This document shows positions 1-64,000 of a stretch of 64,000 bases of DNA, one piece after another (positions within the stretch are counted from its first letter, which is position 1; every line of letters starts with the position of its first letter). Source of the stretch: Paludibacteraceae bacterium (lineage in GTDB: Bacteria > Bacteroidota > Bacteroidia > Bacteroidales > Paludibacteraceae); the NCBI GenBank assembly GCA_017938155.1, contig JAGBCD010000034.1, forward strand, positions 29,952 to 93,951, read 5' to 3'. The position numbers and the translations under genes are program-made. The notes beneath the pieces are model-generated. The model saw only the letters and a program-made list of their open reading frames with translations, had not been told where the DNA came from and made no database searches.

Positions 1-1856
1 GTACCTGGTACAGAATCAAAATGGATAGATGAATACAATTGAATCGTATAACCATCCTCACATCGTTCTGCCACCTTAGCAACGATAGGCGTTTTGCTGC
101 GGACTGAAGAACCTGGGGACAGGTTGTATAATTCTGCCTTATTTTGAAGTATTTCCAAAGTCGTAGTATCTACGTTCAATCCGTGATGCATTTGTACTGA
201 TGCACCATATGCATTGCCATAGATACAACGAACAGTAGGATAAATCTCAATAGTCTCTCCTGGATTTGGTTTGCCATCTCCATTACCACCATTAATCGTA
301 TCTACAATTTGGTAATTGGTAACTACCAATACAGGGCTGACATTCATTTCGTCAAACTCCATAGAGGCTTTGACATCCAGATTATTATAAGATTTAACCG
401 TATCACGATTTTGGATAATCACACCCATCGCACTTTCTTGGCTACTATAGGTGCGGCATTGCAATAGGCGCGATAAAGCACCTGCTACTAATGGAGTAGC
501 CATCGATGTACCACTCATCTCGCGATAAGTACCATTGAGATAAGTACTCATGATATTGGAGCCAGGCGCAGCAATGTCGTAATTCCAATATGTTTGCTCC
601 TCATCGATTGTAGATCCTTCTGCTGCCCAATCTGCATAATAAGGACCATCAGAGTCGTAGTTGCTAAAGGAGGACTTTTGGCCTAACTTGTCAGTGGACA
701 TTACACCGATAACAATGTTAAATGCAGCGGGAAACATATGTGCTTGGCCACACTTAAAATCTTCATCATAAATATCCGCATTATCATTACCCGCACTAGC
801 TACAAGATATTTGCCATTATAGTATGCTTTGAGCAATGCATCTTTTTCGGCAGCAGAATAACTGCAACCACCAATACTCATACTCAAAATATCAGCACCA
901 TTGGCATTGGCATAGTCAATACCTTTGATGATGGTTGCTACAGAGCCACGACCACTTTTATCCATTACTTGGATAGGCATAATGAGTGCATCTGGATTGG
1001 CACCCGTAATACCGATACCATTATTACCTACCGCAGCAGCAATACCTGCGCAGTGCGTACCATGTCCGTTGCGGTCGCTAATAACTCCTGTGTTGTTTAC
1101 GAAATCATATCCATGGATATCGTCAAAAAAGCCGTTTTTATCGTCATCTTTTCCGCCTGCACCACTGATTTCTGCTTCGTTGCTCCAGATATTATCTTTG
1201 AGGTCAGGGTGCTCAATATCCACACCTGTGTCGATGATAGCAATCACAGGGCGTTTCTTGCTTTTGGATTGATTCCACAGCCAAGGCAAATTGATAATTG
1301 CAGGTCCATATTGTTGAGAATATAGTGGCTCTGCCATATATTTATCAGCATCCAAGTGATTGTAGATAGTATCTTCAGCAGAAGAAGACATGATGCGTAC
1401 GATATAGTTAGGCTCTGCATACTCCACCTCTGGCAGACGCTCCAGCATCATGATGGCTTCATCAACTGTGGCAACCTTAGCAGTATCGAAAACAACATTG
1501 CAGAGTTTGGAAAGATTTTGGTCTGGAGCTAATTGTTTGCCATGTACACGTAATTGCTTGCGGGAAACTTGTGCACCCGTAAGTGGCATAAGCTCTTCCA
1601 CTTCAAAAATCCCAAGTGAATCAAGCACCATATCCACCTCACTGACGCTTGCGGATACGAAGCGACGGGTCGTGTTGTGGCGTTGAATACGGACTGGAGA
1701 TGAGTGTTTGAACTTTACAATCACCTCGTTGGCTACATACTCACAACCATGAGATTCTTCTTGATCTAATGTCCAAAGGTCATTGGGCATTTCTGTTTGT
1801 GCTAACAGCGCGATAGTACACACCATGAGAAGCACAATTGAGAATAGTTTTTTCAT
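1..1856 (-). CDS. Subtilisin-like S8 serine peptidase, C-terminus cut by window edge
   Basis: The reading frame is open from an ATG at 1856 (MKKLFSIVLLMV..., a Sec signal peptide ending near ALLAQ) to the left edge. The subtilase catalytic triad is visible: Asp209 in IIDTGVD, His265 in NGHGTHCAG and Ser451 in SGTSMATPLVAG. A propeptide-like segment of about 150 residues precedes the catalytic domain. After the serine there is a beta-rich stretch with a NGDGKPNPGE motif, common in large secreted Bacteroidetes subtilases that end in a T9SS sorting domain; that end lies outside the window. Role by family: endopeptidase secreted to the surface or periplasm. The start is only 12 bases after the stop of the upstream unknown gene and no promoter is seen between them, so the two are probably co-transcribed. 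Confidence 0.93.
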   Translation of the reverse strand, partial: MKKLFSIVLLMVCTIALLAQTEMPNDLWTLDQEESHGCEYVANEVIVKFKHSSPVRIQRHNTTRRFVSASVSEVDMVLDSLGIFEVEELMPLTGAQVSRKQLRVHGKQLAPDQNLSKLCNVVFDTAKVATVDEAIMMLERLPEVEYAEPNYIVRIMSSSAEDTIYNHLDADKYMAEPLYSQQYGPAIINLPWLWNQSKSKKRPVIAIIDTGVDIEHPDLKDNIWSNEAEISGAGGKDDDKNGFFDDIHGYDFVNNTGVISDRNGHGTHCAGIAAAVGNNGIGITGANPDALIMPIQVMDKSGRGSVATIIKGIDYANANGADILSMSIGGCSYSAAEKDALLKAYYNGKYLVASAGNDNADIYDEDFKCGQAHMFPAAFNIVIGVMSTDKLGQKSSFSNYDSDGPYYADWAAEGSTIDEEQTYWNYDIAAPGSNIMSTYLNGTYREMSGTSMATPLVAGALSRLLQCRTYSSQESAMGVIIQNRDTVKSYNNLDVKASMEFDEMNVSPVLVVTNYQIVDTINGGNGDGKPNPGETIEIYPTVRCIYGNAYGASVQMHHGLNVDTTTLEILQNKAELYNLSPGSSVRSKTPIVAKVAERCEDGYTIQLYSSIHFDSVPG

Positions 1857-1868
1857 AGACTATAAATT

Positions 1869-3023
1869 TTATTTTATTAGAGTTCTTTTGATGATATCTT
1901 TAAAATTTCCTAAGAACGCATAACCATTGAATCTATTCCATATAGTACTGCATGTTCCCTCGTTCATACAAATGAAGACATTATGACCTCTTAAATCAGG
2001 AAGAGATGGATCGTATTGAGAAAACTCAGCATTTTTCCAACAATCTCGAAGCAAATTTAGTATCGCTTGTTGTTCAGGAGAAATAGGTATTTTATCAAGA
2101 TTATATATCACAACAAGCGAGGAGGGTGATAGGCTATGTAAGAGAGCCAATGCCTTACGATGCGTATCAATTGTACTTCCGTCAATAACATCAAGCTTTA
2201 GGTGTTTAATATTGCAAAATGTAGTAATATTTTGTATAAAAGGGAAATCTGCTGAAACTTCTAACCCTGCCACATAAGTCATTTTGGAATCAAAAGAAAG
2301 GGTAGATAACTCATCCTTGACAAACTTATCCCATATTTCATTGTACATTATTGCTTTAGTAAAACCATACATATCTATCAGTTTTGCGATTTTATATTTC
2401 CTTTTTGTCACAACTCCATCAAAACTGATAACATAAACCACTTTGTTGTCAAAATATTCCTTGTTACTTAAATAGAATTGATATATACAAGTTAAGGAGT
2501 TTTTATCCACTTTATTGAATGAGCTATGATATTCTTTACCATTCTTGAACTCTAAATTAAAAGTTTGGGTAAAATAGGTGTCAAATGCAGGAACAACACC
2601 AAAAACTCCTAACATGATTTTAGTTACCAAAATTATCGAAACACCTTTATTTCTATATAATAGTTCGCATAATATTGTATCAATCTGCTTGTACACCGAT
2701 ATTATATCATCATTGTGCTGAACATAATCAGGCACATCAATATTCCAAATAACATTATCTGAAATGTTATCAAAATATTTTATTAATACCTCCAACGCAT
2801 GGGGACTTCGCTGTAATAGTTCACTACTTCCACGAAGCATACCCCAACTAGCAAGATATCCCCATAGAACAAAGCAACTCTTTTCCATATCTGCTGAAAG
2901 TTTCCCTTTGTTATTCTGAAAATAGTTGTAGCAAAAATCAAATGAGGCATAACGTGAGTTTACATCATGGCGACTTAAAAATTCCTCAATACATTGATCA
3001 ATGTCGGATTTAGCATGATTCAT
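1869..3023 (-). CDS. Unrecognised 384-aa protein, two-part, behind a structured RNA leader
   Basis: No enzyme motif, Walker motif, signal peptide or clear membrane helix is visible. Residues 1-215 contain LWGYLASWGMLRGSSELLQ (about 50-68), KIMLGVFGVVPAFD (about 137-150) and KLIDMYGF near 215. From memory, not from a search, these match a widespread uncharacterised family that normally ends about there. Residues 216-384 then look like an additional C-terminal domain of unknown function (for example VVIYNLDKIPIS and GHNVFICMNEG). The gene is AT-rich relative to its neighbours. It sits between a 400-base structured leader and a secreted protease, in a repeat-rich stretch with a MITE, which suggests acquired DNA. 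The ATG at 3023 is the first in the frame. Function unknown. Confidence 0.8.
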   Translation of the reverse strand: MNHAKSDIDQCIEEFLSRHDVNSRYASFDFCYNYFQNNKGKLSADMEKSCFVLWGYLASWGMLRGSSELLQRSPHALEVLIKYFDNISDNVIWNIDVPDYVQHNDDIISVYKQIDTILCELLYRNKGVSIILVTKIMLGVFGVVPAFDTYFTQTFNLEFKNGKEYHSSFNKVDKNSLTCIYQFYLSNKEYFDNKVVYVISFDGVVTKRKYKIAKLIDMYGFTKAIMYNEIWDKFVKDELSTLSFDSKMTYVAGLEVSADFPFIQNITTFCNIKHLKLDVIDGSTIDTHRKALALLHSLSPSSLVVIYNLDKIPISPEQQAILNLLRDCWKNAEFSQYDPSLPDLRGHNVFICMNEGTCSTIWNRFNGYAFLGNFKDIIKRTLIK

Positions 3024-3425
3024 GATAAATAAGTTGTCTAATTCCCCCCCTACTCACTTCTGGCTTTTCGGGTTACTCCGTTGTCATACTCAAACATAGA
3101 CACACAAGAAAAGCGTAGACCTCGAGCTGCTTATTTACAAGTCGAGGCCTTCGCATTGCCCTAAAAGTCAAATAAACAACAAGAAACCTACGCTGGTATG
3201 AAAACACACCACACATTGAGAAACATGTGCGGTATGTGAACGATTCACACCCATAGGCATCTATTGCTTACTTTGATTCCGACTTTTAATTCTGAAAGTT
3301 GCGAAGTTTCCGACTTGTCAAATACAAAGCATCAATAAACGCTATTTAATATGTCAGAAACCTACCCTTAGAAAGGACCCATACCAAATACCTTTTGCAA
3401 GACATATTCCCTCCAGCGTAGATTC
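3024..3425 (-). ncRNA. Candidate structured RNA / long 5' leader
   Basis: This follows a consensus promoter and has no sizeable ORF. On the transcript, the 5' segment CUACGCUGG (3421-3413) is perfectly complementary to CCAGCGUAG (3196-3188). The enclosed 200 bases contain further stems: 3401-3408 with 3348-3355 (8 bp), 3225-3232 with 3209-3216 (8 bp including one G-U, 8-base loop), 3244-3249 with 3235-3240 (6 bp, 3-base loop) and 3260-3263 with 3252-3255. A 9-base direct repeat AAGTCGGAA occurs twice. Downstream, 3188-3194 can instead pair with 3112-3118 (7 bp) around a CCTCGA/TCGAGG hairpin (3120-3147). The density of stems supports a folded RNA. Whether it is a cis-regulatory leader or a separate ncRNA is undecided. 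A 15-codon ORF (3097-3050) lies near the 3' end. Confidence 0.6.
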
Positions 3426-3430
3426 ATTGG

Positions 3431-3462
3431 CAAAGGTATAACATTTTTTTCATTAACACAAA
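3431..3462 (-). promoter_or_regulatory. Bacteroidetes promoter of the structured leader
   Basis: On the minus strand the -33 box TTTG (3462-3459) and the -7 box TACCTTTG (3438-3431) are separated by exactly 20 bases. Both boxes match the consensus perfectly. The start site is expected near 3425, so the leader would be about 400 nt before the ATG at 3023. Confidence 0.75.
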
Positions 3463-3474
3463 TAAAATTTATAA

Positions 3475-3970
3475 AAGTACTAAAGGTTCATGCGGCAAGG
3501 CCGCTATTGGTGAGCGCAAGCGCTCAGTTTAGAGGACGCACATAGTGCCTACAGAGAGAATTGGTAATTGGTAATTTACAGACCTATCCGCCCTCCGTGC
3601 ACCTCACCCTAACTTAGGGGAGGAGTTTAATTGGTGATTGGTGATTATCAGACCCCTACCCCCTACGGGAAATGGTTCTATGTTTGCGCTATTTCCTTAG
3701 AGTGGTGACTCTTCGGGCGCTGCACTCGGAGTGCATTCCGTTGCACTCCTTCACCCCCTAACTTAGGGGGGAGAACTGAAATAGTGCATTGAAGTGCCAC
3801 TTGTTTCAGCAGCATAGCTGCGGGGGCAAGGTTCTAAGAGTTATAAGGGCTTGTTCCACTTTTATTTTCGCAGATTTTTTATGTAGAGGTGGTAATTTTA
3901 CTTTTTATATTTTAATATTTTTATCTTGTTTGGGTTACTACCACACTATCACATAAAAAAAAAGTGTCGA
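3475..3970. repeat. Intergenic hairpin and REP-like repeats
   Basis: No gene is seen. Short stem-loops are present: GCGGCaagGCCGC near 3491 and GAGCGCaaGCGCTC near 3515. Near-duplicated phrases (attggtaattggtaat, attggtgattggtgat) also occur. The 59-base stretch 3695-3753 recurs at 54861-54920 at roughly 80 percent identity. A short motif resembling cataaaaa-tgtgtcga occurs at 3951-3970, 4483-4500 and 54571-54589. These look like dispersed repeat families of this genome rather than regulatory sites of one gene. Confidence 0.6.
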
Positions 3971-4014
3971 ATGGTGTATCGCTCGAAAAAAATATAATAT
4001 ATACTAAGTATATA

Positions 4015-4386
4015 ACTCGTTGGCGGAATAAAAAAAATGTTCTTTGATGTTAAAACATTCCGTAAATATATCGTAACTTCATGCAGATTATTTGCAGACA
4101 AAGACGATAGATACACGAAACATATACGAAAGATATACGTTAGATATACGATAGATATACGATAGATATACGTTAGATATACGATAGATATACGATAGAT
4201 ATACGATAGATATACGATAGATATACGTTATGTTATAATTATGTCATAATTATGTTATAGGTATGGCTTACTAACCCTACTTTTCATATTTAGATTCTCT
4301 ATTGCCCACTAAAAAAATATAATTTATTCTTTGAATTATAGAAAATTGGGCCGAAGGGATTTGATTTTTTAATTCCGCCAACGAGT
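4015..4386. mobile_element. MITE-like element, copy 1 (372 bp)
   Basis: The element is bounded by perfect 15-bp terminal inverted repeats ACTCGTTGGCGGAAT (4015-4029 and 4372-4386), followed inward by A/T runs. It has no ORF of note. The same element occurs inverted at 54262-55001. The flanks share TATATA on both sides, a possible short or decayed target duplication. Inside are a variable 11-bp tandem array (4104-4235) and segments identical or nearly so to copy 2. A non-autonomous element moved in trans is the simplest reading; no transposase is in the window. Confidence 0.8.
4104..4235. repeat. 11-bp tandem array inside MITE copy 1 (12 units)
   Basis: The core acg recurs at 4104, 4115, 4126 and so on to 4225, an exact 11-base period. 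The consensus unit is ACGATAGATAT with ACGTTAGATAT and ACGAAAGATAT variants. Copy 2 of the element has 7 units, so the number varies. Confidence 0.85.
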
Positions 4387-4527
4387 TATATAATTATATA
4401 CTACCTCAATACCCCCTAAAAAATGCCATTTTTTAGGGGAGTATTTTTTGAGTAGTTGGGCAACATGGAGAGAAAATTCACTCATAAAAATATGTGTCGA
4501 ATGCATTGATTGGTGGGTATATCAAAA

Positions 4528-4569
4528 AAACAACATAAGGGTCAACCGAAGTTAGCCCTTATGTTGTTT
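4528..4569 (-). terminator. Intrinsic terminator of dcp
   Basis: A 14-bp perfect stem (4528-4541 with 4556-4569) has further inner pairing around a TTCG tetraloop. A T-run follows on the minus strand. It lies 30 bases after the stop of the M3 peptidase gene. Confidence 0.8.
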
Positions 4570-4598
4570 CATTTTTTCAAATAGATTCTGTAGGATAA

Positions 4599-6728
4599 TT
4601 ATTTTTTAATGCCGTCTCTTTCGAGCAATGCATCAATAGATGGCTCACCACCACGGAAACGACGATACAAGGTCATTGGATGTTCGGTACCACCTTTTTC
4701 CAACACATTCATACGGAACTTATCAGCACTTTCTTTGTCAAAAATAGAACCATTCGTAGCTTGAGCTGCCTTGAATACAGAGAAAGCATCTGCATCCAAC
4801 ACCTCTGACCACTTGTAACTATAATAACCTGCTGCATAACCACCTGAGAAAATATGTGTGAACGCTGTTTGCATTTGTGTTCCTGCAACCTCAGGCAATA
4901 CTTGCACTTGTGCCATTGCTTCGTTACCAAAATCAATAACGGCTTGTTGCAAGTCTCCCTTAGGAGCAAAAGGTTTGGTGATAGTATGCCATGCCATATC
5001 AAGATAACCAAACGACAACTGACGAACACAAGCATACGCAGCATGATAGTTTTGAGCTGCCTTGATCTTGTCAATCAAGTCTTGTGGCATAGGCTCACCT
5101 GTTTGGTAATGCTTAGCAAAAGTGTCCAAAAACTCTTTCTCACCCAAGAAGTTCTCATTGAACTGTGAAGGCAATTCCACAAAGTCACGTGGCACGTTGG
5201 TACCTGATTGGGAAGCATACGTACAACGGGAAAGCATACCATGAAGAGCGTGTCCAAACTCGTGCAAGAATGTCTCTACTTCATCGTATGTGAACAACGC
5301 AGGCTTGTCTGCCGTTGGACGGGTGAAGTTCATCACATTAACGATATGGGGTCTATGATCAACGCCATTGCGAACATATTGAGGTTGGAAATCGTTCATC
5401 CAAGCACCTCCTCGTTTGCCATCACGTGGATGGAAATCTGTATAATAAACAGCCAAGAAGTTTCCATCTGCATCAAACACATCATAGGCCGAAACCTCTG
5501 GGTTGTACACTTGAATGTCCTTGTTGAGTTTGAAGGTCAAACCATACAAACGGTTAGCCAAATCAAATACACCTTGTTTCACTGTCTCTAACTCAAAATA
5601 AGGGCGGAGCAAATCGTCTGAGATAGCATACTTAGCATCTTTGAGTTTTTTGCTATAGTAACTGAAGTCCCATGATTGAAGTTCACCTTCAAAACCAAGC
5701 TCTTTGGCATAGTCTTGCAACTCTTTCACTTCATTCTTAGCAGCTGGCATATAGCTGTCACGCAATTGGTTCAAGAGGTTATAAACATTCTCTTGGTTCT
5801 CAGCACATGTCTTGACAAGTGATTTCTCAGCATAGTTGCATTTGTCAAATAGTTGAGCAATCTCAAGTCGGGTATTCACAATATCCACAATGATTTGTGT
5901 GTTATCAAACTCGCCACCGATGCAACGGGTATTGTAAGCAGTATAGAGTTCTTGTCTCAACTCTCTATTGTCCAAATCTTCCATTACAGGGCGATAGGTA
6001 GTAGGTTTGAGGTCCAAAAGCCATCCTTGCTCGCCTTTCTTCTCGGCATTGGCTTTCATCATCGCTTTGGTGTCGTCGCTCAATCCTTGTAAGAGCGCTT
6101 CATCCGTGATGAGTTTGGTCCAAGCGTTGGTAGCCTTGAGCACGTTTTGACCATAAGTCAACGTGAGTTTGGACAAACGAGAAGTAAGTTCTCTATATTT
6201 CTCTTTCGCCTCAGCATCCAGGTTGGCACCATTGTTAGCAAACGAATCGTAGGTATCTTGCAACAACTCTTTTTGGTCAGCCGTGAGGGCGAGTTGGTCA
6301 CGTTGTTCATACACTGCCTTCACTCTTGCGAACAAACCTTCGTTGAGGATGATAGAGGTGCTATACTCCGACATCTTAGGAGACAACTCTTGTTCCAATG
6401 CTTGGAGTTGTTCGTTGGTCTCGGAGTGGGTCAAGTTGTAGAAGCATCCTGCTACGCAATTGAGCATCTCACCTGCTTCATCCAATGCCACGATAGTATT
6501 TTCAAAAGTAGGTGCCTCTGGGTTGGCTACGATAGAGTCAATCTCTGCATATCCTTCTGCAAATGCTTGCTCAAAAGCAGGCATAAAATGTTCGGTCTTG
6601 ATTTCCTCAAATGGATAGGTTCCATGAGGAGTATCCCAATTCTTGTAATTGAAGAATGGATTGGTGTCGGCCTTTTGACATCCAATCAACGCCATTGCGG
6701 CTAATGTCATAACGAATAATTTTTTCAT
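4599..6728 (-). CDS. dcp: M3 family zinc metallopeptidase (peptidyl-dipeptidase Dcp), lipoprotein
   Basis: This is an oligopeptide-degrading zinc peptidase of the thimet/Dcp family. The HEFGH zinc motif is at about residues 489-493 and the conserved downstream FVELPSQ segment is present. Of the two possible starts, the one at 6728 is preferred over 6758 because it begins directly with a lipoprotein signal, MKKLFVMTLAAMALIGC, with the lipobox cysteine in LIGC. The product is therefore predicted to be anchored to the membrane, facing the periplasm. The length (about 709 aa) is normal for Dcp. It stands alone, with a strong terminator after it and hairpin repeats before it. Family knowledge: it removes dipeptides from peptide C-termini. 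Bacteroidetes commonly carry lipoprotein versions. Confidence 0.93.
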   Translation of the reverse strand: MKKLFVMTLAAMALIGCQKADTNPFFNYKNWDTPHGTYPFEEIKTEHFMPAFEQAFAEGYAEIDSIVANPEAPTFENTIVALDEAGEMLNCVAGCFYNLTHSETNEQLQALEQELSPKMSEYSTSIILNEGLFARVKAVYEQRDQLALTADQKELLQDTYDSFANNGANLDAEAKEKYRELTSRLSKLTLTYGQNVLKATNAWTKLITDEALLQGLSDDTKAMMKANAEKKGEQGWLLDLKPTTYRPVMEDLDNRELRQELYTAYNTRCIGGEFDNTQIIVDIVNTRLEIAQLFDKCNYAEKSLVKTCAENQENVYNLLNQLRDSYMPAAKNEVKELQDYAKELGFEGELQSWDFSYYSKKLKDAKYAISDDLLRPYFELETVKQGVFDLANRLYGLTFKLNKDIQVYNPEVSAYDVFDADGNFLAVYYTDFHPRDGKRGGAWMNDFQPQYVRNGVDHRPHIVNVMNFTRPTADKPALFTYDEVETFLHEFGHALHGMLSRCTYASQSGTNVPRDFVELPSQFNENFLGEKEFLDTFAKHYQTGEPMPQDLIDKIKAAQNYHAAYACVRQLSFGYLDMAWHTITKPFAPKGDLQQAVIDFGNEAMAQVQVLPEVAGTQMQTAFTHIFSGGYAAGYYSYKWSEVLDADAFSVFKAAQATNGSIFDKESADKFRMNVLEKGGTEHPMTLYRRFRGGEPSIDALLERDGIKK

Positions 6729-6752
6729 TTTAGTTTTTATTATATGTTTGAT

Positions 6753-6910
6753 TTTCAAAGGTTCTAAAGGTTCTAAGGGTTCTAAAGGTTCTAAGGGTTC
6801 TAAAGGTTCTAATGTTTTAACTATCCTTTAGAACAGCAGCTTTGCTGCGCTTAGAACATTTAGAACAGCCCAAAGGGCGATTAGAACTGCCCGAAGGGCG
6901 ATAGAACAGC
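6753..6910. repeat. Triloop hairpin array upstream of dcp
   Basis: Six or so copies of a 10-11 base phrase (AAAGGTTCTA / AAGGGTTCTA) are followed by mini-hairpins: GCAGCtttGCTGC, GCCCaaaGGGC and GCCCgaaGGGC. Each is linked by TAGAAC. The same style of array recurs near 10.0-10.2, 13.5, 28.8 and 63.6 kb. Confidence 0.75.
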
Positions 6911-6933
6911 ACCCCACTCTAGGAGCATCCTAC

Positions 6934-7563
6934 TCAAAATATCACTTCTCCAAAATACTCTGGCAAGTGAAACGCAGGTGCCTCTGCCTTGATCGGATTC
7001 CACGAAGCATAATGTTTCATCGGTGTTTTGTCCCCACACTTGTATAAGTTAGCACGGCGACTATGCTCCTTGGTAAGGTCTAATTCTATCAATGATAACG
7101 GAATACCAATTAGCAATGTCCAATGTGCTGCGCATAGTTGCTGTCCATATCGTTGTATGCTTTTCAGCTGCTCTGCATTCAATCGCACCACATCCACTTT
7201 GCGCTCTTTGCGATGGGATGCATTGCAAACGCCTGATGCGTTGAACTCAAAGTTCCAATAACGAGTGTTATCCGCATTGCCAATAAACATCTCCACACAC
7301 GCATCTTCGTTGACCAGTTCAAGGTCGTTGGTCTTGGTAACCAAAGGTACCTCCCCTTTCACCTCAAAGCGGACGTACAACATCTCATCCGTATGTGCCA
7401 AAGTAAATTTAGCATCAGGAGCAACGGGATACTGCTCCGGCCAATTGATGGTGTCTATCACGCCCGCAGTAGGCATGGCTGCCATACGTTGATCTATCAC
7501 AGGCAGCGATAGCGACTGCCAATCGGGTTGATATATTGATTTGGTCTGTTTCATCTCCAACAT
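6934..7563 (-). CDS. Carbohydrate-binding family 9-like protein
   Basis: This 209-residue protein resembles the CBM9-like beta-sandwich proteins of Bacteroidetes. It has the typical order: TLAHTDEMLYVRFEVKG (strand carrying the family's xLYVxF pattern), EDACVEMFIGN (the DSVE-like acidic motif), YWNFEFNASG, then WNPIKAEAPAFHLPEYFG at the C-terminus. No signal peptide is evident, unlike many relatives, so it may be cytoplasmic; this is uncertain. An in-frame ATG three codons later (7554) is equally possible. The gene starts 6 bases after the stop of the CHU_C protein gene, suggesting one transcript. Binding target unknown. Confidence 0.8.
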   Translation of the reverse strand: MLEMKQTKSIYQPDWQSLSLPVIDQRMAAMPTAGVIDTINWPEQYPVAPDAKFTLAHTDEMLYVRFEVKGEVPLVTKTNDLELVNEDACVEMFIGNADNTRYWNFEFNASGVCNASHRKERKVDVVRLNAEQLKSIQRYGQQLCAAHWTLLIGIPLSLIELDLTKEHSRRANLYKCGDKTPMKHYASWNPIKAEAPAFHLPEYFGEVIF

Positions 7564-7569
7564 CTGGTT

Positions 7570-8826
7570 TTATTTTCCTCCTCTGATAAGGTTGATGTCT
7601 CCTTTCAGTTTATAAACGATACCATCCGTACCCACTGCTTCGATGATATAGTAATACGCTCCATCGGGTGCTTTCTTTCCATTGATTTTGCCATCCCACC
7701 CTTTGGCAGGGTCGGTCCAAGAAAAGACTTGATGTCCCCATCTATTGAAAACCCAGCAATGGAACTCACCTATGGATCTATAAGCAACACGGAACTCGTC
7801 GTTTTTGCCATCGCCATTAGGCGTAAAAACGTTAGGCGCCATCATCATGGATTCTTTGACTACGATATCAGCAAAAGTGGTATCACAAGCGCACCCTGCT
7901 GCATTCTCCATATGGAGTTCCACCTTATAAGTACCATTTTGCTCGAAGACATACCGTTGTTCGTTATCCTCACGGAGCGCCAACTGCTCATCAAAACGCC
8001 AGAACTTCCACGTGAAATATTCGGCAGCAGGCGACGCATTAGCCTTGAACAAGATATTCAATGGAGCCGAACCCATCACTGTAGATTCTTCTATTGGACG
8101 ATCGGCTTCATTCTCACGCTTGCTGCCTCGCAGCGTTGTAAACGATTTAGCATTATGCGCAATGGCAATCGCCACACATTCGTCTGACGTCACGGAGTCC
8201 TCAAAGTACACATCTTTCATCGTGAAAGTGGCATTGATAAGCTGTTTTTGTTCCAGAAGAACACCATGATGCTGCGTTAATAGGAGTGTATCTACCTGCT
8301 CAATAGTCTGCCAATTGTCCTCTTGCCAAGTAAGGTTGTTGTGACGCACTATCACTTGGCGTGGCAACGTAGCATAGAGCCCATCAAAGGTCTTGTATGT
8401 AAATGTTTTGAGGTAGTCTTGCGCCAAAGTATCTTGTAGGTCCATCGTCACTTGTTCGCAAGTAGGAGTAACCCAAAGTGCACACTTGTCCAAACGATAG
8501 TTTTGATAGTCGAACACTACCACTGTATCGGCTTGCGTTCCTTGCTGAGCGACATACACCGTTGCATCGTCCAATTGCGTCAATGCGGTGTATGAACCTA
8601 TGGATTGGAGTGTGCCATTGAGTTTGAACCATTCGGCCATCTGCCCATTGGCAGTCTCTAAGGTAGCCGCATTAAGATTTGGGAAAACGAATGCATACTG
8701 CAATCCGTTGACATCAGTCATTACGTGCGCATTCCTATCCATCTGTATCACGGCGGCATGCACACACATGCAGCAGCAGACTAAAAAAGAAACGAGAGAT
8801 ATTTTTATCGCGTTGTATGAGGTCAT
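7570..8826 (-). CDS. Secreted protein with gliding-motility type (CHU_C) C-terminal domain
   Basis: The N-terminus MTSYNAIKISLVSFLVCCCMCVHA is a signal peptide. The middle has a PKD-like region near residues 250-320 (PLNILFKANASPAAEYFTWKF, then TYKVELHMENAAGC). The C-terminal ~95 residues carry PNVFTPNGDGKNDEF, NRWGHQVF, GWDGKINGKKAPDGAYYY and a final KGDINLIRGG, the hallmark of the gliding motility-associated C-terminal domain used as a type B signal for type IX secretion. Export to the cell surface is inferred. The function of the first 240 residues is unknown. It lies 7 bases downstream of serA, which it probably follows on the same transcript. Confidence 0.85.
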   Translation of the reverse strand: MTSYNAIKISLVSFLVCCCMCVHAAVIQMDRNAHVMTDVNGLQYAFVFPNLNAATLETANGQMAEWFKLNGTLQSIGSYTALTQLDDATVYVAQQGTQADTVVVFDYQNYRLDKCALWVTPTCEQVTMDLQDTLAQDYLKTFTYKTFDGLYATLPRQVIVRHNNLTWQEDNWQTIEQVDTLLLTQHHGVLLEQKQLINATFTMKDVYFEDSVTSDECVAIAIAHNAKSFTTLRGSKRENEADRPIEESTVMGSAPLNILFKANASPAAEYFTWKFWRFDEQLALREDNEQRYVFEQNGTYKVELHMENAAGCACDTTFADIVVKESMMMAPNVFTPNGDGKNDEFRVAYRSIGEFHCWVFNRWGHQVFSWTDPAKGWDGKINGKKAPDGAYYYIIEAVGTDGIVYKLKGDINLIRGGK

Positions 8827-8833
8827 TCGATTG

Positions 8834-9754
8834 TTATTTGTTCAGTTGAAATTGGGTATTTCCATTTTGGAAAAAATCCACTATTTGTTTCGCTGCCGCT
8901 ATTCCTGCGTTGATATTGGCTTCTGCGGTTTGCGCTCCCATCTTCTTAGGTGTAGCAAAATATCTTCCTTCAAAAAGTTCATTCATCTTCTTATCTGCAG
9001 CGGGCATGACATCGGTCATATACTTGAAGTCTTTTCTCTCTTGCATGAAGAGTATCAATTCTTCCTCATTAATCACCTCTTTGCGCGCAGTGTTGATCAG
9101 TATAGCTCCCTGTGGCATAAGGTTGAGTAGCGATTGATTGATACTATTCTTGGTCTGAGGAGTAGCAGGGATATGCAAACTAACAATATCACATGTGCTA
9201 TAAAGTTCTTGGGCAGAGTGAAGCGGCTGGATGCCATCTTGTACCATCTTCTCGTCTGGGCAAAAAGCATCATACGCATAGATATCCATACCAAAACCTT
9301 TAGCTATTCTCGCCACATTCCTACCCACATTACCATAAGCATGAATACCTAATTTCTTCCCCTTGAGTTCAATACCGCTGGTACCATTGTATAAGTTTCT
9401 GACGGCCATAACCATTAACCCCATAGCCAATTCGGCCACTGCATTCGCATTCTGTCCTGGAGTATTCATTACAACCACCTCATGTTGGGTAGCCGCAGCA
9501 AGGTCAATATTGTCATAACCCGCACCCGCCCGCACAACAATCTTCAGATTATTGGCTGCTTGAAATACTTCCGCATCGATATTATCCGAGCGAACGATGA
9601 GTGCATCCACATCTACTACTGCCTCCAAGAGCTGTTGTTTGGAAGCATACTTCTCAAGCAATAATAGTTCATAACCTGCTTGTTCTACCACTTCACGAAT
9701 ACCATCCACTGCCACTTTGGCAAAAGGTTTTTCTGTAGCAATCAGTACTTTCAT
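8834..9754 (-). CDS. serA: D-3-phosphoglycerate dehydrogenase
   Basis: First step of serine synthesis: oxidises 3-phosphoglycerate to 3-phosphohydroxypyruvate with NAD. The frame opens at 9850, but the 306-aa form from 9754 (MKVLIATEKPFAKVAVDGI) is preferred because that is where family homology begins. Visible features are the substrate loop VRAGAGYDNID, the nucleotide-binding GIHAYGNVGRNVARIA, and INTARKEVINEEEL near the catalytic arginine. It is a short form without a C-terminal ACT regulatory domain, as is common in Bacteroidetes. serC lies upstream on the same strand, but a 530-base gap and a separate promoter suggest independent transcription. The next step is made by SerC (10284-11372). 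Confidence 0.92.
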   Translation of the reverse strand: MKVLIATEKPFAKVAVDGIREVVEQAGYELLLLEKYASKQQLLEAVVDVDALIVRSDNIDAEVFQAANNLKIVVRAGAGYDNIDLAAATQHEVVVMNTPGQNANAVAELAMGLMVMAVRNLYNGTSGIELKGKKLGIHAYGNVGRNVARIAKGFGMDIYAYDAFCPDEKMVQDGIQPLHSAQELYSTCDIVSLHIPATPQTKNSINQSLLNLMPQGAILINTARKEVINEEELILFMQERKDFKYMTDVMPAADKKMNELFEGRYFATPKKMGAQTAEANINAGIAAAKQIVDFFQNGNTQFQLNK

Positions 9755-9869
9755 ATTCTCAACTAATGATGTGTAATAAAGCGTTGCCTCCTTTATTTTA
9801 GGCTTTACAAATCGAAAGAAATTTTCCATAAAATAGATATTAGTAAGCAACTATAAATATTTGGTCTGC

Positions 9870-9901
9870 AAAGGTAAGAAAAAAAAATCGTATTTGCAAT
9901 T
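9870..9901 (-). promoter_or_regulatory. Promoter of serA
   Basis: The -7 box TACCTTTG (9877-9870) lies 20 bases after ATTG (9901-9898), which is three of four with the -33 consensus. Confidence 0.6.
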
Positions 9902-10229
9902 ATTACATTGCCATAGAAAAGAAAAAAGTTACGTTTCATGTTGGATTAACTGCCCTATGATACTTCTATAATTTTTGCAAAGGTATAGCAAGGGTATAGC
10001 AAGGGTATACGTTTTGTAAACGCTTCGCTACTGAAACTTTGTAACTATCGTTTGAAGTGTAGCCGAGATAAGTAGCAATCGTTCGAGGCGTAAGCCGAGA
10101 TAAGAATTCGAACACGCTCCTTAAACTTTGAAACAGCGAAGCGATGAGACAAGCACCGCAGGTGCGTGAAACGTTTAACCTTTGAACCCTTAGAACTTTT
10201 GACGCCCTCAACCTCGTCTCGTGAAACAG
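9902..10229. repeat. serA-serC intergenic region with degenerate hairpin repeats
   Basis: No credible gene. The stretch holds repeated phrases (agcaagggtatagcaagggtata near 9989) and small palindromes such as GCACCgcaGGTGC near 10155, plus several GCTTCGC / GCGAAGC pieces. It belongs to the same class of intergenic mini-hairpins as 6.8 and 13.5 kb. ORFs crossing it read through repeats and are not believable. Confidence 0.55.
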
Positions 10230-10259
10230 CAACAGCACCCTGCATGCAAGGTGCTGTTG
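10230..10259. terminator. Hairpin downstream of serC
   Basis: A 10-bp perfect stem CAACAGCACC / GGTGCTGTTG has a 10-base loop, located 25 bases past the serC stop. The following T content on the minus strand is modest, so it may act as terminator or RNA stabiliser. Confidence 0.5.
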
Positions 10260-10283
10260 AATATTGTTTTCGGAAGGATTGCC

Positions 10284-11372
10284 TTATATTTTAGCTTCGT
10301 AAGCATGGATGCAATCCACAAGTGCTTGCACTCCTTCCAGTGTCATTGCATTGTAGCAACTTGCACGGAAACCACCCACTAAACGGTGGCCTTTGATACC
10401 CACCATACCACACTGGGTAGCATACACCATAAAGTCAGCTTCCAACTCTTGATATTCAGGTTTGAGCACAAAGCAGATATTCATTCTTGAACGGTCTTCT
10501 GTTTGAACTGTTCCTTGGAAAATCTTGCTACTATCAATGCAATCGTATAGCAAATTAGCCTTAGCAATATTGCGTTGTTCAGCAGCTTGCAAACCACCAT
10601 TGGCTTTTAGCCATCTCAACGTGAGCATTGCTGAGTAAATTGGCAATACAGGTGGCGTATTGAACATAGAACCTCCTTCAATATGTGTTCTATAATCCAA
10701 CATGGTAGGGATATGTCGAGTCACTTTGCCCAATGCATCTTCTTTGACAATAACGAAAGTCACACCTGCAGGCGCAAGGTTCTTTTGTGCACCACCATAG
10801 ATGATATCATATTGACTAACATCCAATGGTCTGGAAAGGATATCCGAAGACATATCTGCGATCAATGGTACACTACCCTTCTTGTTGTATATCTCAAACA
10901 ATTTGGCATCATGTATTTCGGTACCATAGATGGTATTATTGGTCGTAATATGCAAATAGTCTGCATCTTGTGGCACTTCAAAATCCATTGGGATATGTGT
11001 AAAGTTATCTGCTGCAGACGATGCCACTTCCACTACCTCTCCAAATGCTTTAGCCTCCTTGATTGCTTTCTTGGACCATACGCCCGTATTGATAAAAGCA
11101 GCTTTTTTCTCCAAGCAGTTGAAGGGTACCATACAGAATTGCATGCTTGCACCACCGCCCAAGAAAATCGTTTTGTAGCCATCAGGAATCTGTAACAATT
11201 CCTTCATGAGAGCTTCTGCCTCGTCTAAGACTGGTTGAAAGTACTTCGCTCTATGCGATATTTCAAGAATGGACAAACCTTCACCTTGAAACTCTAATAC
11301 CGCATCAGCTGTTTGCTTGATCACTTCTTGTGGCAAGATACTTGGTCCTGCACTAAAATTGTACTTTTTCAT
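10284..11372 (-). CDS. serC: Phosphoserine aminotransferase
   Basis: PLP-dependent transaminase converting 3-phosphohydroxypyruvate to O-phosphoserine with glutamate; in this family it also acts in pyridoxal phosphate synthesis. The 362-aa length matches the family. The start [14 protein letters not shown] is canonical. The PLP-lysine region is [12 protein letters not shown] near residue 195, with [12 protein letters not shown] before it. The C-terminus carries [15 protein letters not shown], the substrate-binding signature. It is followed by an intergenic hairpin and then serA, so the first two serine enzymes are neighbours. An 87-base gap containing a GTCGCcaaGCGAC hairpin separates it from the upstream carboxyltransferase gene. 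Confidence 0.95.
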
Positions 11373-11459
11373 ATTCTTCGTTCGTTAAAAAACTCACATT
11401 TCATGTCGCCAAGCGACGTTTCATTCGGCCTTGTCACGCTACTAAGTTGTCGTTTTGAT

Positions 11460-13367
11460 TTATTTGGTAAATTTCCACTTGCTCTTAGGAGCCTCAATAA
11501 CGACATTATCCGCCTTCTTTACTGCGTCTTGGATTGCTTCTTTTACTTTCTTGGCTGTTTCTTTTACATTCTCAACCACTTCTTCAACCAAGTCTGCTTT
11601 CTCTACCCATGCGATAGCATCTCCCTTGGTAGCGGTCATACCTTGCTCTTTCTCTATCGCCACGATGCGGCAGTGGTCAAAAGCACGTATTGGTTCTATG
11701 CCATGAGGTGTTTGCAAGTAGCAAACCACATCGCCCTTCTTGAAGAAAGTGCCGAAAGCAGGCGCCTTGCTATCTTCGTTGAAGTCCAACTCCCAAACCA
11801 CTTTACCCGACAATGGTGCTTCTATTGGTTCTGCGTTAGGATGCAAGATTGCACGTTTGTCGGCAGCAGAGATAAAGGTCACTTGTTGTCCTCCAGCCGC
11901 AGCTTTTTCCATACGCTCCAACAAGTCTTTGTTGAATTGTTCTTTGGCTTGTCCTGATTTATATTCACGATATTGTTTCTCGTGCATTGCAAACTCAAAG
12001 AGTTCTTCATCATCTTGTCCACGATCCCAACCTTTCTCTTCCATCTCAGCGATGAATTGTGGCAATACATTTGGATACAATGCTTGTGGGTCATCGGTAT
12101 AGAACTCCATACCCTTCTCTTTTGCCAATTCAATAATCTCAGGAGCTAACTCGCCTGGTAGTTTACCAGACTTACCTAAGATCATGCCCCACATGGCAGG
12201 GTCCATGCGTGTGAAAGGTTTTTCTCCCATTGACTTGGAATATAGATTCATCAGCGCAGCATTCTTCACATATTGTGAGAATGGAGTAACCAAACAAGGA
12301 GTACCCAACATTGGCCATATACGTTGCACTTCATCAAAGAGTTCTACGAGGAGTTCATCTTCGCTGAGCGCATTTTCTCCTCGTTTCACAAGATTGGCAT
12401 TGATAGCCGCATGCATACCTTTGAGGTCGGCCATCAATGAACCCATCATACCACCCGGTAGTCCACAACCCACGAGCAGTGAAGTCATTTTGGAATTGCG
12501 AGGGTCGATCCAATAACCAAGGAAGTCGTCAATGAAGGATTGGGTCAAACTACGTGCTTCCATGTAGGCTTTCATATTGATATCCTTAACCAAGAATCCT
12601 GCATCTTTGAGCATAGACTGGATAGTAATAACATCTGGGTGCACCATACCCCAGCTAAGTGGTTCCATAGCGACATCCAATACATCACCACCTGCTTTAG
12701 CCACTTCTAACATGGATGCAACAGAGAAACCTGGTCCAGAGTGACCATGGTACTGAATGATAATATCTGGATGTTTTTCTTTGATAGCAGCAACGATAGT
12801 ACCCAACATCGCTGGTCTTCCGATACCAGCCATGTCTTTCAAACAAATTTCTTGTGCGCCCCCCTCAATGAGTTGTTCTGCCAAGTTGATATAATATTCA
12901 GCATTATGAACTTGCGAATAGGTAATACACATGGTAGCTTGTGCAGTCATACCTGCTTCTTTGGCCCACTTGATCGAAGGTAAGATATTTCTTGGGTCAT
13001 TCAAACCACAGAAAATACGTGTAATATCTACTCCCTGAGCATGTTTAACTTTGTACATCAATTGTCTCACATCAGCAGGAACAGGGTTCATACGAAGTGC
13101 ATTGAGTCCTCGATCCAACATATGGGTTTTGATGCCCACTTCGTTGAAAGGTTTGGTGAAGGTTCTAACTGCAACATTAGGATTTTCACCATATAATAGA
13201 TTGACTTGTTCACTGGCTCCACCATTGGTCTCTACACGATCGAAACACCCCATATCAATGATAACGGGTGCAATCTTTGCTAATTGATCCTTGCGAGGTA
13301 CATATTTACCACTGGACTGCCACATGTCACGATAGACAAGTGAAAATTGAATTTCTTTCTTTGCCAT
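11460..13367 (-). CDS. Divergent OadA/PycB-like carboxyltransferase, no biotin-site lysine
   Basis: This 635-aa protein has the DRE-TIM/HMGL-like carboxyltransferase barrel of oxaloacetate decarboxylase alpha and pyruvate carboxylase B, with CLKDMAGIGRPA carrying the active-site lysine. A conserved carboxylase linker and a C-terminal biotinyl-like fold (about 515-590, IEAPLSGKVVWEL... and ATKGDAIAWVE) follow. Two points are odd. The N-terminal motif reads RDMWQ (13-17) where classical members have RDAHQ. The place of the biotinylation AMKM motif reads TPHGIEP (about 553-559) with no lysine. A Lys/Val-rich tail follows. It probably belongs to a Bacteroidetes subfamily that moves carboxyl groups with a separate carrier or on an altered substrate. 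Exact reaction unproven. Confidence 0.75.
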   Translation of the reverse strand: MAKKEIQFSLVYRDMWQSSGKYVPRKDQLAKIAPVIIDMGCFDRVETNGGASEQVNLLYGENPNVAVRTFTKPFNEVGIKTHMLDRGLNALRMNPVPADVRQLMYKVKHAQGVDITRIFCGLNDPRNILPSIKWAKEAGMTAQATMCITYSQVHNAEYYINLAEQLIEGGAQEICLKDMAGIGRPAMLGTIVAAIKEKHPDIIIQYHGHSGPGFSVASMLEVAKAGGDVLDVAMEPLSWGMVHPDVITIQSMLKDAGFLVKDINMKAYMEARSLTQSFIDDFLGYWIDPRNSKMTSLLVGCGLPGGMMGSLMADLKGMHAAINANLVKRGENALSEDELLVELFDEVQRIWPMLGTPCLVTPFSQYVKNAALMNLYSKSMGEKPFTRMDPAMWGMILGKSGKLPGELAPEIIELAKEKGMEFYTDDPQALYPNVLPQFIAEMEEKGWDRGQDDEELFEFAMHEKQYREYKSGQAKEQFNKDLLERMEKAAAGGQQVTFISAADKRAILHPNAEPIEAPLSGKVVWELDFNEDSKAPAFGTFFKKGDVVCYLQTPHGIEPIRAFDHCRIVAIEKEQGMTATKGDAIAWVEKADLVEEVVENVKETAKKVKEAIQDAVKKADNVVIEAPKSKWKFTK

Positions 13368-13468
13368 ATTGTATTTCTTAAGTTGTTTAGTTTGTTTGCA
13401 TCATTGTCTGTGTAAACTGCAAACAAGTAGTTAATATTCTTCATGGTATGGATACTACTATCCGTCCG

Positions 13469-13500
13469 CAAAGATACTACATTTATTATAATTATGCAAG
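13469..13500 (-). promoter_or_regulatory. Promoter of the carboxyltransferase gene
   Basis: TATCTTTG (13476-13469) lies 20 bases after CTTG (13500-13497). The leader of about 95 bases before the ATG at 13367 has no ORF. Confidence 0.6.
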
Positions 13501-13514
13501 AGATTGGCATATAA

Positions 13515-13660
13515 AAGTTTCAAAGGTTCATGCACCTGCGGTGCTGTTTCACGCATCGAAGATGCTTGTTTCACCGCTTCGCTGGTTCAGAGTTTTCACG
13601 CAGCAGAGTTGCTGTTTCACGAGACCACGTCGCTTGTTAAAGAGTCTTAAAGGCTGTTGA
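13515..13660. repeat. Triloop hairpin array
   Basis: Between two divergent promoters lie GCACCtgcGGTGC, GCATCgaaGATGC and related short palindromes joined by GTTTCA. It is the same family as the 61-bp array at 63.6 kb, where GCATCaaaGATGC repeats. Confidence 0.65.
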
Positions 13661-13748
13661 ACTCAACCTATAATTCAGAATTCAATTCCCCAATCATTGA
13701 ACGCAAGTGCGTTTGGAGTTTGAAACTTTTGAAAAAATATTAAATTTT

Positions 13749-13780
13749 CTTGCATATATATGAAAATTATTATATTTTTG
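13749..13780 (+). promoter_or_regulatory. Promoter of the AI-2E-family permease gene
   Basis: CTTG (13749-13752), 20 bases, TATTTTTG (13773-13780); 38 bases before the ATG at 13819. Confidence 0.55.
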
Positions 13781-13818
13781 CATCAAATTACCGAGATTTG
13801 TTCAAATCGCAAATATAA

Positions 13819-15006
13819 ATGGCAAAATTAACGAAAAATAAGTCTGCTCAACGCAAGAAAAAAGTTACAGAAGCAGTCACTTCTGCGACTATACAAAATA
13901 GCGACTTGATTTCTCCATCTGTATCTACCACTAAACAATCGTCAATATGGACGATGGATCGCATTGTTCGCTGCATCATCACATTGGTAGTTATTATTGC
14001 TTTGGCATGTTTGATAAAGCGGTTGAGTGGTGTTTTATTACCCTTTTTGATTAGTTTCGTTGTGGCATACATGTTGGCACCCATCGTACATTTTTTCCAA
14101 CACACATGCCGTTTGAAAAATCGATTATTATCCGTATTGGTGACACTCATCTTGGTAATGGGTCTTATCACGGGTGCTATCGCAGCCGTTGTGCCTGCCA
14201 TCACAAAACAAGCACATGCTTTATCAACGAGTGTCAAAGAGTATGTGACACACCTTCACACGAATGAGTTTTTCTCTGAACGCGTGAATAATCGGTTTGA
14301 AGAGATTATTCAGAGTTTTGATATACAGGCGTTCTTGTCCAATGCAGACGTCCAACAAACTATCAAGGAACTGGTGCCTCACGTGAGTAGTTGGATTAGT
14401 AGCGGTGTGAGTGCCGTAGCAGGATTGGCAATCGTATTTGTATGCTTGCTCTACATTATATTTCTGCTGCTTGATTACGAAAAAATCTCCAATAGTTGGC
14501 AAGATTACATCCCTCATCGTTATCGTAACAAGATACAAATATTGGTAAGCGATCTGAGTAAACATATGAATGGATATTTCCGTGGGCAAGCATTGGTAGC
14601 AGGTATCGTAGGAATATTGTTTGCTATAGGTTTTCAAATCATAGGACTTCCGATGGGCATCGGTATTGGTTTGATGATAGGTGTCCTCAATTTGGTACCC
14701 TATTTGCAAGCCTTGGGCATCCCACCTTGTATCATTCTGGGACTCATACAAGCGGCAGAGACAGGTCGTCCTATATGGGTAGTATTGCTATGTATAGCGG
14801 CCGTATTTGTAGTTGTACAATCAATCCAAGACCTTATATTGGTCCCTAAGATTATGGGTAATGTGACGGGAATGGGGCCTGCAATGATTCTCCTCAGTTT
14901 ATCTATATGGGGAGCATTGTTAGGCATTGTGGGAATGATCATTGCGTTGCCTGTAACCACCCTTATCATCTCTTATTATAAACAATTTATATTGAACAAA
15001 CATTAG
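13819..15006 (+). CDS. AI-2E family transporter (PerM/YdiK type)
   Basis: A 395-aa integral inner-membrane protein. A charged, soluble N-terminus of about 45 residues precedes hydrophobic helices at about 50-95 and 105-130, a loop of some 90 residues, then five or six helices from 195 on. Family landmarks are the VLLPFLISFVVAYMLAPIV segment and, at the C-terminus, VQSIQDLILVPKIMG followed by GPAMILLSLSIWGALLG. Members of this superfamily export autoinducer-2 in some species and act as Na/H antiporters in others; the substrate here is unknown. The stop is one base before the next ATG, so the CotH-like gene is in the same operon. Confidence 0.88.
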   Translation: MAKLTKNKSAQRKKKVTEAVTSATIQNSDLISPSVSTTKQSSIWTMDRIVRCIITLVVIIALACLIKRLSGVLLPFLISFVVAYMLAPIVHFFQHTCRLKNRLLSVLVTLILVMGLITGAIAAVVPAITKQAHALSTSVKEYVTHLHTNEFFSERVNNRFEEIIQSFDIQAFLSNADVQQTIKELVPHVSSWISSGVSAVAGLAIVFVCLLYIIFLLLDYEKISNSWQDYIPHRYRNKIQILVSDLSKHMNGYFRGQALVAGIVGILFAIGFQIIGLPMGIGIGLMIGVLNLVPYLQALGIPPCIILGLIQAAETGRPIWVVLLCIAAVFVVVQSIQDLILVPKIMGNVTGMGPAMILLSLSIWGALLGIVGMIIALPVTTLIISYYKQFILNKH

Positions 15007-15007
15007 T

Positions 15008-16891
15008 ATGCGTAACATTTTTCTTTCGCTGCTTTTGCTCTTCGCATGCAGCCAAGCACATGCCAATGATCCATTATTGAGTGGAACACCTATTGGTTCG
15101 TCACCTTCAGTAGATTACAGCAACTCATCAGCCAGCACCACGGTTAATCTACCAGCAGATGCTTTTGATGGCAACCTAAACACATACTATGCATCCTATA
15201 GTCGCTCCTATACTTGGGTAGGTTTAGACTTAGGTCAAGCACATATCATTACCCGTGTAGGATGGTCTCCTCGTAACGATAGCAAGGGGCCGAATCGTGT
15301 ACGATTGGGTGTGATAGAGGGTTCTAACAGGCGTGACTTCATGGATGCAGTTCCTTTGTATTTGATCGATTCAGCAGGTACAATTGGCGCGATGAAATAC
15401 GCAGATATTAACGTAAGCAAGGGTTTTCGTTACGTTCGCTACGTAGGGCCAAATGATGCACGTTGCAATATCGCTGAATTGGCATTCTATGGGCACGTAG
15501 GAGAAGGAGACGAGTCGCTATTCTATCGTCCTGGTCAAATACCCTTGGTTGTAATCCACACCACCAATGCTGTAGAACCCGTTGACAAAGTGAATGATAT
15601 TGGCAGTCATGTACGCATCATTGATACAGACAACTCTTACGTAGCAGACACAGCTACCACTCGACTAAGAGGCAATGCGTCCATGCAATTCCCCAAAAAG
15701 CCTTATCGTATCAAGTTCGACAGCAAGCAACGACCATTGAAAGCAGCTCCTGCCAAAGCCAAAAAATGGACATTAATCAACAACTATGGTGACAAGACTT
15801 TGATGCGAAACTTGGTCGCTTTTCACGTCAGTCAGATTCTTGATATGCCATATACCCCTTTTGGTACACCTGTGGATGTTATGCTCAACGGAGAATACAA
15901 AGGGTGCTATCAATTATGCGACCAAGTAGAAGTAGGCAAAAATCGTGTAGATATAGACGAAATGGAAACCACAGATATCAGTGGTGAAGCATTGACGGGC
16001 GGATATCTGGTAGAGGTAGATGGATATGCTTATGAAGAGGCCAGTTGGTTCAACTCTACCCATAACATCCCTGTGACCATCAAGTCACCCGACGAGGATG
16101 ATATAACAAAAGAACAATCCAACTACATCGAACAATATTTCAACCAAATGGAAGGTCTTGTATATGGAAGCAACTATGCAGATAGCGCGAATGGTTGGCG
16201 CAAATTGTTGGACGAAGAAACCTTCTTGAAACATTTCATCATCGGTGAGTTGTCTGGCAACACAGACACCTATTGGAGTGTATATCAATACAAAAAACGC
16301 AACGATCCTAAAATATATACAGGTCCAGTGTGGGACTTCGATATCGCTTTTGACAACGACTACCGTACCTACCCTATCGGCAACAAGTCAGACTTCGTCT
16401 ATAGAAGTGGAGGTTCAAGCGCTGGGGATATGAAGAACTTCGTCAATCGCGTTGTACTTCAAGACACCAAAACCATCCCTCAAATTCGTTCGTATTGGGG
16501 AAGAGGTCGCAACAATGGTATAGATAGCGAATCATTATCTGCTTGGATTGATAGCGTAGCTAACGTGTTGGAGCGTTCACAAACATTGAACTTCATTCGT
16601 TGGGATATATTGAGTCAAAAAGTACATATGAACCCTCAAGCAAGAGGGTCCTATAGCAAAGAGGTAGCTTACTTGAAAGACTATATCACCAAACGTATCC
16701 TATGGTTGGACACCCGTTTTGGTTATACCTATACCGACATTATCACACCAACTATAGAGGATGATATGTACTATGTATGGGATATATTAGGAAGACCCAT
16801 TTATCAAGGAAAAGACAAACCATCTTTGCAGCAAGGTATCTATATCATCCGCCATAGCGGCAAAGTAGAAATGCAAATGATAAATCAATAA
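15008..16891 (+). CDS. Secreted CotH kinase-like protein with discoidin domain and T9SS tail
   Basis: Signal peptide MRNIFLSLLLLFACSQAHA. Residues about 40-165 form an F5/8 type C (discoidin-like) domain (DAFDGNLNTYYASY, WVGLDLGQ), a carbohydrate- or surface-binding fold. Residues about 195-520 form the CotH kinase domain: FPKKPYRIKFD, DVMLNGEYKGCYQLCDQVEV, and PVWDFDIAFDND with the metal-binding Asp. The last 45 residues (YVWDILGRPIYQG... GIYIIRHSGK) look like a type A T9SS sorting domain. So a kinase-like enzyme is predicted on the outer surface. CotH of Bacillus phosphorylates spore-coat proteins; the target here is unknown. The gene starts one base after the permease stop. Confidence 0.88.
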   Translation: MRNIFLSLLLLFACSQAHANDPLLSGTPIGSSPSVDYSNSSASTTVNLPADAFDGNLNTYYASYSRSYTWVGLDLGQAHIITRVGWSPRNDSKGPNRVRLGVIEGSNRRDFMDAVPLYLIDSAGTIGAMKYADINVSKGFRYVRYVGPNDARCNIAELAFYGHVGEGDESLFYRPGQIPLVVIHTTNAVEPVDKVNDIGSHVRIIDTDNSYVADTATTRLRGNASMQFPKKPYRIKFDSKQRPLKAAPAKAKKWTLINNYGDKTLMRNLVAFHVSQILDMPYTPFGTPVDVMLNGEYKGCYQLCDQVEVGKNRVDIDEMETTDISGEALTGGYLVEVDGYAYEEASWFNSTHNIPVTIKSPDEDDITKEQSNYIEQYFNQMEGLVYGSNYADSANGWRKLLDEETFLKHFIIGELSGNTDTYWSVYQYKKRNDPKIYTGPVWDFDIAFDNDYRTYPIGNKSDFVYRSGGSSAGDMKNFVNRVVLQDTKTIPQIRSYWGRGRNNGIDSESLSAWIDSVANVLERSQTLNFIRWDILSQKVHMNPQARGSYSKEVAYLKDYITKRILWLDTRFGYTYTDIITPTIEDDMYYVWDILGRPIYQGKDKPSLQQGIYIIRHSGKVEMQMINQ

Positions 16892-16933
16892 ATCGTATAT
16901 TGTCCTGAGGACACAAAATCTAAAGACTAAGAA

Positions 16934-18460
16934 ATGAAACAAGTACGTGTACGTTTTGCTCCCAGTCCTACTGGAGCTCTCCACATTGGAGGAGTGCGAA
17001 CAGCGCTTTATAACTATCTTTTTGCTCGCCAACATGGTGGCACTATGCTTCTAAGAATTGAGGACACCGACTCCACTCGATTTGTAGAAGGCGCAGAAGA
17101 ATATATCACCGAAGCTTTGGCATGGTTAGGTATAGAGATAGACGAAGGCATATGCATGGATGCACCAAATGGTAAAGGTGACCATGGACCATACAGACAA
17201 AGCGAACGCCGAGAGATATATCATCAATACGTACAACAACTGTTAGATAGCGGACATGCTTACATTGCTTTTGATACACCAGAAGAGTTGGAAGCCAAAC
17301 GTAATAGTGTAGCCAATTTCCAATACGACGCGCGTACACGCGGCGAAATGATTAACTCGCTTACCTTGTCCAAAGAAGAAGTGGAACAACGCCTCGCTAA
17401 TGGCGATAAGTATGTGGTTCGCTTCTTGGTACAACCGAACGAAGATATCCATGTACAAGACCTGATTCGAGGAGAAGTTGTTATCAACTCCAACATCATT
17501 GATGACAAAGTGTTGTACAAGTCTGCCGACGACCTACCTACCTATCACATGGCTAATATTGTGGACGACCATTTGATGGAGATTAGTCATGTTATCCGTG
17601 GTGAAGAGTGGTTGCCAAGTGCCCCACTCCATGTGCTCTTGTATCGTGCATTAGGATGGGAAGACACCATGCCACAGTTTGCACACCTTCCTCTACTTCT
17701 CAAACCGGACGGCAACGGCAAACTATCCAAACGTGATGGCGACCGTTTAGGTTTCCCCGTCTTCCCATTGGAATTCCATAACAAGAAGGATGGTTCTGTT
17801 TCTTCGGGTTATCGTGAGAGTGGTTATTATCCTGAAGCTGTAATCAATTTCCTTGCATTGCTTGGCTGGCATGCTACAGGCGACCAAGAGATGTACACCA
17901 TGCAAGAGCTCATCGAACAATTCTCATTGGAGCGTGTAAGCAAATCGGGGGCAAAGTTTGACTATGAGAAGGGCAAATGGTTCAACCACCAATACCTCCA
18001 ACTCAAATCGAATGATGAATTAGCAGAACAGTTTATGCCATATTTGGAGGCGAAAGGAGTAAGTGCTGATACAACTGTAGTTGCCAAGGTTATTGGTTTG
18101 ACAAAAGATCGTGTGAACTTCGTTTCCGAACTTTGGGAGCAAGTCAACTTCTTCTTTGTGGCTCCTACAGAGTATGACGAGAAGTCGCTCAAAAAACGTT
18201 GGAAAGAGGATAGTCCAAAGCATATGACCGAGATGCTCGCATTACTTGAGGCACAAGAAGATTGGTCTGCAGAAGGATTGGACAACTTGATTATGCCATG
18301 GATTGCTGAGAAGGAGTACGGTGTAGGCGTGGTAATGAATGCCTTCCGTATCTGCCTTGTAGGTGCCGCTCGTGGTCCACATATCTGGAACATCACCGAC
18401 GTACTCGGCAAAGAGGAAACCCTCGCTCGCGTCCGCACTGCATTGGAGAAATTAGGATAA
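16934..18460 (+). CDS. gltX: Glutamyl-tRNA synthetase
   Basis: Class I aminoacyl-tRNA synthetase charging tRNA-Glu (or tRNA-Glu and tRNA-Gln if an amidotransferase exists elsewhere). The HIGH-type motif is [11 protein letters not shown] (residues 10-20) and the KMSKS-type motif is [12 protein letters not shown] near 263. The length of 508 aa and the C-terminal anticodon-binding helical domain are normal. The start follows a 42-base gap after the CotH-like gene. A very strong terminator follows 12 bases after the stop, so the permease, CotH-like and gltX genes can form one transcription unit. Confidence 0.96.
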
Positions 18461-18472
18461 TATAACCCTATA

Positions 18473-18522
18473 CAACACAAAATCCCCTCAACGCACATAT
18501 CAGTTGGGGGGATTTTGTGTTG
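18473..18522 (+). terminator. Strong intrinsic terminator after gltX
   Basis: A 20-bp stem with one T-G wobble (18473-18492 with 18503-18522) encloses a 10-base loop. The stem itself contains the A-run and T-run. Confidence 0.9.
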
Positions 18523-18580
18523 CCATACTACTTTTCAAGCACAAGGATACAACTATTTTTTCGAATTATACAAAAATATT

Positions 18581-18611
18581 TTTGTATATGTAAGAAAAAT
18601 GAGTACTTTTG
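18581..18611 (+). promoter_or_regulatory. Promoter of flavoprotein-recQ pair
   Basis: TTTG (18581-18584), 19 bases, TACTTTTG (18604-18611). The start site near 18618 leaves a leader of about 35 bases to the ATG at 18653 and argues against the longer upstream reading frame start. Confidence 0.7.
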
Positions 18612-18652
18612 TACGAAATTTGTCGATAATCGATAATCAAACAACCCACACT

Positions 18653-19795
18653 ATGTACAGCGATAAAATACAATATATAGGTTGCGATGATGCAACATTA
18701 GATCTCTTTGAGAGTCAATACCCACTGCCTAATGGCATGTGTTATAATAGTTATCTAATTCAGGGAGAAGATGTTGCAGTAATGGATAGCGTGGATGCAC
18801 GCAAGACTAACGAATGGTTGCAAAACATCAAGGCATCCAACTGCATCCCCCATTACCTCATTGTACAACACATGGAACCCGATCATAGTGGCTCCATTGG
18901 TGCATTCCTCGCTCAATATCCCGAAACGATTGTAGTGGGTAATCGAGCAGCATTGCAGTTCATCGAACAATTTGGTTATCAACCTGCTCATACAATGATG
19001 GTGAAGCATGGCGATATATTGGACTTGGGTGGATTGACTTTACATTTCGTAGCTGCACCGATGGTGCACTGGCCAGAAGTAATGATGACCTATGTGCCCG
19101 AAAAGAAAACCTTATTTTCGGCAGATGCCTTTGGTTCGTTTGGCATATATAGTAACTATGCTGCACATTGGATAGATGAAGCACGCCGCTATTATATCAA
19201 TATATGCGGTAAATATGGTGCACAAGTGCAGGCTGCATTGGCCAAAATAGAGGCATTGGATATCCAGACCATCGCACCGCTACATGGTTGTGTGTTAGAA
19301 GGCATACAAGCAGCAGAAGCACGCCGATTGTATGGAATATGGAGCAAATATGCGGTAGAGCGTGAGGGCATATTGGTAGCATATGCTTCAATACATGGCA
19401 ACACCGCCAAAGTTGCCAAACACATAGCCGAGATGCTACGCACAAATAGCATGGAAGTCAAAGAAATTGACCTCTGCCGCACAGATGTGTCGGAAGCGGT
19501 AGCGCAAGCATTCTGCTACGGAAAAATGGTTCTTTGCGCTTCGAGTTATGACGCAGGTGTATTCCCACCGATGCACATATTCCTCTACAAATTGGGCATC
19601 AAAGGCTACCAATCACGCCAAGTAGCATTGGTGGAGAATGGCACATGGGCACCAAGCGCAGGCAAGACCATGCGCTGTATGCTCGAAGCAATGAAGGATA
19701 TTCAGATTGTAGAACCTATGCTCACTATCCGCAGCGCATGGAAAGAGGAGTACCAAGAACATTTGAATACACTGATTGATAATATTCTGCGTTGA
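18653..19795 (+). CDS. A-type flavoprotein (FprA-like, metallo-beta-lactamase plus flavodoxin)
   Basis: The start at 18653 (MYSDKIQYIGCDDATLDLFE) fits the promoter; the frame is open to 18515. Residues 1-240 form a metallo-beta-lactamase-like diiron domain: the ligand motif reads HMEPDHSGS, with LPNGMCYNSYLI before it and APMVHWPEVMMTYVPE and ADAFGSFG after. Residues from about 250 form a flavodoxin domain (LVAYASIHGNTAKVAKHIAEML, FMN phosphate loop). In this family such proteins reduce O2 to water or NO to N2O, protecting anaerobes. 381 aa is normal. recQ follows after 4 bases. Confidence 0.92.
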   Translation: MYSDKIQYIGCDDATLDLFESQYPLPNGMCYNSYLIQGEDVAVMDSVDARKTNEWLQNIKASNCIPHYLIVQHMEPDHSGSIGAFLAQYPETIVVGNRAALQFIEQFGYQPAHTMMVKHGDILDLGGLTLHFVAAPMVHWPEVMMTYVPEKKTLFSADAFGSFGIYSNYAAHWIDEARRYYINICGKYGAQVQAALAKIEALDIQTIAPLHGCVLEGIQAAEARRLYGIWSKYAVEREGILVAYASIHGNTAKVAKHIAEMLRTNSMEVKEIDLCRTDVSEAVAQAFCYGKMVLCASSYDAGVFPPMHIFLYKLGIKGYQSRQVALVENGTWAPSAGKTMRCMLEAMKDIQIVEPMLTIRSAWKEEYQEHLNTLIDNILR

Positions 19796-19799
19796 TTTT

Positions 19800-21560
19800 A
19801 TGACTGCACACGAAGTACTAAAGACATATTATGGTTATGACCACTTCCGCCCTTTGCAGGAAGAGATTATCCAATCAGTATTGGATGGTCAAGATACCTT
19901 GGCACTATTGCCAACGGGCGGTGGCAAGTCCATCTGCTTCCAAGTTCCAACTCTTGTTATGACACAAAAGGAGGTTGAATATCGTTCGGACGAACTAGGG
20001 CTATGTCTTGTTATTACCCCCTTGATTGCCTTGATGAAAGATCAAGTAGAGAACTTAAAACGCAGAAATATCCTGGCGGCATCCCTTCACTCAGGAATGA
20101 GCATGTTAGAGCAATCAACTGTTTTTGACAATTGCCAATATGGGCCTTACCGTTTTCTGTATATCTCTCCCGAACGTTTGGGTAGCACCACGTTTCGCGA
20201 ACGTCTTACCAAACTCCCCATCAAACTGATTGCTGTAGATGAAGCCCATTGTATCAGCCAATGGGGATATGATTTCAGGCCCAGTTATTTAGGCATCGGC
20301 GAAGTGAGGAAAGACTTGGAAGAACGTTTGCAAACGGCTATACCTATTTTGGCATTAACGGCCACAGCAACTCCCGAAGTGGTGGAGGATATACAGCAGC
20401 AACTCGGTTTCAAACAAACAAACGTCCTTAGCAAAAGTTTTGCACGACCTAATCTACACTATATCGTTCGACACACTGCTCAGAAAGAACAACAATTGCT
20501 TCATATCCTAAGCAAAGTAAAAGGCAGTGCGATAATCTATGTAAGAAACCGTAAGAAGACTTTCCAAATAAGCGAATATATCAATCAGAGTCTTGCTCAT
20601 GAAGCAAACTACACCCTCATGGCGGATTTCTATCATGCAGGATTAAGTAGTGCTGAACGAGCATACAAACAAGATGAGTGGAAAAAAGGCAAAACCCGTA
20701 TCATCGTTTGTACCAATGCTTTTGGTATGGGGATCGACAAACCTGATGTCCGGCTCGTTATTCATTACGACCTACCCGACTCTATTGAGGCATATTTTCA
20801 AGAAGCGGGGCGCGCAGGTAGAGATGAAAAAAACTCCTATGCTGTGCTCCTATACAACGCAGACGATAAAAAAAATGTAATGAAACGCGTTTCTAATACC
20901 TATCCGAGCAGAGAGATAATAGAGAACGTCTATCACAAGACATGCGACTTTTTTGTCGTGGGAGCAGGCTCGGGATTGGGACATTCGTTCATCCTGCATA
21001 TAGACGAACTATGCCAACGCATGCACCTGCCTGTATTACAAACCTACTCCTCTTTTAGCCTACTCAAGCAAGCAGGCTATATTGATTTTCAAGAAGAGCA
21101 AGAGATACAAGCACGGGTACAGATACGTATTCGCCCTCATGAGATGTCTTCGTATAGTTTTACCAGAGAGCAAGAGGAACTGCTCAATCGACTGATGAGG
21201 AAATACACGGGTATCTTTACTGAATTGCAGTATCTTCATGAAGATTGGACAGCAAACGAAGAGAAACGAAATCATGACCTTCTCGTTTCATTGGCCAAAC
21301 GTGGGGTTATTACTTACATCCCACATACCACGGCCTGTACTTTTACGCTCACGATGGAAAGGCAAGTGGATATCTATATCCCAAGTCATATATATGAAAA
21401 ACGTGCAGAGCATTTCAAAACGCAACTGCACGCTATGGTTGAGTATGCTCAACAAACACAATTTTGCCGTTCACAAGTGCTACTCGCCTATTTCGGAGAA
21501 ATCAATGCTCCCCTATGTGGCGGATGCGACGTATGCATCCATCAAAAGCAAAGTCAATAA
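19800..21560 (+). CDS. recQ: RecQ-family ATP-dependent DNA helicase
   Basis: 3'-5' SF2 helicase of recombination and repair. The start at 19800 (MTAHEVLKTYYGYDHFRPLQ) is preferred to 19776 because the latter would overlap the flavoprotein gene. Seen: Q-motif FRPLQ, Walker A LPTGGGKS, DEAH box with the aromatic-rich loop DEAHCISQWGYDFRPSY, motif III ALTATATP, motif V IVCTNAFGMGIDKPDVR and motif VI FQEAGRAGRD. The protein is short (586 aa): it ends in a zinc-knuckle-like CRSQVLLAYFGE...CGGCDVC with no HRDC domain after it, an arrangement common in Bacteroidetes. It converges on era with only 9 bases between stops. Confidence 0.92.
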   Translation: MTAHEVLKTYYGYDHFRPLQEEIIQSVLDGQDTLALLPTGGGKSICFQVPTLVMTQKEVEYRSDELGLCLVITPLIALMKDQVENLKRRNILAASLHSGMSMLEQSTVFDNCQYGPYRFLYISPERLGSTTFRERLTKLPIKLIAVDEAHCISQWGYDFRPSYLGIGEVRKDLEERLQTAIPILALTATATPEVVEDIQQQLGFKQTNVLSKSFARPNLHYIVRHTAQKEQQLLHILSKVKGSAIIYVRNRKKTFQISEYINQSLAHEANYTLMADFYHAGLSSAERAYKQDEWKKGKTRIIVCTNAFGMGIDKPDVRLVIHYDLPDSIEAYFQEAGRAGRDEKNSYAVLLYNADDKKNVMKRVSNTYPSREIIENVYHKTCDFFVVGAGSGLGHSFILHIDELCQRMHLPVLQTYSSFSLLKQAGYIDFQEEQEIQARVQIRIRPHEMSSYSFTREQEELLNRLMRKYTGIFTELQYLHEDWTANEEKRNHDLLVSLAKRGVITYIPHTTACTFTLTMERQVDIYIPSHIYEKRAEHFKTQLHAMVEYAQQTQFCRSQVLLAYFGEINAPLCGGCDVCIHQKQSQ

Positions 21561-21569
21561 TCGGACACA

Positions 21570-22478
21570 CTAATTGAGATCGTATCCATAGTGTCTCAGT
21601 CGAGACTTGCTACTTCTCCAATCTTTGTCCACCTTGACAAAGAGTTGCAAGAAAATTGGTTTTTGGAAAAATTCTTCAATATCTTTTCTTGCACTCATTC
21701 CCACTTTCTTCAGTGCCATTCCACGTTTGCCAATGATAATTCCCTTTTGACTTTCACGTTCAACAAAAATTACAGCTGATATCCTTATGATGCCATTCTT
21801 GTGTTGCTCAGTAGGAGGTTCTTCAATAAACTCTTCTACTTCAACTTCCACACTATAGGGTATCTCTTTGTCGTAATGGAGCAAAATCTTCTCGCGGATG
21901 ATCTCGTCCACAAAGAAACGAGAAGGCTTATCCGTCAATTGGTCCTTGTCAAAAAATGGAGGAGAAACAGGCAATGCTTCACGCACCGCATCAAACAATT
22001 GAACAACGCCAAACTTTTGAATAGCAGAAATAGGAAACACTTTGGCTTGCGGTAAGGTACGCTTCCAATAGTCCACCAAGTTTTCCAGAGTCTCCTGGGT
22101 GGTCAAGTCAATCTTGTTGATAATAACAAACACTTGTGTATTGCTGGACAACCTCTTTACCTTCTCCAAAAAATCTGCATTCTTTTCTGGGTTATCTTGC
22201 ACATCTGTCACATACAACAAGACATCAGCATCTACCAAAGCGGAACGAGAAAACTCAAGCATCTGCTCCTGTAGTCTATAATTAGGTTTGAGCACTCCAG
22301 GTGTATCTGAATAGACGATTTGGAAATCTTCACCGTTCACTATTCCCATGATACGATGTCTGGTAGTCTGTGCCTTGGAGGTAATAATAGATAGACGCTC
22401 TCCAACAAGAGCATTCATAAGTGTCGATTTCCCGACGTTGGGATTGCCTACGATATTTACAAAACCTGATTTATGCAT
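21570..22478 (-). CDS. era: GTPase Era
   Basis: Essential GTPase of 30S assembly that binds the 3' end of 16S rRNA. The start at 22478 (MHKSGFVNIVG) is preferred to 22499 because it matches the normal N-terminus. Motifs: G1 GNPNVGKST, G3 DTPG, G4 NKID, then the C-terminal KH domain (IIGKRGMALKKVGMSARKDIE). 302 aa is the usual size. It lies 147 bases after the M16 peptidase gene on the same strand; no clear promoter is visible between them. Confidence 0.95.
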   Translation of the reverse strand: MHKSGFVNIVGNPNVGKSTLMNALVGERLSIITSKAQTTRHRIMGIVNGEDFQIVYSDTPGVLKPNYRLQEQMLEFSRSALVDADVLLYVTDVQDNPEKNADFLEKVKRLSSNTQVFVIINKIDLTTQETLENLVDYWKRTLPQAKVFPISAIQKFGVVQLFDAVREALPVSPPFFDKDQLTDKPSRFFVDEIIREKILLHYDKEIPYSVEVEVEEFIEEPPTEQHKNGIIRISAVIFVERESQKGIIIGKRGMALKKVGMSARKDIEEFFQKPIFLQLFVKVDKDWRSSKSRLRHYGYDLN

Positions 22479-22625
22479 AATTATGTTCACTACGTTCACG
22501 ATATCTGCTTTGCAAGTATGGTTCCACTTTGTGCACGAAAATGGTTCGCTTCACCCATGCATGCTTGAGTCACTTACACGGTTCCACTACCATTTTCGTC
22601 AAAGCCCATCTAAGCTAACCAAAGC

Positions 22626-25529
22626 TTAGAAATCCAAATCAAGTGGCGCAAATAGACGTGATTTGGACACTTTCACTATCTTGCCATACTTGGCCTGCAA
22701 TGCTTTTTGATCTATGAGTTTGGGATCACCCATGACAATGATAGAAACAGGTTGTCCTTTGATATAGGTCTCATAGAATTGCTTGATTTGTTCGAAAGTG
22801 AGGTTGTTGATTGCCTCTTGGTTGTATTTAGCAGGGTCCATGGTATATCCCATCTCACGCCATGAGTCATATACTTCTGATTTGGAACGGAAAGATGGTT
22901 TGGCTGTTTGTGCATTCTGGCGCAAAGCAGCTTTGACACTCTCAATACGTTCTGGATATTCAGGCATAGAATCCAGCAAGGACATGAAAACATTGATAGC
23001 ATCCACCGCCTTGTCTGATTGAGTTCCTATGTAACCCATAAAGTAAGACTCCTTGCCTGGTAATGGTCCGCGAACGATGCTACCTGAAGCTGTATATGCC
23101 ATGGAACGTTTTTCACGAATCTCATCCAATACGATGCCCGTGAAACCTCCTGAGAAATATTGATTGAAGGCTTGGAAGAGCACAGATTGATCTTTATCGT
23201 ATGGCTTACCATTGAAATAGAAGTAAATAGTTGATTGTTGTACGTTAGAGTTCGCTAGGAAATAGACTTGAGTCTTGTCATAAGTCTTCTTTTGACGAAT
23301 CTCAGGAGAAGTTGAAGGTAGAACACCTTCTTGCAAAGGAAGATTCTTGGTCAAGATATCCTTAACCTCTTCTGCAGGTTTTTGTCCACAATAGTGGATA
23401 TCCAATGCATACTTGATAGCATCCAAGAACTCAACCTTGAGTTTCAACTCATCCATGTAATACACATCCATAAATGGAACAACATCAATATAGTTTGATT
23501 CTTTGTCATACAAGACATACTCACGGAGTGCATCAGCTTGCAATCCATCCATTTTTGACATCATGAAACGGCTGGACAATTCGCTACCTTTGACAGCATC
23601 AAACTGCTTGGTATCAAACTTAGGCATCAACATTTGACGTTGAACTAATTGGCAAATCTCTGCCAAGTTTTTCTCATCACCAATAATGGAAACATAGAAA
23701 TAACTACCCGATACACCATATGCACAACGACCACCCAACTCAGAGAGTTGACGACGGAAGTCTTGTGGTTCAATGTTTGGCATGATACCAGCACGGTTCA
23801 TAAGAGAAGTCACAAACTCTAACATCGGTTTTTTAGTTGTACCTATACCAAAGACCAAATCTAAAGAGAAAATATCGTTCTTAGGATTGGTAGCATAATG
23901 CAATTTCACGTTGTCATCAATGGTCATCACCTTAACGTCATTCATATCCACAAATGTTTGTTTGAGATTACCTTGTGGCAAAGTTTTGAAATGCTTAGCA
24001 TACTCTGTCTCTTGACTATTGATTAGTTCCAGAGGTTTGATTTTTGGTTTAGCCAATTTGTTTTTCTTAGGATCGCCCTCATCGAATGACAATGTCATAT
24101 GATCAGCATCAAAATATTTTTTTGCAATACGTTGAATATCTTCTTTAGTCAACGCTTGTATTCTATCGTTCTCGGTAAAGATATCATCTATTGGCATATT
24201 ATACACGAAACTATACATCAAGGAACTCATCTTAGAATCAGAACTTTCATATAGCAATTTATAGTTTTGCGCATACTCTGCTTTGACTGTTTGAATCAAC
24301 CAATCAGGTATATCACCATTTTTCAAGCGGTTAATCTCTGCCATAACGATACGTTCGGTAGCCGTATTTGATTCATAAGATTGTTGATTGACATCAAAAT
24401 AAGGAACCGCTTGCACAAGGATACGACCTTGGTCACGACGTGCATCTACACTGGCACCAGCAGAAGACACTACACCATCAATATTCAATTTATCAAGCAA
24501 ACCTGTACTGGTAGAGTTGTTGAGAAGTGATACAACAAATTGCAAAGGCAATAAGTCTTCGTCTTTCATACTTACACCATCATATGCCCAAACAACAGTT
24601 GGATAGTAGCCCACTTTGAATTTGTATTTTGGGTTACCTGCAAAAGATGTTTTAGGATAAGTAGGACGTTCTGGCAATGGTTTGCTTTGCAAGCGTCCAA
24701 AAGTCTCTGCTATCATAGGCTTGGTAGTCTCCGTATCAAAATCACCTACAATGATAAGCGCCATATTATTAGGCACATACCATGTATTATAGAACTCAAT
24801 GAGTTTGCTAAGACGTGGATTTTTCAAGTGTTCAGGCAAACCTATCACATCACGCTCGTAAGGGTGTCCTGCATACAATTTGCTAAACAAGTGTTGACGA
24901 ACATGTGTACTTGGATTGTCTTGATACATATTATACTCCTCAAATACATTCTCCAACTCAGCTTGGAAAGTACGATATACAGGATCGATCAAACGGTCTG
25001 AGAAAATGGTCAACCATTTGTACATGCTGGCAGCAGGGAAAGAGTTATGATAACAAGTCATATCATAACTTGTAAACGCATTTACACCCGTAGCACCTAT
25101 TCCATCCAACAAAACGAAGAAATCTTCGACAGTAGCATATTTGGCAGCCTCAATAGATGCTTCATTGATTTTGGTTGTCAATTCAGCACGTTTCGCCTCG
25201 TCAGTGGTTACCGCATACTCGTCATAGAGACGGATAATCTCCTCATAGTATGGTTTCTCTTTTTCCCAATCAAGAGCACCGATTTTTTGTGTACCTTTGA
25301 AAAGCATATGCTCAAGATAATGTGCCAAACCTGTATATTCAGCTGGTTCATCCATTGCACCAGCACGTACAGCCACATACCCCGTCACATCAGGTTGGTC
25401 ATGATCCTCCCACAGAATAACCGTCAGCCCATTGTCTAACTTATACTCCGTCAATCCTTCGCGCGATTGCGCCATCAGCATGGTCAGCGACATCACCATT
25501 GCCATGCCCAATAAAAACATCTTTTTCAT
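22626..25529 (-). CDS. M16 family zinc metallopeptidase (two-module, insulinase type)
   Basis: A 967-aa secreted or periplasmic peptidase. Signal peptide MKKMFLLGMAMVMSLTMLMA. The inverted zinc motif HYLEH is at residues 70-74, with the distal glutamate expected in the region ENVFEEYNMYQDNPSTH near 165. Two M16 N-lobe/C-lobe pairs are arranged in tandem; the second (from about 520) lacks an HxxEH and should be the inactive half, as in other one-chain members. Family role: degradation of peptides held in a closed chamber. It is the only gene with its own perfect promoter in this part of the minus-strand block. Confidence 0.93.
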   Translation of the reverse strand: MKKMFLLGMAMVMSLTMLMAQSREGLTEYKLDNGLTVILWEDHDQPDVTGYVAVRAGAMDEPAEYTGLAHYLEHMLFKGTQKIGALDWEKEKPYYEEIIRLYDEYAVTTDEAKRAELTTKINEASIEAAKYATVEDFFVLLDGIGATGVNAFTSYDMTCYHNSFPAASMYKWLTIFSDRLIDPVYRTFQAELENVFEEYNMYQDNPSTHVRQHLFSKLYAGHPYERDVIGLPEHLKNPRLSKLIEFYNTWYVPNNMALIIVGDFDTETTKPMIAETFGRLQSKPLPERPTYPKTSFAGNPKYKFKVGYYPTVVWAYDGVSMKDEDLLPLQFVVSLLNNSTSTGLLDKLNIDGVVSSAGASVDARRDQGRILVQAVPYFDVNQQSYESNTATERIVMAEINRLKNGDIPDWLIQTVKAEYAQNYKLLYESSDSKMSSLMYSFVYNMPIDDIFTENDRIQALTKEDIQRIAKKYFDADHMTLSFDEGDPKKNKLAKPKIKPLELINSQETEYAKHFKTLPQGNLKQTFVDMNDVKVMTIDDNVKLHYATNPKNDIFSLDLVFGIGTTKKPMLEFVTSLMNRAGIMPNIEPQDFRRQLSELGGRCAYGVSGSYFYVSIIGDEKNLAEICQLVQRQMLMPKFDTKQFDAVKGSELSSRFMMSKMDGLQADALREYVLYDKESNYIDVVPFMDVYYMDELKLKVEFLDAIKYALDIHYCGQKPAEEVKDILTKNLPLQEGVLPSTSPEIRQKKTYDKTQVYFLANSNVQQSTIYFYFNGKPYDKDQSVLFQAFNQYFSGGFTGIVLDEIREKRSMAYTASGSIVRGPLPGKESYFMGYIGTQSDKAVDAINVFMSLLDSMPEYPERIESVKAALRQNAQTAKPSFRSKSEVYDSWREMGYTMDPAKYNQEAINNLTFEQIKQFYETYIKGQPVSIIVMGDPKLIDQKALQAKYGKIVKVSKSRLFAPLDLDF

Positions 25530-25572
25530 ATTGTTTAAAATTATATTTTAACTTTTTCGTAAAATTAGCATG

Positions 25573-25604
25573 CAAAGATACAAAAAATATTGAACTTGTG
25601 CAAA
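25573..25604 (-). promoter_or_regulatory. Promoter of the M16 peptidase gene
   Basis: TTTG (25604-25601), 20 bases, TATCTTTG (25580-25573): perfect consensus, about 44 bases before the ATG at 25529. Confidence 0.75.
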
Positions 25605-25923
25605 AAACATTGCATTTTTGTAGCAATCCCCTTTGAATCCTAAACAAATCTTACGTACCTCTAACATACATCAAAGCGGATAGTCTTAGAAAGATAGGTA
25701 AATGAAAGAGAATTACAAATTAGCTATTTACCTCGTATTCACTCAAGTGTTATTACATTATTTGTTCACGCTCGACCATTACGAGATAATAATAAAATCA
25801 AAATCTCCTCTGTTGTAACATTGAAACAACTCACCCAGTCGGTTGACTGGGTGAGTATTGTATATATATGCTTCTCCTACTCCATAGAGAGGTTGAGAAT
25901 AGCATCGTATGGGATAACTTGGC
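25605..25923. other. Intergenic stretch between M16 and tdh
   Basis: No gene seen. The only structure is a 12-bp perfect hairpin ACTCACCCAGTC / GACTGGGTGAGT at 25829-25856, 68 bases past the tdh stop. It probably ends tdh transcription, although the T-run is weak. Confidence 0.55.
25829..25856 (-). terminator. Hairpin downstream of tdh
   Basis: A 12-bp perfect stem with a 4-base loop. It is followed on the minus strand by a mixed T-rich stretch rather than a clean T-run. Confidence 0.55.
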
Positions 25924-26949
25924 TTACCACTCAAGCAACACCTTGCCACATTGACCACTGACCATCACGTCAAATCCCTTTTGGAAATCGTCGAAATGGA
26001 AGCGGTGGGTGATCACTGGACTCAAGTCTAAACCGCCTAAGAGCATTTGCTCCATCTGGTACCATGTCTCCCACATACGGCGACCGGTGATACCCTTGAT
26101 AGTCAAAGCATTGAAAATAATATCGGACCAATTAACTTTCGTATCACTCGGCAAAATACCCAATTGTGCAATATTTGCGCCTTTGTACATATGTGCAATC
26201 ATATCATTGAACGCAGCAGGAGCACCCGACATCTCCAATCCGACATCAAAACCACGGATGCCCAGTTGTTTCATTGCACCCTCTACTGTCTCGCCTTTTG
26301 AACCATTAACAGTGATGGTTGCCCCCATCTTCTTAGCTATCTCAAGGCGTTGCTCATTCAGGTCTGTCACCACAATATTCTTCGCTCCTGCATAGCGGCA
26401 AATACCTGCTGCCATGGTACCTATCAAACCTGCACCCGTGATGAGTACATCCTCGCCCAAAAGTGGAAATGCTAAAGCCGTGTGCGTAGCATTGCCAAAT
26501 GGGTCCATGATAGCTGCAAAATCATCCGAAATCTCAGGACGAATATGCACAATATTGCTCTCTGGAATAGTCACGTACTCCGCAAAAGCGCCATCCTTGC
26601 CAAAGATACCAACAGATAATGAGTTCTCGCACACATGTCCCATACCACGACGACAGTTGCGACAAGTGCCACAAACAATATGTCCTTCAGCAGTAACACG
26701 GTCACCTACTTTCACACCACGAACACCAGGACCAACCTCTACTGCCACGCCAACAAACTCGTGCCCCATAATATAAGGAGGTGTACAATGGTTCTGTGAC
26801 CACTCGTCCCATTTGTACATATGTAAATCTGTACCGCAAATAGCGGCTTTGGTAACCTTGATGAGCACATCATTGACGCCTACTATAGGCATTGGTACTT
26901 CTTCCATCCACAGCCCCGGTTCGGCATAACGTTTTACTAAAGCTTTCAT
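25924..26949 (-). CDS. tdh: L-threonine 3-dehydrogenase
   Basis: Zinc-dependent MDR dehydrogenase oxidising L-threonine to 2-amino-3-ketobutyrate with NAD. 341 aa equals the E. coli size. Seen: the catalytic zinc site CGTDLHMYKWDEW and GHEFVG; the structural zinc cysteines in CGTCRNCRRGMGHVC; the coenzyme-binding segment VLITGAGLIGTMAAGI; and HRFHFDDFQKGFDVM at the end. The product is cleaved to glycine and acetyl-CoA by Kbl, encoded upstream on the same strand. Unlike the usual kbl-tdh operon, a 630-base gap with a terminator and tandem repeats separates them. Confidence 0.94.
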   Translation of the reverse strand: MKALVKRYAEPGLWMEEVPMPIVGVNDVLIKVTKAAICGTDLHMYKWDEWSQNHCTPPYIMGHEFVGVAVEVGPGVRGVKVGDRVTAEGHIVCGTCRNCRRGMGHVCENSLSVGIFGKDGAFAEYVTIPESNIVHIRPEISDDFAAIMDPFGNATHTALAFPLLGEDVLITGAGLIGTMAAGICRYAGAKNIVVTDLNEQRLEIAKKMGATITVNGSKGETVEGAMKQLGIRGFDVGLEMSGAPAAFNDMIAHMYKGANIAQLGILPSDTKVNWSDIIFNALTIKGITGRRMWETWYQMEQMLLGGLDLSPVITHRFHFDDFQKGFDVMVSGQCGKVLLEW

Positions 26950-26988
26950 ATTATTAAATATTTCTATGTTTCAAACGAATCTGGGTGT

Positions 26989-27019
26989 AAAGGTAGTAAA
27001 AAATCACAACTCGTGCAAG
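26989..27019 (-). promoter_or_regulatory. Possible promoter of tdh
   Basis: TACCTTTA (26996-26989) is preceded by CTTG (27019-27016) at 19 bases. Both boxes are one base off consensus. It supports separate transcription of tdh from kbl. Confidence 0.4.
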
Positions 27020-27359
27020 AATTTTCCGTATTTTATTATAACTTCTATAAACTTTAAATGATTTATGGGTTTCATTTGTATTCGCACATCACTCGGTTAG
27101 CACGTCATTACCCCTTGCGATGCTAGTCGTAATCAGCAATTGTTTTATAATAATGTATGAATACCCAATAAATGCATAAAGATATTTTTCAACTTTAATA
27201 TAAAGACCAAGTTACTTCTTGTCGAAGTCACTCTTAGGTATTAAACTTAGTTTTCGCATAATAACAGACAGAAACAACGATATGATTAATAGAATTTAAC
27301 CATTTATATCTAGTCCTATTTATAATATCAATAACCAAACATTATCGTTACACTCCATA
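27020..27359. other. AT-rich intergenic stretch, nothing recognised
   Basis: Between the possible tdh promoter and the 11-bp array no ORF, tRNA or strong hairpin is seen. Confidence 0.5.
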
Positions 27360-27453
27360 ATGCGAACGACATGCGAACGACATGCGAACGAGATGCGAAC
27401 GAGATGCGAACGACATTGACTCGGAAATGTCTCGGAAATGTCTCGGAAAAGTG
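27360..27453. repeat. 11-bp tandem arrays between tdh and kbl
   Basis: Five units of ATGCGAACGAC (fourth and fifth positions vary C/G; gcg at 27362, 27373, 27384, 27395, 27406) are followed by three units of TCGGAAATGTC (27421, 27432, 27443). Both have an exact 11-base period, as in the MITE arrays, although the sequence differs. Confidence 0.85.
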
Positions 27454-27522
27454 TAGATATTGTTTTAGTAATGCAATGTAGTGTAAGATAGTAATAAGCC
27501 GACGAATTGCGGTATTAACAAA

Positions 27523-27553
27523 AAAAAAGCGCATTGCTAGAATGCGCTTTTTT
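27523..27553 (-). terminator. Intrinsic terminator of kbl
   Basis: A 13-bp perfect stem with a 5-base loop is flanked by A-run and T-run; 30 bases after the kbl stop. Confidence 0.88.
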
Positions 27554-27583
27554 AAGTATGATCTATGAGTTATGAGTAACAAG

Positions 27584-28774
27584 TTATTTGAGAACCTTAA
27601 GGGCTTTGCCCACTTTGATAAAGGCATCAATACCGCGATCAAGTTGCTCAGTTGTATGTGCAGCAGAGAGTTGGACGCGGATACGCGCTTGACCTTTGGG
27701 AACAACAGGATAATAAAAACCTGTCACATAAATGCCTTCTTCTTGTAATGCCGCTGCAAACTCTTGACTTAGACGCGCATCGTACAACATCACCGCACAA
27801 ATGGCTGACTCGGTTGGTTTGATATCGAAACCTGCAGCTTTCATCTTGGTAATGAAATAGTCAGTATTCGCGTGCAAGCGGTCTTGCAGTTCATTGCTGC
27901 GAGTGAGTATCTCAAAGGTCTTCAATCCTGCCGCTGCAATCAACGGAGGAATTGAATTGGAGAAGAGGTATGGACGACTACGTTGGCGAAGAAGGTCAAT
28001 AATTTCCTTCTTACCGGTGGTAAAACCACCTACTGAACCGCCGAAGGCCTTACCCAACGTACCTGTGATAATCTCAATCTTGCCGCGCAAGTCGTAACGC
28101 TCTGTCACACCATGGCCAGTCTTACCTACCACACCTGCGGAATGGCTTTCGTCCACCATCACGAGGGCATCGTATTTCTGCGCGAGTTCGTAAATCTTGT
28201 CCAGCGGACAAACATTACCATCCATGGAGAACACACCATCGGTAGCAATGATGCGGAAACGTTGTGCCTGCGCTTTTTTGAGTTGCTCCTCAAGGTCAGC
28301 CATATCCCCGTTCGCATACCGATAGCGTACAGCCTTACAAAGGCGTACACCATCAATAATCGAAGCATGGTTCAAAGCATCGGATATGATTGCATCTTCC
28401 TCTGTCAAGAGCGGTTCAAACAAACCTCCATTAGCATCAAAGCAAGCAGCATAGAGGATGGTATCCTCAGTACCAAAGAAATCTGAGATAGCTTGCTCCA
28501 GTTGTTTGTGAGTATCTTGCGTACCACAAATAAAACGTACCGATGCCATGCCATAGCCACGAGTATCCATTCTTTCTTTAGCAGCTTGAATAAGCTCTGG
28601 GTTGTCAGCAAGACCAAGGTAGTTATTCGCGCAAAAGTTAATCACGTCCTTTCCGCCTTCCACTTGAATGGCAGAGGATTGAGGGGTGATAATCACGCGC
28701 TCATTTTTATACAATCCTGCCTCCTTGATGTCAGACAGGATTGTTTGTAAATGTTTCTGAAAATCAGCGTACAT
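27584..28774 (-). CDS. kbl: Glycine C-acetyltransferase (2-amino-3-ketobutyrate CoA ligase)
   Basis: PLP enzyme of the alpha-oxoamine synthase family converting 2-amino-3-ketobutyrate plus CoA to glycine and acetyl-CoA. 396 aa is typical. The PLP lysine lies in IITGTLGKAFGGSVGG (about residues 235-250). VDESHSAGVVGKTGHG and NNYLGLADNPELI are family hallmarks. KBL rather than AONS is favoured because tdh is the next gene on the strand. The two together give the threonine-to-glycine route; glycine in turn connects to the serine genes in this window. Confidence 0.93.
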   Translation of the reverse strand: MYADFQKHLQTILSDIKEAGLYKNERVIITPQSSAIQVEGGKDVINFCANNYLGLADNPELIQAAKERMDTRGYGMASVRFICGTQDTHKQLEQAISDFFGTEDTILYAACFDANGGLFEPLLTEEDAIISDALNHASIIDGVRLCKAVRYRYANGDMADLEEQLKKAQAQRFRIIATDGVFSMDGNVCPLDKIYELAQKYDALVMVDESHSAGVVGKTGHGVTERYDLRGKIEIITGTLGKAFGGSVGGFTTGKKEIIDLLRQRSRPYLFSNSIPPLIAAAGLKTFEILTRSNELQDRLHANTDYFITKMKAAGFDIKPTESAICAVMLYDARLSQEFAAALQEEGIYVTGFYYPVVPKGQARIRVQLSAAHTTEQLDRGIDAFIKVGKALKVLK

Positions 28775-28799
28775 ATTCTTTGTTCGTTTTACTCACGTT

Positions 28800-28979
28800 A
28801 ATGGCTCGCGCTGCGAGCGTTGTTTGCTCCACGCTTTCTGTCGCTTTGCGACGTTATGTGCGTTGCATTATTTGCTTCGAATTGTTTAGTTAACTTTATA
28901 ACGCGACTCTATCGCATGTAACATAATAACATCGAAAACATCCAACGCAGCTATGCTGCCATCAACGCGACGTTGTCGC
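28800..28979. repeat. Triloop hairpin array between kbl and gdhA
   Basis: GCTCGCgctGCGAGC, GTCGCtttGCGAC, GCAGCtatGCTGC and GCGACgttGTCGC are spaced along 180 bases. No promoter for kbl was recognised here. Confidence 0.7.
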
Positions 28980-30323
28980 TTAAATGATTCCTTGTTCGAG
29001 CATAGCTTGTGCAACCTTCATGAAGCCAGCGATATTCGCACCTTTCACATAGTCAATATGTCCATCGGCTTGTCTTCCGAAGCGTACACATTGCTCGTGA
29101 ATAGATTCCATGATGTGATGTAATCTATCATCCACCTCTTTTGCAGTCCAACTCAAGTGTTCGCAGTTTTGAGTCATTTCCAAACCAGAGGTAGCAACAC
29201 CACCAGCATTAACAGCTTTGCCAGGAGCAAATAATACGCCATTGTTTTGGAAATAGTGGATAGCTCCTGGCTGGCATCCCATGTTACTTACTTCACAGCA
29301 GCACCAGCATCCATTATTCTTAAGTTCTATAGCATCATCTTCGCTCAATTCGTTTTGGAATGCACATGGCAATGCGATATCACAAGGTATAGCCCAAGCT
29401 TTCTTACCAGCAGTAAATAGCGCTTGTCCAGGGAACTTATCAGCCATATCTTGCACCTTATTGCGGTTAGAAGAGCGCATAACAAGCATATAGTCAATCA
29501 TTTCTTTTGTTATTCCTGCAGGAATTTCGCAAACGCCGTCAGGACCAGAAATAGCCACTACTTTCGCACCTAATTCAGTTGCTTTTTGTGCAGCACCCCA
29601 AGCTACATTTCCAAAACCAGAAATTGCTACTGTTTTACCTTCGATTGATTTGCCAGCTTCTTTGAGAAGATGTTCTGTAAAATACAATGCACCATATCCT
29701 GTAGCCTCTGGACGGAGAATAGAACCACCCCATGTCATACCTTTGCCTGTTAGTACGCCAGTATGGTATTGACGAGCCAGTTTTTGGTACATACCGTTGA
29801 GGAAACCTATCTCACGACCACCTACACCTACGTCACCAGCAGGAACGTCGGTATCTACACCTATATTGTGCCAGAGCTCAAGCATAAACGCTTGGCAGAA
29901 ACGCATAATCTCAGCATCTGATTTACCCACTGGATCAAAGTCAGAACCACCCTTTGCGCCACCCATTGGCAGAGTAGTCAACGCATTTTTGAATGTTTGC
30001 TCAAATCCCAAGAACTTGAGCATAGAAGGATTGACAGCTTTATGGAAACGTAATCCACCTTTGTAAGGACCTATAGCTGAGTTAAACTGTACTCGATATC
30101 CTAAATTGGTTTGTACTTCACCTTGATCATCCACCCATGTAACACGGAATGTGAAGATACGATCAGGTTCTACCATACGTTCTACAATCTTCGCTTTTTC
30201 AAATTCAGGATGTTGATTATAAACTTCCTCGATTGATTCCAAGACTTCTTGAACAGCTTGCAAATATTCAGCTTCTCCTGGATGCTTCGCAGCTAAATGC
30301 TGCATAATAGTTTCGACTTTCAT
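28980..30323 (-). CDS. gdhA: Glutamate dehydrogenase, NADP type
   Basis: Hexameric dehydrogenase interconverting 2-oxoglutarate plus ammonia and glutamate; the 447-aa small-subunit class is usually NADPH-dependent and assimilatory. Seen: GPYKGGLRFHKAVN with substrate lysine, LPMGGAKGGSDFDP with the catalytic lysine, GFLNGMYQKL, and the Rossmann motif AISGFGNVAWGAAQ. Cofactor preference is inferred from class only. It is preceded by a perfect promoter that lies partly inside the end of the sensor kinase gene. Confidence 0.94.
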   Translation of the reverse strand: MKVETIMQHLAAKHPGEAEYLQAVQEVLESIEEVYNQHPEFEKAKIVERMVEPDRIFTFRVTWVDDQGEVQTNLGYRVQFNSAIGPYKGGLRFHKAVNPSMLKFLGFEQTFKNALTTLPMGGAKGGSDFDPVGKSDAEIMRFCQAFMLELWHNIGVDTDVPAGDVGVGGREIGFLNGMYQKLARQYHTGVLTGKGMTWGGSILRPEATGYGALYFTEHLLKEAGKSIEGKTVAISGFGNVAWGAAQKATELGAKVVAISGPDGVCEIPAGITKEMIDYMLVMRSSNRNKVQDMADKFPGQALFTAGKKAWAIPCDIALPCAFQNELSEDDAIELKNNGCWCCCEVSNMGCQPGAIHYFQNNGVLFAPGKAVNAGGVATSGLEMTQNCEHLSWTAKEVDDRLHHIMESIHEQCVRFGRQADGHIDYVKGANIAGFMKVAQAMLEQGII

Positions 30324-30373
30324 CGCTTAAAGAATTTTATGGATTATTACTATAAGGTTACATTTATACCATG

Positions 30374-30405
30374 CAAAATTACTCTTTTTTTCTGAGATAC
30401 ACAAA
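30374..30405 (-). promoter_or_regulatory. Promoter of gdhA
   Basis: TTTG (30405-30402), 20 bases, TAATTTTG (30381-30374). The boxes overlap the last codons of the upstream kinase gene. Confidence 0.7.
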
Positions 30406-32469
30406 GAATGTTGTTCCTTTTTCTGATGTTTGAAAACATATTTTTCCAAAACTTGCTTCTACGATATTCTTTGATATAGCCAATCCTAATCCAGAACCAG
30501 TGGATTTGGTTGTAAAATTAGGCATAAAAACTTTGTGCTGATATTCCAAAGGTATTCCTGGCCCATTATCTGAGAAAGATATTTCCAAATAATCTAATGC
30601 ATCCATTGGCATATCCTGCATGTTTTCATCTTCCATAAGGGCTTGAATATTATTCGCGTTTCGTATCATAACGATAATATCTCCCCCTTCCTTATCTTCC
30701 AATGCTTGAATAGCATTCTTGATAATATTCGTAAACACCTGTTGAATCTGTTCTCTATCCGCATATGCAATAATTCCACTATCTGGTCCAATATAGCGTA
30801 CAGAAACATTCTTCTCATTTGATTGAAAGAGCGAAATGACGGAACTTAGTTTTTCGGCAATATCTACCCTACTGAGTTTTACATCTGGCATTTTGATAAA
30901 CGTAGAGAAAGAAGTTGCTATTCGACTTAAGTTTTCGATTTGTTCTATCAACATATTGGTAGCACGATTGAAATAGGCATTGTACCTTTCTTTATCCATT
31001 GTATCACCCGATTCATTTTTCATACGTTGCAATTGTTGTATAGTCAGTTTCATCGGCGTGAGTGGATTGTTGATTTCATGTGCAATCTGCCTTGCTAATG
31101 TTTTCCAGGCTTCTTCACGCTCCGAACGCGCAATCATTTTTGTAGAGCGTTCCAATTCGTCCACCATTTCATTGTACCGATATACCAAATCACCTATTTC
31201 GTCATTGAACCAATACGTAATATGGTTATCTCTTTTTCCCAATTGGAAATTCTTCATTTTGTCGCTCAAGACACTCAATGGAGAAATTATTCCATGTGAA
31301 ATGAGATACGAAATAATGAAACCAATAATCAATACCACCAAATATGGAGGTAAAAGCCGTGCGAGATAGTCGTCAACTTCTCGCGCCATTTCTCTTTCAG
31401 ATATAAACAAGGGCACCGCAATAAATCCGATATGTATTCCATGACCATTATAAAGCGGTTTGTACGACACCAAATAGCGTAACTCTCCCACTTGTTCATA
31501 AGTCGTCAATGAGTGTTGTCTTGAGAAAAAAACAACAGACGAAATATATTTACTCAATAATTCTCTATCAAACAATTGCGGTGTGCTACTACCAACTAAG
31601 AATCCTTTTTTGTTGTACACTTGTATATCAACATTATACAACTCAGCCATACTATGCAAGTCTATATTTAATGAGGCTGTATTGTTAGGATTGAAAGAAT
31701 AGTCCCAATAAAACATCCCTTTCAATGCTTGTTGTATGTATTCGGTCTTATCCTCCAACAATGTTTTTTGACTTCCCTCGTAACGAGTACGAACATAATG
31801 AACCGACACCGTGAAGATATAAACGAAACTAAAGGTCATAAGAATCATTAGGAGGTATTGGAATTTCAAGCGAAGCTTCATATTTCGAAATCCATGATTA
31901 CGAATGATTCCAATCAGTCCATAGATGCCCAATACCACAAAAAGTGTTAAGATAATCACAAAATAAGCATGCACCTTTACGCGGGCTTGCCTCCACCAAC
32001 GAACTTGTTCATTTTGCTCAATGACAGGTTTGAAAGAGAAACTATCCTTCCATGTCGCATCTCTCACGGTTCGCCATTTGTAAGGAATGACCACCAGAAT
32101 ATCCAGTCCATCACAACGAGTCCATTTGCATACCGCTTGAGCATTGACAAAATCATGAGCATACCACTGATCGTATTCATGGGTACGCATGTTGCGTAGT
32201 ATCAATCTATGGTCAGACCAAAAGACCATATCATGTCCAGCAAAAATATAGTAAATGAAATTTTCATGCACTTGGGCAGTGTACCAAATAGAGTCCATTT
32301 GTTGATTTCGAACATGATTGATCAACTGTCCCAATTCTTGTTCTGCCGACTTGATTTGCGCTTGGATTTGACGTTCCTCTAAAGGATTTTCAAAATCCTT
32401 TTCCTCCAAGCCACATGATGTAAAAACGAAAAACAGAAGAAATAGAATATGATAGAAGTGTTTATTCAT
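30379..32469 (-). CDS. Membrane sensor histidine kinase (NtrY-like), orphan
   Basis: 696 aa. The N-terminus MNKHFYHILFLLFFVFTSC has a lipobox-like end with Cys19, unusual for a kinase. An extracytoplasmic region of about 140 residues, a helix near 165-190, a second near 205-225, another sensor loop and a third helix near 375-395 follow. HAMP lies about 395-445. HisKA has QIAHEINNPLTPMKL with the phospho-His near 475. HATPase shows NIIKNAIQAL, DNGPGIP and GSGLGLAIS. The domain order resembles NtrY. No response regulator gene is adjacent. It is divergent from the His-rich permease gene, with facing promoters in an 84-base gap. Confidence 0.9.
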   Translation of the reverse strand: MNKHFYHILFLLFFVFTSCGLEEKDFENPLEERQIQAQIKSAEQELGQLINHVRNQQMDSIWYTAQVHENFIYYIFAGHDMVFWSDHRLILRNMRTHEYDQWYAHDFVNAQAVCKWTRCDGLDILVVIPYKWRTVRDATWKDSFSFKPVIEQNEQVRWWRQARVKVHAYFVIILTLFVVLGIYGLIGIIRNHGFRNMKLRLKFQYLLMILMTFSFVYIFTVSVHYVRTRYEGSQKTLLEDKTEYIQQALKGMFYWDYSFNPNNTASLNIDLHSMAELYNVDIQVYNKKGFLVGSSTPQLFDRELLSKYISSVVFFSRQHSLTTYEQVGELRYLVSYKPLYNGHGIHIGFIAVPLFISEREMAREVDDYLARLLPPYLVVLIIGFIISYLISHGIISPLSVLSDKMKNFQLGKRDNHITYWFNDEIGDLVYRYNEMVDELERSTKMIARSEREEAWKTLARQIAHEINNPLTPMKLTIQQLQRMKNESGDTMDKERYNAYFNRATNMLIEQIENLSRIATSFSTFIKMPDVKLSRVDIAEKLSSVISLFQSNEKNVSVRYIGPDSGIIAYADREQIQQVFTNIIKNAIQALEDKEGGDIIVMIRNANNIQALMEDENMQDMPMDALDYLEISFSDNGPGIPLEYQHKVFMPNFTTKSTGSGLGLAISKNIVEASFGKICFQTSEKGTTFFVYLRKKE

Positions 32470-32497
32470 GTAGATATAAATATTTTTCTCTTTTTCG

Positions 32498-32529
32498 TTT
32501 GCAAAAATAATACAAAAAACTTACCTTTG
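32498..32529 (+). promoter_or_regulatory. Promoter of the His-rich membrane protein / trmN6
   Basis: TTTG (32498-32501), 20 bases, TACCTTTG (32522-32529), perfect. An overlapping minus-strand TATTTTTG (32509-32502) with CTTG 20 bases upstream could drive the divergent kinase gene. Confidence 0.7.
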
Positions 32530-32553
32530 CAAGCAATTTAGAAAAATTAACAC

Positions 32554-33309
32554 ATGGTAACAACATTTCCTATCCTTACAGCCTTTGTTCTTGGGTTGCT
32601 AACAATATTAGACCCTTGTACATTATTTACCAGCATAACAGCCATAAGTTATATAGACAAAGAGATTGCCAACAAAAGTAAAGTCATCAAAAATGGTATT
32701 TTGTTCGTTCTTGGAAAATTGGTAACATACGTTTTGCTTTCCATACCTTTTATAGCAGGAGCACAAACGGACAAGATACAACATATTTTGGAATATTATG
32801 GTGAACCTATATTGGCCATCTTTATGCTCATTTGCGGCATATTACTTCTATATGCCGGTCATCATCACCATACACACGACCATGGCATCAGCAAATGGTT
32901 ACAAGATATTGATGGAAAAAACAGCAGTTTTTGGTCATTTATGCTTGGCATCTTTTTTGCCATTGCATTTTGCCCTCATCGTCTGATTTATTTCATTACT
33001 ATGATTGATATCACCATGTCACTTCCTTTGTCATGGAGTTGGCTACTCCCTATTCTTTTTGGATTGGGTACGGGTCTTCCTATTATGTTGATAGCATGGA
33101 TAATCAGTTATAGCGCCCTTAGCATTGCAACGCTAACCAATCGCTTACACGTATTTGAGAAATGGTTTCGATACATTTGTGCCATTTTATTTTTCTCATT
33201 AGGTATATATATGGGTATCCATTACATGCACCATGACCATGAAAATGGTACATGCTCGCATGATTCTCATTGTCAACACGAGCTTCATATTGACCATTCC
33301 CATGACTAA
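32554..33309 (+). CDS. CcdA/DsbD-superfamily membrane protein (ArsG-like) with His-rich loops
   Basis: A 251-aa protein of six or seven hydrophobic helices. It has the paired cysteines of the CcdA/DsbD superfamily: Cys22 in LDPCTLF in helix 1 and Cys140 in AFCPHRL in helix 4, so thiol-redox electron transfer across the membrane is possible. The relatives annotated as ArsG-type permeases are close. Two histidine-rich stretches, HHHHTHDH (103-110) in a loop and a C-terminal tail rich in His and Asp, suggest binding of a divalent metal such as zinc, nickel or copper. Substrate and direction are not known. Its stop overlaps the trmN6 start by 8 bases. Confidence 0.7.
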   Translation: MVTTFPILTAFVLGLLTILDPCTLFTSITAISYIDKEIANKSKVIKNGILFVLGKLVTYVLLSIPFIAGAQTDKIQHILEYYGEPILAIFMLICGILLLYAGHHHHTHDHGISKWLQDIDGKNSSFWSFMLGIFFAIAFCPHRLIYFITMIDITMSLPLSWSWLLPILFGLGTGLPIMLIAWIISYSALSIATLTNRLHVFEKWFRYICAILFFSLGIYMGIHYMHHDHENGTCSHDSHCQHELHIDHSHD

Positions 33310-34030
33310 AAGTCAGTCCTTTCGTTTTAAGCAGTTTGAAGTATGGCACGACTTGTGTGCCATGAAAGTAGGAACAGATGGCGTTTTACTGGGTGCTTGG
33401 TGCCCATTCACATCCCACTCCCCTCATCGCATATTGGATATCGGCACAGGAAGTGGACTTATAGCTCTCATGTTGGCACAACGTCTTTCGCAGGACAACA
33501 TGTATATGATTGATGCCATTGACATCGATCCAAATGCAATCACTCAAGCAAAGAAAAACTTCAATTCAAGCCCTTGGAATGAACATCTTCATGCGCATCA
33601 ATGTGCACTTCAAGACTGGCATCCTAATAGTGATTTGTACGATTTGATTGTGAGTAACCCACCCTTCTTTGTCAATAGTCTAAAAACACCCGATGCTGCT
33701 CGTACAATGGCCAGGCACACAGATAGTATATCTTTTGAAGAGTTGATATACCATTCAAGTCAATTGCTGGCAGATAAAGGAATATTTGCTCTCATTTTGC
33801 CTTACGAGCATAAGCAAACCATCCTCTCGTTAGCCCAGACACATCATTTGTATCTCCACAGCATGACGGACGTACACACACGTGACGGAGTAGCAGCCAA
33901 GCGGATATTACTGGCATTTGAGAAAAACGTTTCACCTTCCATAATTCGGAAAGATAGACTTGTATTAAGTTATGATGGAAATACCCGTAGTCCTGAATAT
34001 GCCAACCTATGTAAGGAATTCTATTTATAA
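33302..34030 (+). CDS. trmN6: tRNA1(Val) (adenine37-N6)-methyltransferase
   Basis: SAM-dependent methyltransferase of the YfiC/TrmN6 type, 242 aa. The start at 33302 is preferred because homology begins at FRFKQFEVWHDLCAMKVGTDGVLLGAW. The SAM motif is ILDIGTGSGLIALMLAQR. The NPPF catalytic motif of N6-adenine methyltransferases is in DLIVSNPPFFVNS. Family role: methylation of A37 in tRNA-Val. The overlap with the preceding gene implies translational coupling. A shared bidirectional terminator separates it from rny. Confidence 0.9.
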   Translation: MTKSQSFRFKQFEVWHDLCAMKVGTDGVLLGAWCPFTSHSPHRILDIGTGSGLIALMLAQRLSQDNMYMIDAIDIDPNAITQAKKNFNSSPWNEHLHAHQCALQDWHPNSDLYDLIVSNPPFFVNSLKTPDAARTMARHTDSISFEELIYHSSQLLADKGIFALILPYEHKQTILSLAQTHHLYLHSMTDVHTRDGVAAKRILLAFEKNVSPSIIRKDRLVLSYDGNTRSPEYANLCKEFYL

Positions 34031-34031
34031 A

Positions 34032-34070
34032 AAAAGTTGCTTTCTCTCGGCAAAGATGAAAGCAACTTTT
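34032..34070. terminator. Bidirectional terminator between trmN6 and rny
   Basis: A 13-bp perfect stem (34032-34044 with 34058-34070) with A-run and T-run on either side serves both convergent genes. Confidence 0.88.
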
Positions 34071-34090
34071 CTATTCAATATATCCTTTTG

Positions 34091-35620
34091 TTACTTAGCG
34101 TAACTTACGGCTCTTGTTTCTCTGATAACCGTTATTTTGATTTGACCAGGATAGGTCATCTCGTCTTGAATACGTTTTGCCAAGTCAAAGCTCAACAACT
34201 CGGTATCTTTGTCAGTAATCTTATCTGCTCCAACAATAACGCGCAACTCACGTCCTGCTTGCAGTGCATATGTTTTGATTACTCCAGGGAAACTCATTGC
34301 AATATTCTCAAGGTCATTCAAACGTTTAACGTATGTCTCCACGATCTCACGTCTCGCGCCAGGTCTTGCACCTGATATAGCATCACATGCTTGCACAATA
34401 GGCGCAATCAAGGTTTCCATTTCCATTTCGTCATGGTGTGCACCAACAGCATTGCAAATATCAGGTTTCTCACCATATTTCTCACAAATTTTCATACCCA
34501 ACTCTGCATGTGGTAGGTCGGTATCTTCCTCTGCTACTTTTCCTATATCATGCAATAGTCCAGCTCTTCTTGCCTTCTTTGGATTCAATCCCAAATCGCT
34601 TGCCATAGCCGCACAAAGGTTGGCTGTTTCACGTGCGTGTTGCAAGAGGTTTTGACCATAACTGGAGCGATATTTCATTTTACCAATCAAGCGTATCAAT
34701 TCTGGATGCAAGCCATGGATACCCATATCAATGGTGGTGCGTTTACCTGTTTCTATCATCTCCTCCTCTACTTGTTTAGTAACTTTCGCTACTACTTCCT
34801 CAATACGTGCTGGGTGGATACGTCCATCCTGAACCAACTGATGCAAACTTAAGCGAGCGATTTCCCTTCTCACAGGGTCAAAAGCTGACAATGTAATAGC
34901 TTCGGGTGTATCATCCACTACTATTTCCACACCTGTAGAAGCTTCTAAAGCACGGATATTACGACCTTCGCGTCCAATAATACGTCCCTTTACCTCATCG
35001 TTGTCAATATGGAAGACACTAACTGCATTTTCAACAGTCGTTTCGCTTGCAACACGTTGAATGGTTTGTATCACAATCTTTTTTGCTTCTTTGTTGGCAG
35101 ATAGACGTGCTTCTTCCATAATGTCATTGACATAAGACATTGCATTGGTTTTAGCTTCGTCCTTGAGTGACTCTACCAATTGTTTTTTAGCTTCCTCCGC
35201 AGACATTCCACTCAATTGTTCCAATTGCTGTTGCGCAAGTTTATTCATTTTTTCAATATCTTGCGCTTTGAAGTCTAAAGCTTTTTGTTGTTGTTCAATC
35301 TGCTGAGTACGTTGTTGTATCTCATTTTGTGCACGTTGAATATCTCCTTGTCTTTGGTTGAGTTGTTGTTCACGTTGTTGCAAGCGTTGCTCTTGTTGCA
35401 ATTTCTTTTGCTCGTCTTGACGCACGCGATTGTCGTGTTCTAACTTGAGTGCTATATACTTTTCTTTCGCTTCTACAATTTTATTCTTTTTTATAATCTC
35501 AGCTTCTTCAGCGGCTTTTTTCAAAGCACTATTGGCTGAATGTTTGTAGTAAAAGGCGGTTCCTCCCGCTCCCAGTAGCAAGGTGATGATGCTTGCTACT
35601 AAAATCATTAATATAGTCAT
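34091..35620 (-). CDS. rny: Ribonuclease Y
   Basis: Membrane-anchored endoribonuclease that starts mRNA decay. 509 aa. N-terminal helix ([21 protein letters not shown]), then a long Gln/Glu/Arg-rich coiled coil to about residue 190. KH domain: [21 protein letters not shown] domain: [12 protein letters not shown] with the metal-binding His-Asp pair. It is the last gene of the long minus-strand run from ribF, 27 bases after zapA. Confidence 0.95.
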
Positions 35621-35647
35621 ACCTTTTAATTGATCTGTTTAATGTTA

Positions 35648-35959
35648 TTATTTGATTTGATTAATATCTTCCAATGTTTCATTGATTTGTTGGTTTAGGT
35701 CTTGTATGCGTTTTTGCAAAGGTTCCAAAGCTTTGTTGAAGGCATCTTTTTGTAGTCCTACCATCGTCTCCAAGGCTACATATACCCACAAATCTTCAGC
35801 AGAAGCATTTGGAATACGCTTGAGATAAAACTTGTATCGTTCATTTAGAGCATTAGTCGCTGTACGATAATAGTGTTCATCTTCGCGTTGAACTTCAAGA
35901 ACGACTCTATGAGCATCTAATTGCAATGTAATACGTTGTTTGTCTGATACTCCTGACAT
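35648..35959 (-). CDS. zapA: Cell division protein ZapA
   Basis: 103 aa with the ZapA pattern: an N-terminal beta part (RITLQLDAHRVVLEV), ALNERYKFYLKR, and a C-terminal coiled coil ending in LQKRIQDLNQQINETLEDI. It cross-links FtsZ filaments at mid-cell. It follows a small coiled-coil gene after 142 bases and precedes rny by 27 bases; the same neighbours occur in many Bacteroidetes. Confidence 0.88.
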   Translation of the reverse strand: MSGVSDKQRITLQLDAHRVVLEVQREDEHYYRTATNALNERYKFYLKRIPNASAEDLWVYVALETMVGLQKDAFNKALEPLQKRIQDLNQQINETLEDINQIK

Positions 35960-36101
35960 ATTGTCTAAAATCGTATTTATTAGTATTTATTCATCCCAAG
36001 CCATGAAGATAGAGCATAGCTAATATTGATGAGTAAATATTTTTTGCGATAAGATTAAGCGATTTGCACACTTGCTGTTGATATTCAGGGCGAAACGAGT
36101 A
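35960..36101 (-). ncRNA. Possible structured RNA between coiled-coil gene and zapA
   Basis: In an otherwise tight operon this 142-base gap holds a stem of 10 pairs in 11 (35987-35997 with 36030-36040) enclosing a smaller TTCAT/ATGAA hairpin (35992-35996 with 36005-36009). A 6S-type RNA is worth testing because 6S genes sit beside zapA in gammaproteobacteria, but no diagnostic 6S sequence was recognised. It may simply be a leader of zapA. Confidence 0.25.
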
Positions 36102-36383
36102 TTAATCTTCTTTTAGCGATGCGATTGCACGATCAACTTGCACTATCATCCTTGTAAGTTTTTCTTTTGCTTTGAGTCGTTGCTCTGCACTACCCGTCAT
36201 AGCATGCGCCGTTTGCATGCAAATCATCTTGTTTCGTAATTCATTAATTTCACCATGTGAGCGAATAATTTCCTCACGTTGTTCATCGTTGGACTTCTTG
36301 AGGTTACGATTTTCTTCTGCTAAATCGCGCATGCGACGTAGCAGAAGTTGTACCGTATTTTCCAAAGTCTCTATTGTTTCCAT
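36102..36383 (-). CDS. Small coiled-coil protein, likely division-associated
   Basis: 93 aa from the ATG at 36383 (METIETLENTVQLLLRRMRDL); two codons more if 36389 is used. Heptad-like Leu/Glu/Arg pattern over residues 5-55 predicts a coiled coil of the ZapB-like kind, then a short basic tail and VQVDRAIASLKED. No catalytic motif. Its position immediately before zapA suggests a partner in Z-ring organisation; this is inference. It starts 2 bases after the DUF3078 gene stop. Confidence 0.7.
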   Translation of the reverse strand: METIETLENTVQLLLRRMRDLAEENRNLKKSNDEQREEIIRSHGEINELRNKMICMQTAHAMTGSAEQRLKAKEKLTRMIVQVDRAIASLKED

Positions 36384-36385
36384 TA

Positions 36386-37468
36386 TCAAAAAGAGTATCC
36401 TACACCTAAACCTAAGATAGATTTGAACTGTACACGCTCAGCGGCATTGCCCTCTTTGTCTGCAATCATCACACCATTATAGTATTTCATGCTTGTTGAC
36501 AAGGTTACATTGAGGCATTTCAAGAACTGATATGAGATGGCTACATCCCAATCCACATCAAAGTTTCCAAAACGTCTATTATTATCGCGATAACCTATAA
36601 ACTCTCTTCCCTCAGCATTTACTGAGTATATGGTACCTGCATCAGGAGCATTTGGGTCAATGGATTGATAAAGAGAAACCTTGTCCCATTTGTATGGAGT
36701 GAAGAGGGTGAGATTGGTGATAATTTTTAGGTCTTTGTATGCCCAGTTGATTCCTCCTTTGAAACTCAAACCAAGTTCTGCTTTGACATTACTATATTCG
36801 CGAACAAAAGCATCTGTTACAACAGGGTCGTCAACATATTTCCATGTTGCAAATTTATTTTGCAGCACATCGCGCAAACCGCCATCAGCCAACGGGTAAA
36901 TATCACTATAACGTTGATTGGTTCTATCACTTACCCATGCTGTTGTGATACGTCCTGCAACTGGTGACAAGTACACAGAGAATATGGAATTAGGTTTCCA
37001 ATCAATACCGACAGATATGTCTGTATATGAAGGTGCTAACCAGTTACTGATAATAGGATTGGCCGTCTCATCTCCATTGTAGGTATATCCTGGAGTGAAT
37101 TGAGATTGAAATCCAGCTTGTGCTGTTAAGAACCATTTAGGGGCGAAAGCCCATCCAAATTTGGTATTGAACACAATATGATCACTTGATTTTTGGAGTT
37201 TGTCATACTTTTGATCCACAAAAGTCAATCCATATTCCAAATCCAAATTCGTCTCCCAAGATAAGTTGTTTTTGTCATACATGAGACGCAATTTTCCGAA
37301 GGCCACACCATTGACATTATTATTGCCACCAGCTGCCCAATTCACCATACCCGTAGCGGATGCATTCAGACCCACTACTCCAGAAAATTTCCATGGTTTA
37401 ACGGTCTCTTCTGCCAAGAGCATTCCGGTACATAGTATGGTGCAAATCGTTAGTAGTACTTTCTTCAT
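36386..37468 (-). CDS. DUF3078 outer-membrane beta-barrel-like protein
   Basis: 360 aa with signal peptide MKKVLLTICTILCTGMLLA. The body is alternating beta strands rich in aromatic residues, opening with WKFSGVVGLNASATGMVNWAAGG, the typical DUF3078 beginning, and ending ILGLGVGYSF with a C-terminal Phe as in outer-membrane barrels. Function unknown. It lies between the DJ-1 gene (43 bases) and the small coiled-coil gene. Confidence 0.85.
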   Translation of the reverse strand: MKKVLLTICTILCTGMLLAEETVKPWKFSGVVGLNASATGMVNWAAGGNNNVNGVAFGKLRLMYDKNNLSWETNLDLEYGLTFVDQKYDKLQKSSDHIVFNTKFGWAFAPKWFLTAQAGFQSQFTPGYTYNGDETANPIISNWLAPSYTDISVGIDWKPNSIFSVYLSPVAGRITTAWVSDRTNQRYSDIYPLADGGLRDVLQNKFATWKYVDDPVVTDAFVREYSNVKAELGLSFKGGINWAYKDLKIITNLTLFTPYKWDKVSLYQSIDPNAPDAGTIYSVNAEGREFIGYRDNNRRFGNFDVDWDVAISYQFLKCLNVTLSTSMKYYNGVMIADKEGNAAERVQFKSILGLGVGYSF

Positions 37469-37511
37469 TTCACTTATTATTTTATTGATTAATATTGAGC
37501 TTTTTTATTGA

Positions 37512-38039
37512 TTAATATTGCGCTGTATCATATACTTGGTCTGCCATTTCAGTTCCTGCCAATTTTTCTATCAAGCAGAATGCAAAATCGCTTGATAGCC
37601 CAGGTCCTTTGGCTGTAATGATATTTTTGGATTCTACGACCAAACCTCCCACATAACTTTCACCCAAATATTCTTCAAATCCAGGATAGCAAGTCGCTTG
37701 TTTGTTTTCTAAGATACCTAATTTGCCCAAAACAGAAGGTGCTGCACATATTGCAGCTATCAATTTGTTTTGATTGTTATGTTCTATCAATAGTTCAGTC
37801 AGTGCTGCACATTGGTCTAATTTGGTTGCACCACCAGGTAGTATAAGCATTTGGGCATCAGAAAAGTCGATATTTTCGATTAGGCCATCTGCTGCAACAG
37901 CGATGTTATGCGCTCCCATAACCATTTGTCTTCCCGTCACGCTTACAGTAGTCACTTCTATTTGCGCACGTCTTAATAAATCAATCGTCGTAATGGCCTC
38001 AATTTCCTCAAAACCATTGTCTAAAAACAAGTAATTCAT
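37512..38039 (-). CDS. DJ-1/PfpI family protein (YajL/ThiJ type)
   Basis: 175 aa. The nucleophile-elbow cysteine is in AAICAAPSVLG (about Cys 97) and the conserved acidic residue near the start is in LFLDNGFEEIEA. DVLRR-type segment here reads TTIDLLRRAQIEVTTVSV. Members act as glyoxalase III or protein deglycases/chaperones; activity in this organism is untested. The gene sits 24 bases after tonB in the run. Confidence 0.88.
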   Translation of the reverse strand: MNYLFLDNGFEEIEAITTIDLLRRAQIEVTTVSVTGRQMVMGAHNIAVAADGLIENIDFSDAQMLILPGGATKLDQCAALTELLIEHNNQNKLIAAICAAPSVLGKLGILENKQATCYPGFEEYLGESYVGGLVVESKNIITAKGPGLSSDFAFCLIEKLAGTEMADQVYDTAQY

Positions 38040-38063
38040 AAAACAATTATTTCTGTTGTTAAC

Positions 38064-38894
38064 CTAATTAAATTTAAAACGATATGTTATCGTACCCACT
38101 TGTTTATCGGGTCTTTCTGTATCATTAAAGTTTGCTTTGTATGCTGCGCGAATAGCAATTTGTATCGTTGCGTGGTCGGAAATAGTAGTTCCTTTACCTT
38201 GTTTGGCACTGACCACCTTGCCCGCTTTATCCACAATAATATTGACAACGACGATACCTTCTTGATTGAACGTATTATCCGGTTTAGGCAAAGTACCTTT
38301 GATTCGTCTGCCATTCAAAGACCACGAGTTTCCATCTGACGAACCTTTACCTATAGGATTGCCCTTGTCAGCAGAAGATGCTGAAGAGGCAGTTGTTCCA
38401 TTACTTCCCTGCTCCGAGTCAGTTTGTCCAAACAACCCGCCCATCATTGCATTCGCTTTGTCTATCGCAGCTTGCTCTCGTGCACGTTGCTCTGCAAGAC
38501 GTTGCTCTTGTGCTATTCGTTCGGCCTGCAATTGTTCTTGACGCGCTTTTTCTGCTTGTTCGCGTTCTTGTTGTGCTTTGCGGTCACGCTCCTCTTGTTC
38601 ACGTTGTTCAGGCAATTTCATTGCAGACTCATCTTCTTGTACAAGCAAATCGTTGCTTGATGGAGCAGATGGACTTGGCGGAGGTGCTGTGGTAACAGGT
38701 ACTGCATTGGATGCAATGTTGGCTTCAGGTATGCCCCCGCCTACCATCTCTTCACCAAAAGAGACAACAATACCTTCATCTTCTTCGGGTACTGGAACTT
38801 GTAAGAACACAAACCAAAGGAGCAAGAACAGCAATCCCATCAAGACAATCGTGCCGATTGATGCTATCGTATGTGATTGAACTTCTTTTTTCAC
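38064..38894 (-). CDS. tonB: Energy transducer TonB
   Basis: 276 aa. One N-terminal helix (TIVLMGLLFLLLWFVFLQVP) anchors it in the inner membrane. A central 60-residue Gln/Glu/Arg/Ala-rich stretch (about 90-150) replaces the usual proline-rich spacer and should span the periplasm as a helix. The C-terminal 80 residues form the TonB domain (GIVVVNIIVDKAGKVVSA to GTITYRFKFN). It couples the proton motive force from ExbB-ExbD to outer-membrane receptors. The start overlaps the exbD stop by 4 bases. Confidence 0.9.
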   Translation of the reverse strand: MKKEVQSHTIASIGTIVLMGLLFLLLWFVFLQVPVPEEDEGIVVSFGEEMVGGGIPEANIASNAVPVTTAPPPSPSAPSSNDLLVQEDESAMKLPEQREQEERDRKAQQEREQAEKARQEQLQAERIAQEQRLAEQRAREQAAIDKANAMMGGLFGQTDSEQGSNGTTASSASSADKGNPIGKGSSDGNSWSLNGRRIKGTLPKPDNTFNQEGIVVVNIIVDKAGKVVSAKQGKGTTISDHATIQIAIRAAYKANFNDTERPDKQVGTITYRFKFN

Positions 38895-39298
38895 CTTTTT
38901 GTTGCTATAACTAATTTCATTTTATATTCGTTTGCAATATCCAAGACACGCACCACCTCTTTGTATGCAATATCTTGATCGGCATGCAAAGCGATGTACA
39001 TGGTGCTATCCTGTTGTTGAACACTACACAAGTATCCCTCCAAATCTTCTGCAGGAATGGACACTGGTTTTTCACGTCCCAAAGCCACAAAATAGTTTCC
39101 TAACTCATCAATAGACACCTTGGCCACTACGTTTTTGGTATTGGTTTTTGCTCGTCCTTGAGGAAGGTTGATTTTGATATCATTAGGCGACGACATGGTG
39201 CTTGCCATCACAAAGAATAGAAGCAATAGGAATATAAGATCCGTCATGGAAGACATGGAGAACCCCGCTTCTACCTTATTTCTACGTTTAAGTGCCAT
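38891..39298 (-). CDS. exbD: Biopolymer transport protein ExbD
   Basis: 135 aa, one N-terminal helix with the proton-carrying Asp in SMTDLIFLLLLFFVMAST, then a periplasmic domain ending VLDIANEYKMKLVIATKR. It works with ExbB and TonB encoded on either side. It follows exbB by 20 bases. Confidence 0.92.
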   Translation of the reverse strand: MALKRRNKVEAGFSMSSMTDLIFLLLLFFVMASTMSSPNDIKINLPQGRAKTNTKNVVAKVSIDELGNYFVALGREKPVSIPAEDLEGYLCSVQQQDSTMYIALHADQDIAYKEVVRVLDIANEYKMKLVIATKR

Positions 39299-39318
39299 AA
39301 TAATAAATTTGTTTCTTA

Positions 39319-40029
39319 TTATGCAGGTTCATTTAATAAATCCATAAACTCCAAGGTACGTCCTTCTAATTGACGAACGACGCGATCTATACGAGCCACC
39401 AAAAAGTTATAAGCAAACATCGCTAATATACCCACAATCAAACCACCAATGGTTGTTACCATAGCCTGATACATACCTTCACTCAATGCTGTAATTTCAA
39501 TCACACCACTTGCATTTTGCGCCATATTGAAGAAAGTTTGTACCATACCCAACACCGTTCCTAAGAAACCCAACATAGGAGCTCCTGCAGCAATAGTAGC
39601 AATGATCACCATGCCTTTTTCCAATTTACCTACCTCCAAGTTTCCTACATTTTCCACAGCCACTTGGACATCTTGCATTGGGCGACCAATGCGACTAATA
39701 CCCTTCTCTATCATACGAGAAGCTGGGGTATCAATACTTCTGCAAAGATTGATAGCTGAATCAATCTTACCTTCATGAATATAATCTTTTATTCTATCCA
39801 TAAAAGACTTGTCCTCCTTCATAGCATTGTGCAATGTTACCAAACGCTCAATAAACAAATAGATAGCCCATGCCAACAATACCGCTAAGATAATCATAAT
39901 CCATCCGCCATATTGAGCCATTGTCCATAAATTGATAGACTCTTGTAAAACCTCTTCAGAAGCTGTAGATGCAACTAATGTTGTGTCAACGACTGCGTCA
40001 ACTACGTTGTTTGTTTGTAATAAGTACAT
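39319..40029 (-). CDS. exbB: MotA/TolQ/ExbB proton channel protein
   Basis: 236 aa with three helices: near 35-55 (GGWIMIILAVLLAWAIYLF), about 140-165 and 185-215. The family signature GAPMLGFLGTVLGMVQTF is in the second helix. It forms the pentameric channel that energises TonB. First of the exbB-exbD-tonB set, 18 bases after pdxJ, an order common in Bacteroidales. Confidence 0.92.
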   Translation of the reverse strand: MYLLQTNNVVDAVVDTTLVASTASEEVLQESINLWTMAQYGGWIMIILAVLLAWAIYLFIERLVTLHNAMKEDKSFMDRIKDYIHEGKIDSAINLCRSIDTPASRMIEKGISRIGRPMQDVQVAVENVGNLEVGKLEKGMVIIATIAAGAPMLGFLGTVLGMVQTFFNMAQNASGVIEITALSEGMYQAMVTTIGGLIVGILAMFAYNFLVARIDRVVRQLEGRTLEFMDLLNEPA

Positions 40030-40047
40030 ATTTATTTGATTTTTATA

Positions 40048-40773
40048 TTAATTTTCATTTATCACCAAGCACTGTTTGTATTGTGATATTGTTTCCTCAA
40101 TACCCAAATACAACGCATCTGCGATCAGCGCATGTCCTATACTCACTTCATCTATCCAAGGGAATGCACTAACTAAATCATTAAGATTATGCAAATTCAA
40201 ATCATGGCCCGCATTCAATCCCAAACCTATTTCCTTGGCACATTCAGCCGCAGCACGATAAGCCTCTATAGCTTGCGAAGGATGAGCTACATGTAACTCT
40301 GCATAGGGCCCCGTGTATAGTTCCACACGATCTGCCCCTACGAGTGCAGCATGCTGAACCATTTCGGGAACGGGATCAACAAACACACTTACCCGTATTC
40401 CTTCCTCATGAAAAGCTGCAATCCAAATTCGCAAATCATCCGCGTACTTTTTCGTATCCCAGCCATGATTGCTTGTCAACTGATCCACTGCATCGGGAAC
40501 CAAAGTAACCTGTTGTGGTCGTACCTCCAGCACCATACGACGAAAATCCTCCGTAGGGTTGCCTTCTATATTAAGTTCTGTGGTCACGCATTGTTTCAAC
40601 GCATATACATCCGAACGCCGTATATGACGTTCGTCAGGACGAGGATGAATCGTAATACCCCCTGCTCCCATGCGCTCGCAGTCCTTAGCAAATTGTATTA
40701 CATCTGGCAAATTACCTCCACGGGCATTTCGCAGGGTAGCTACCTTATTGATATTAACACTTAATTTGGTCAT
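40048..40773 (-). CDS. pdxJ: Pyridoxine 5'-phosphate synthase
   Basis: Condenses 1-deoxyxylulose 5-phosphate with 3-amino-2-oxopropyl phosphate, the last ring-closing step of the DXP-dependent vitamin B6 route. 241 aa from the ATG at 40773 (MTKLSVNINKVATLRNARGG); the frame is open to 40827 but the promoter at 40791-40822 lies inside that extension. Seen: ITIHPRPDERHI, QVTLVPDAVDQ, VSVFVDP, ADRVELYTGPYA and GLGLNAGHDLN. SerC, made upstream in this window, serves the same pathway. Confidence 0.95.
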   Translation of the reverse strand: MTKLSVNINKVATLRNARGGNLPDVIQFAKDCERMGAGGITIHPRPDERHIRRSDVYALKQCVTTELNIEGNPTEDFRRMVLEVRPQQVTLVPDAVDQLTSNHGWDTKKYADDLRIWIAAFHEEGIRVSVFVDPVPEMVQHAALVGADRVELYTGPYAELHVAHPSQAIEAYRAAAECAKEIGLGLNAGHDLNLHNLNDLVSAFPWIDEVSIGHALIADALYLGIEETISQYKQCLVINEN

Positions 40774-40790
40774 GATTCTTAAAAACGCTG

Positions 40791-40822
40791 CAAAGTTACT
40801 ACAAAAATTGCAATTATACAAT
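40791..40822 (-). promoter_or_regulatory. Promoter of the pdxJ-exbBD-tonB run
   Basis: TAACTTTG (40798-40791) lies 20 bases after ATTG (40822-40819). It implies a short leader of about 12 bases. Confidence 0.55.
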
Positions 40823-40832
40823 AGCAAAAAAA

Positions 40833-41720
40833 CTATTCCTGCATAATTACCTCTTGCAAGTCCAATGCTATTTGTTGTTGTAGTTCATGTAAGTTAGAAA
40901 ATTTGTGTTCAGAACGTATATATCGCTGCAAACGCACCACCAATTGTTGACCATACAAATTTTTCGAATAGTTCACTATATGTGCTTCGATAGTTAGCCT
41001 TTGATTGCCTACCGTAGGGTTGTCTCCAATATTTACCAATGCTTTATAAGTAACACTATCATCTCCCTGACCTAATACCATCACATTCGCCAAATACACC
41101 CCGCACTTAGGAATCAGTTTTTTATCACTTACCGACAAATTAGCCGTAGGAAAACCTATCTGACGTCCAATACTATTTCCTGGCACAACGACTCCCGAAA
41201 TACAATAATCGTATCCTAACATTTGGTTGGCCCGTTCCACATTTCCATCCATAAGACATTTCCTAATGCTTGAGCTACTCACATGACATAAAGAATCTTG
41301 GGATAATTCTTTGGCACGAATCACTTGTATCCCAACCGATTCACCTATAGATATATAGGCATCTATATCGGTTAGACAATCTGAGCCAAAACGATGGTCG
41401 TACCCCATCAATATGGTTTTTACACCTTCTGAATATAGTCGTCTCATAAACGCCTCTGCAGTCATCTGACGAATAGAATCAAAAGGCAAAAAGCGCATTT
41501 CCGCTTCCTTAGAAAGCAAACACTCTCGTTCCTCCAGTGTCGTTAACAAACGCATGTTCGTTTCTTGGCCTTCTAAACTCTCTTTGGGGTGATTTGGAAA
41601 CGTATATACTACTGGTAATTGCTGTAAATCTTCGGCCCATTGACGTAACTGAGCAAACAAACAGCGATGTCCCAAATGGACACCATCAAAAAAACCGATT
41701 GTTGCTATTTTCGCTATCAT
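40833..41720 (-). CDS. ribF: Bifunctional riboflavin kinase / FAD synthetase
   Basis: 295 aa. The N-terminal adenylyltransferase domain has GFFDGVHLGHRCLF (HxGH-like HLGH) and the SSSIRKCL motif near 150. The C-terminal kinase domain has GNSIGRQIGFPTANL and IVNYSKNLYGQQLVVRL. It makes FMN and FAD from riboflavin. The gap to pdxJ is 59 bases. Its own perfect promoter is at 41765-41796. Confidence 0.95.
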   Translation of the reverse strand: MIAKIATIGFFDGVHLGHRCLFAQLRQWAEDLQQLPVVYTFPNHPKESLEGQETNMRLLTTLEERECLLSKEAEMRFLPFDSIRQMTAEAFMRRLYSEGVKTILMGYDHRFGSDCLTDIDAYISIGESVGIQVIRAKELSQDSLCHVSSSSIRKCLMDGNVERANQMLGYDYCISGVVVPGNSIGRQIGFPTANLSVSDKKLIPKCGVYLANVMVLGQGDDSVTYKALVNIGDNPTVGNQRLTIEAHIVNYSKNLYGQQLVVRLQRYIRSEHKFSNLHELQQQIALDLQEVIMQE

Positions 41721-41764
41721 CTAAGAATCTCTCTCTTGTAATCCTTCACTATTTTTATGGCTGA

Positions 41765-41796
41765 CAAAGTTACAACTTTTTTTTCAAACAAACAAA
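41765..41796 (-). promoter_or_regulatory. Promoter of ribF
   Basis: TTTG (41796-41793), 20 bases, TAACTTTG (41772-41765), perfect consensus; leader of about 40 bases. Confidence 0.7.
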
Positions 41797-41809
41797 CTGA
41801 CAAAATAGC

Positions 41810-41878
41810 TTATAAAAAAAACAAGAACGTTGCTGTAAGCAACAACATAGACGTAGTTAACAACAGTTTTTTAATCAT
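41810..41878 (-). CDS. Possible 22-aa hydrophobic peptide
   Basis: ATG at 41878, stop at 41812-41810. The product is MIKK followed by an uninterrupted hydrophobic stretch rich in Leu, Thr and Phe, enough for one short membrane helix. It lies upstream of the ribF promoter. No clear ribosome-binding site or promoter is seen, and the 5-bp hairpin GTTGCtgtaaGCAAC lies inside it. It could be chance. Confidence 0.25.
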   Translation of the reverse strand: MIKKLLLTTSMLLLTATFLFFL

Positions 41879-42106
41879 ATCAAATTGTATTTTACTAATC
41901 AATCATTACTAATATCTTGTTCTCAATGTTCCTAATATTTATCAAACTCCTAATGGATTCAAATCATGCCAAAACATCCATCCACAATTATGTGCAAATG
42001 TACACATTATTTCATAAATTCGCAAAAGATTGTTGATAATAGTAGTAAAAAAAGAAAAAAACATGTTTCACATCTTGAATTGAAAAAGAGAGTTTTATCA
42101 TTTTTT
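41879..42106. other. AT-rich divergent intergenic region ribF-pheT
   Basis: No gene or strong hairpin is seen. It separates the divergent ribF and pheT promoters. Confidence 0.5.
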
Positions 42107-42138
42107 TTTGCATATCTCCATTTTCTTCACTATCTTTG
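42107..42138 (+). promoter_or_regulatory. Promoter of pheT
   Basis: TTTG (42107-42110), 20 bases, TATCTTTG (42131-42138), perfect. The leader of about 80 bases precedes the ATG at 42224 and includes an in-frame upstream ATG at 42161. Confidence 0.7.
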
Positions 42139-42223
42139 CAGGTTGAATGGGATATAACTTATGCGTGTAAAGTGCGACATTGGATATATCGCTTCATCAA
42201 ACACAAGAACTAATTACAACATT

Positions 42224-44716
42224 ATGAATATTTCCTATAATTGGCTTAAACGCTACATCGCGCTCAACGACAGCGCCGAAGAAGTAGCAAAGATATTAAC
42301 TTCTATTGGTTTGGAAGTTGGTAAAGTAGAGACAGTACAAACCATAAAGGGTGGACTTGAAGGATTGGTAGTAGGCGAGGTTATCACTTGCGTTGACCAT
42401 CCCAATTCTGACCATTTGCATATCACGACCACTCGTGTTGCTCCAGATGCAGAACCTTTGCAGATTGTGTGTGGTGCACCCAACGTTGCGGCAGGACAAA
42501 AAGTGATTGTAGCCACAGTAGGAACAGTACTTTATGATGGTGATGAGAAGTTTACCATCAAGAAAGGTAAGATTCGCGGTGAAGAATCTTTGGGTATGAT
42601 TTGTGCTGAAGATGAGATCGGTGTAGGAAACAACCACGATGGCATTATGGTGTTGCCTGCTGACACGCCTGTAGGAATGCCTGCCAAAGAATATTTTGGT
42701 GTAGAAGATGATACTTTGATAGAAGTAGATATCACCCCAAACCGCTCTGACGCAGCCAGTCATTATGGTGTAGCACGTGATTTGTATGCATACTACCAAG
42801 CGCATGGACAATCTGTTTCACTTACCAAGCCATCTGTTGAAGCATTTGCGGTGAACAGCAATGAATTGCCGATTGAGGTTGTTGTAGAGAATAGTGATGC
42901 ATGTCCACGTTATACAGGTGTAAGCATCAAAGGTGTAACGATTGGCGAATCACCTGAATGGTTGAAAAACGCTTTGGGTGCTATTGGTATTCGTTCTATC
43001 AACAATGTAGTGGACGTAACCAACTTTGTTTTGCATGAGATGGGACAGGCACTCCATTCTTTTGATGCAGATAAGATTAAAGGAAATAAGGTGATTGTAA
43101 AGAATGCTACTGAGGGTCAAAAATTCATCACATTGGATGGTATAGAGCGCACATTGTCTGCAGCCGACTTGATGATATGCAATGCAGAAGAGCCTATGTG
43201 TATAGCCGGTGTTTTTGGTGGTCAAGATTCCGGCATCACAGAAACCACGAAAAACGTATTCTTGGAGAGTGCTTATTTCAACCCAGTTAATATCCGCAAG
43301 ACAGCTCGTCGTCACCAACTATCAACAGACGCAAGTTTCCGTTATGAGCGTGGTTGTGACCCTAATAACACCTTGTATATATTGAAACGTTGTGCTCTAT
43401 TGATTCAAGAAGTAGCTGGTGGAGAGATTGCAATGGAAGTAACAGACATCGTTGGTAGCGAAGCAAATAGTGATTGTATTTTTGCGCCATTCCCTGTCAC
43501 GTTGAACATTGACCGCATCCATTCATTGATAGGTAAGACCTTGAGTGAAGAATTGATAGGAACGATTCTTGCAGCATTGGAGATAAAAATCTACAGCAAA
43601 GAAGGTAATATCTGGCAAATAGGTGTTCCACGTTATCGTGTAGATGTACAACGCGAATGTGACGTGGTAGAAGACATTCTCCGCTTGTATGGATTCAATA
43701 ATGTAGAGTTTCCTGAAAAAGTAAACACCAACCTCAGTTACAATCCCAAGCCCAATCCTGTGGCATTGCAAACACGTATTAGCGAACAATTGACAGCACA
43801 AGGATTTAATGAGATATTGAACAACTCCCTTACTAAGATTTCTTATTACGAGAATCTGGAGACCTTACCATTGAATCAATGCGTCAGGATCATGAATCCA
43901 TTGAGTCAAGACTTAGGAGTAATGCGTCAGACTCTTCTTTTTGGAGGTCTTGAAACTATTCAACACAATGCTAATCGCAAACATGCTGACTTGAAATTGT
44001 ACGAGTTTGGAAACTGCTATCATTATGTGAGCAACCCTGTAGCCAAAGAGCATAATCCTAACAATCCACTTGTGGAATATTCCGAAGAATTACACTTGGG
44101 TATATGGTTGACAGGAAATAAGACTGCCCAAACATGGGTGCACAAAGACGAAAAAACGACATTCTATCAACTGCGCGCATACGTGAATGCTGTATTGGTT
44201 CGTATGGGAGTTAATATTGACAAATGCACATTAGAGTCCATGCAGAATGAGTTGTATAGCGATGGTCTTACCATCAAGGCTGCTAATGGAAAGACGCTTG
44301 GTTTCATGGCTATTGTTAATCCTAAAGTAGCGAAACAATTTGACATGGATGAACCTATCTACTATGCCGATCTTGATTGGAACCAACTACTAAAACAAAA
44401 CAAACAATACAAAGCAGTTATCAACGACCTACCTAAGTTCCCAGAAGTGAAGAGAGACTTTGCATTGCTCGTTGACAAACAAGTAGAGTTTGCAGCCTTG
44501 GCGAGAGCCGCTTTTGAAACCGAACGCAAATTGCTCAAGAATGTATACCTCTTTGATGTTTACGAGGGCAAGAACTTAGAAGCAGGCAAAAAGAGTTATG
44601 CCTTGTCGTTCATTCTCCAAGACTCTGACAACACACTCAAGGACAAGCAAATTGAGGCCATTATGTCCAAGTTGCAAAAAACTTTTGAGGATAAGTTTGG
44701 TGCCAAATTAAGATAA
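42224..44716 (+). CDS. pheT: Phenylalanyl-tRNA synthetase beta subunit
   Basis: 830 aa from the ATG at 42224 (MNISYNWLKRYIALNDSAEE), the normal N-terminus; the frame opens at 42161. Domains in order: tRNA-binding EMAP-like (about 40-155), B3/B4 editing domain (about 215-395, NVVDVTNFVLHEMGQALHSFD), B5 (about 405-475), catalytic-like core, and a C-terminal anticodon-binding FDX-ACB domain (about 735-830, LPKFPEVKRDFALLVDK). pheS is not in the window, so the subunits are encoded apart. Confidence 0.96.
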   Translation: MNISYNWLKRYIALNDSAEEVAKILTSIGLEVGKVETVQTIKGGLEGLVVGEVITCVDHPNSDHLHITTTRVAPDAEPLQIVCGAPNVAAGQKVIVATVGTVLYDGDEKFTIKKGKIRGEESLGMICAEDEIGVGNNHDGIMVLPADTPVGMPAKEYFGVEDDTLIEVDITPNRSDAASHYGVARDLYAYYQAHGQSVSLTKPSVEAFAVNSNELPIEVVVENSDACPRYTGVSIKGVTIGESPEWLKNALGAIGIRSINNVVDVTNFVLHEMGQALHSFDADKIKGNKVIVKNATEGQKFITLDGIERTLSAADLMICNAEEPMCIAGVFGGQDSGITETTKNVFLESAYFNPVNIRKTARRHQLSTDASFRYERGCDPNNTLYILKRCALLIQEVAGGEIAMEVTDIVGSEANSDCIFAPFPVTLNIDRIHSLIGKTLSEELIGTILAALEIKIYSKEGNIWQIGVPRYRVDVQRECDVVEDILRLYGFNNVEFPEKVNTNLSYNPKPNPVALQTRISEQLTAQGFNEILNNSLTKISYYENLETLPLNQCVRIMNPLSQDLGVMRQTLLFGGLETIQHNANRKHADLKLYEFGNCYHYVSNPVAKEHNPNNPLVEYSEELHLGIWLTGNKTAQTWVHKDEKTTFYQLRAYVNAVLVRMGVNIDKCTLESMQNELYSDGLTIKAANGKTLGFMAIVNPKVAKQFDMDEPIYYADLDWNQLLKQNKQYKAVINDLPKFPEVKRDFALLVDKQVEFAALARAAFETERKLLKNVYLFDVYEGKNLEAGKKSYALSFILQDSDNTLKDKQIEAIMSKLQKTFEDKFGAKLR

Positions 44717-44777
44717 TGTAGGTGCCTTACTGGGGCAAACGGGATTAATCTTGTTATACCACAAGAGCATTCTACAA

Positions 44778-44891
44778 ATGACATACGAAGAATATATACA
44801 AGAGCTACAAACAGCATTCGCCGAAGAACATTCGGACGAATGCTGTTTCGTTGAGAACCAAGCCGAAGGCATTTTTGTTCGTGGGCACTGA
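44778..44891 (+). CDS. 37-codon ORF overlapping the acetyltransferase start
   Basis: ATG at 44778, stop TGA at 44889-44891, whose last base is the first of the next gene's ATG (TGATG). The product begins MTYEEYIQELQTAF and is acidic with two adjacent cysteines. The overlap suggests translational coupling, which argues for a real gene or a leader ORF. Against this, its middle is a long inverted repeat (44809-44848), so the coding appearance could be secondary. Not recognised. Confidence 0.45.
   Translation: MTYEEYIQELQTAFAEEHSDECCFVENQAEGIFVRGH
44809..44848 (+). promoter_or_regulatory. 17-bp hairpin inside the small ORF
   Basis: AAACAGCATTCG (44809-44820) pairs with CGAATGCTGTTT (44837-44848) and CCGAA (44821-44825) with TTCGG (44831-44835). 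There is one bulged A and a 5-base loop. No T-run follows. It could regulate read-through from pheT or ribosome access to the acetyltransferase start. Confidence 0.6.
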
Positions 44892-45382
44892 TGATAATTC
44901 GCAAAGCTACATATCAAGATATTGATGCATTGCTTGAAATATTTTCATATGCACGTAAGCAAATGGCATTGGATGGCAATCCCACACAATGGATCAATGG
45001 TTATCCTCAAAGAGAGCAAATAGAAGAAGATATTGAACGAAGCATCAGTTATGTGATGATGGATGCATCGACTCATGGTGTTTGTGGTACATTTGTGTTT
45101 ATCATAGGCGAAGACCCCACATACGCACTCATCGAAGGGGGAGAATGGCTCAATCCCCTCCCCTATGGAACAATTCACCGCATAGCTTCAAATGGGACAC
45201 ACCATGGCATCTTTGAAAAAGCGTTGGACTGGTGCACAAACCTATGTGCCAATATACGCATAGATACCCACCAAGCCAATCAAAAAATGATACATCTAAT
45301 TGAAAAAGCGGGTTTTCAACGTTGTGGAATCATATATACGCACAATGGTACAAAACGTATTGCTTTTCAACGCTGCAAATAA
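44891..45382 (+). CDS. GNAT family N-acetyltransferase
   Basis: 163 aa with the GNAT pattern: an N-terminal MIIRKATYQDIDALLEIF strand-helix, VCGTFVFIIGED (beta 4), and the C-terminal DTHQANQKMIHLIEKAGFQRCGII, where the Asn and the Gly-Phe turn mark the acetyl-CoA fold. The usual Q/RxxGxG/A pyrophosphate loop is weak (RIASNGTHHGIF). Substrate unknown. The start overlaps the preceding small ORF by one base. Confidence 0.82.
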   Translation: MIIRKATYQDIDALLEIFSYARKQMALDGNPTQWINGYPQREQIEEDIERSISYVMMDASTHGVCGTFVFIIGEDPTYALIEGGEWLNPLPYGTIHRIASNGTHHGIFEKALDWCTNLCANIRIDTHQANQKMIHLIEKAGFQRCGIIYTHNGTKRIAFQRCK

Positions 45383-45419
45383 AGTATATTCAGAATAATA
45401 TATAATTAGAAAATAGATT

Positions 45420-46586
45420 ATGTTATACGATTTTAGTTTTCAGAATCCAACACGGATTCATTTTGGCAAGTCAGCTTTGAACAAACTACCCCAAGAGTTG
45501 AACGAGTATGGTCCAAATGTCCTACTGGTTTATGGGAAAGCTTCTATCAAGAAAATAGGATTGTACGACCAAGTGATGGATATATTGAAGGCATGCAACA
45601 AAAACGTAGTTGAATTGGCAGGAATCAATGCTAATCCGCGATATACCCAATTATTGGAAGGCGCACGTTTGGTTCGTGACCACAAAATAGATTTGATTTT
45701 AGCAGTAGGTGGAGGTTCAGTGATTGACTGTGCCAAAGGTATTGCATGTGCTGCATACGCAGAAGGCGATGTATGGCAACGCTATTATGTAAATCAAGAA
45801 TCCGTCACCAATCAAGTCGTTCCTGTGGGCAGTATTCTTACCATGGCTGGTACTGGAAGTGAAATGAATTCGGGCTCTGTGATAACCAACGAAGCAGAAA
45901 ATCTCAAGATAGGACGTGTCTATCCATTGGCATTGGTAACCCCACGTTTCTCCATACTTAATCCAGAGTACACTTACTCGGTGCCTAAATATCAAATGGT
46001 AAGTGGTATTTTTGATGTATTTTCACACTTGATGGAACAATACTTCTCTGGTAATGATGAGTGCACGAGTGATTACCTACTTGAAGGTCTTATGCTATCC
46101 CTCATATCGGCATCGCGCAAAGCACTTATTGATCCAAAAGATTATGAAGCACGCAGCAATATCATGTGGTGCGCAACTATGGGACTAAATAAAATACTGG
46201 CCGTTAGTAAAACACAAGATTGGGAAGTACACATGATAGAGCATCAACTCGGAGCTTATACGGATTGTGCTCATGGTATAGGTCTTGCTATCATATCACC
46301 CGCTTATTATCGTTATATATTTCGAGATGGGTTGCATAAGTTCGTTCGCTATGCTAAACATATCTGGGGTGTAGAAGACCATGGCCAAGGTGACGAGGCT
46401 ATTGCGTTGGAAGGAATAGCTCGTTTGGAGGCCTTTATACAGGAGTTGGGTATTCCTGCTACGTTACGCGAAGTCGGAGCCACGGAAGAGATGTTACCTT
46501 TGATTGCCAATTCAACGGAATTAGGGGGAGGATACAAACAACTCAATCAAGATGACATACTTATCATACTCAAAACATGTTTCTAA
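45420..46586 (+). CDS. Iron-containing alcohol dehydrogenase (BDH/YugJ type)
   Basis: 388 aa group III dehydrogenase. NAD(P)-binding GGGSVIDCAKGIA near 98-110. Metal ligands are the Asp and His in FDVFSHLMEQY (about 198-208) and the two His in EHQLGAYTDCAHGIG (about 280-294). It resembles NADH-dependent butanol/aldehyde dehydrogenases; the true substrate is undetermined. The next gene begins 2 bases after the stop. Confidence 0.92.
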   Translation: MLYDFSFQNPTRIHFGKSALNKLPQELNEYGPNVLLVYGKASIKKIGLYDQVMDILKACNKNVVELAGINANPRYTQLLEGARLVRDHKIDLILAVGGGSVIDCAKGIACAAYAEGDVWQRYYVNQESVTNQVVPVGSILTMAGTGSEMNSGSVITNEAENLKIGRVYPLALVTPRFSILNPEYTYSVPKYQMVSGIFDVFSHLMEQYFSGNDECTSDYLLEGLMLSLISASRKALIDPKDYEARSNIMWCATMGLNKILAVSKTQDWEVHMIEHQLGAYTDCAHGIGLAIISPAYYRYIFRDGLHKFVRYAKHIWGVEDHGQGDEAIALEGIARLEAFIQELGIPATLREVGATEEMLPLIANSTELGGGYKQLNQDDILIILKTCF

Positions 46587-46588
46587 CG

Positions 46589-47146
46589 ATGACTGAGAAA
46601 GAAAAAATGTTAATGGGCGAAGTGTACAATGCGTGTGACGAGCAGTTACTTATTGAACTCAATGCATGCAAAGATCGCATTCAGGATTACAATAATCTTC
46701 GCCCAACAGATTTTGCTGCACGCCGCGAAATGCTACAAGAGATATTAGGTGCATGTGATGAACACGTGTTTATCAATCAACCTTTTTATTGTGATTACGG
46801 CAAAAATATTCGAGTAGGCAAGCGTTTCTTCGCAAACTTTCATTTTACGGTATTGGATGAGGCAGTGGTAACAATAGGTGACGATGTGTTCGTAGGCCCC
46901 AATGTATCCATATACACAGCATGTCATAGTACCAACCCTACGGAACGCAACACCCGACAAGAATGGGCACGTCCCGTTACAATAGGAAACAATTGTTGGA
47001 TAGGAGGTTCTGTAACTATCCTACCTGGTGTTACAATTGGGCACAACACAACGATAGGAGCAGGTTCTGTGGTAACCTGCGACATTCCTGACAATGTTGT
47101 AGCTGTAGGCAATCCGTGTAAGGCAGTGAAGAGAATTGATAATTGA
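46589..47146 (+). CDS. Sugar O-acetyltransferase (maltose/galactoside type)
   Basis: 185 aa from the ATG at 46589 (MTEKEKMLMGEVYNACDEQL), preferred to 46577, which would overlap the dehydrogenase gene. It has the Maa-type N-terminal helical part and left-handed beta-helix hexapeptide repeats with the catalytic His in YTACHSTNPTERN. It ends DIPDNVVAVGNPCKAVKRI. It transfers acetyl from acetyl-CoA to sugars. It is followed by a strong terminator. Confidence 0.92.
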   Translation: MTEKEKMLMGEVYNACDEQLLIELNACKDRIQDYNNLRPTDFAARREMLQEILGACDEHVFINQPFYCDYGKNIRVGKRFFANFHFTVLDEAVVTIGDDVFVGPNVSIYTACHSTNPTERNTRQEWARPVTIGNNCWIGGSVTILPGVTIGHNTTIGAGSVVTCDIPDNVVAVGNPCKAVKRIDN

Positions 47147-47187
47147 GATATTACTTTTGTCATTAGTATCCACTTAAGCTTTCTAAT

Positions 47188-47223
47188 ACCAAAGAACGAG
47201 GTCAAAAGACCTCGTTCTTTGGT
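47188..47223. terminator. Bidirectional terminator
   Basis: A 16-bp perfect stem (47188-47203 with 47208-47223) with a 4-base AAAA loop, placed between the convergent acetyltransferase and giant surface protein genes. Confidence 0.92.
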
Positions 47224-47250
47224 TATAATGACATTATTATCGCAGAAGAA

Positions 47251-50200
47251 CTATTGTACGATGGTTTCTTTTCGTAGTTTCATGTCATTGGTTAACAAAG
47301 CTTCTACGATATACACACCTGTTGGTAGTGTCATGGTCGTTTGGGTTGATAATAACGACAATTCCTTCGTTGCCACAACACGTCCTGTAAGGTCATACAC
47401 TTTCACCTCTCGCATCAACTGATTGGACATAATTTGCAATTGTGCATGACTTGGTGAATGGGTAATTAGTGTAGGGGTGGTATTATCCATAGGAGTATTT
47501 AAGATGTCAGTAGTAATACCATCATCCGGTTTTTGTGTCTGTGGATCAGGTCCTTCAATATAGTAACGAGACGCATGATTAGCTATCATAGGAACTTGAA
47601 TGACAAGACCATTCATAATCTTGATTTTTTTGCCCGTTACTGAATCGCAGAAATAGCACGTCTTGTTCCAGTTAGGGGATAGATAGAATCCTATTTGCAC
47701 ATCATCTGTTCTATAATCATCATGTACTAACATGGACAATGGAATATGATTGAGATTTTTTCTTACATCAGTCAACATCGGTACGCTATTGGCCACGGTG
47801 TACATATTCAGAGGCGAACATGCAGTGGTAGCACTTACTTCTGCTTCTACTCCAGACGAAACAAACAATGCATCTTCTCCTATAACGAAATCATCATTAG
47901 CACGGCTACTGATAGCCAATTTGCAACCTGCATTAGCATCAGAAGTAGCCATGTATATGTGCATCAATTGAATTCGCTCTGTGCTTGAGGTAGCGTCATC
48001 TGTAGCACTTGCTTTTCTTGGAGCCCAAGCTGGTGCTACCCCCGAGGAGAAGTAGTTGATACGATTATCCAAAGTAGTATGATCTGCTTTAAGCGTTACA
48101 GTTATACTCTTTCCAGGATTCTTTGCTGTAAGCATGACAGAACGCATAGGAGCCAAGAATCTATCTTGTGAGAAAATCACTTCACCCGACGCTGCTTTCC
48201 AGGCGCCCCCCAACATATATTTGTAAGAAGGTTGCAATACAGTTTGATTGTCGTATAAGAACTGGTACATATTTATATATGCCATGGTTGGATTACCAAA
48301 CATAAATTCAGAACCTTCAGTATCATTGGTCAGCGTAATCGTCATTTGCCCATCTGCAGGATCGAATGCTAATTTATGTGACTCATCACGATCCAAGTCC
48401 GCTGTAGCAATAGATGATTGGGTTCCGTTAGCGTAATAGTAATAATATTTGGTATCTGGCTTAGGCAGACGTATGGTCAATTCCACCTCGTCATCTTTTG
48501 GTCCAAAGCCTAACAATTGAAAACCAGTTGCGGGTTCAATTCTTTGGTCTAATGCATTTGCTTCCACAAAGGCCGCCGTAGCTGTAGATGCTGTAGTTGT
48601 ATTGTTTTCGTGTACGATATTGATTGATTTGTTGTAGAACGAAGCCCAGAACGCATAAGGAGCATTACCTGTTCTCGCCCCTTGGAATCCGCTTACAACG
48701 AATGGTTCGGTGCTTTCTAATGTAGCGCCAGACCAGTCATTAAAATTGTGAGGGACAAACAAGTCGCCTGCGTACACATCTTTCAATGGCACAGACATAG
48801 AGTTCCAGTTGGTTGCCATGATTGGCATATCTACATAGGCCTTATCATATTGCAAGAGATGTTGATTTTGTATGAACGCATCTTTTCCAAAGTAGATATT
48901 GCCACAGTTGCTTGTTTGGTAATGAATATCTGTTGTGTTGTGTGTATGTTCATGCAATGCTGGATATAGCAATGGACTTGACTGTTTAGGAATGATAACC
49001 GTTGTTCCATCTACAGGCACATAGCCTTTGACTTCTTTTCCATCCACAATACCTACCCAGTTAGCTTCTTCTTGCCAACCATTTAGGTGTCCTTCTTTAG
49101 GTTTCCACATCATCACATCAGGCATCACCACAATATTTACATAAATATATCCCACACGACATCCATCTTCTCCATCAATATAGAGATTATTGTTATCTCT
49201 ATTTCGCAATGCAATTCGCATGAGGTATTCATAACCTGCACGCAAGGTATCGGTATTGACAACTTGTCTTCCAGGACTTCCCTCTTTCCATGTCATACCA
49301 CCACACTGAGCGTCGTGTTTAGCAATCAAATCATTCACATGTTCTTGGTCCACTGGACGCAAATAAATGATGTCACCCGACTTGTAAGGTGATTGACTTT
49401 GACAAGCATCTTGCGGTACTCTATCTTGCCAATAGTGAATAGAGAACGTCTCCTTGCCTACCTTGTCTATTAGGTTAGGGTCGTTCGTTGCGCAAATATG
49501 TGCACTATCCCATCCGATACGAATGTTATCGGTCATAAAATTCATTGGCAACGCAATACACTTGTTGGCTTCGCTTGCCTTGACGCGTAAGTTTGGAATC
49601 AAGAGTTTTTGCTGTTCCGTTTGTACATTTTTATCAATTGGTAGGATATTGAAATTAAACTCAGTGTCCGATGAACGGAAGTCCACCCATTTAGGTTCAT
49701 TGCAATCTTGAAGAGTATAGTCAATGAACGTTCCGTCTTTCAACTCAATAGTTGTTTGTGCAGTTCCTTCGATTGGGAACACCCAATAGCGAGCCGAAGC
49801 ATTGGCTGGTAAATAGAACGATTTTTTAGTCATACCCAATTCAAGAAGTCCCTTATCGTGCAACTCTTTGATGATGGTATAGTTCTTACCATCCACAAAA
49901 GCAGCTATTTGCAACTTATTGAAATCGGTTACTAAATAGTTTGGATTGGGAATATCTTGCGTTGGTAATCTACGCATATCGTACATAATCGCCGTAGTCA
50001 CCTCTCCTCTTGAATAGCCATACGTTTGTTTGAACTTGGCATCGGCAGCCAGTTTTTGTGCATCAGTATATTCTGCATCCATACCATAGACGTAATCAAA
50101 GTCATATCCCACGAGCCAATCTGCCAAACTTGGAGCTTCAATATCTTGTGTTTTGGCACCAATCTCCTCAGCCAAGAAGTTTTTCACCTTCACATCCAAC

Positions 50201-53200
50201 GTATAGCGGTCATTAGGACAATTATTTAGTGACGGGGAAATAATTTCTTCACTTGTTCTATGTAATTCGACAACAGTCTTTTGTGTGACGGGAATAGGAG
50301 TTTGCATAGCGCACGAAGGTTGACTCAATTCCTTTGGCTGATGAGCCATGCGCATCAAATACGTATCATTCTTGTCTAAACTATTTTCCCAATCTAAGAT
50401 ATGTACAATATACAACAACCATTTTTCTACACCTTGGTTGCGCGTTAATATATAACATTTGCCATTATCTTTGCCTTGTACAGTCAGGTCGTCCACAAAT
50501 GCAGCAATGGATGTATAGATTTTGTTTCCATTATTTTCACTGGGCACATAACTCTCATTGGGTATTCTCACCGAACCATATTGGTTAGAAGTATAGGCAT
50601 CACTTTCCTTGTAATAGTTATCCAACGTGATTACCTCATCATTGGTTTCATTGTATATTTGGTAATATACGTAATTGTTTTGTGCTCCATCCTCTAAACT
50701 TGTATAATCCACACGCAACACCGCTGCAGTATGGGAATCGGAACTGCAGGCTGCTTTGGCTTGGTATGCAGCCAATGGAATTTGTGATACGTATAGACAG
50801 ATATCGTCCACTAAGAAGTCGTTACCCCAGTTGGTCGTTGCGAAATTGTAGATACATACACGTGACTGGTCGTAGTTGTGACTACTTACAATTGGGAAAT
50901 TAACTTGTTGCCATCCAGATTCTTGTGGCAACTCTCCTACGAAGTATGCGCCCACATCTTGCCATTGCGTATAGGTTGTATCATTTCCTTCGATTTTCAT
51001 GATGTTACGTCCTTGCACATTGCATCTAAACACAGGATTGGCACCTGTCCATCCTATAGGAGCAGGATTGCAGAACCAAGCCGAGCAATACATCGTTTGT
51101 CCAGAGCAGATAACAGCATCTGTAGATACAGTAGCCACCACTCCTGGTTCCATCGTTCCATCCACATACAAAGCATAGCCATTCTTTGCTCCCCCATGGT
51201 TCTCACCTTTCGCCCAATCTTTGTCCACTTTGTTGAGAATACAATACTCACCATAGAAGGGGAATACTCCAGTTTCGCCATATCTCACGTAGTCATACTC
51301 ATATTCATCCATTTCAGGATACACGAAACCATAGGTAGCCTCATCCCAAGGTAAGTGATGATTTAGGAGCATCATTTCATCCGTCCCAGGAGCAGGTGCA
51401 CCAAAACTAAAGTCTATTTCGTCCAATATTTCATAATAACGCTCAATCTCTTTTCTGGATTTCACTTCAGGTTTGATGGAACTTGGTCCATGTTCAAGTA
51501 CATCCACATAATCCACCACAAAGCGTGCTATCAATAGGTCATAATCCAATCCTGTTATTGATTTGGATAGTCTCAAATCGTAGGTATGTTGCCCCACACT
51601 TTGGCTACTTACTTGAAGGTAGTCAATAGAACCTGGATAGACTACCTCTGTCATTAGTTGTCCATCCCTAAACCATTGTGGTTTGACGTTACCTTCCCCT
51701 ATACGTTGTAGGTTACCACTGGCATCTTCGTAGAAATAACATAATTCCGATTCATGGTGTAAGGCAACACTATGCCTAAAGTTAGTTGACAAATAGACAT
51801 TCTTATCAGTAGGCGCTAAGTATTGATACACTTCCAAATATTTTCCTGCAGCCGATTTGATTGCGAATGAATCTGCAATTTGCTGTGCAGGTTTCATATA
51901 GAATAATTGGCGATATGACAACGTTGGTTCTTGTATTACCTTGTTTGTAATTCCATCACCAAAATCTATATATGCGCTCACATTACATGCCATGATGTGC
52001 TCTTTGTTGTCTGGCCAGCCATATAGAATAGGAGTCGGATTGTTACGACTTTCCTCTAAATAATCCAATATATAAATTTCGTTATTCCAATCAAACGCAC
52101 CATAAACACCTTTAGAATCAGCTTCACCATGATTGATATACAAAAAGTCAATTCCCGTTCCTCCTTTTGGGAAAGTATGCCAAGAAGTCTTACCTTGTTC
52201 ATCTGTGTTATAATACGGATTACGCCCTGTTAGTAAATCATACCAACGCATGTATCCATAGAAACTACTCTCGGCTAATTGCATCGCAATTGGATCATGA
52301 GGACGGTAATAAATGGTTCGCTGTGCCGTATGAAAACCATTTTCTGTTGGACGCAATTCTATATTATTCAAATCACTATTTCCAGATTGCTTTAATAAAG
52401 GATGTATTTCCCCATAATGACTATCAGATGGATCGTCTGGATTCGTATATTCAAAATGTCCTAATAGACGCGCAGTTCTACTATTTCTACCATTTGCCCC
52501 TGCAGTTATCGTAATATCATTTCCCGATATCGTGTACGACAACCAATCCACTTCACCCACTAAATCCTCTTCCACAAAATTAAATAATACCTTCCAACCT
52601 TCTTTTTTAGTATCCAAAGGAATTTGTTCTGGTCCAAAAGTGTATTGTTTGGTTTCAGGTATGATGTGTTCATCAATATTGTATAGAGCACTACCATGTT
52701 GGTGTATGCATTCCACATGCATAGTCATCGGGCCACCGCTTTTTGGGAAAATATATTCGTTCGGTGTAATGGAAAATTCAAATTGTGGTAAATCTTTGTG
52801 ATGATATGATTTACGCACCACACGCATTGTACGTTGATGTCTGACATTGTTGTATGTAAACTCCGCCACAATTCGGTCTATATAGTCCACGTAACGCACC
52901 AAGCCCTCGCGTTCGGAATTTTGGAGGTCCATTGGACATTCACCTACAGGACTAATGGATATGTTCCACTTGGTAGCCCCACTCACTTGCTGAGGAGATG
53001 AATATGCCATCATGGCACGTGCAGGAGGATTGCCATAGAACTTGCTGGGATCACTGGTAGAAGTTAGACTCGTACCTTTATTAGATTCCCAATGGAATGT
53101 GGTGTTGGCATCTTGAACATTGGAATTGTACTTTATAGACAACTTCAATTTATAGTCATTGGGAGCAGCATTGCAAACCATGAAGGAGCTATCTATGACA

Positions 53201-53829
53201 CTGAGAACAAATTGTGCGTTGATAGGTTGAGTATCTCCCCATCGCAACTCATGTTTTTCTGGAGTGAAATAACCCATGATATCCACCGAAGTTCGTTGTG
53301 TCCACTTCTCAATCAATGCGTATTGATTGGTGGAATACATGTTTGCCTTAACACTGGCATTCTCTGTCGCTAAATAAACATCAGTCGATCCTACACGATG
53401 AAACATCTCGCCCATTGCCATCACATCGTGAGTGTTTTCTTTTCTCGCCAAATATAGTACTGTCGCTTGGTCTGACAACATGAGTTGAGGCGTTGAACTC
53501 CAGGGTGCATCCGTATTGATACCAGCAATACTTAAGGATTTTTGGGTAGTGATATTTCTGAATGTATAATAATAGTTTGATGTTCCAATCGCTGAACTAC
53601 CCAATTCAATAGAGATTACCCATAAGCAATCATCATTAGGTTCCGTAGGCGAATATATACCATTCGTATGATTGGCTGCAAGATAGGTGGTATAGAGATC
53701 TGTTGTTTCCCATTTATTGCCTAAGCGAATGGTCACCGTATCGCCCGAATTGAAAGAGGGAGTGTAGGTTTGTGCTTGTAGTGTAACGAACAAACAAACT
53801 ATGATGCAAAGAGAGAATAATCTTTTCAT
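47251..53829 (-). CDS. Giant (2192-aa) surface protein with T9SS type A sorting domain
   Basis: Signal peptide MKRLFSLCIIVCLFVTLQA. The last ~80 residues (MREVKVYDLTGRVVATKE to LPTGVYIVEALLTNDMKLRKETIV) are a type A T9SS sorting domain, so export and surface anchoring are predicted. Between them are more than 2000 residues of beta-rich sequence with many aromatics. No catalytic domain was recognised; the region near 920-1010 (WFCNPAPIGWTGANPVF, NYDQSRVCIYNF, DFLVDDICLYVS) looks like a jelly-roll carbohydrate-binding fold. Relatives of this layout are frequent and uncharacterised in Bacteroidales. Its ATG overlaps the stop of a small membrane-protein gene. Confidence 0.9.
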   Translation of the reverse strand: MKRLFSLCIIVCLFVTLQAQTYTPSFNSGDTVTIRLGNKWETTDLYTTYLAANHTNGIYSPTEPNDDCLWVISIELGSSAIGTSNYYYTFRNITTQKSLSIAGINTDAPWSSTPQLMLSDQATVLYLARKENTHDVMAMGEMFHRVGSTDVYLATENASVKANMYSTNQYALIEKWTQRTSVDIMGYFTPEKHELRWGDTQPINAQFVLSVIDSSFMVCNAAPNDYKLKLSIKYNSNVQDANTTFHWESNKGTSLTSTSDPSKFYGNPPARAMMAYSSPQQVSGATKWNISISPVGECPMDLQNSEREGLVRYVDYIDRIVAEFTYNNVRHQRTMRVVRKSYHHKDLPQFEFSITPNEYIFPKSGGPMTMHVECIHQHGSALYNIDEHIIPETKQYTFGPEQIPLDTKKEGWKVLFNFVEEDLVGEVDWLSYTISGNDITITAGANGRNSRTARLLGHFEYTNPDDPSDSHYGEIHPLLKQSGNSDLNNIELRPTENGFHTAQRTIYYRPHDPIAMQLAESSFYGYMRWYDLLTGRNPYYNTDEQGKTSWHTFPKGGTGIDFLYINHGEADSKGVYGAFDWNNEIYILDYLEESRNNPTPILYGWPDNKEHIMACNVSAYIDFGDGITNKVIQEPTLSYRQLFYMKPAQQIADSFAIKSAAGKYLEVYQYLAPTDKNVYLSTNFRHSVALHHESELCYFYEDASGNLQRIGEGNVKPQWFRDGQLMTEVVYPGSIDYLQVSSQSVGQHTYDLRLSKSITGLDYDLLIARFVVDYVDVLEHGPSSIKPEVKSRKEIERYYEILDEIDFSFGAPAPGTDEMMLLNHHLPWDEATYGFVYPEMDEYEYDYVRYGETGVFPFYGEYCILNKVDKDWAKGENHGGAKNGYALYVDGTMEPGVVATVSTDAVICSGQTMYCSAWFCNPAPIGWTGANPVFRCNVQGRNIMKIEGNDTTYTQWQDVGAYFVGELPQESGWQQVNFPIVSSHNYDQSRVCIYNFATTNWGNDFLVDDICLYVSQIPLAAYQAKAACSSDSHTAAVLRVDYTSLEDGAQNNYVYYQIYNETNDEVITLDNYYKESDAYTSNQYGSVRIPNESYVPSENNGNKIYTSIAAFVDDLTVQGKDNGKCYILTRNQGVEKWLLYIVHILDWENSLDKNDTYLMRMAHQPKELSQPSCAMQTPIPVTQKTVVELHRTSEEIISPSLNNCPNDRYTLDVKVKNFLAEEIGAKTQDIEAPSLADWLVGYDFDYVYGMDAEYTDAQKLAADAKFKQTYGYSRGEVTTAIMYDMRRLPTQDIPNPNYLVTDFNKLQIAAFVDGKNYTIIKELHDKGLLELGMTKKSFYLPANASARYWVFPIEGTAQTTIELKDGTFIDYTLQDCNEPKWVDFRSSDTEFNFNILPIDKNVQTEQQKLLIPNLRVKASEANKCIALPMNFMTDNIRIGWDSAHICATNDPNLIDKVGKETFSIHYWQDRVPQDACQSQSPYKSGDIIYLRPVDQEHVNDLIAKHDAQCGGMTWKEGSPGRQVVNTDTLRAGYEYLMRIALRNRDNNNLYIDGEDGCRVGYIYVNIVVMPDVMMWKPKEGHLNGWQEEANWVGIVDGKEVKGYVPVDGTTVIIPKQSSPLLYPALHEHTHNTTDIHYQTSNCGNIYFGKDAFIQNQHLLQYDKAYVDMPIMATNWNSMSVPLKDVYAGDLFVPHNFNDWSGATLESTEPFVVSGFQGARTGNAPYAFWASFYNKSINIVHENNTTTASTATAAFVEANALDQRIEPATGFQLLGFGPKDDEVELTIRLPKPDTKYYYYYANGTQSSIATADLDRDESHKLAFDPADGQMTITLTNDTEGSEFMFGNPTMAYINMYQFLYDNQTVLQPSYKYMLGGAWKAASGEVIFSQDRFLAPMRSVMLTAKNPGKSITVTLKADHTTLDNRINYFSSGVAPAWAPRKASATDDATSSTERIQLMHIYMATSDANAGCKLAISSRANDDFVIGEDALFVSSGVEAEVSATTACSPLNMYTVANSVPMLTDVRKNLNHIPLSMLVHDDYRTDDVQIGFYLSPNWNKTCYFCDSVTGKKIKIMNGLVIQVPMIANHASRYYIEGPDPQTQKPDDGITTDILNTPMDNTTPTLITHSPSHAQLQIMSNQLMREVKVYDLTGRVVATKELSLLSTQTTMTLPTGVYIVEALLTNDMKLRKETIVQ

Positions 53830-54155
53830 TGTTTACAAACTTTTTTACGGATTAACAATATAGTCACATATACCAATGCCATAATCATGCATGGTAAAAT
53901 AGCGTCTCCTATAGGTTGCAATTGCCCAATAGTAGGTGTCGTAGGACGTGCAATGCGTTGCACAGCCGTAGCTTGGGAATGTTCATAATTTTCTACTTGC
54001 GCATCAATACAAGTAGTTACCTCTGAGTGAATTGTCACAAAACTACTCGTTCCTCTCGTTTGGAACTGAGCATCTCCATGGTAAGGAGATGTATAAAAGT
54101 TTCCTTGTGATGATTCATAAGAAGGCGTTCCAATCAAAACATTTTCGTTATTCAT
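53826..54155 (-). CDS. 109-aa single-helix protein coupled to the giant surface protein
   Basis: The first 80 residues are Ser/Thr/Gln-rich and without a signal peptide. Residues about 83-103 (ILPCMIMALVYVTILLI) form a helix followed by a basic end RKKVCK, so the C-terminus should face the cytoplasm. Similar small proteins with a GDAxLP motif before the helix often precede giant T9SS proteins (recollection, not a search). The 4-base ATGA overlap with the next gene implies translational coupling. Role unknown. Confidence 0.75.
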   Translation of the reverse strand: MNNENVLIGTPSYESSQGNFYTSPYHGDAQFQTRGTSSFVTIHSEVTTCIDAQVENYEHSQATAVQRIARPTTPTIGQLQPIGDAILPCMIMALVYVTILLIRKKVCKQ

Positions 54156-54204
54156 TTCTTAAAATATCCTTGTTAACAATTTATTCTGCATACTTTACAA
54201 TTTG

Positions 54205-54236
54205 CAAAGGTACGGCATTTTTTAGACATACACAAA
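54205..54236 (-). promoter_or_regulatory. Promoter of the giant surface protein operon
   Basis: TTTG (54236-54233), 20 bases, TACCTTTG (54212-54205), perfect. The target duplication of the MITE begins 17 bases further upstream, at 54253. Confidence 0.72.
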
Positions 54237-54421
54237 TAAAATAAAATTTTATTAATTATCAACTCGTTGGCGGAATTAAAAAATCAAATCCTTTCGGTCA
54301 AATTTTCTATAATTCAAAGAATAAATTATATTTTTTTTAGTGGGCAATAGAAAATCTAAATATGAAAAGTAGGGGTAGTAAGACATACCTCTATCATACC
54401 TATGCCATAATTGTAATATAA

Positions 54422-54495
54422 CGTATATCTATCGTATATGTTTCGTATATCTATCGTATATCTATCGTGTATGTATCGTGTATCTATCGTCTTTG
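54422..54495. repeat. 11-bp tandem array inside MITE copy 2 (7 units)
   Basis: cgt recurs at 54422, 54433, 54444, 54455, 54466, 54477 and 54488, exact 11-base period. The consensus CGTATATCTAT is the complement of the copy 1 array. Confidence 0.85.
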
Positions 54496-54525
54496 TCTGC
54501 AAATAATCTGCATAAAGTTACGATG

Positions 54526-54920
54526 CTTCCCAACGCAGTGGTTTTTTATATCATTCACTTCCATACTATTACATAAAAAAATGTGTCGATATACTGGGCG
54601 GTCGTACCTACCCTGTACGGTACTACCCTATAGCCTTACGGCTGCGTGACGTCGCGTTCGACAATAAGGTCGCATTGACCGATGACCTCGTCATCGTTTG
54701 GGCGACTTATGTCTCCGCTCCCCCAAAAGCAAACAGATAAATCTTGGTTTACTTTTGGGTACCCAGATTGGAGCAACTCGTACCTCCGCTCTCCCCACTC
54801 ACTCACGAAGTTAGTGGGGGCCCAAAAAATATATCGCGCCTTTCTATGCATTACGCTTAACCCTCAGAGTGGGGACTCTTCGGGCGTAATGCTCGGAGTG
54901 CGGTCCGTCGCACTCCTTCA
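54526..54920. mobile_element. Insertion nested in MITE copy 2
   Basis: A 395-base segment absent from copy 1 is flanked by a 29-base direct repeat (54497-54525 and 54921-54949, one mismatch). It contains mini-hairpins (GATGACctcGTCATC near 54680) and, at its right end, the REP-like sequence also found at 3695-3753. No ORF is credible. The origin of the long duplication is unclear. Confidence 0.65.
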
Positions 54921-55119
54921 CTGCAAATAATCTGCACAAAGTTACGATGTATTTACGGAATGTTTTAACATCAAAGAACATTTTTTATTCCGCCAACGAG
55001 TTAATTATCAATAATGTTTACTGTGAGCAGTTATCAAATCCCACATAATAGCCCTGCGAATTAACCGACACATACGATGCTCAAGCCGTAGAAATACGAT
55101 TAGACAAATTTCGCCGCAT

Positions 55120-55151
55120 CTTGTATGATATAGTATTTTTTTGTATCTTTG
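55120..55151 (+). promoter_or_regulatory. Promoter of purN
   Basis: CTTG (55120-55123), 20 bases, TATCTTTG (55144-55151); about 28 bases of leader to the ATG at 55186. Confidence 0.6.
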
Positions 55152-55185
55152 CAAATGAATTATCCTTACATGAAAAACAACAGCT

Positions 55186-55737
55186 ATGAACATCGCAGTA
55201 TTCGCATCTGGCACTGGTAGCACATTACAAACGCTTATCGAACAACAAGAAGTACAAGGTTACCACATACAACTCATGGTTGCCAATAGGGATTGTCCTG
55301 CCATAGCCCGTGCCAAAGGCAAGCATATCCCCACTTTATTATCAACAGATTGGGACGTCATAGATACAGCGCTGCATACACACAATGTAAACCTAATCGT
55401 GTTGGCAGGATTTTTGGCTATCATCCCTTCATGGATATGCGAGAAATGGGACAAACGCATCATTAACATTCACCCCTCCTTGCTTCCCAAATATGGAGGC
55501 AAAGGGATGTATGGAATACATGTACAAGAAGCTGTATTACAAGCCAACGAGACAGAAGCGGGGTGCACCGTACACTATGTAAGTGCGGATGTTGACGGTG
55601 GGGAGATTATAGCTCAATCACGAATAGAAATACTCCCCGAAGATACACCACACACCCTCTCACAACGAGTTCAAGTTCAAGAAAAAAAACTACTTCCACG
55701 CATTTTAGGAGAATTATCAAAGCAGCATTCTAAATAA
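55186..55737 (+). CDS. purN: Phosphoribosylglycinamide formyltransferase (GART)
   Basis: Third step of purine synthesis, using 10-formyl-THF. 183 aa. Seen: phosphate loop ASGTGSTLQ, the catalytic Asn-His in INIHPSLLPKYGG, and the Asp-bearing VSADVDGGEIIAQ. It is followed by bcp after 27 bases. Confidence 0.94.
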   Translation: MNIAVFASGTGSTLQTLIEQQEVQGYHIQLMVANRDCPAIARAKGKHIPTLLSTDWDVIDTALHTHNVNLIVLAGFLAIIPSWICEKWDKRIINIHPSLLPKYGGKGMYGIHVQEAVLQANETEAGCTVHYVSADVDGGEIIAQSRIEILPEDTPHTLSQRVQVQEKKLLPRILGELSKQHSK

Positions 55738-55764
55738 TATAAACAATACATCATCTACACATCT

Positions 55765-56211
55765 ATGTTAACAATTGGAGACAAAATGCCTGCATTTAAC
55801 GTGGCAGATCATGATGGTAATACCATCACCAACGAACAACTGGTAGGAAAGAAGACCGTTATATATTTCTACCCTAAAGATAGCACACCTGGTTGCACAG
55901 CAGAAGCATGTAACCTACGCGACAACTACGAGCATTTTCTTGCACAAGGTTATCAAGTGTATGGTGTAAGCAAAGATAGCCAAAAGTCGCACTTGAATTT
56001 CATAGCAAAAAACAATCTCCCCTTCCCTCTCCTCTCTGACCCAACAACTGAGATGTTGCAAGCTTTTGGAGCCTGGGGCGAAAAGAAAATGTGCGGCAAA
56101 ACCAGCATCGGTACCCTACGCAAGACATTCGTATTTGACGAAGAAAACATTCTAATCAAAATAATAGACAAGGTAGATACAAAAAATCATAGCGAACAAA
56201 TACTTGGGTAA
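55765..56211 (+). CDS. bcp: Thioredoxin-dependent thiol peroxidase (BCP/PrxQ)
   Basis: 148 aa peroxiredoxin. The peroxidatic Cys is in FYPKDSTPGCTAEACNLRD, with the resolving Cys five residues on, the PrxQ alpha-2 type. It reduces hydrogen peroxide and lipid peroxides. It is co-directional with purN. Confidence 0.93.
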   Translation: MLTIGDKMPAFNVADHDGNTITNEQLVGKKTVIYFYPKDSTPGCTAEACNLRDNYEHFLAQGYQVYGVSKDSQKSHLNFIAKNNLPFPLLSDPTTEMLQAFGAWGEKKMCGKTSIGTLRKTFVFDEENILIKIIDKVDTKNHSEQILG

Positions 56212-56274
56212 GGTAATTTGAGAATGAAGAATTGATACAAATCGGTAGAGACAATATACGAAATTCATTCCAAG

Positions 56275-56306
56275 TTTGTGTATGTACAAAAAAAATTGTA
56301 ATTTCG
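56275..56306 (+). promoter_or_regulatory. Likely promoter of prfC
   Basis: TTTG (56275-56278), 20 bases, TAATTTCG (56299-56306), one mismatch. It would give a leader of about 160 bases with no convincing ORF or terminator. Confidence 0.5.
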
Positions 56307-56473
56307 CAGGCTTTTTGTGAGCAACTATGCTAATCAGCAGTATAATTGGACTATATATTGCATGAGTATTATGAATTTCACAAACGCAATGCAATCATGG
56401 TCACTACAAGCAGATATAGGCAATATCACTCAGAAAAAGCGTCTTTTTATCTTTAATTGTAATACATTTTATC

Positions 56474-58060
56474 GTGCTAAATACTCAAGAACAACAAGAG
56501 ATTTTACGTCGTCGCACCTTTGCGATTATCTCACACCCAGATGCAGGTAAAACGACGCTTACCGAAAAATTGCTTCTCTACGGAGGAGCGATTCACGTGG
56601 CTGGTGCAGTCAAGTCGAACAAAATTCGCAAAACGGCGACATCGGACTGGATGGAGATAGAAAAACAGCGTGGTATATCCGTAGCTACTTCTGTAATGGG
56701 ATTTGACTACAACGATTATCACATCAATATCCTTGATACTCCTGGTCACCAGGACTTTGCGGAGGATACCTTCCGCACACTAACAGCAGTGGACTCGGTA
56801 GTGATTGTGATAGACTCCGCTAAAGGTGTAGAGACACAGACACGCCGATTGATGCAAGTTTGTCGCATGCGCAAGACTCCCGTGATGGTGTTTATCAACA
56901 AGATGGACCGTGAGGGTAAAGATCCTTTTGACTTGATGGATGAAGTAGAGAACGAACTTGGCATACATGTACGTCCTTTGTCATGGCCTATCAATAGCGG
57001 CCAACGCTTCAAAGGTGTATATAATATCTTTCAATCGACCCTTGACCTCTACACACCTAACAAGACTCAAGTCACTGAATCCTTGCGTTTTGACGATGTG
57101 AGTGATCCACAAATTGCTCAACTGGTAGGCGACAACGATGCCATGAAACTGCAAGAGGATTTGGAGATGATAGAGGGAGTATATAATCCTTTTGATCAAG
57201 AAGAGTATTTAGCAGGCGAATTAGCTCCGGTGTTCTTCGGCTCAGCATTGAACACTTTTGGTGTAAAAGAGTTATTAGAGTGCTTCGTGCAGATTGCTCC
57301 TTCGCCCCGCCCTGTGGAAGCTATAGAACGCAAGGTAGATCCTATGGAAGACGGTTTTACGGCTTTCTGTTTTAAGATTCATGCCAACATGGATCCTAAC
57401 CATCGTTCATGTATTGCGTTCTTTAAGATTTGCTCCGGTAAGTTTGTTCGAAACACCTACTATAAACACGTGCGCGAGAATCGCCAAATGCGCTTTGCAG
57501 CTCCTACCTGCTTTATGGCACAACGCAAAGAGACCGTAGATGAAGCCTTTGCTGGTGACATAGTAGGTTTGCCAGATACAGGAAACTTCAAGATTGGCGA
57601 CACATTGACAGCAGGCGAAAATCTACACTTCAAGGGTCTTCCATCCTTCTCGCCAGAGATGTTTAAATACATTGAGAACGCCGACCCAATGAAACAAAAA
57701 CAATTGGAAAAGGGTGTCAATCAATTGATGGACGAAGGTGTAGCTCAGTTATTTGTTAGCCAACTGAATGGAAGAAAAATCATTGGTACAGTCGGTCAAT
57801 TGCAGTTTGAAGTTATCCAATATCGCTTGGAGCACGAATATCAAGCCAAGTGCCGTTGGGAGCCTCTTCAAATGTTCAAGGCTTGTTGGATAGAATCGGA
57901 TAACGAAGAAGAATTGGCTATGTTTAAAAAACGTAAAGCACAGTATATGGCAACCGACAAAGAAGGGCGCGATGTGTTTATGGCTGATAGTGGTTATGTA
58001 CTACAAATGGCACAAAATGACTACAAAAATATCAAGTTCCACTTTACCAGTGAATTTTAA
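56474..58060 (+). CDS. prfC: Peptide chain release factor 3
   Basis: GTPase that recycles RF1/RF2 after termination. 528 aa. A GTG start at 56474 is required, since no ATG lies before the G domain: G1 [10 protein letters not shown]2/G3 [13 protein letters not shown] and DTPGHQDF, and G4 NKMD. The C-terminal half is the RF3-specific part ending [24 protein letters not shown]. The nucleoside transporter gene follows after 28 bases. Confidence 0.95.
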
Positions 58061-58088
58061 CAATTCATAATTCATATTTTTAATTCTT

Positions 58089-59366
58089 ATGAAGAACATC
58101 AAATTTCGACTAACAATCATGAATTTCCTCGAATTTGCCGTTTGGGGAGCGTATCTAACATCCATGGGTACCTACCTTGCTACGCATGGTATGGCTACCA
58201 ATATTGGTTGGTTCTATTCCATCCAAGGTATCGTAAGTTTGTTTATGCCCGCATTGATGGGTATTGTAGCCGATCGTTGGATTCCTGCACAGAAAGCATT
58301 AAGCCTTTGCCACGCGTTGGCAGGTACATTTATGATTGCGACAGGTGCCTATGGTCTCTACGCAGGCGATGGTGTACAATTTGCTACGCTATTCTCTCTT
58401 TACACAGCTTCAGTAGCATTCTTTATGCCTACCCTTGCGCTGAGCAATTCCGTAGCCTATACAGCATTAACTCAAGCAAACATGGATACAGTGAAAGACT
58501 TCCCTCCTATCCGCGTACTTGGTACAGTGGGCTTTATTGTAACCATGTGGGTAGTGGACTTGTGTGGTTTCCAAGCGACTCCTAATCAATTCATAGTTAG
58601 TGGAGGATTGAGTATTGTATTGGCTCTATATTCATTGTCTTTACCAAAATGTCCTATCAAAGGCCATATAGAAAGCAAATCATTGGTAGAATCATTAGGC
58701 CTGGAGGCTTTTGCACTATTCAAACAAAAAAAGATGGCTGTTTTCTTCATCTTCTCCATGTTGTTGGGCATGTGTTTACAAATCACCAACGGTTATGCTA
58801 ATCCTTTCATCACAAGTTTTGGAGCCATTGAGGAGTTCGCTGACACATTCGGTGTGCAACATGCTAATATCTTGATTTCTATCTCTCAAATCTGCGAGGC
58901 TTTGTGTATATTGTTCATTCCATTCTTCTTGAAAAAGTTTGGTATCAAGTCGGTAATGCTGATGGCAATGTTCGCATGGGTATTGCGTTTCGGTTTGTTC
59001 GGCGCTGGTGACCCAGGCATGCCTGGTGTGATACTCTTTGTTTTGAGTTGTATCGTTTATGGTTTTGCCTTCGACTTCTTCAATATCTCAGGTTCGTTGT
59101 ATGTGGATCAAGAGACCAACCCAGCTCAACGCTCCAGCGCACAAGGTTTGTTTGTGATGATGACCAATGGTTTTGGTGCTACGATTGGAACATTGGCAGC
59201 GCAAGCGATTGTTAACCATTTTGTACACGCACAAGATGTTGTAGCGGCAGGTCCTATGGCTATATGGGAAGGCTGGCAAACAAGTTGGTATATCTTCGCA
59301 GCATTCGCTTTGGTTGTAGCCATTGCTTTCTGGATTATTTTCCCTAAGACACCAGTGAAAGAATAA
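58089..59366 (+). CDS. MFS transporter, nucleoside:H+ symporter family
   Basis: 425 aa, about 12 helices. The N-terminus (LTIMNFLEFAVWGAYLTSMGTYL) and GIVADRWIPAQKAL match the NupG/XapB-like nucleoside symporters. The later segment FDFFNISGSLYVDQETNPAQRSSAQGLF is also characteristic. It takes up nucleosides with protons, which fits the nearby purN only loosely. It is followed after 41 bases by the GldF-like gene. Confidence 0.88.
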   Translation: MKNIKFRLTIMNFLEFAVWGAYLTSMGTYLATHGMATNIGWFYSIQGIVSLFMPALMGIVADRWIPAQKALSLCHALAGTFMIATGAYGLYAGDGVQFATLFSLYTASVAFFMPTLALSNSVAYTALTQANMDTVKDFPPIRVLGTVGFIVTMWVVDLCGFQATPNQFIVSGGLSIVLALYSLSLPKCPIKGHIESKSLVESLGLEAFALFKQKKMAVFFIFSMLLGMCLQITNGYANPFITSFGAIEEFADTFGVQHANILISISQICEALCILFIPFFLKKFGIKSVMLMAMFAWVLRFGLFGAGDPGMPGVILFVLSCIVYGFAFDFFNISGSLYVDQETNPAQRSSAQGLFVMMTNGFGATIGTLAAQAIVNHFVHAQDVVAAGPMAIWEGWQTSWYIFAAFALVVAIAFWIIFPKTPVKE

Positions 59367-59407
59367 GCCCCCTCCTACCCTCTCCCTAAAAGAGGAAGAA
59401 TATAAAC

Positions 59408-60073
59408 ATGTTTAGAAAAGAATTATCATATTACTTCGCCACACCCATTGCGTATATTGTAATTGGTCTGTATTGGATAGGAATCAGTTTGTTTCTATGG
59501 GTAATACCTGGCGAGTGGAACATCATCACCTCTGGGTATGCTCAAGTGGATGGGTTATTTCACATATCACCCTGGTTACTGATCCTTCTATGTCCTGCCC
59601 TTACGATGCGTTTGATAGCGGAAGAACGGCAAACGGGCACCTGGGATTTACTGAGAACATTACCTATTTCATTGTCTCGCGTAGTGCTATGCAAATATGC
59701 TGCAGCATGGACCTTGACAGCCATCGCACTGCTGCCTTGTAGTGTACATTATTTTTTGGTATATTATATTGCTGAGCCTATTGGCAATGTAGATGGTGGT
59801 GCTTTTGCAGGAAGTATGGTAGGATTGCTTTTCTTGAGTGCTACTTTTACTTCCATCGGATTGCTTGCCAGTAGTTTTACCAAAAGTCAGATTGTGTCCT
59901 TTATATTAGGTGCTATTAGTTGCTTTGCACTTTATTGGATTACATTACAGGACCATTACCTAAGCATGGCCCGTGGAGTTTTGGACTTGCGTGATGTATT
60001 ATTGTTTGTATCCATCACCATTTTATCGCTATCCTTAAGTATTTTTGTATTGGATAGGATTGATAAAAAATAA
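59408..60073 (+). CDS. ABC-2 type permease, GldF-like
   Basis: 221 aa with six helices. It starts FRKELSYYFATPIAYIVIG and has RLIAEERQTGTWDLLRTLPIS between helices 2 and 3, the pattern of GldF-type permeases. GldF works with ATPase GldA and substrate protein GldG in gliding bacteria; neither is in this window, so partners must be elsewhere or the function has changed. A phosphoesterase gene follows after 15 bases. Confidence 0.8.
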   Translation: MFRKELSYYFATPIAYIVIGLYWIGISLFLWVIPGEWNIITSGYAQVDGLFHISPWLLILLCPALTMRLIAEERQTGTWDLLRTLPISLSRVVLCKYAAAWTLTAIALLPCSVHYFLVYYIAEPIGNVDGGAFAGSMVGLLFLSATFTSIGLLASSFTKSQIVSFILGAISCFALYWITLQDHYLSMARGVLDLRDVLLFVSITILSLSLSIFVLDRIDKK

Positions 60074-60088
60074 ACAACATCTCATCGT

Positions 60089-60646
60089 ATGACCCGAATA
60101 GGTTTATTGAGCGATACGCATGGCCTTTTGGATAAACGTGTACTGAAGCACTTTGCCAATGTTGACGAGATATGGCATGCTGGAGATATTGGTAGTAGTG
60201 AAGTGCTACATACCTTACGTGAATTCAAGCCTACTCGCGCTGTTTATGGAAATATGGATAGTGGAGATGTGCGCTATTCGTTGAATGAGTTTTATCGTTT
60301 TCGAGTAGAAGATGTCAACGTGTTGATGACCCATATAGGGGGGTACCCTGGTAAATACAACCCATGGCTGATACCGATGTTTCAAAAAAGTAATTCTCTC
60401 AAAGCATGGGAGGCGTGGGAAAAGGAAGACAACAAGGAAACAACATCATCCCCTCCTATTGACTTGTTTGTATGTGGACATAGTCACATATTGAAAGTGC
60501 AATATGATCATCAATGGAAAATGCTGACCATAAATCCTGGAGCAGCAGGTAAACAAGGATGGCATCCAGTACAAACACTAATACGCTTTGTCATTGACAA
60601 ACACCTAATCAAAGATTTAGAAGTTATCGAATTGGAACGTAAATAA
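60089..60646 (+). CDS. Metallophosphoesterase, YfcE/MJ0936 family
   Basis: 185 aa. Metal-binding motifs run in order: LLSDTHGLLD (DTH), IWHAGDIGS (GD), YGNMDSGD (GNxD), LMTHIGG and VCGHSHILKV (GHSH). NPGAAG ends the core. Members hydrolyse phosphodiesters such as cyclic nucleotides; the substrate is unknown. It is the last gene of the plus-strand run from prfC. Confidence 0.9.
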   Translation: MTRIGLLSDTHGLLDKRVLKHFANVDEIWHAGDIGSSEVLHTLREFKPTRAVYGNMDSGDVRYSLNEFYRFRVEDVNVLMTHIGGYPGKYNPWLIPMFQKSNSLKAWEAWEKEDNKETTSSPPIDLFVCGHSHILKVQYDHQWKMLTINPGAAGKQGWHPVQTLIRFVIDKHLIKDLEVIELERK

Positions 60647-60709
60647 AGGTAGATAAAAGAAAAAAGTGTTAATTTTTGTAAATACATGTTGCATAACATA
60701 TAAATAAGT

Positions 60710-60741
60710 ATTGCGGGAGTGAAGTAAAAGCAGTACCTTTG
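60710..60741 (+). promoter_or_regulatory. Promoter of an orphan short transcript
   Basis: ATTG (60710-60713), 20 bases, TACCTTTG (60734-60741). No ORF follows on the plus strand; an intrinsic terminator lies 70 bases on. Confidence 0.65.
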
Positions 60742-60746
60742 CACCC

Positions 60747-60834
60747 GAAATCAAAACAACACAATCTTTTTTGTACCTTAAAAATCAAACAGACTAATAC
60801 CAGGAAATAGAGACGTCGAGATGACGTCTTTTTT
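60747..60834 (+). ncRNA. Candidate small RNA (about 85-90 nt)
   Basis: The unit runs from a good promoter (60710-60741) to a 7-bp stem with T-run (60811-60834). The body is A-rich, unstructured and has no start codon followed by a meaningful ORF. The gene before it ends at 60646 and the next one is on the other strand, so the unit has no other explanation. It could be a trans-acting sRNA; target unknown. Confidence 0.5.
60811..60834 (+). terminator. Intrinsic terminator of the candidate sRNA
   Basis: AGACGTC (60811-60817), loop GAGAT, GACGTCT (60823-60829), followed by TTTTTTC. Confidence 0.75.
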
Positions 60835-60888
60835 CTTTTTTCTATATTGAACTATCCAAAAATAAAAGACTATGCAAGAAAGGAATGA

Positions 60889-61734
60889 TTATTTTTCAAG
60901 GTACTTGCGCAACCTATCCCAGCACATTTGTGCATCCTTATAACCTAAGTCATACATTTCTTGCAAGCGTTTAGGATTTTTTTCAAGTCTATGAATATGT
61001 ACTGTTTTAGAGGGTCTAATAACGAATACTTTCCCGTCTTTTTCTAAGCGACGGATTTGTTTTTGTCTTTTCTTGTAGTTCTCATTTCTCTTGGCAATGG
61101 TATGTAGCAATTTTTTGCGACGAGGATACCATAGACGACAAATTATGTTCAATTTATCCCTCTTAACATATTCTGCTGGTTGTGTGAGAACAAGTATAAT
61201 CTTGTTGCATCCCAATTCGAAGCATTTATCCAATGGGATATTATCAGCTAATCCTCCATCTAAATACTCTTCCCCATTCCATAGGACAGGCTGGGACAAT
61301 ATAGGCAATGCAGCAGAAGCTCTTATTAAGTCAATTTGTTTGTCACAATCATCTATGCGAACATACTCCGCTTTTCCGGTTCGCATATTGGTAATGGTTG
61401 CATAGAAATGAGTATCTTGTTGTTTGAAGGTTTCGTTGTCAAAAGGGTCTAATTTGTCGGGCAACAAGTGATAAGCAAATTCGGTGTTAACCACATTACC
61501 CGTTTTGAGCCAAGAGCGCAAACTAATATAATTTCTATTACCTATAAATCGTTTGTTATACCTAAGTACTCGTCCCTTTTGTTTGGATAATAGATTGACG
61601 CCAAAAGTAGTACCAGCGGATGTAGCAGTAATGATGTTAGGCTGAAACCCATGTTCCAGCATAACATCAATAACACCTGCGGTATATAAACCTCTCATTC
61701 CTCCACCTTCCAAAACTAAGCCTACTTGCTTCAT
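60889..61734 (-). CDS. Patatin-like phospholipase
   Basis: 281 aa. Oxyanion loop GGGMRGLYTAG (10-20), nucleophile elbow ATSAG with Ser near 41, and the catalytic Asp in LDGGLADNIPL. The first elbow position is Ala rather than the usual Gly. The C-terminal third is basic (NENYKKRQKQIRRLEKDGK), typical of the YjjU-like branch. Predicted to hydrolyse acyl esters of lipids. It starts 12 bases after the GH3 gene, forming an operon with it. Confidence 0.88.
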   Translation of the reverse strand: MKQVGLVLEGGGMRGLYTAGVIDVMLEHGFQPNIITATSAGTTFGVNLLSKQKGRVLRYNKRFIGNRNYISLRSWLKTGNVVNTEFAYHLLPDKLDPFDNETFKQQDTHFYATITNMRTGKAEYVRIDDCDKQIDLIRASAALPILSQPVLWNGEEYLDGGLADNIPLDKCFELGCNKIILVLTQPAEYVKRDKLNIICRLWYPRRKKLLHTIAKRNENYKKRQKQIRRLEKDGKVFVIRPSKTVHIHRLEKNPKRLQEMYDLGYKDAQMCWDRLRKYLEK

Positions 61735-61746
61735 AATTTATTGGAA

Positions 61747-63441
61747 TTACGATAGAGTTAATTGTTTGAATTTACTATGTCTTGTCTCATCCTGCAATAG
61801 TAGTTGGAGTTTGAATTGTCCATCTCTTGCTCCTTCCGCTATACATTGCGCTTTGAATTTCTCAAAAGAGTGTTCTACTAATCGATGGGTGATTAGTGGT
61901 TTCAGTCTAAACGAATCTCGTTTGGCCTTGTACTCCATATTAGTATTCTTGAGCATATCATCAACCAAAGAAGTAAAATGCTCTGCTTGCTGTTGCGAAA
62001 TAGTCTGGTCTGCAAACTCATAATAGATTTGGTAAGTAGATTGCTCCAAATCGGCAAATCCGATGAAGAATACCACTTGCAAGCCTGTTGTTTTCTCGGC
62101 TTCCCTTACAGCATTGATAAATTGTCTTTCATGCAATTTCTCGCCTGTTATGGTCACGATACCATTTACTTTTTGTATCATATGTACTGTAGGAGTATTG
62201 CCGAACTTCTCTCCTACTTGCACCAAATCGTTCATGTTATAACGATAAAGTCCAGCGAAAGTAGTTACATATGGGCAGTATCGTTTGCCATATTGTAGTT
62301 CATCCAGTTGCAAGAAAGTAGGGTTGGGGTTATCCAAATCCTCCTCTGCCACAAACTCGTAGTAATGGAAATGTGGGAAAAGAACCGTGTTGTTGGTATC
62401 GTCTAATACCAATCCAAATCGACATTCAGAAGCGAAATATCCAAATTCTTGATGTAGCATATGCTCTGGGAAAGAGTCCTTGAACTTGTCCAAATACACT
62501 TTGGTGTTGCCGCATTTCCAAGTATTGAGCAATTGCAAATTTGGCCAATAGTGTTTTGGTAATACCTTACCATACCTAACTTTTAAAGCTCTCAATTCAC
62601 TTGCTCTGGCATGATTGGGTTTGAGATAAGGTTGTATTTGTTCTCTAATCCATTGAGGAATATCAAGATTCGGGTTCAGGGTACCCTTCTCTATATCGTT
62701 GCAATAATCGTCAAAATATTCGTTTACGTTGTTTTGCATCTCAACGATGGTTGATGGATTGGCAGTTACGATAAGTGTGATGTTTCGCTCAATACCCATA
62801 CGCATTAGGGTATAATAGCGTGCTGTATAGTCTTCTATCGAATATACTGCGGAAGGAGATGCATAGAGTTTTTTCACAAAATTGGGGCAATCGCGTTGCG
62901 TCACACCACTTACCGACCCAAAGATGGTACCATCTGGCGCTTCACCTTCTTTGATTTTGCCCACGATACTTACGATTTTACCTGTAAAAACTTTTGGTCT
63001 ATTCTTAATGAAGTTGAATAGCCAGACCTTGGTCATCTTGCCATAGATATTGTTGAGATATTCTTTGGTTATGGGTACCCACTTAGGTTCATTGGTAGTA
63101 CCCGAAGTGGTTGCATACAATAATGGTTTACCTGGAAATAAAATATTCGGTTGTCCATGTTTATGTTTCTCCACATAAGGTCTAAGATCTTCGTAATCAT
63201 TAGGATGAACATATTGTTGATACAATGCAAACAATTCATCAGCACTTTTTGCATTTAATATTTGCTCAAACTTATGTTCTCTTCCATATTCAGTGTCTTT
63301 GGCATAGTTTAAAATTGCCCTTAACGTTTTCTCTTGTGCTTTACGTGGGTTTTTAGTCGCTCTCTTAAGTACAAGATACTGTATTCCACCCGCACATCCT
63401 AATAAAAAATTAGGTACGAATGGACATGAATTCTGTTCCAT
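61747..63441 (-). CDS. GH3 family acyl-adenylating protein
   Basis: 564 aa. Family features: LLYATTSGTTNEPKWVPIT (ATP phosphate motif), FGYFASECRFGL, YYEFVAEEDL, AGLYRYNMNDLVQV and GITGEKLHE-like TITGEKLHERQF. Plant GH3 enzymes adenylate carboxylic acids and join them to amino acids; the bacterial role is unknown but an acyl-amide or acyl-activating step is plausible. Pairing with a patatin-like lipase suggests use of released fatty acids; this is inference. Confidence 0.88.
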   Translation of the reverse strand: MEQNSCPFVPNFLLGCAGGIQYLVLKRATKNPRKAQEKTLRAILNYAKDTEYGREHKFEQILNAKSADELFALYQQYVHPNDYEDLRPYVEKHKHGQPNILFPGKPLLYATTSGTTNEPKWVPITKEYLNNIYGKMTKVWLFNFIKNRPKVFTGKIVSIVGKIKEGEAPDGTIFGSVSGVTQRDCPNFVKKLYASPSAVYSIEDYTARYYTLMRMGIERNITLIVTANPSTIVEMQNNVNEYFDDYCNDIEKGTLNPNLDIPQWIREQIQPYLKPNHARASELRALKVRYGKVLPKHYWPNLQLLNTWKCGNTKVYLDKFKDSFPEHMLHQEFGYFASECRFGLVLDDTNNTVLFPHFHYYEFVAEEDLDNPNPTFLQLDELQYGKRYCPYVTTFAGLYRYNMNDLVQVGEKFGNTPTVHMIQKVNGIVTITGEKLHERQFINAVREAEKTTGLQVVFFIGFADLEQSTYQIYYEFADQTISQQQAEHFTSLVDDMLKNTNMEYKAKRDSFRLKPLITHRLVEHSFEKFKAQCIAEGARDGQFKLQLLLQDETRHSKFKQLTLS

Positions 63442-63606
63442 AATAGTAGCTGTAATTTATTTAGATTAATAATTAAATGTATATATTTAACTTTAAACGT
63501 CATATATGAGAAAAACAACTTTCGTGCCAAAAGAAAATATAAATATCTCAAAATCAATATATTGCAACTTTTTCATAAAGATAGTAACCTTTTAATTTAT
63601 AATATC
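63442..63606. other. AT-rich upstream region of the GH3 gene
   Basis: No consensus promoter or gene was recognised. Confidence 0.4.
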
Positions 63607-64000
63607 GCACCTGCGGTACTGTTTCAAAGGTTCAAGGGTTTCATGCATCAAAGATGCTTGTTTCATTGCAGCAAAGCTGCAGTTTCAAAGGTTCAAGAGT
63701 TTCACGCATCAAAGATGCTTGTTTCATTGCAGCAAAGCTGCAGTTTCAAAGGTTCAAGGGTTTCATGCATCAAAGATGCTTGTTTCATTGCAGCAAAGCT
63801 GCAGTTTCAAAGGTTCAAGAGTTTCACGCATCAAAGATGCTTGTTTCATTGCAGCGAAGCTGCAGTTTCAAAGGTTCAAGGGTTTCACGCATCAAAGATG
63901 CTTGTTTCATTGCAGCAAAGCTGCAGTTTCAAAGGTTCAAGGGTTTCATGCATCAAAGATGCTTGTTTCATTGCAGCAAAGCTGCAGTTTCAAAGGTTCA
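63607..64000. repeat. 61-bp tandem repeat array, continues past window
   Basis: Units begin at 63621, 63682, 63743, 63804, 63865, 63926 and 63987: six complete and one cut. Each holds two triloop hairpins, GCATCaaaGATGC and GCAGCaaaGCTGC, linked by TTTCAAAGGTTCAAG. Units 1 and 3 match each other, as do 2 and 4, hinting at growth by 122-base steps. No unique spacers, so not CRISPR. Confidence 0.9.

What the first reader, a model, noticed from the sequence alone, without database searches (positions are those of the whole stretch)
1869..3462. RNA-protein cassette: multi-helix leader with its own promoter plus an unknown 384-aa protein
A perfect Bacteroidetes promoter drives about 400 bases without a sizeable ORF but with at least five stems, including a 9-bp pairing between the extreme 5' end and a site 220 bases downstream. 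An unrecognised protein follows. Such length and helix density is far beyond an ordinary leader and recalls RNA-protein systems in which a structured RNA precedes its partner gene. No reverse transcriptase, Cas or transposase signature is present, so it fits none of the known classes I can recognise.
Basis: partly seen in the sequence, partly recalled or inferred. Interest (0 to 1): 0.85.

Follow-up and report, generated by a model that had tools for sequence, protein, structure and literature searches.

The report
Widespread new leader RNA with terminator switch
A gut bacterium carries, in front of a gene of unknown function, a long folded RNA that looks like an on/off switch; related copies sit in front of many unrelated genes across the Bacteroidales, and I found no catalogued RNA family that describes it.

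Summary
In detail: a Bacteroidetes promoter (3438-3431, minus strand), about 400 bases without a sizeable ORF, an unusually stable fold (z -5.45) and an unrecognised 384-aa ORF. It is not an RNA-protein cassette. The leader is one copy of a dispersed RNA family: 115 of 121 genomes sampled in the genus, 190 of 300 in the family, 16 of 148 in Bacteroidales, up to 16 copies per genome; class and phylum samples (247 each, overlapping) gave matches only inside that order. Compensatory changes support the structure (256 double-changed cells against 69 in shuffles), including a pseudoknot. The nearest ORF lies in the same orientation in 92 of 99 copies, median 82 nt past the T-run's start; the genes are unrelated (57 clusters in 92) and mostly look exported. 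The 5' arm of an intrinsic terminator shares nucleotides with the core helix, and no promoter enrichment precedes the gene. Best reading: a riboswitch-like transcription attenuator; the folded core allows read-through, the alternative hairpin terminates. The signal is unknown. No Rfam 15 family matched the core; the 35-nt DUF805b motif matches the tail of part of the copies. The 384-aa protein is one of many passengers: 1 of 7 homologues elsewhere has the RNA.

The parts
3459..3462 (-). -33 box TTTG of the leader promoter
   Evidence: read from sequence, coordinates
3431..3438 (-). -7 box TACCTTTG; transcription start inferred about 3427-3424
   Evidence: TAnnTTTG at the matching place in 84 of 102 genus copies against 41 of 510 background windows
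3024..3427 (-). leader RNA (whole), one copy of the dispersed family
   Evidence: z -5.45; homologues
3106..3427 (-). part of the leader shared with genus copies (5' end to T-run)
   Evidence: alignments
3413..3421 (-).
3188..3196 (-). P1 3' strand; the same strand can also pair inside the core (C/D) and with the strand before the T-run
3328..3343 (-). 5' hairpin AGCGTTTATTGATGCT, conserved in sequence
3311..3319 (-). helix A1, 5' strand
3137..3144 (-). helix A1, 3' strand
3300..3306 (-). helix A2, 5' strand
3149..3155 (-). helix A2, 3' strand (overlaps terminator 5' arm)
3278..3287 (-). helix B, 5' strand
3163..3172 (-). helix B, 3' strand
3245..3267 (-). helices D/C, 5' strand (GCAATAGATGCCTATGGGTGTGA), nearly invariant in the genus
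3177..3201 (-). helices C/D, 3' strand
3171..3180 (-). helix E (pseudoknot), 5' strand GTTGTTTATT
   Evidence: duplex tests; coordinates counted
3126..3135 (-). helix E (pseudoknot), 3' strand AATAAGCAGC
   Evidence: duplex tests; coordinates counted
3142..3154 (-). terminator hairpin, 5' arm
3113..3125 (-). terminator hairpin, 3' arm
3106..3112 (-). T-run after the terminator
   Evidence: T-run in 92 of the 94 genus copies (of 102) in which the 3' arm motif was found
3047..3081 (-). DUF805b motif (RF02914), 29.5 bits, below its gathering score 35.6
1869..3023 (-). 384-aa ORF: N-terminal ~225-aa domain shared with sporadic Bacteroidales proteins, C-terminal part without match

Best explanation
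A cis-acting transcription attenuator of riboswitch type. Transcription starts at the leader's own promoter. The nascent RNA folds into a long core (helices A1, A2, B, D, C around a variable hairpin) locked by a pseudoknot (helix E). In that state the 5' arm of the downstream intrinsic terminator is held in helix A, RNA polymerase reads through and the gene is expressed. In the other state the arm leaves helix A, the terminator hairpin forms before the T-run and transcription stops about 80 nt before the start codon. Something not identified (a small molecule, a protein or a state of the polymerase) shifts the balance. Supported by comparison: the core, the pseudoknot, the overlap of helix A with the terminator arm, the position before genes, the lack of an enriched second promoter. 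Inferred: that the terminator works, the direction of the switch, and that a ligand or other signal exists.
For: Structure: 57 pairs on 60 aligned copies, 96.9% of cells paired, 256 double-changed cells against 69.4 +/- 6.5 in shuffles (0 of 500) and 33-62 when slid; in 20 divergent copies 243 against 72.5 +/- 7.8 (alignment fitted to the model). Alignment-free: helix E own partner -15.0 against -10.2 kcal/mol for partners of other copies, 0 of 2000 permutations, n=40; one copy per genome, n=16, also 0 of 2000; helix A1 -13.5 against -4.6, 0 of 2000. More than half of helix E's 3' strand lies beyond the end of the search model. Terminator: 11 of the 12 positions in columns 265-276 pair in 76 to 100% of copies, seven of them (269-275) in 99-100%, with a mismatch at 268; its 5' arm overlaps the helix A 3' strand; T-run 92 of 94. 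Cis: nearest ORF on the same strand in 92 of 99, median 82 nt. TAnnTTTG in 5 of 85 T-run-to-start stretches, 4.7 expected; 3 of 85 have both boxes. Own promoter motif 84 of 102 against 41 of 510. Minimum-energy folds of the growing window leader: core at 300 nt, terminator at 310 and 320.
Against: No RNA-seq or probing was available. The energy folds are mixed: at 340 nt the window leader's minimum-energy fold is the core again, at 404 nt the terminator; the terminator state is lower in 72 of 78 copies by a median of only 3.8 kcal/mol, in a model that cannot score the pseudoknot. The terminator stem hardly varies in the genus, so covariation does not prove it. Of 20 divergent copies, 2 had no T-run by my pattern and by my count of the printed local folds about half of the other 18 end in a hairpin at the T-run, the rest show helix E or other pairings. 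One measure, pairs with any two-sided change, is weak (18 against 15.6, 30 of 500 shuffles reach it). In one search the own partner of helix E is the best in its row in only 5 of 40. 7 of 99 copies have the nearest ORF on the other strand. Genes share no obvious pathway, unusual for a metabolite riboswitch. A dual role as a released small RNA is not excluded.
Confidence: 0.7

Rival explanations
1. A trans-acting small RNA gene family: the RNA ends at the T-run and acts elsewhere; the following gene is a neighbour.
For: Own promoter motif and terminator-like end; many copies per genome.
Against: Strand bias 92 of 99 and short spacing; no promoter enrichment between T-run and gene; some gene families recur downstream in several loci (16 clusters of 2 to 11 members).
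Confidence: 0.12
2. A protein- or polymerase-binding antitermination RNA (works like EAR or put RNA, recalled): the folded core modifies RNA polymerase or recruits a protein to pass the terminator.
For: Core is highly conserved while downstream genes vary; copies inside one assembly are more alike (82.5% over 23 pairs against 73.9% over 538; nearest neighbour in the same assembly 8 of 32, permutation mean 0.75, maximum 5), as a shared trans partner would favour, though recent duplication would too.
Against: The leader has its own overlapping terminator, so a plain riboswitch suffices; nothing here tests a protein partner.
Confidence: 0.25
3. A mobile or amplified element that carries a promoter and RNA and spreads before genes.
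For: Dispersed copies; presence and absence before homologues of one gene (4 of 8, or 2 of 6 without the two already known to carry it); within-assembly similarity.
Against: Compensatory change across 12 families of the order shows selection on the RNA fold; copies keep one position before genes. In the window stretch 3020-3520 the only inverted repeat of 14 nt or more is P1 itself; target duplications were not tested.
Confidence: 0.1
4. RNA-protein cassette in which the RNA is the partner of the 384-aa protein.
For: A homologue of the protein in another family also follows a copy of the RNA (L155/L165).
Against: RNA found upstream of 1 of 7 other homologues; 57 clusters of downstream proteins.
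Confidence: 0.03

Closest known systems
Transcription-terminating riboswitches / orphan riboswitch candidates (general class, recalled)
   Same: Conserved structured leader, pseudoknot, alternative terminator that shares a strand with the core helix
   Different: Ligand unknown; about 320 nt to the T-run in the window; up to 16 copies per genome of about 2 Mb before unrelated genes, mostly of exported proteins; no Rfam match to the core
DUF805b RNA (Rfam RF02914)
   Same: Lies directly downstream of the core in part of the copies (above gathering score in L049, L058, L152; below it in the window)
   Different: 35-nt motif only; it covers none of the core and a similar stretch also occurs elsewhere in the own genome
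EAR and put antitermination RNAs (recalled)
   Same: Leader RNA whose fold would allow passage through terminators
   Different: Here the core overlaps its own terminator; no Rfam match to the core
Type III toxin-antitoxin (ToxIN), retron ncRNA, omega/HEARO RNA (recalled)
   Same: Structured RNA upstream of a protein gene
   Different: No fixed partner protein, no tandem array in the leader, no reverse transcriptase or nuclease partner seen, no Rfam match to the core

Membership tests
Any Rfam 15 family | score at or above the family's gathering threshold over the core | tested here: not met
   0 matches in the window; none on the core in 20 divergent loci at E<=1 or at gathering in 16 genus loci
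DUF805b (RF02914) | match at gathering score | tested here: inconclusive
   window 29.5 bits against 35.6; L152 41.7; L058 46.7 and L049 38.8, i.e. 2 of 16 genus loci
Transcriptional riboswitch | conserved structured aptamer-like core in a 5' leader | tested here: met
Transcriptional riboswitch | mutually exclusive intrinsic terminator | tested here: inconclusive
   arms, overlap with helix A and T-run conserved; the stem hardly varies and folds are mixed; activity untested
Transcriptional riboswitch | direct binding of a ligand | not testable with these tools
   no binding data; target genes give no common pathway
Leader-peptide attenuator | conserved short ORF of constant frame | tested here: not met
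   ATGCCTATGGG ORF in 76 of 85 copies, 12 to 51 codons long, 5 without a stop in the stretch; frame-shifting extra T in 13 of 85
Type III toxin-antitoxin | tandem-repeat RNA before a ToxN-like protein | tested here: not met
   no tandem repeat in 3020-3440; protein without Pfam or convincing PADLOC match; downstream genes vary
Retron / Cas / transposon guide RNA | linked reverse transcriptase, Cas or TnpB/IscB gene | tested here: not met
   25 of 26 Pfam families shown for 73 of 92 downstream proteins hold none of these; one protein matches PADLOC models named RT-Protease_XI, by inference through its peptidase part; only the first downstream ORF was tested

The most novel reading that the evidence does not exclude
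A Bacteroidales-wide class of pseudoknotted attenuator RNAs that senses one cellular signal and switches a whole set of surface, lipoprotein and some defence genes (one contig of the viral collection has it before BrxP-BrxC), i.e. an RNA-based global regulator of the cell surface and accessory gene expression in gut bacteria.
Probability: 0.3. Interest if true: 0.9.

Novelty: new variant of a known kind. Interest (0 to 1): 0.72.

Why it matters
Few regulatory RNA classes are known in Bacteroidales, a dominant order of gut bacteria (recalled). A leader of this size that recurs up to 16 times in a genome, before genes with no common pathway, would point to a general signal read by RNA. The competing helices and the pseudoknot give exact, testable mutations, and a covariance model can list the candidate regulon in any genome.

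Tried and rejected
RNA-protein cassette: rejected, see rivals. Leader peptide: rejected. Known Rfam RNA: none on the core; the MIR7533 hits in L153 lie outside the core, on both strands, far below the gathering score, and are taken as chance. Phage origin: the genus pattern found 0 stretches in viral contigs, a second pattern 1. P1 as defining feature: holds in the genus, in 9 of 40 divergent copies. Structure of the 384-aa protein: single-sequence model of mean pLDDT 36, not used; no PDB relative of the family profile at E<=1; no confirmed relative in viral contigs, no plasmid match, one distant phage match (E=1e-10, 33% identity over 36% of the protein).

Caveats on counts: the 103 copies were found with a pattern, so that stretch is conserved by construction. 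Four of the 103 had too little downstream DNA for the strand count, which also rests on my own ORF picking (60 aa or more). Copies in A2 were aligned to the model and lean to it. Genome searches scored a limited number of candidates per genome (21, 8, 17, 10 and 10), so copy counts are lower bounds; the samples overlap. Exported-protein calls are a heuristic of my own (67 of 92 downstream, 128 of 449 other ORFs of the same loci). The median of 5 copies per positive genome uses 114 values that I copied by hand, while tallies 115 positive genomes. Of 92 downstream proteins 73 were given to Pfam and PADLOC. The energy comparison used 78 of 85 copies, the others lacking the arm motif or its partner. 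DUF805b-like counts use my own pattern. In one search, 2 of the 4 positives (the query's own locus and one that looks like L095 by its sequence) were known to carry the RNA beforehand.

Literature: listings only (DUF805b: 0 papers; DUF805 with 'structured RNA': 0); passages seen in PMC2864571, PMC8040213 and PMC7366714. The 2017 survey of 224 candidate RNAs is not held and no supplements were read, so prior listing as an unnamed candidate is possible.

Full report
What was checked. The ORF 1869-3023 has no Pfam, NCBIfam or convincing PADLOC match. Rfam gives nothing at gathering level in the window; in the leader alone, at E<=5, it gives only the 35-nt DUF805b motif at 3081-3047, below its gathering score.

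A dispersed family. A blastn search with the leader matched 87 of 101 genomes of the genus, often several times. An alignment of 30 loci (the window and 29 others) shows a promoter, a 5' end, a core and a T-run held in common, with little alignable beyond except the DUF805b stretch in part of them. A pattern scan of named genomes returned 103 stretches; the 80 rows printed are gut and rumen MAGs titled Paludibacteraceae or Bacteroidales, one of them Candidatus Colicola equi. A covariance model of the core (R1, 60 copies, 185 positions, 57 pairs) found it in 115 of 121 genomes of the genus with up to 16 matches, in 190 of 300 genomes and 20 of 33 genera of the family, in 16 of 148 genomes of the order at E<=1e-6, over 12 families, in 3 of 247 of the class sample, all of the same order, and only in the own genome in the phylum sample of 247; the last two samples overlap and include genomes of the order. 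The own genome holds 4 copies. Their downstream ORFs are the 384-aa ORF and, judged by sequence, a lipoprotein, a BspA-like repeat protein and another exported protein.

The structure. Mutual information with correction on 85 copies put pairs of the later helices at the top. On the 60-copy alignment 96.9% of cells pair, with 256 double changes against 69.4 +/- 6.5 in shuffles and 33-62 for slid versions. The structure was derived from the same alignment, which flatters the slid control, and one coarser measure (pairs with any two-sided change) is reached by 30 of 500 shuffles. In 20 divergent copies, aligned to the model, 243 against 72.5 +/- 7.8. A test without alignment pairs each 5' strand with its own and with other copies' 3' strand: helix A1 -13.5 against -4.6 kcal/mol, the pseudoknot helix E -15.0 against -10.2, both 0 of 2000 permutations in 40 copies and again in 16 copies of 16 different genomes. 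Helix E was noticed by eye, and more than half of its 3' strand lies beyond the end of R1, so it is close to an independent test; A1 is part of R1, which found the copies. Shuffling each strand singly is a weaker test: p<=0.05 in 21 of 40 divergent and 76 of 78 genus copies.

The switch. The strand 3154-3142 is the 5' arm of a hairpin with 3125-3113, which runs straight into the T-run; it shares nucleotides with the 3' sides of helices A2 and A1. In 85 genus copies seven pairs of this terminator hold in 99-100% of copies, mostly without variation, and the helix A1 pairs (3' columns 274-282, the first three shared with the terminator arm) hold in 92-99% with many compensatory types. The T-run follows in 92 of the 94 copies where the arm motif was found. 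Minimum-energy folds of the growing window leader show the core at 300 nt, the terminator at 310 and 320, the core again at 340 and the terminator at 404, so the two are near balance. In a nested energy model the terminator state is lower in 72 of 78 copies, by 3.8 kcal/mol at the median; the pseudoknot is not scored. In 18 divergent copies with a T-run about half of the local folds end in a hairpin at the T-run. The strand GCGTAGG can pair with the 5' end, inside the core, or with the strand before the T-run; across 40 divergent copies own partners of the last pairing are slightly better than foreign ones (-11.1 against -10.2, 0 of 2000). The 5'-end pairing is general in the genus but found in only 9 of 40 divergent copies.

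It acts in cis. The nearest ORF is on the same strand in 92 of 99 copies and starts 82 nt (median) after a point 81 nt past the search anchor, about where the T-run begins. Between T-run and start the -7 motif occurs in 5 of 85 stretches, as expected by chance (4.7), and both boxes in 3, so most genes seem to depend on read-through. The -7 motif before the RNA occurs in 84 of 102 copies against 41 of 510 windows. Downstream proteins fall into 57 clusters among 92; 67 of 92 look exported by my heuristic against 128 of 449 other ORFs nearby. Pfam names in 73 of them include BspA repeats (6), PEGA (2), and single cases of SPFH, C10 peptidase, radical SAM, HerA/DUF87 and CsgG. One IMG/VR contig has a copy (70.1 bits) before BrxP and BrxC genes. 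For an SPFH gene, 8 of 101 genus genomes had a homologue; 4 of the 8 have the RNA, its model end 56 to 107 nt before the start codon by my count; 2 of these were known beforehand, so 2 of 6 otherwise. One of the others shows a TACCTTTG box close to the start instead. This suggests a leader gained and lost as a module.

The protein. Its first 225 residues match proteins of 7 other genomes among the 344 searched in the order, own included (42-48% identity; 39-44%); the C-terminal part has no match. Only one of the 7 has the RNA in the fetched stretch, in a different family and with a short variant of the RNA. No PDB relative was found and the model is unusable. The protein is one passenger among many.

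Reading. The evidence favours a transcription attenuator of riboswitch type with an unknown signal. What works like it is well known; membership in a named class is not shown: no Rfam search matched the core. The prior-art search is limited to the open papers held, and an unnamed candidate in the 2017 survey or in supplements cannot be excluded.

Noticed in passing
window 4005-4396: MITE-like element: 32-nt inverted ends (94% complementary) around an 11-bp tandem array; 29 matches at E<=1e-3 in the own genome, itself and short self-matches included, a few over most of its length. One partial match (C2:24122-24245) lies some 380 nt upstream of another RNA copy (C2:23542-23739).
   Followed up: partly
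window 3047-3081 and loci L041-L143: DUF805b-like motif by my own pattern: 18 of 102 copies have it just downstream of the core; 20 such motifs in all in these loci. A 92%-similar stretch also lies in the own genome at C18:75229-75265, away from the copy found on that contig.
   Followed up: partly
L191:5252-11676: A copy of the RNA before BrxP (835 aa) and BrxC (1151 aa) on a contig of the viral collection, which may be a bacterial or mobile stretch.
   Followed up: partly
L155/L165 (G407:C10): Short RNA variant (128-nt core) before a homologue of the 384-aa protein, followed by a BspA-like gene judged by sequence.
   Followed up: partly
loci L041-L143: Copies within one assembly are more alike than copies of different assemblies (82.5% against 73.9%), hinting at recent duplication or concerted change.
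   Followed up: partly
L161 (downstream of RNA): Downstream protein looks like an SNF2-type helicase (judged from the sequence by recall; my family scan of it failed), possibly a defence gene.
   Followed up: no
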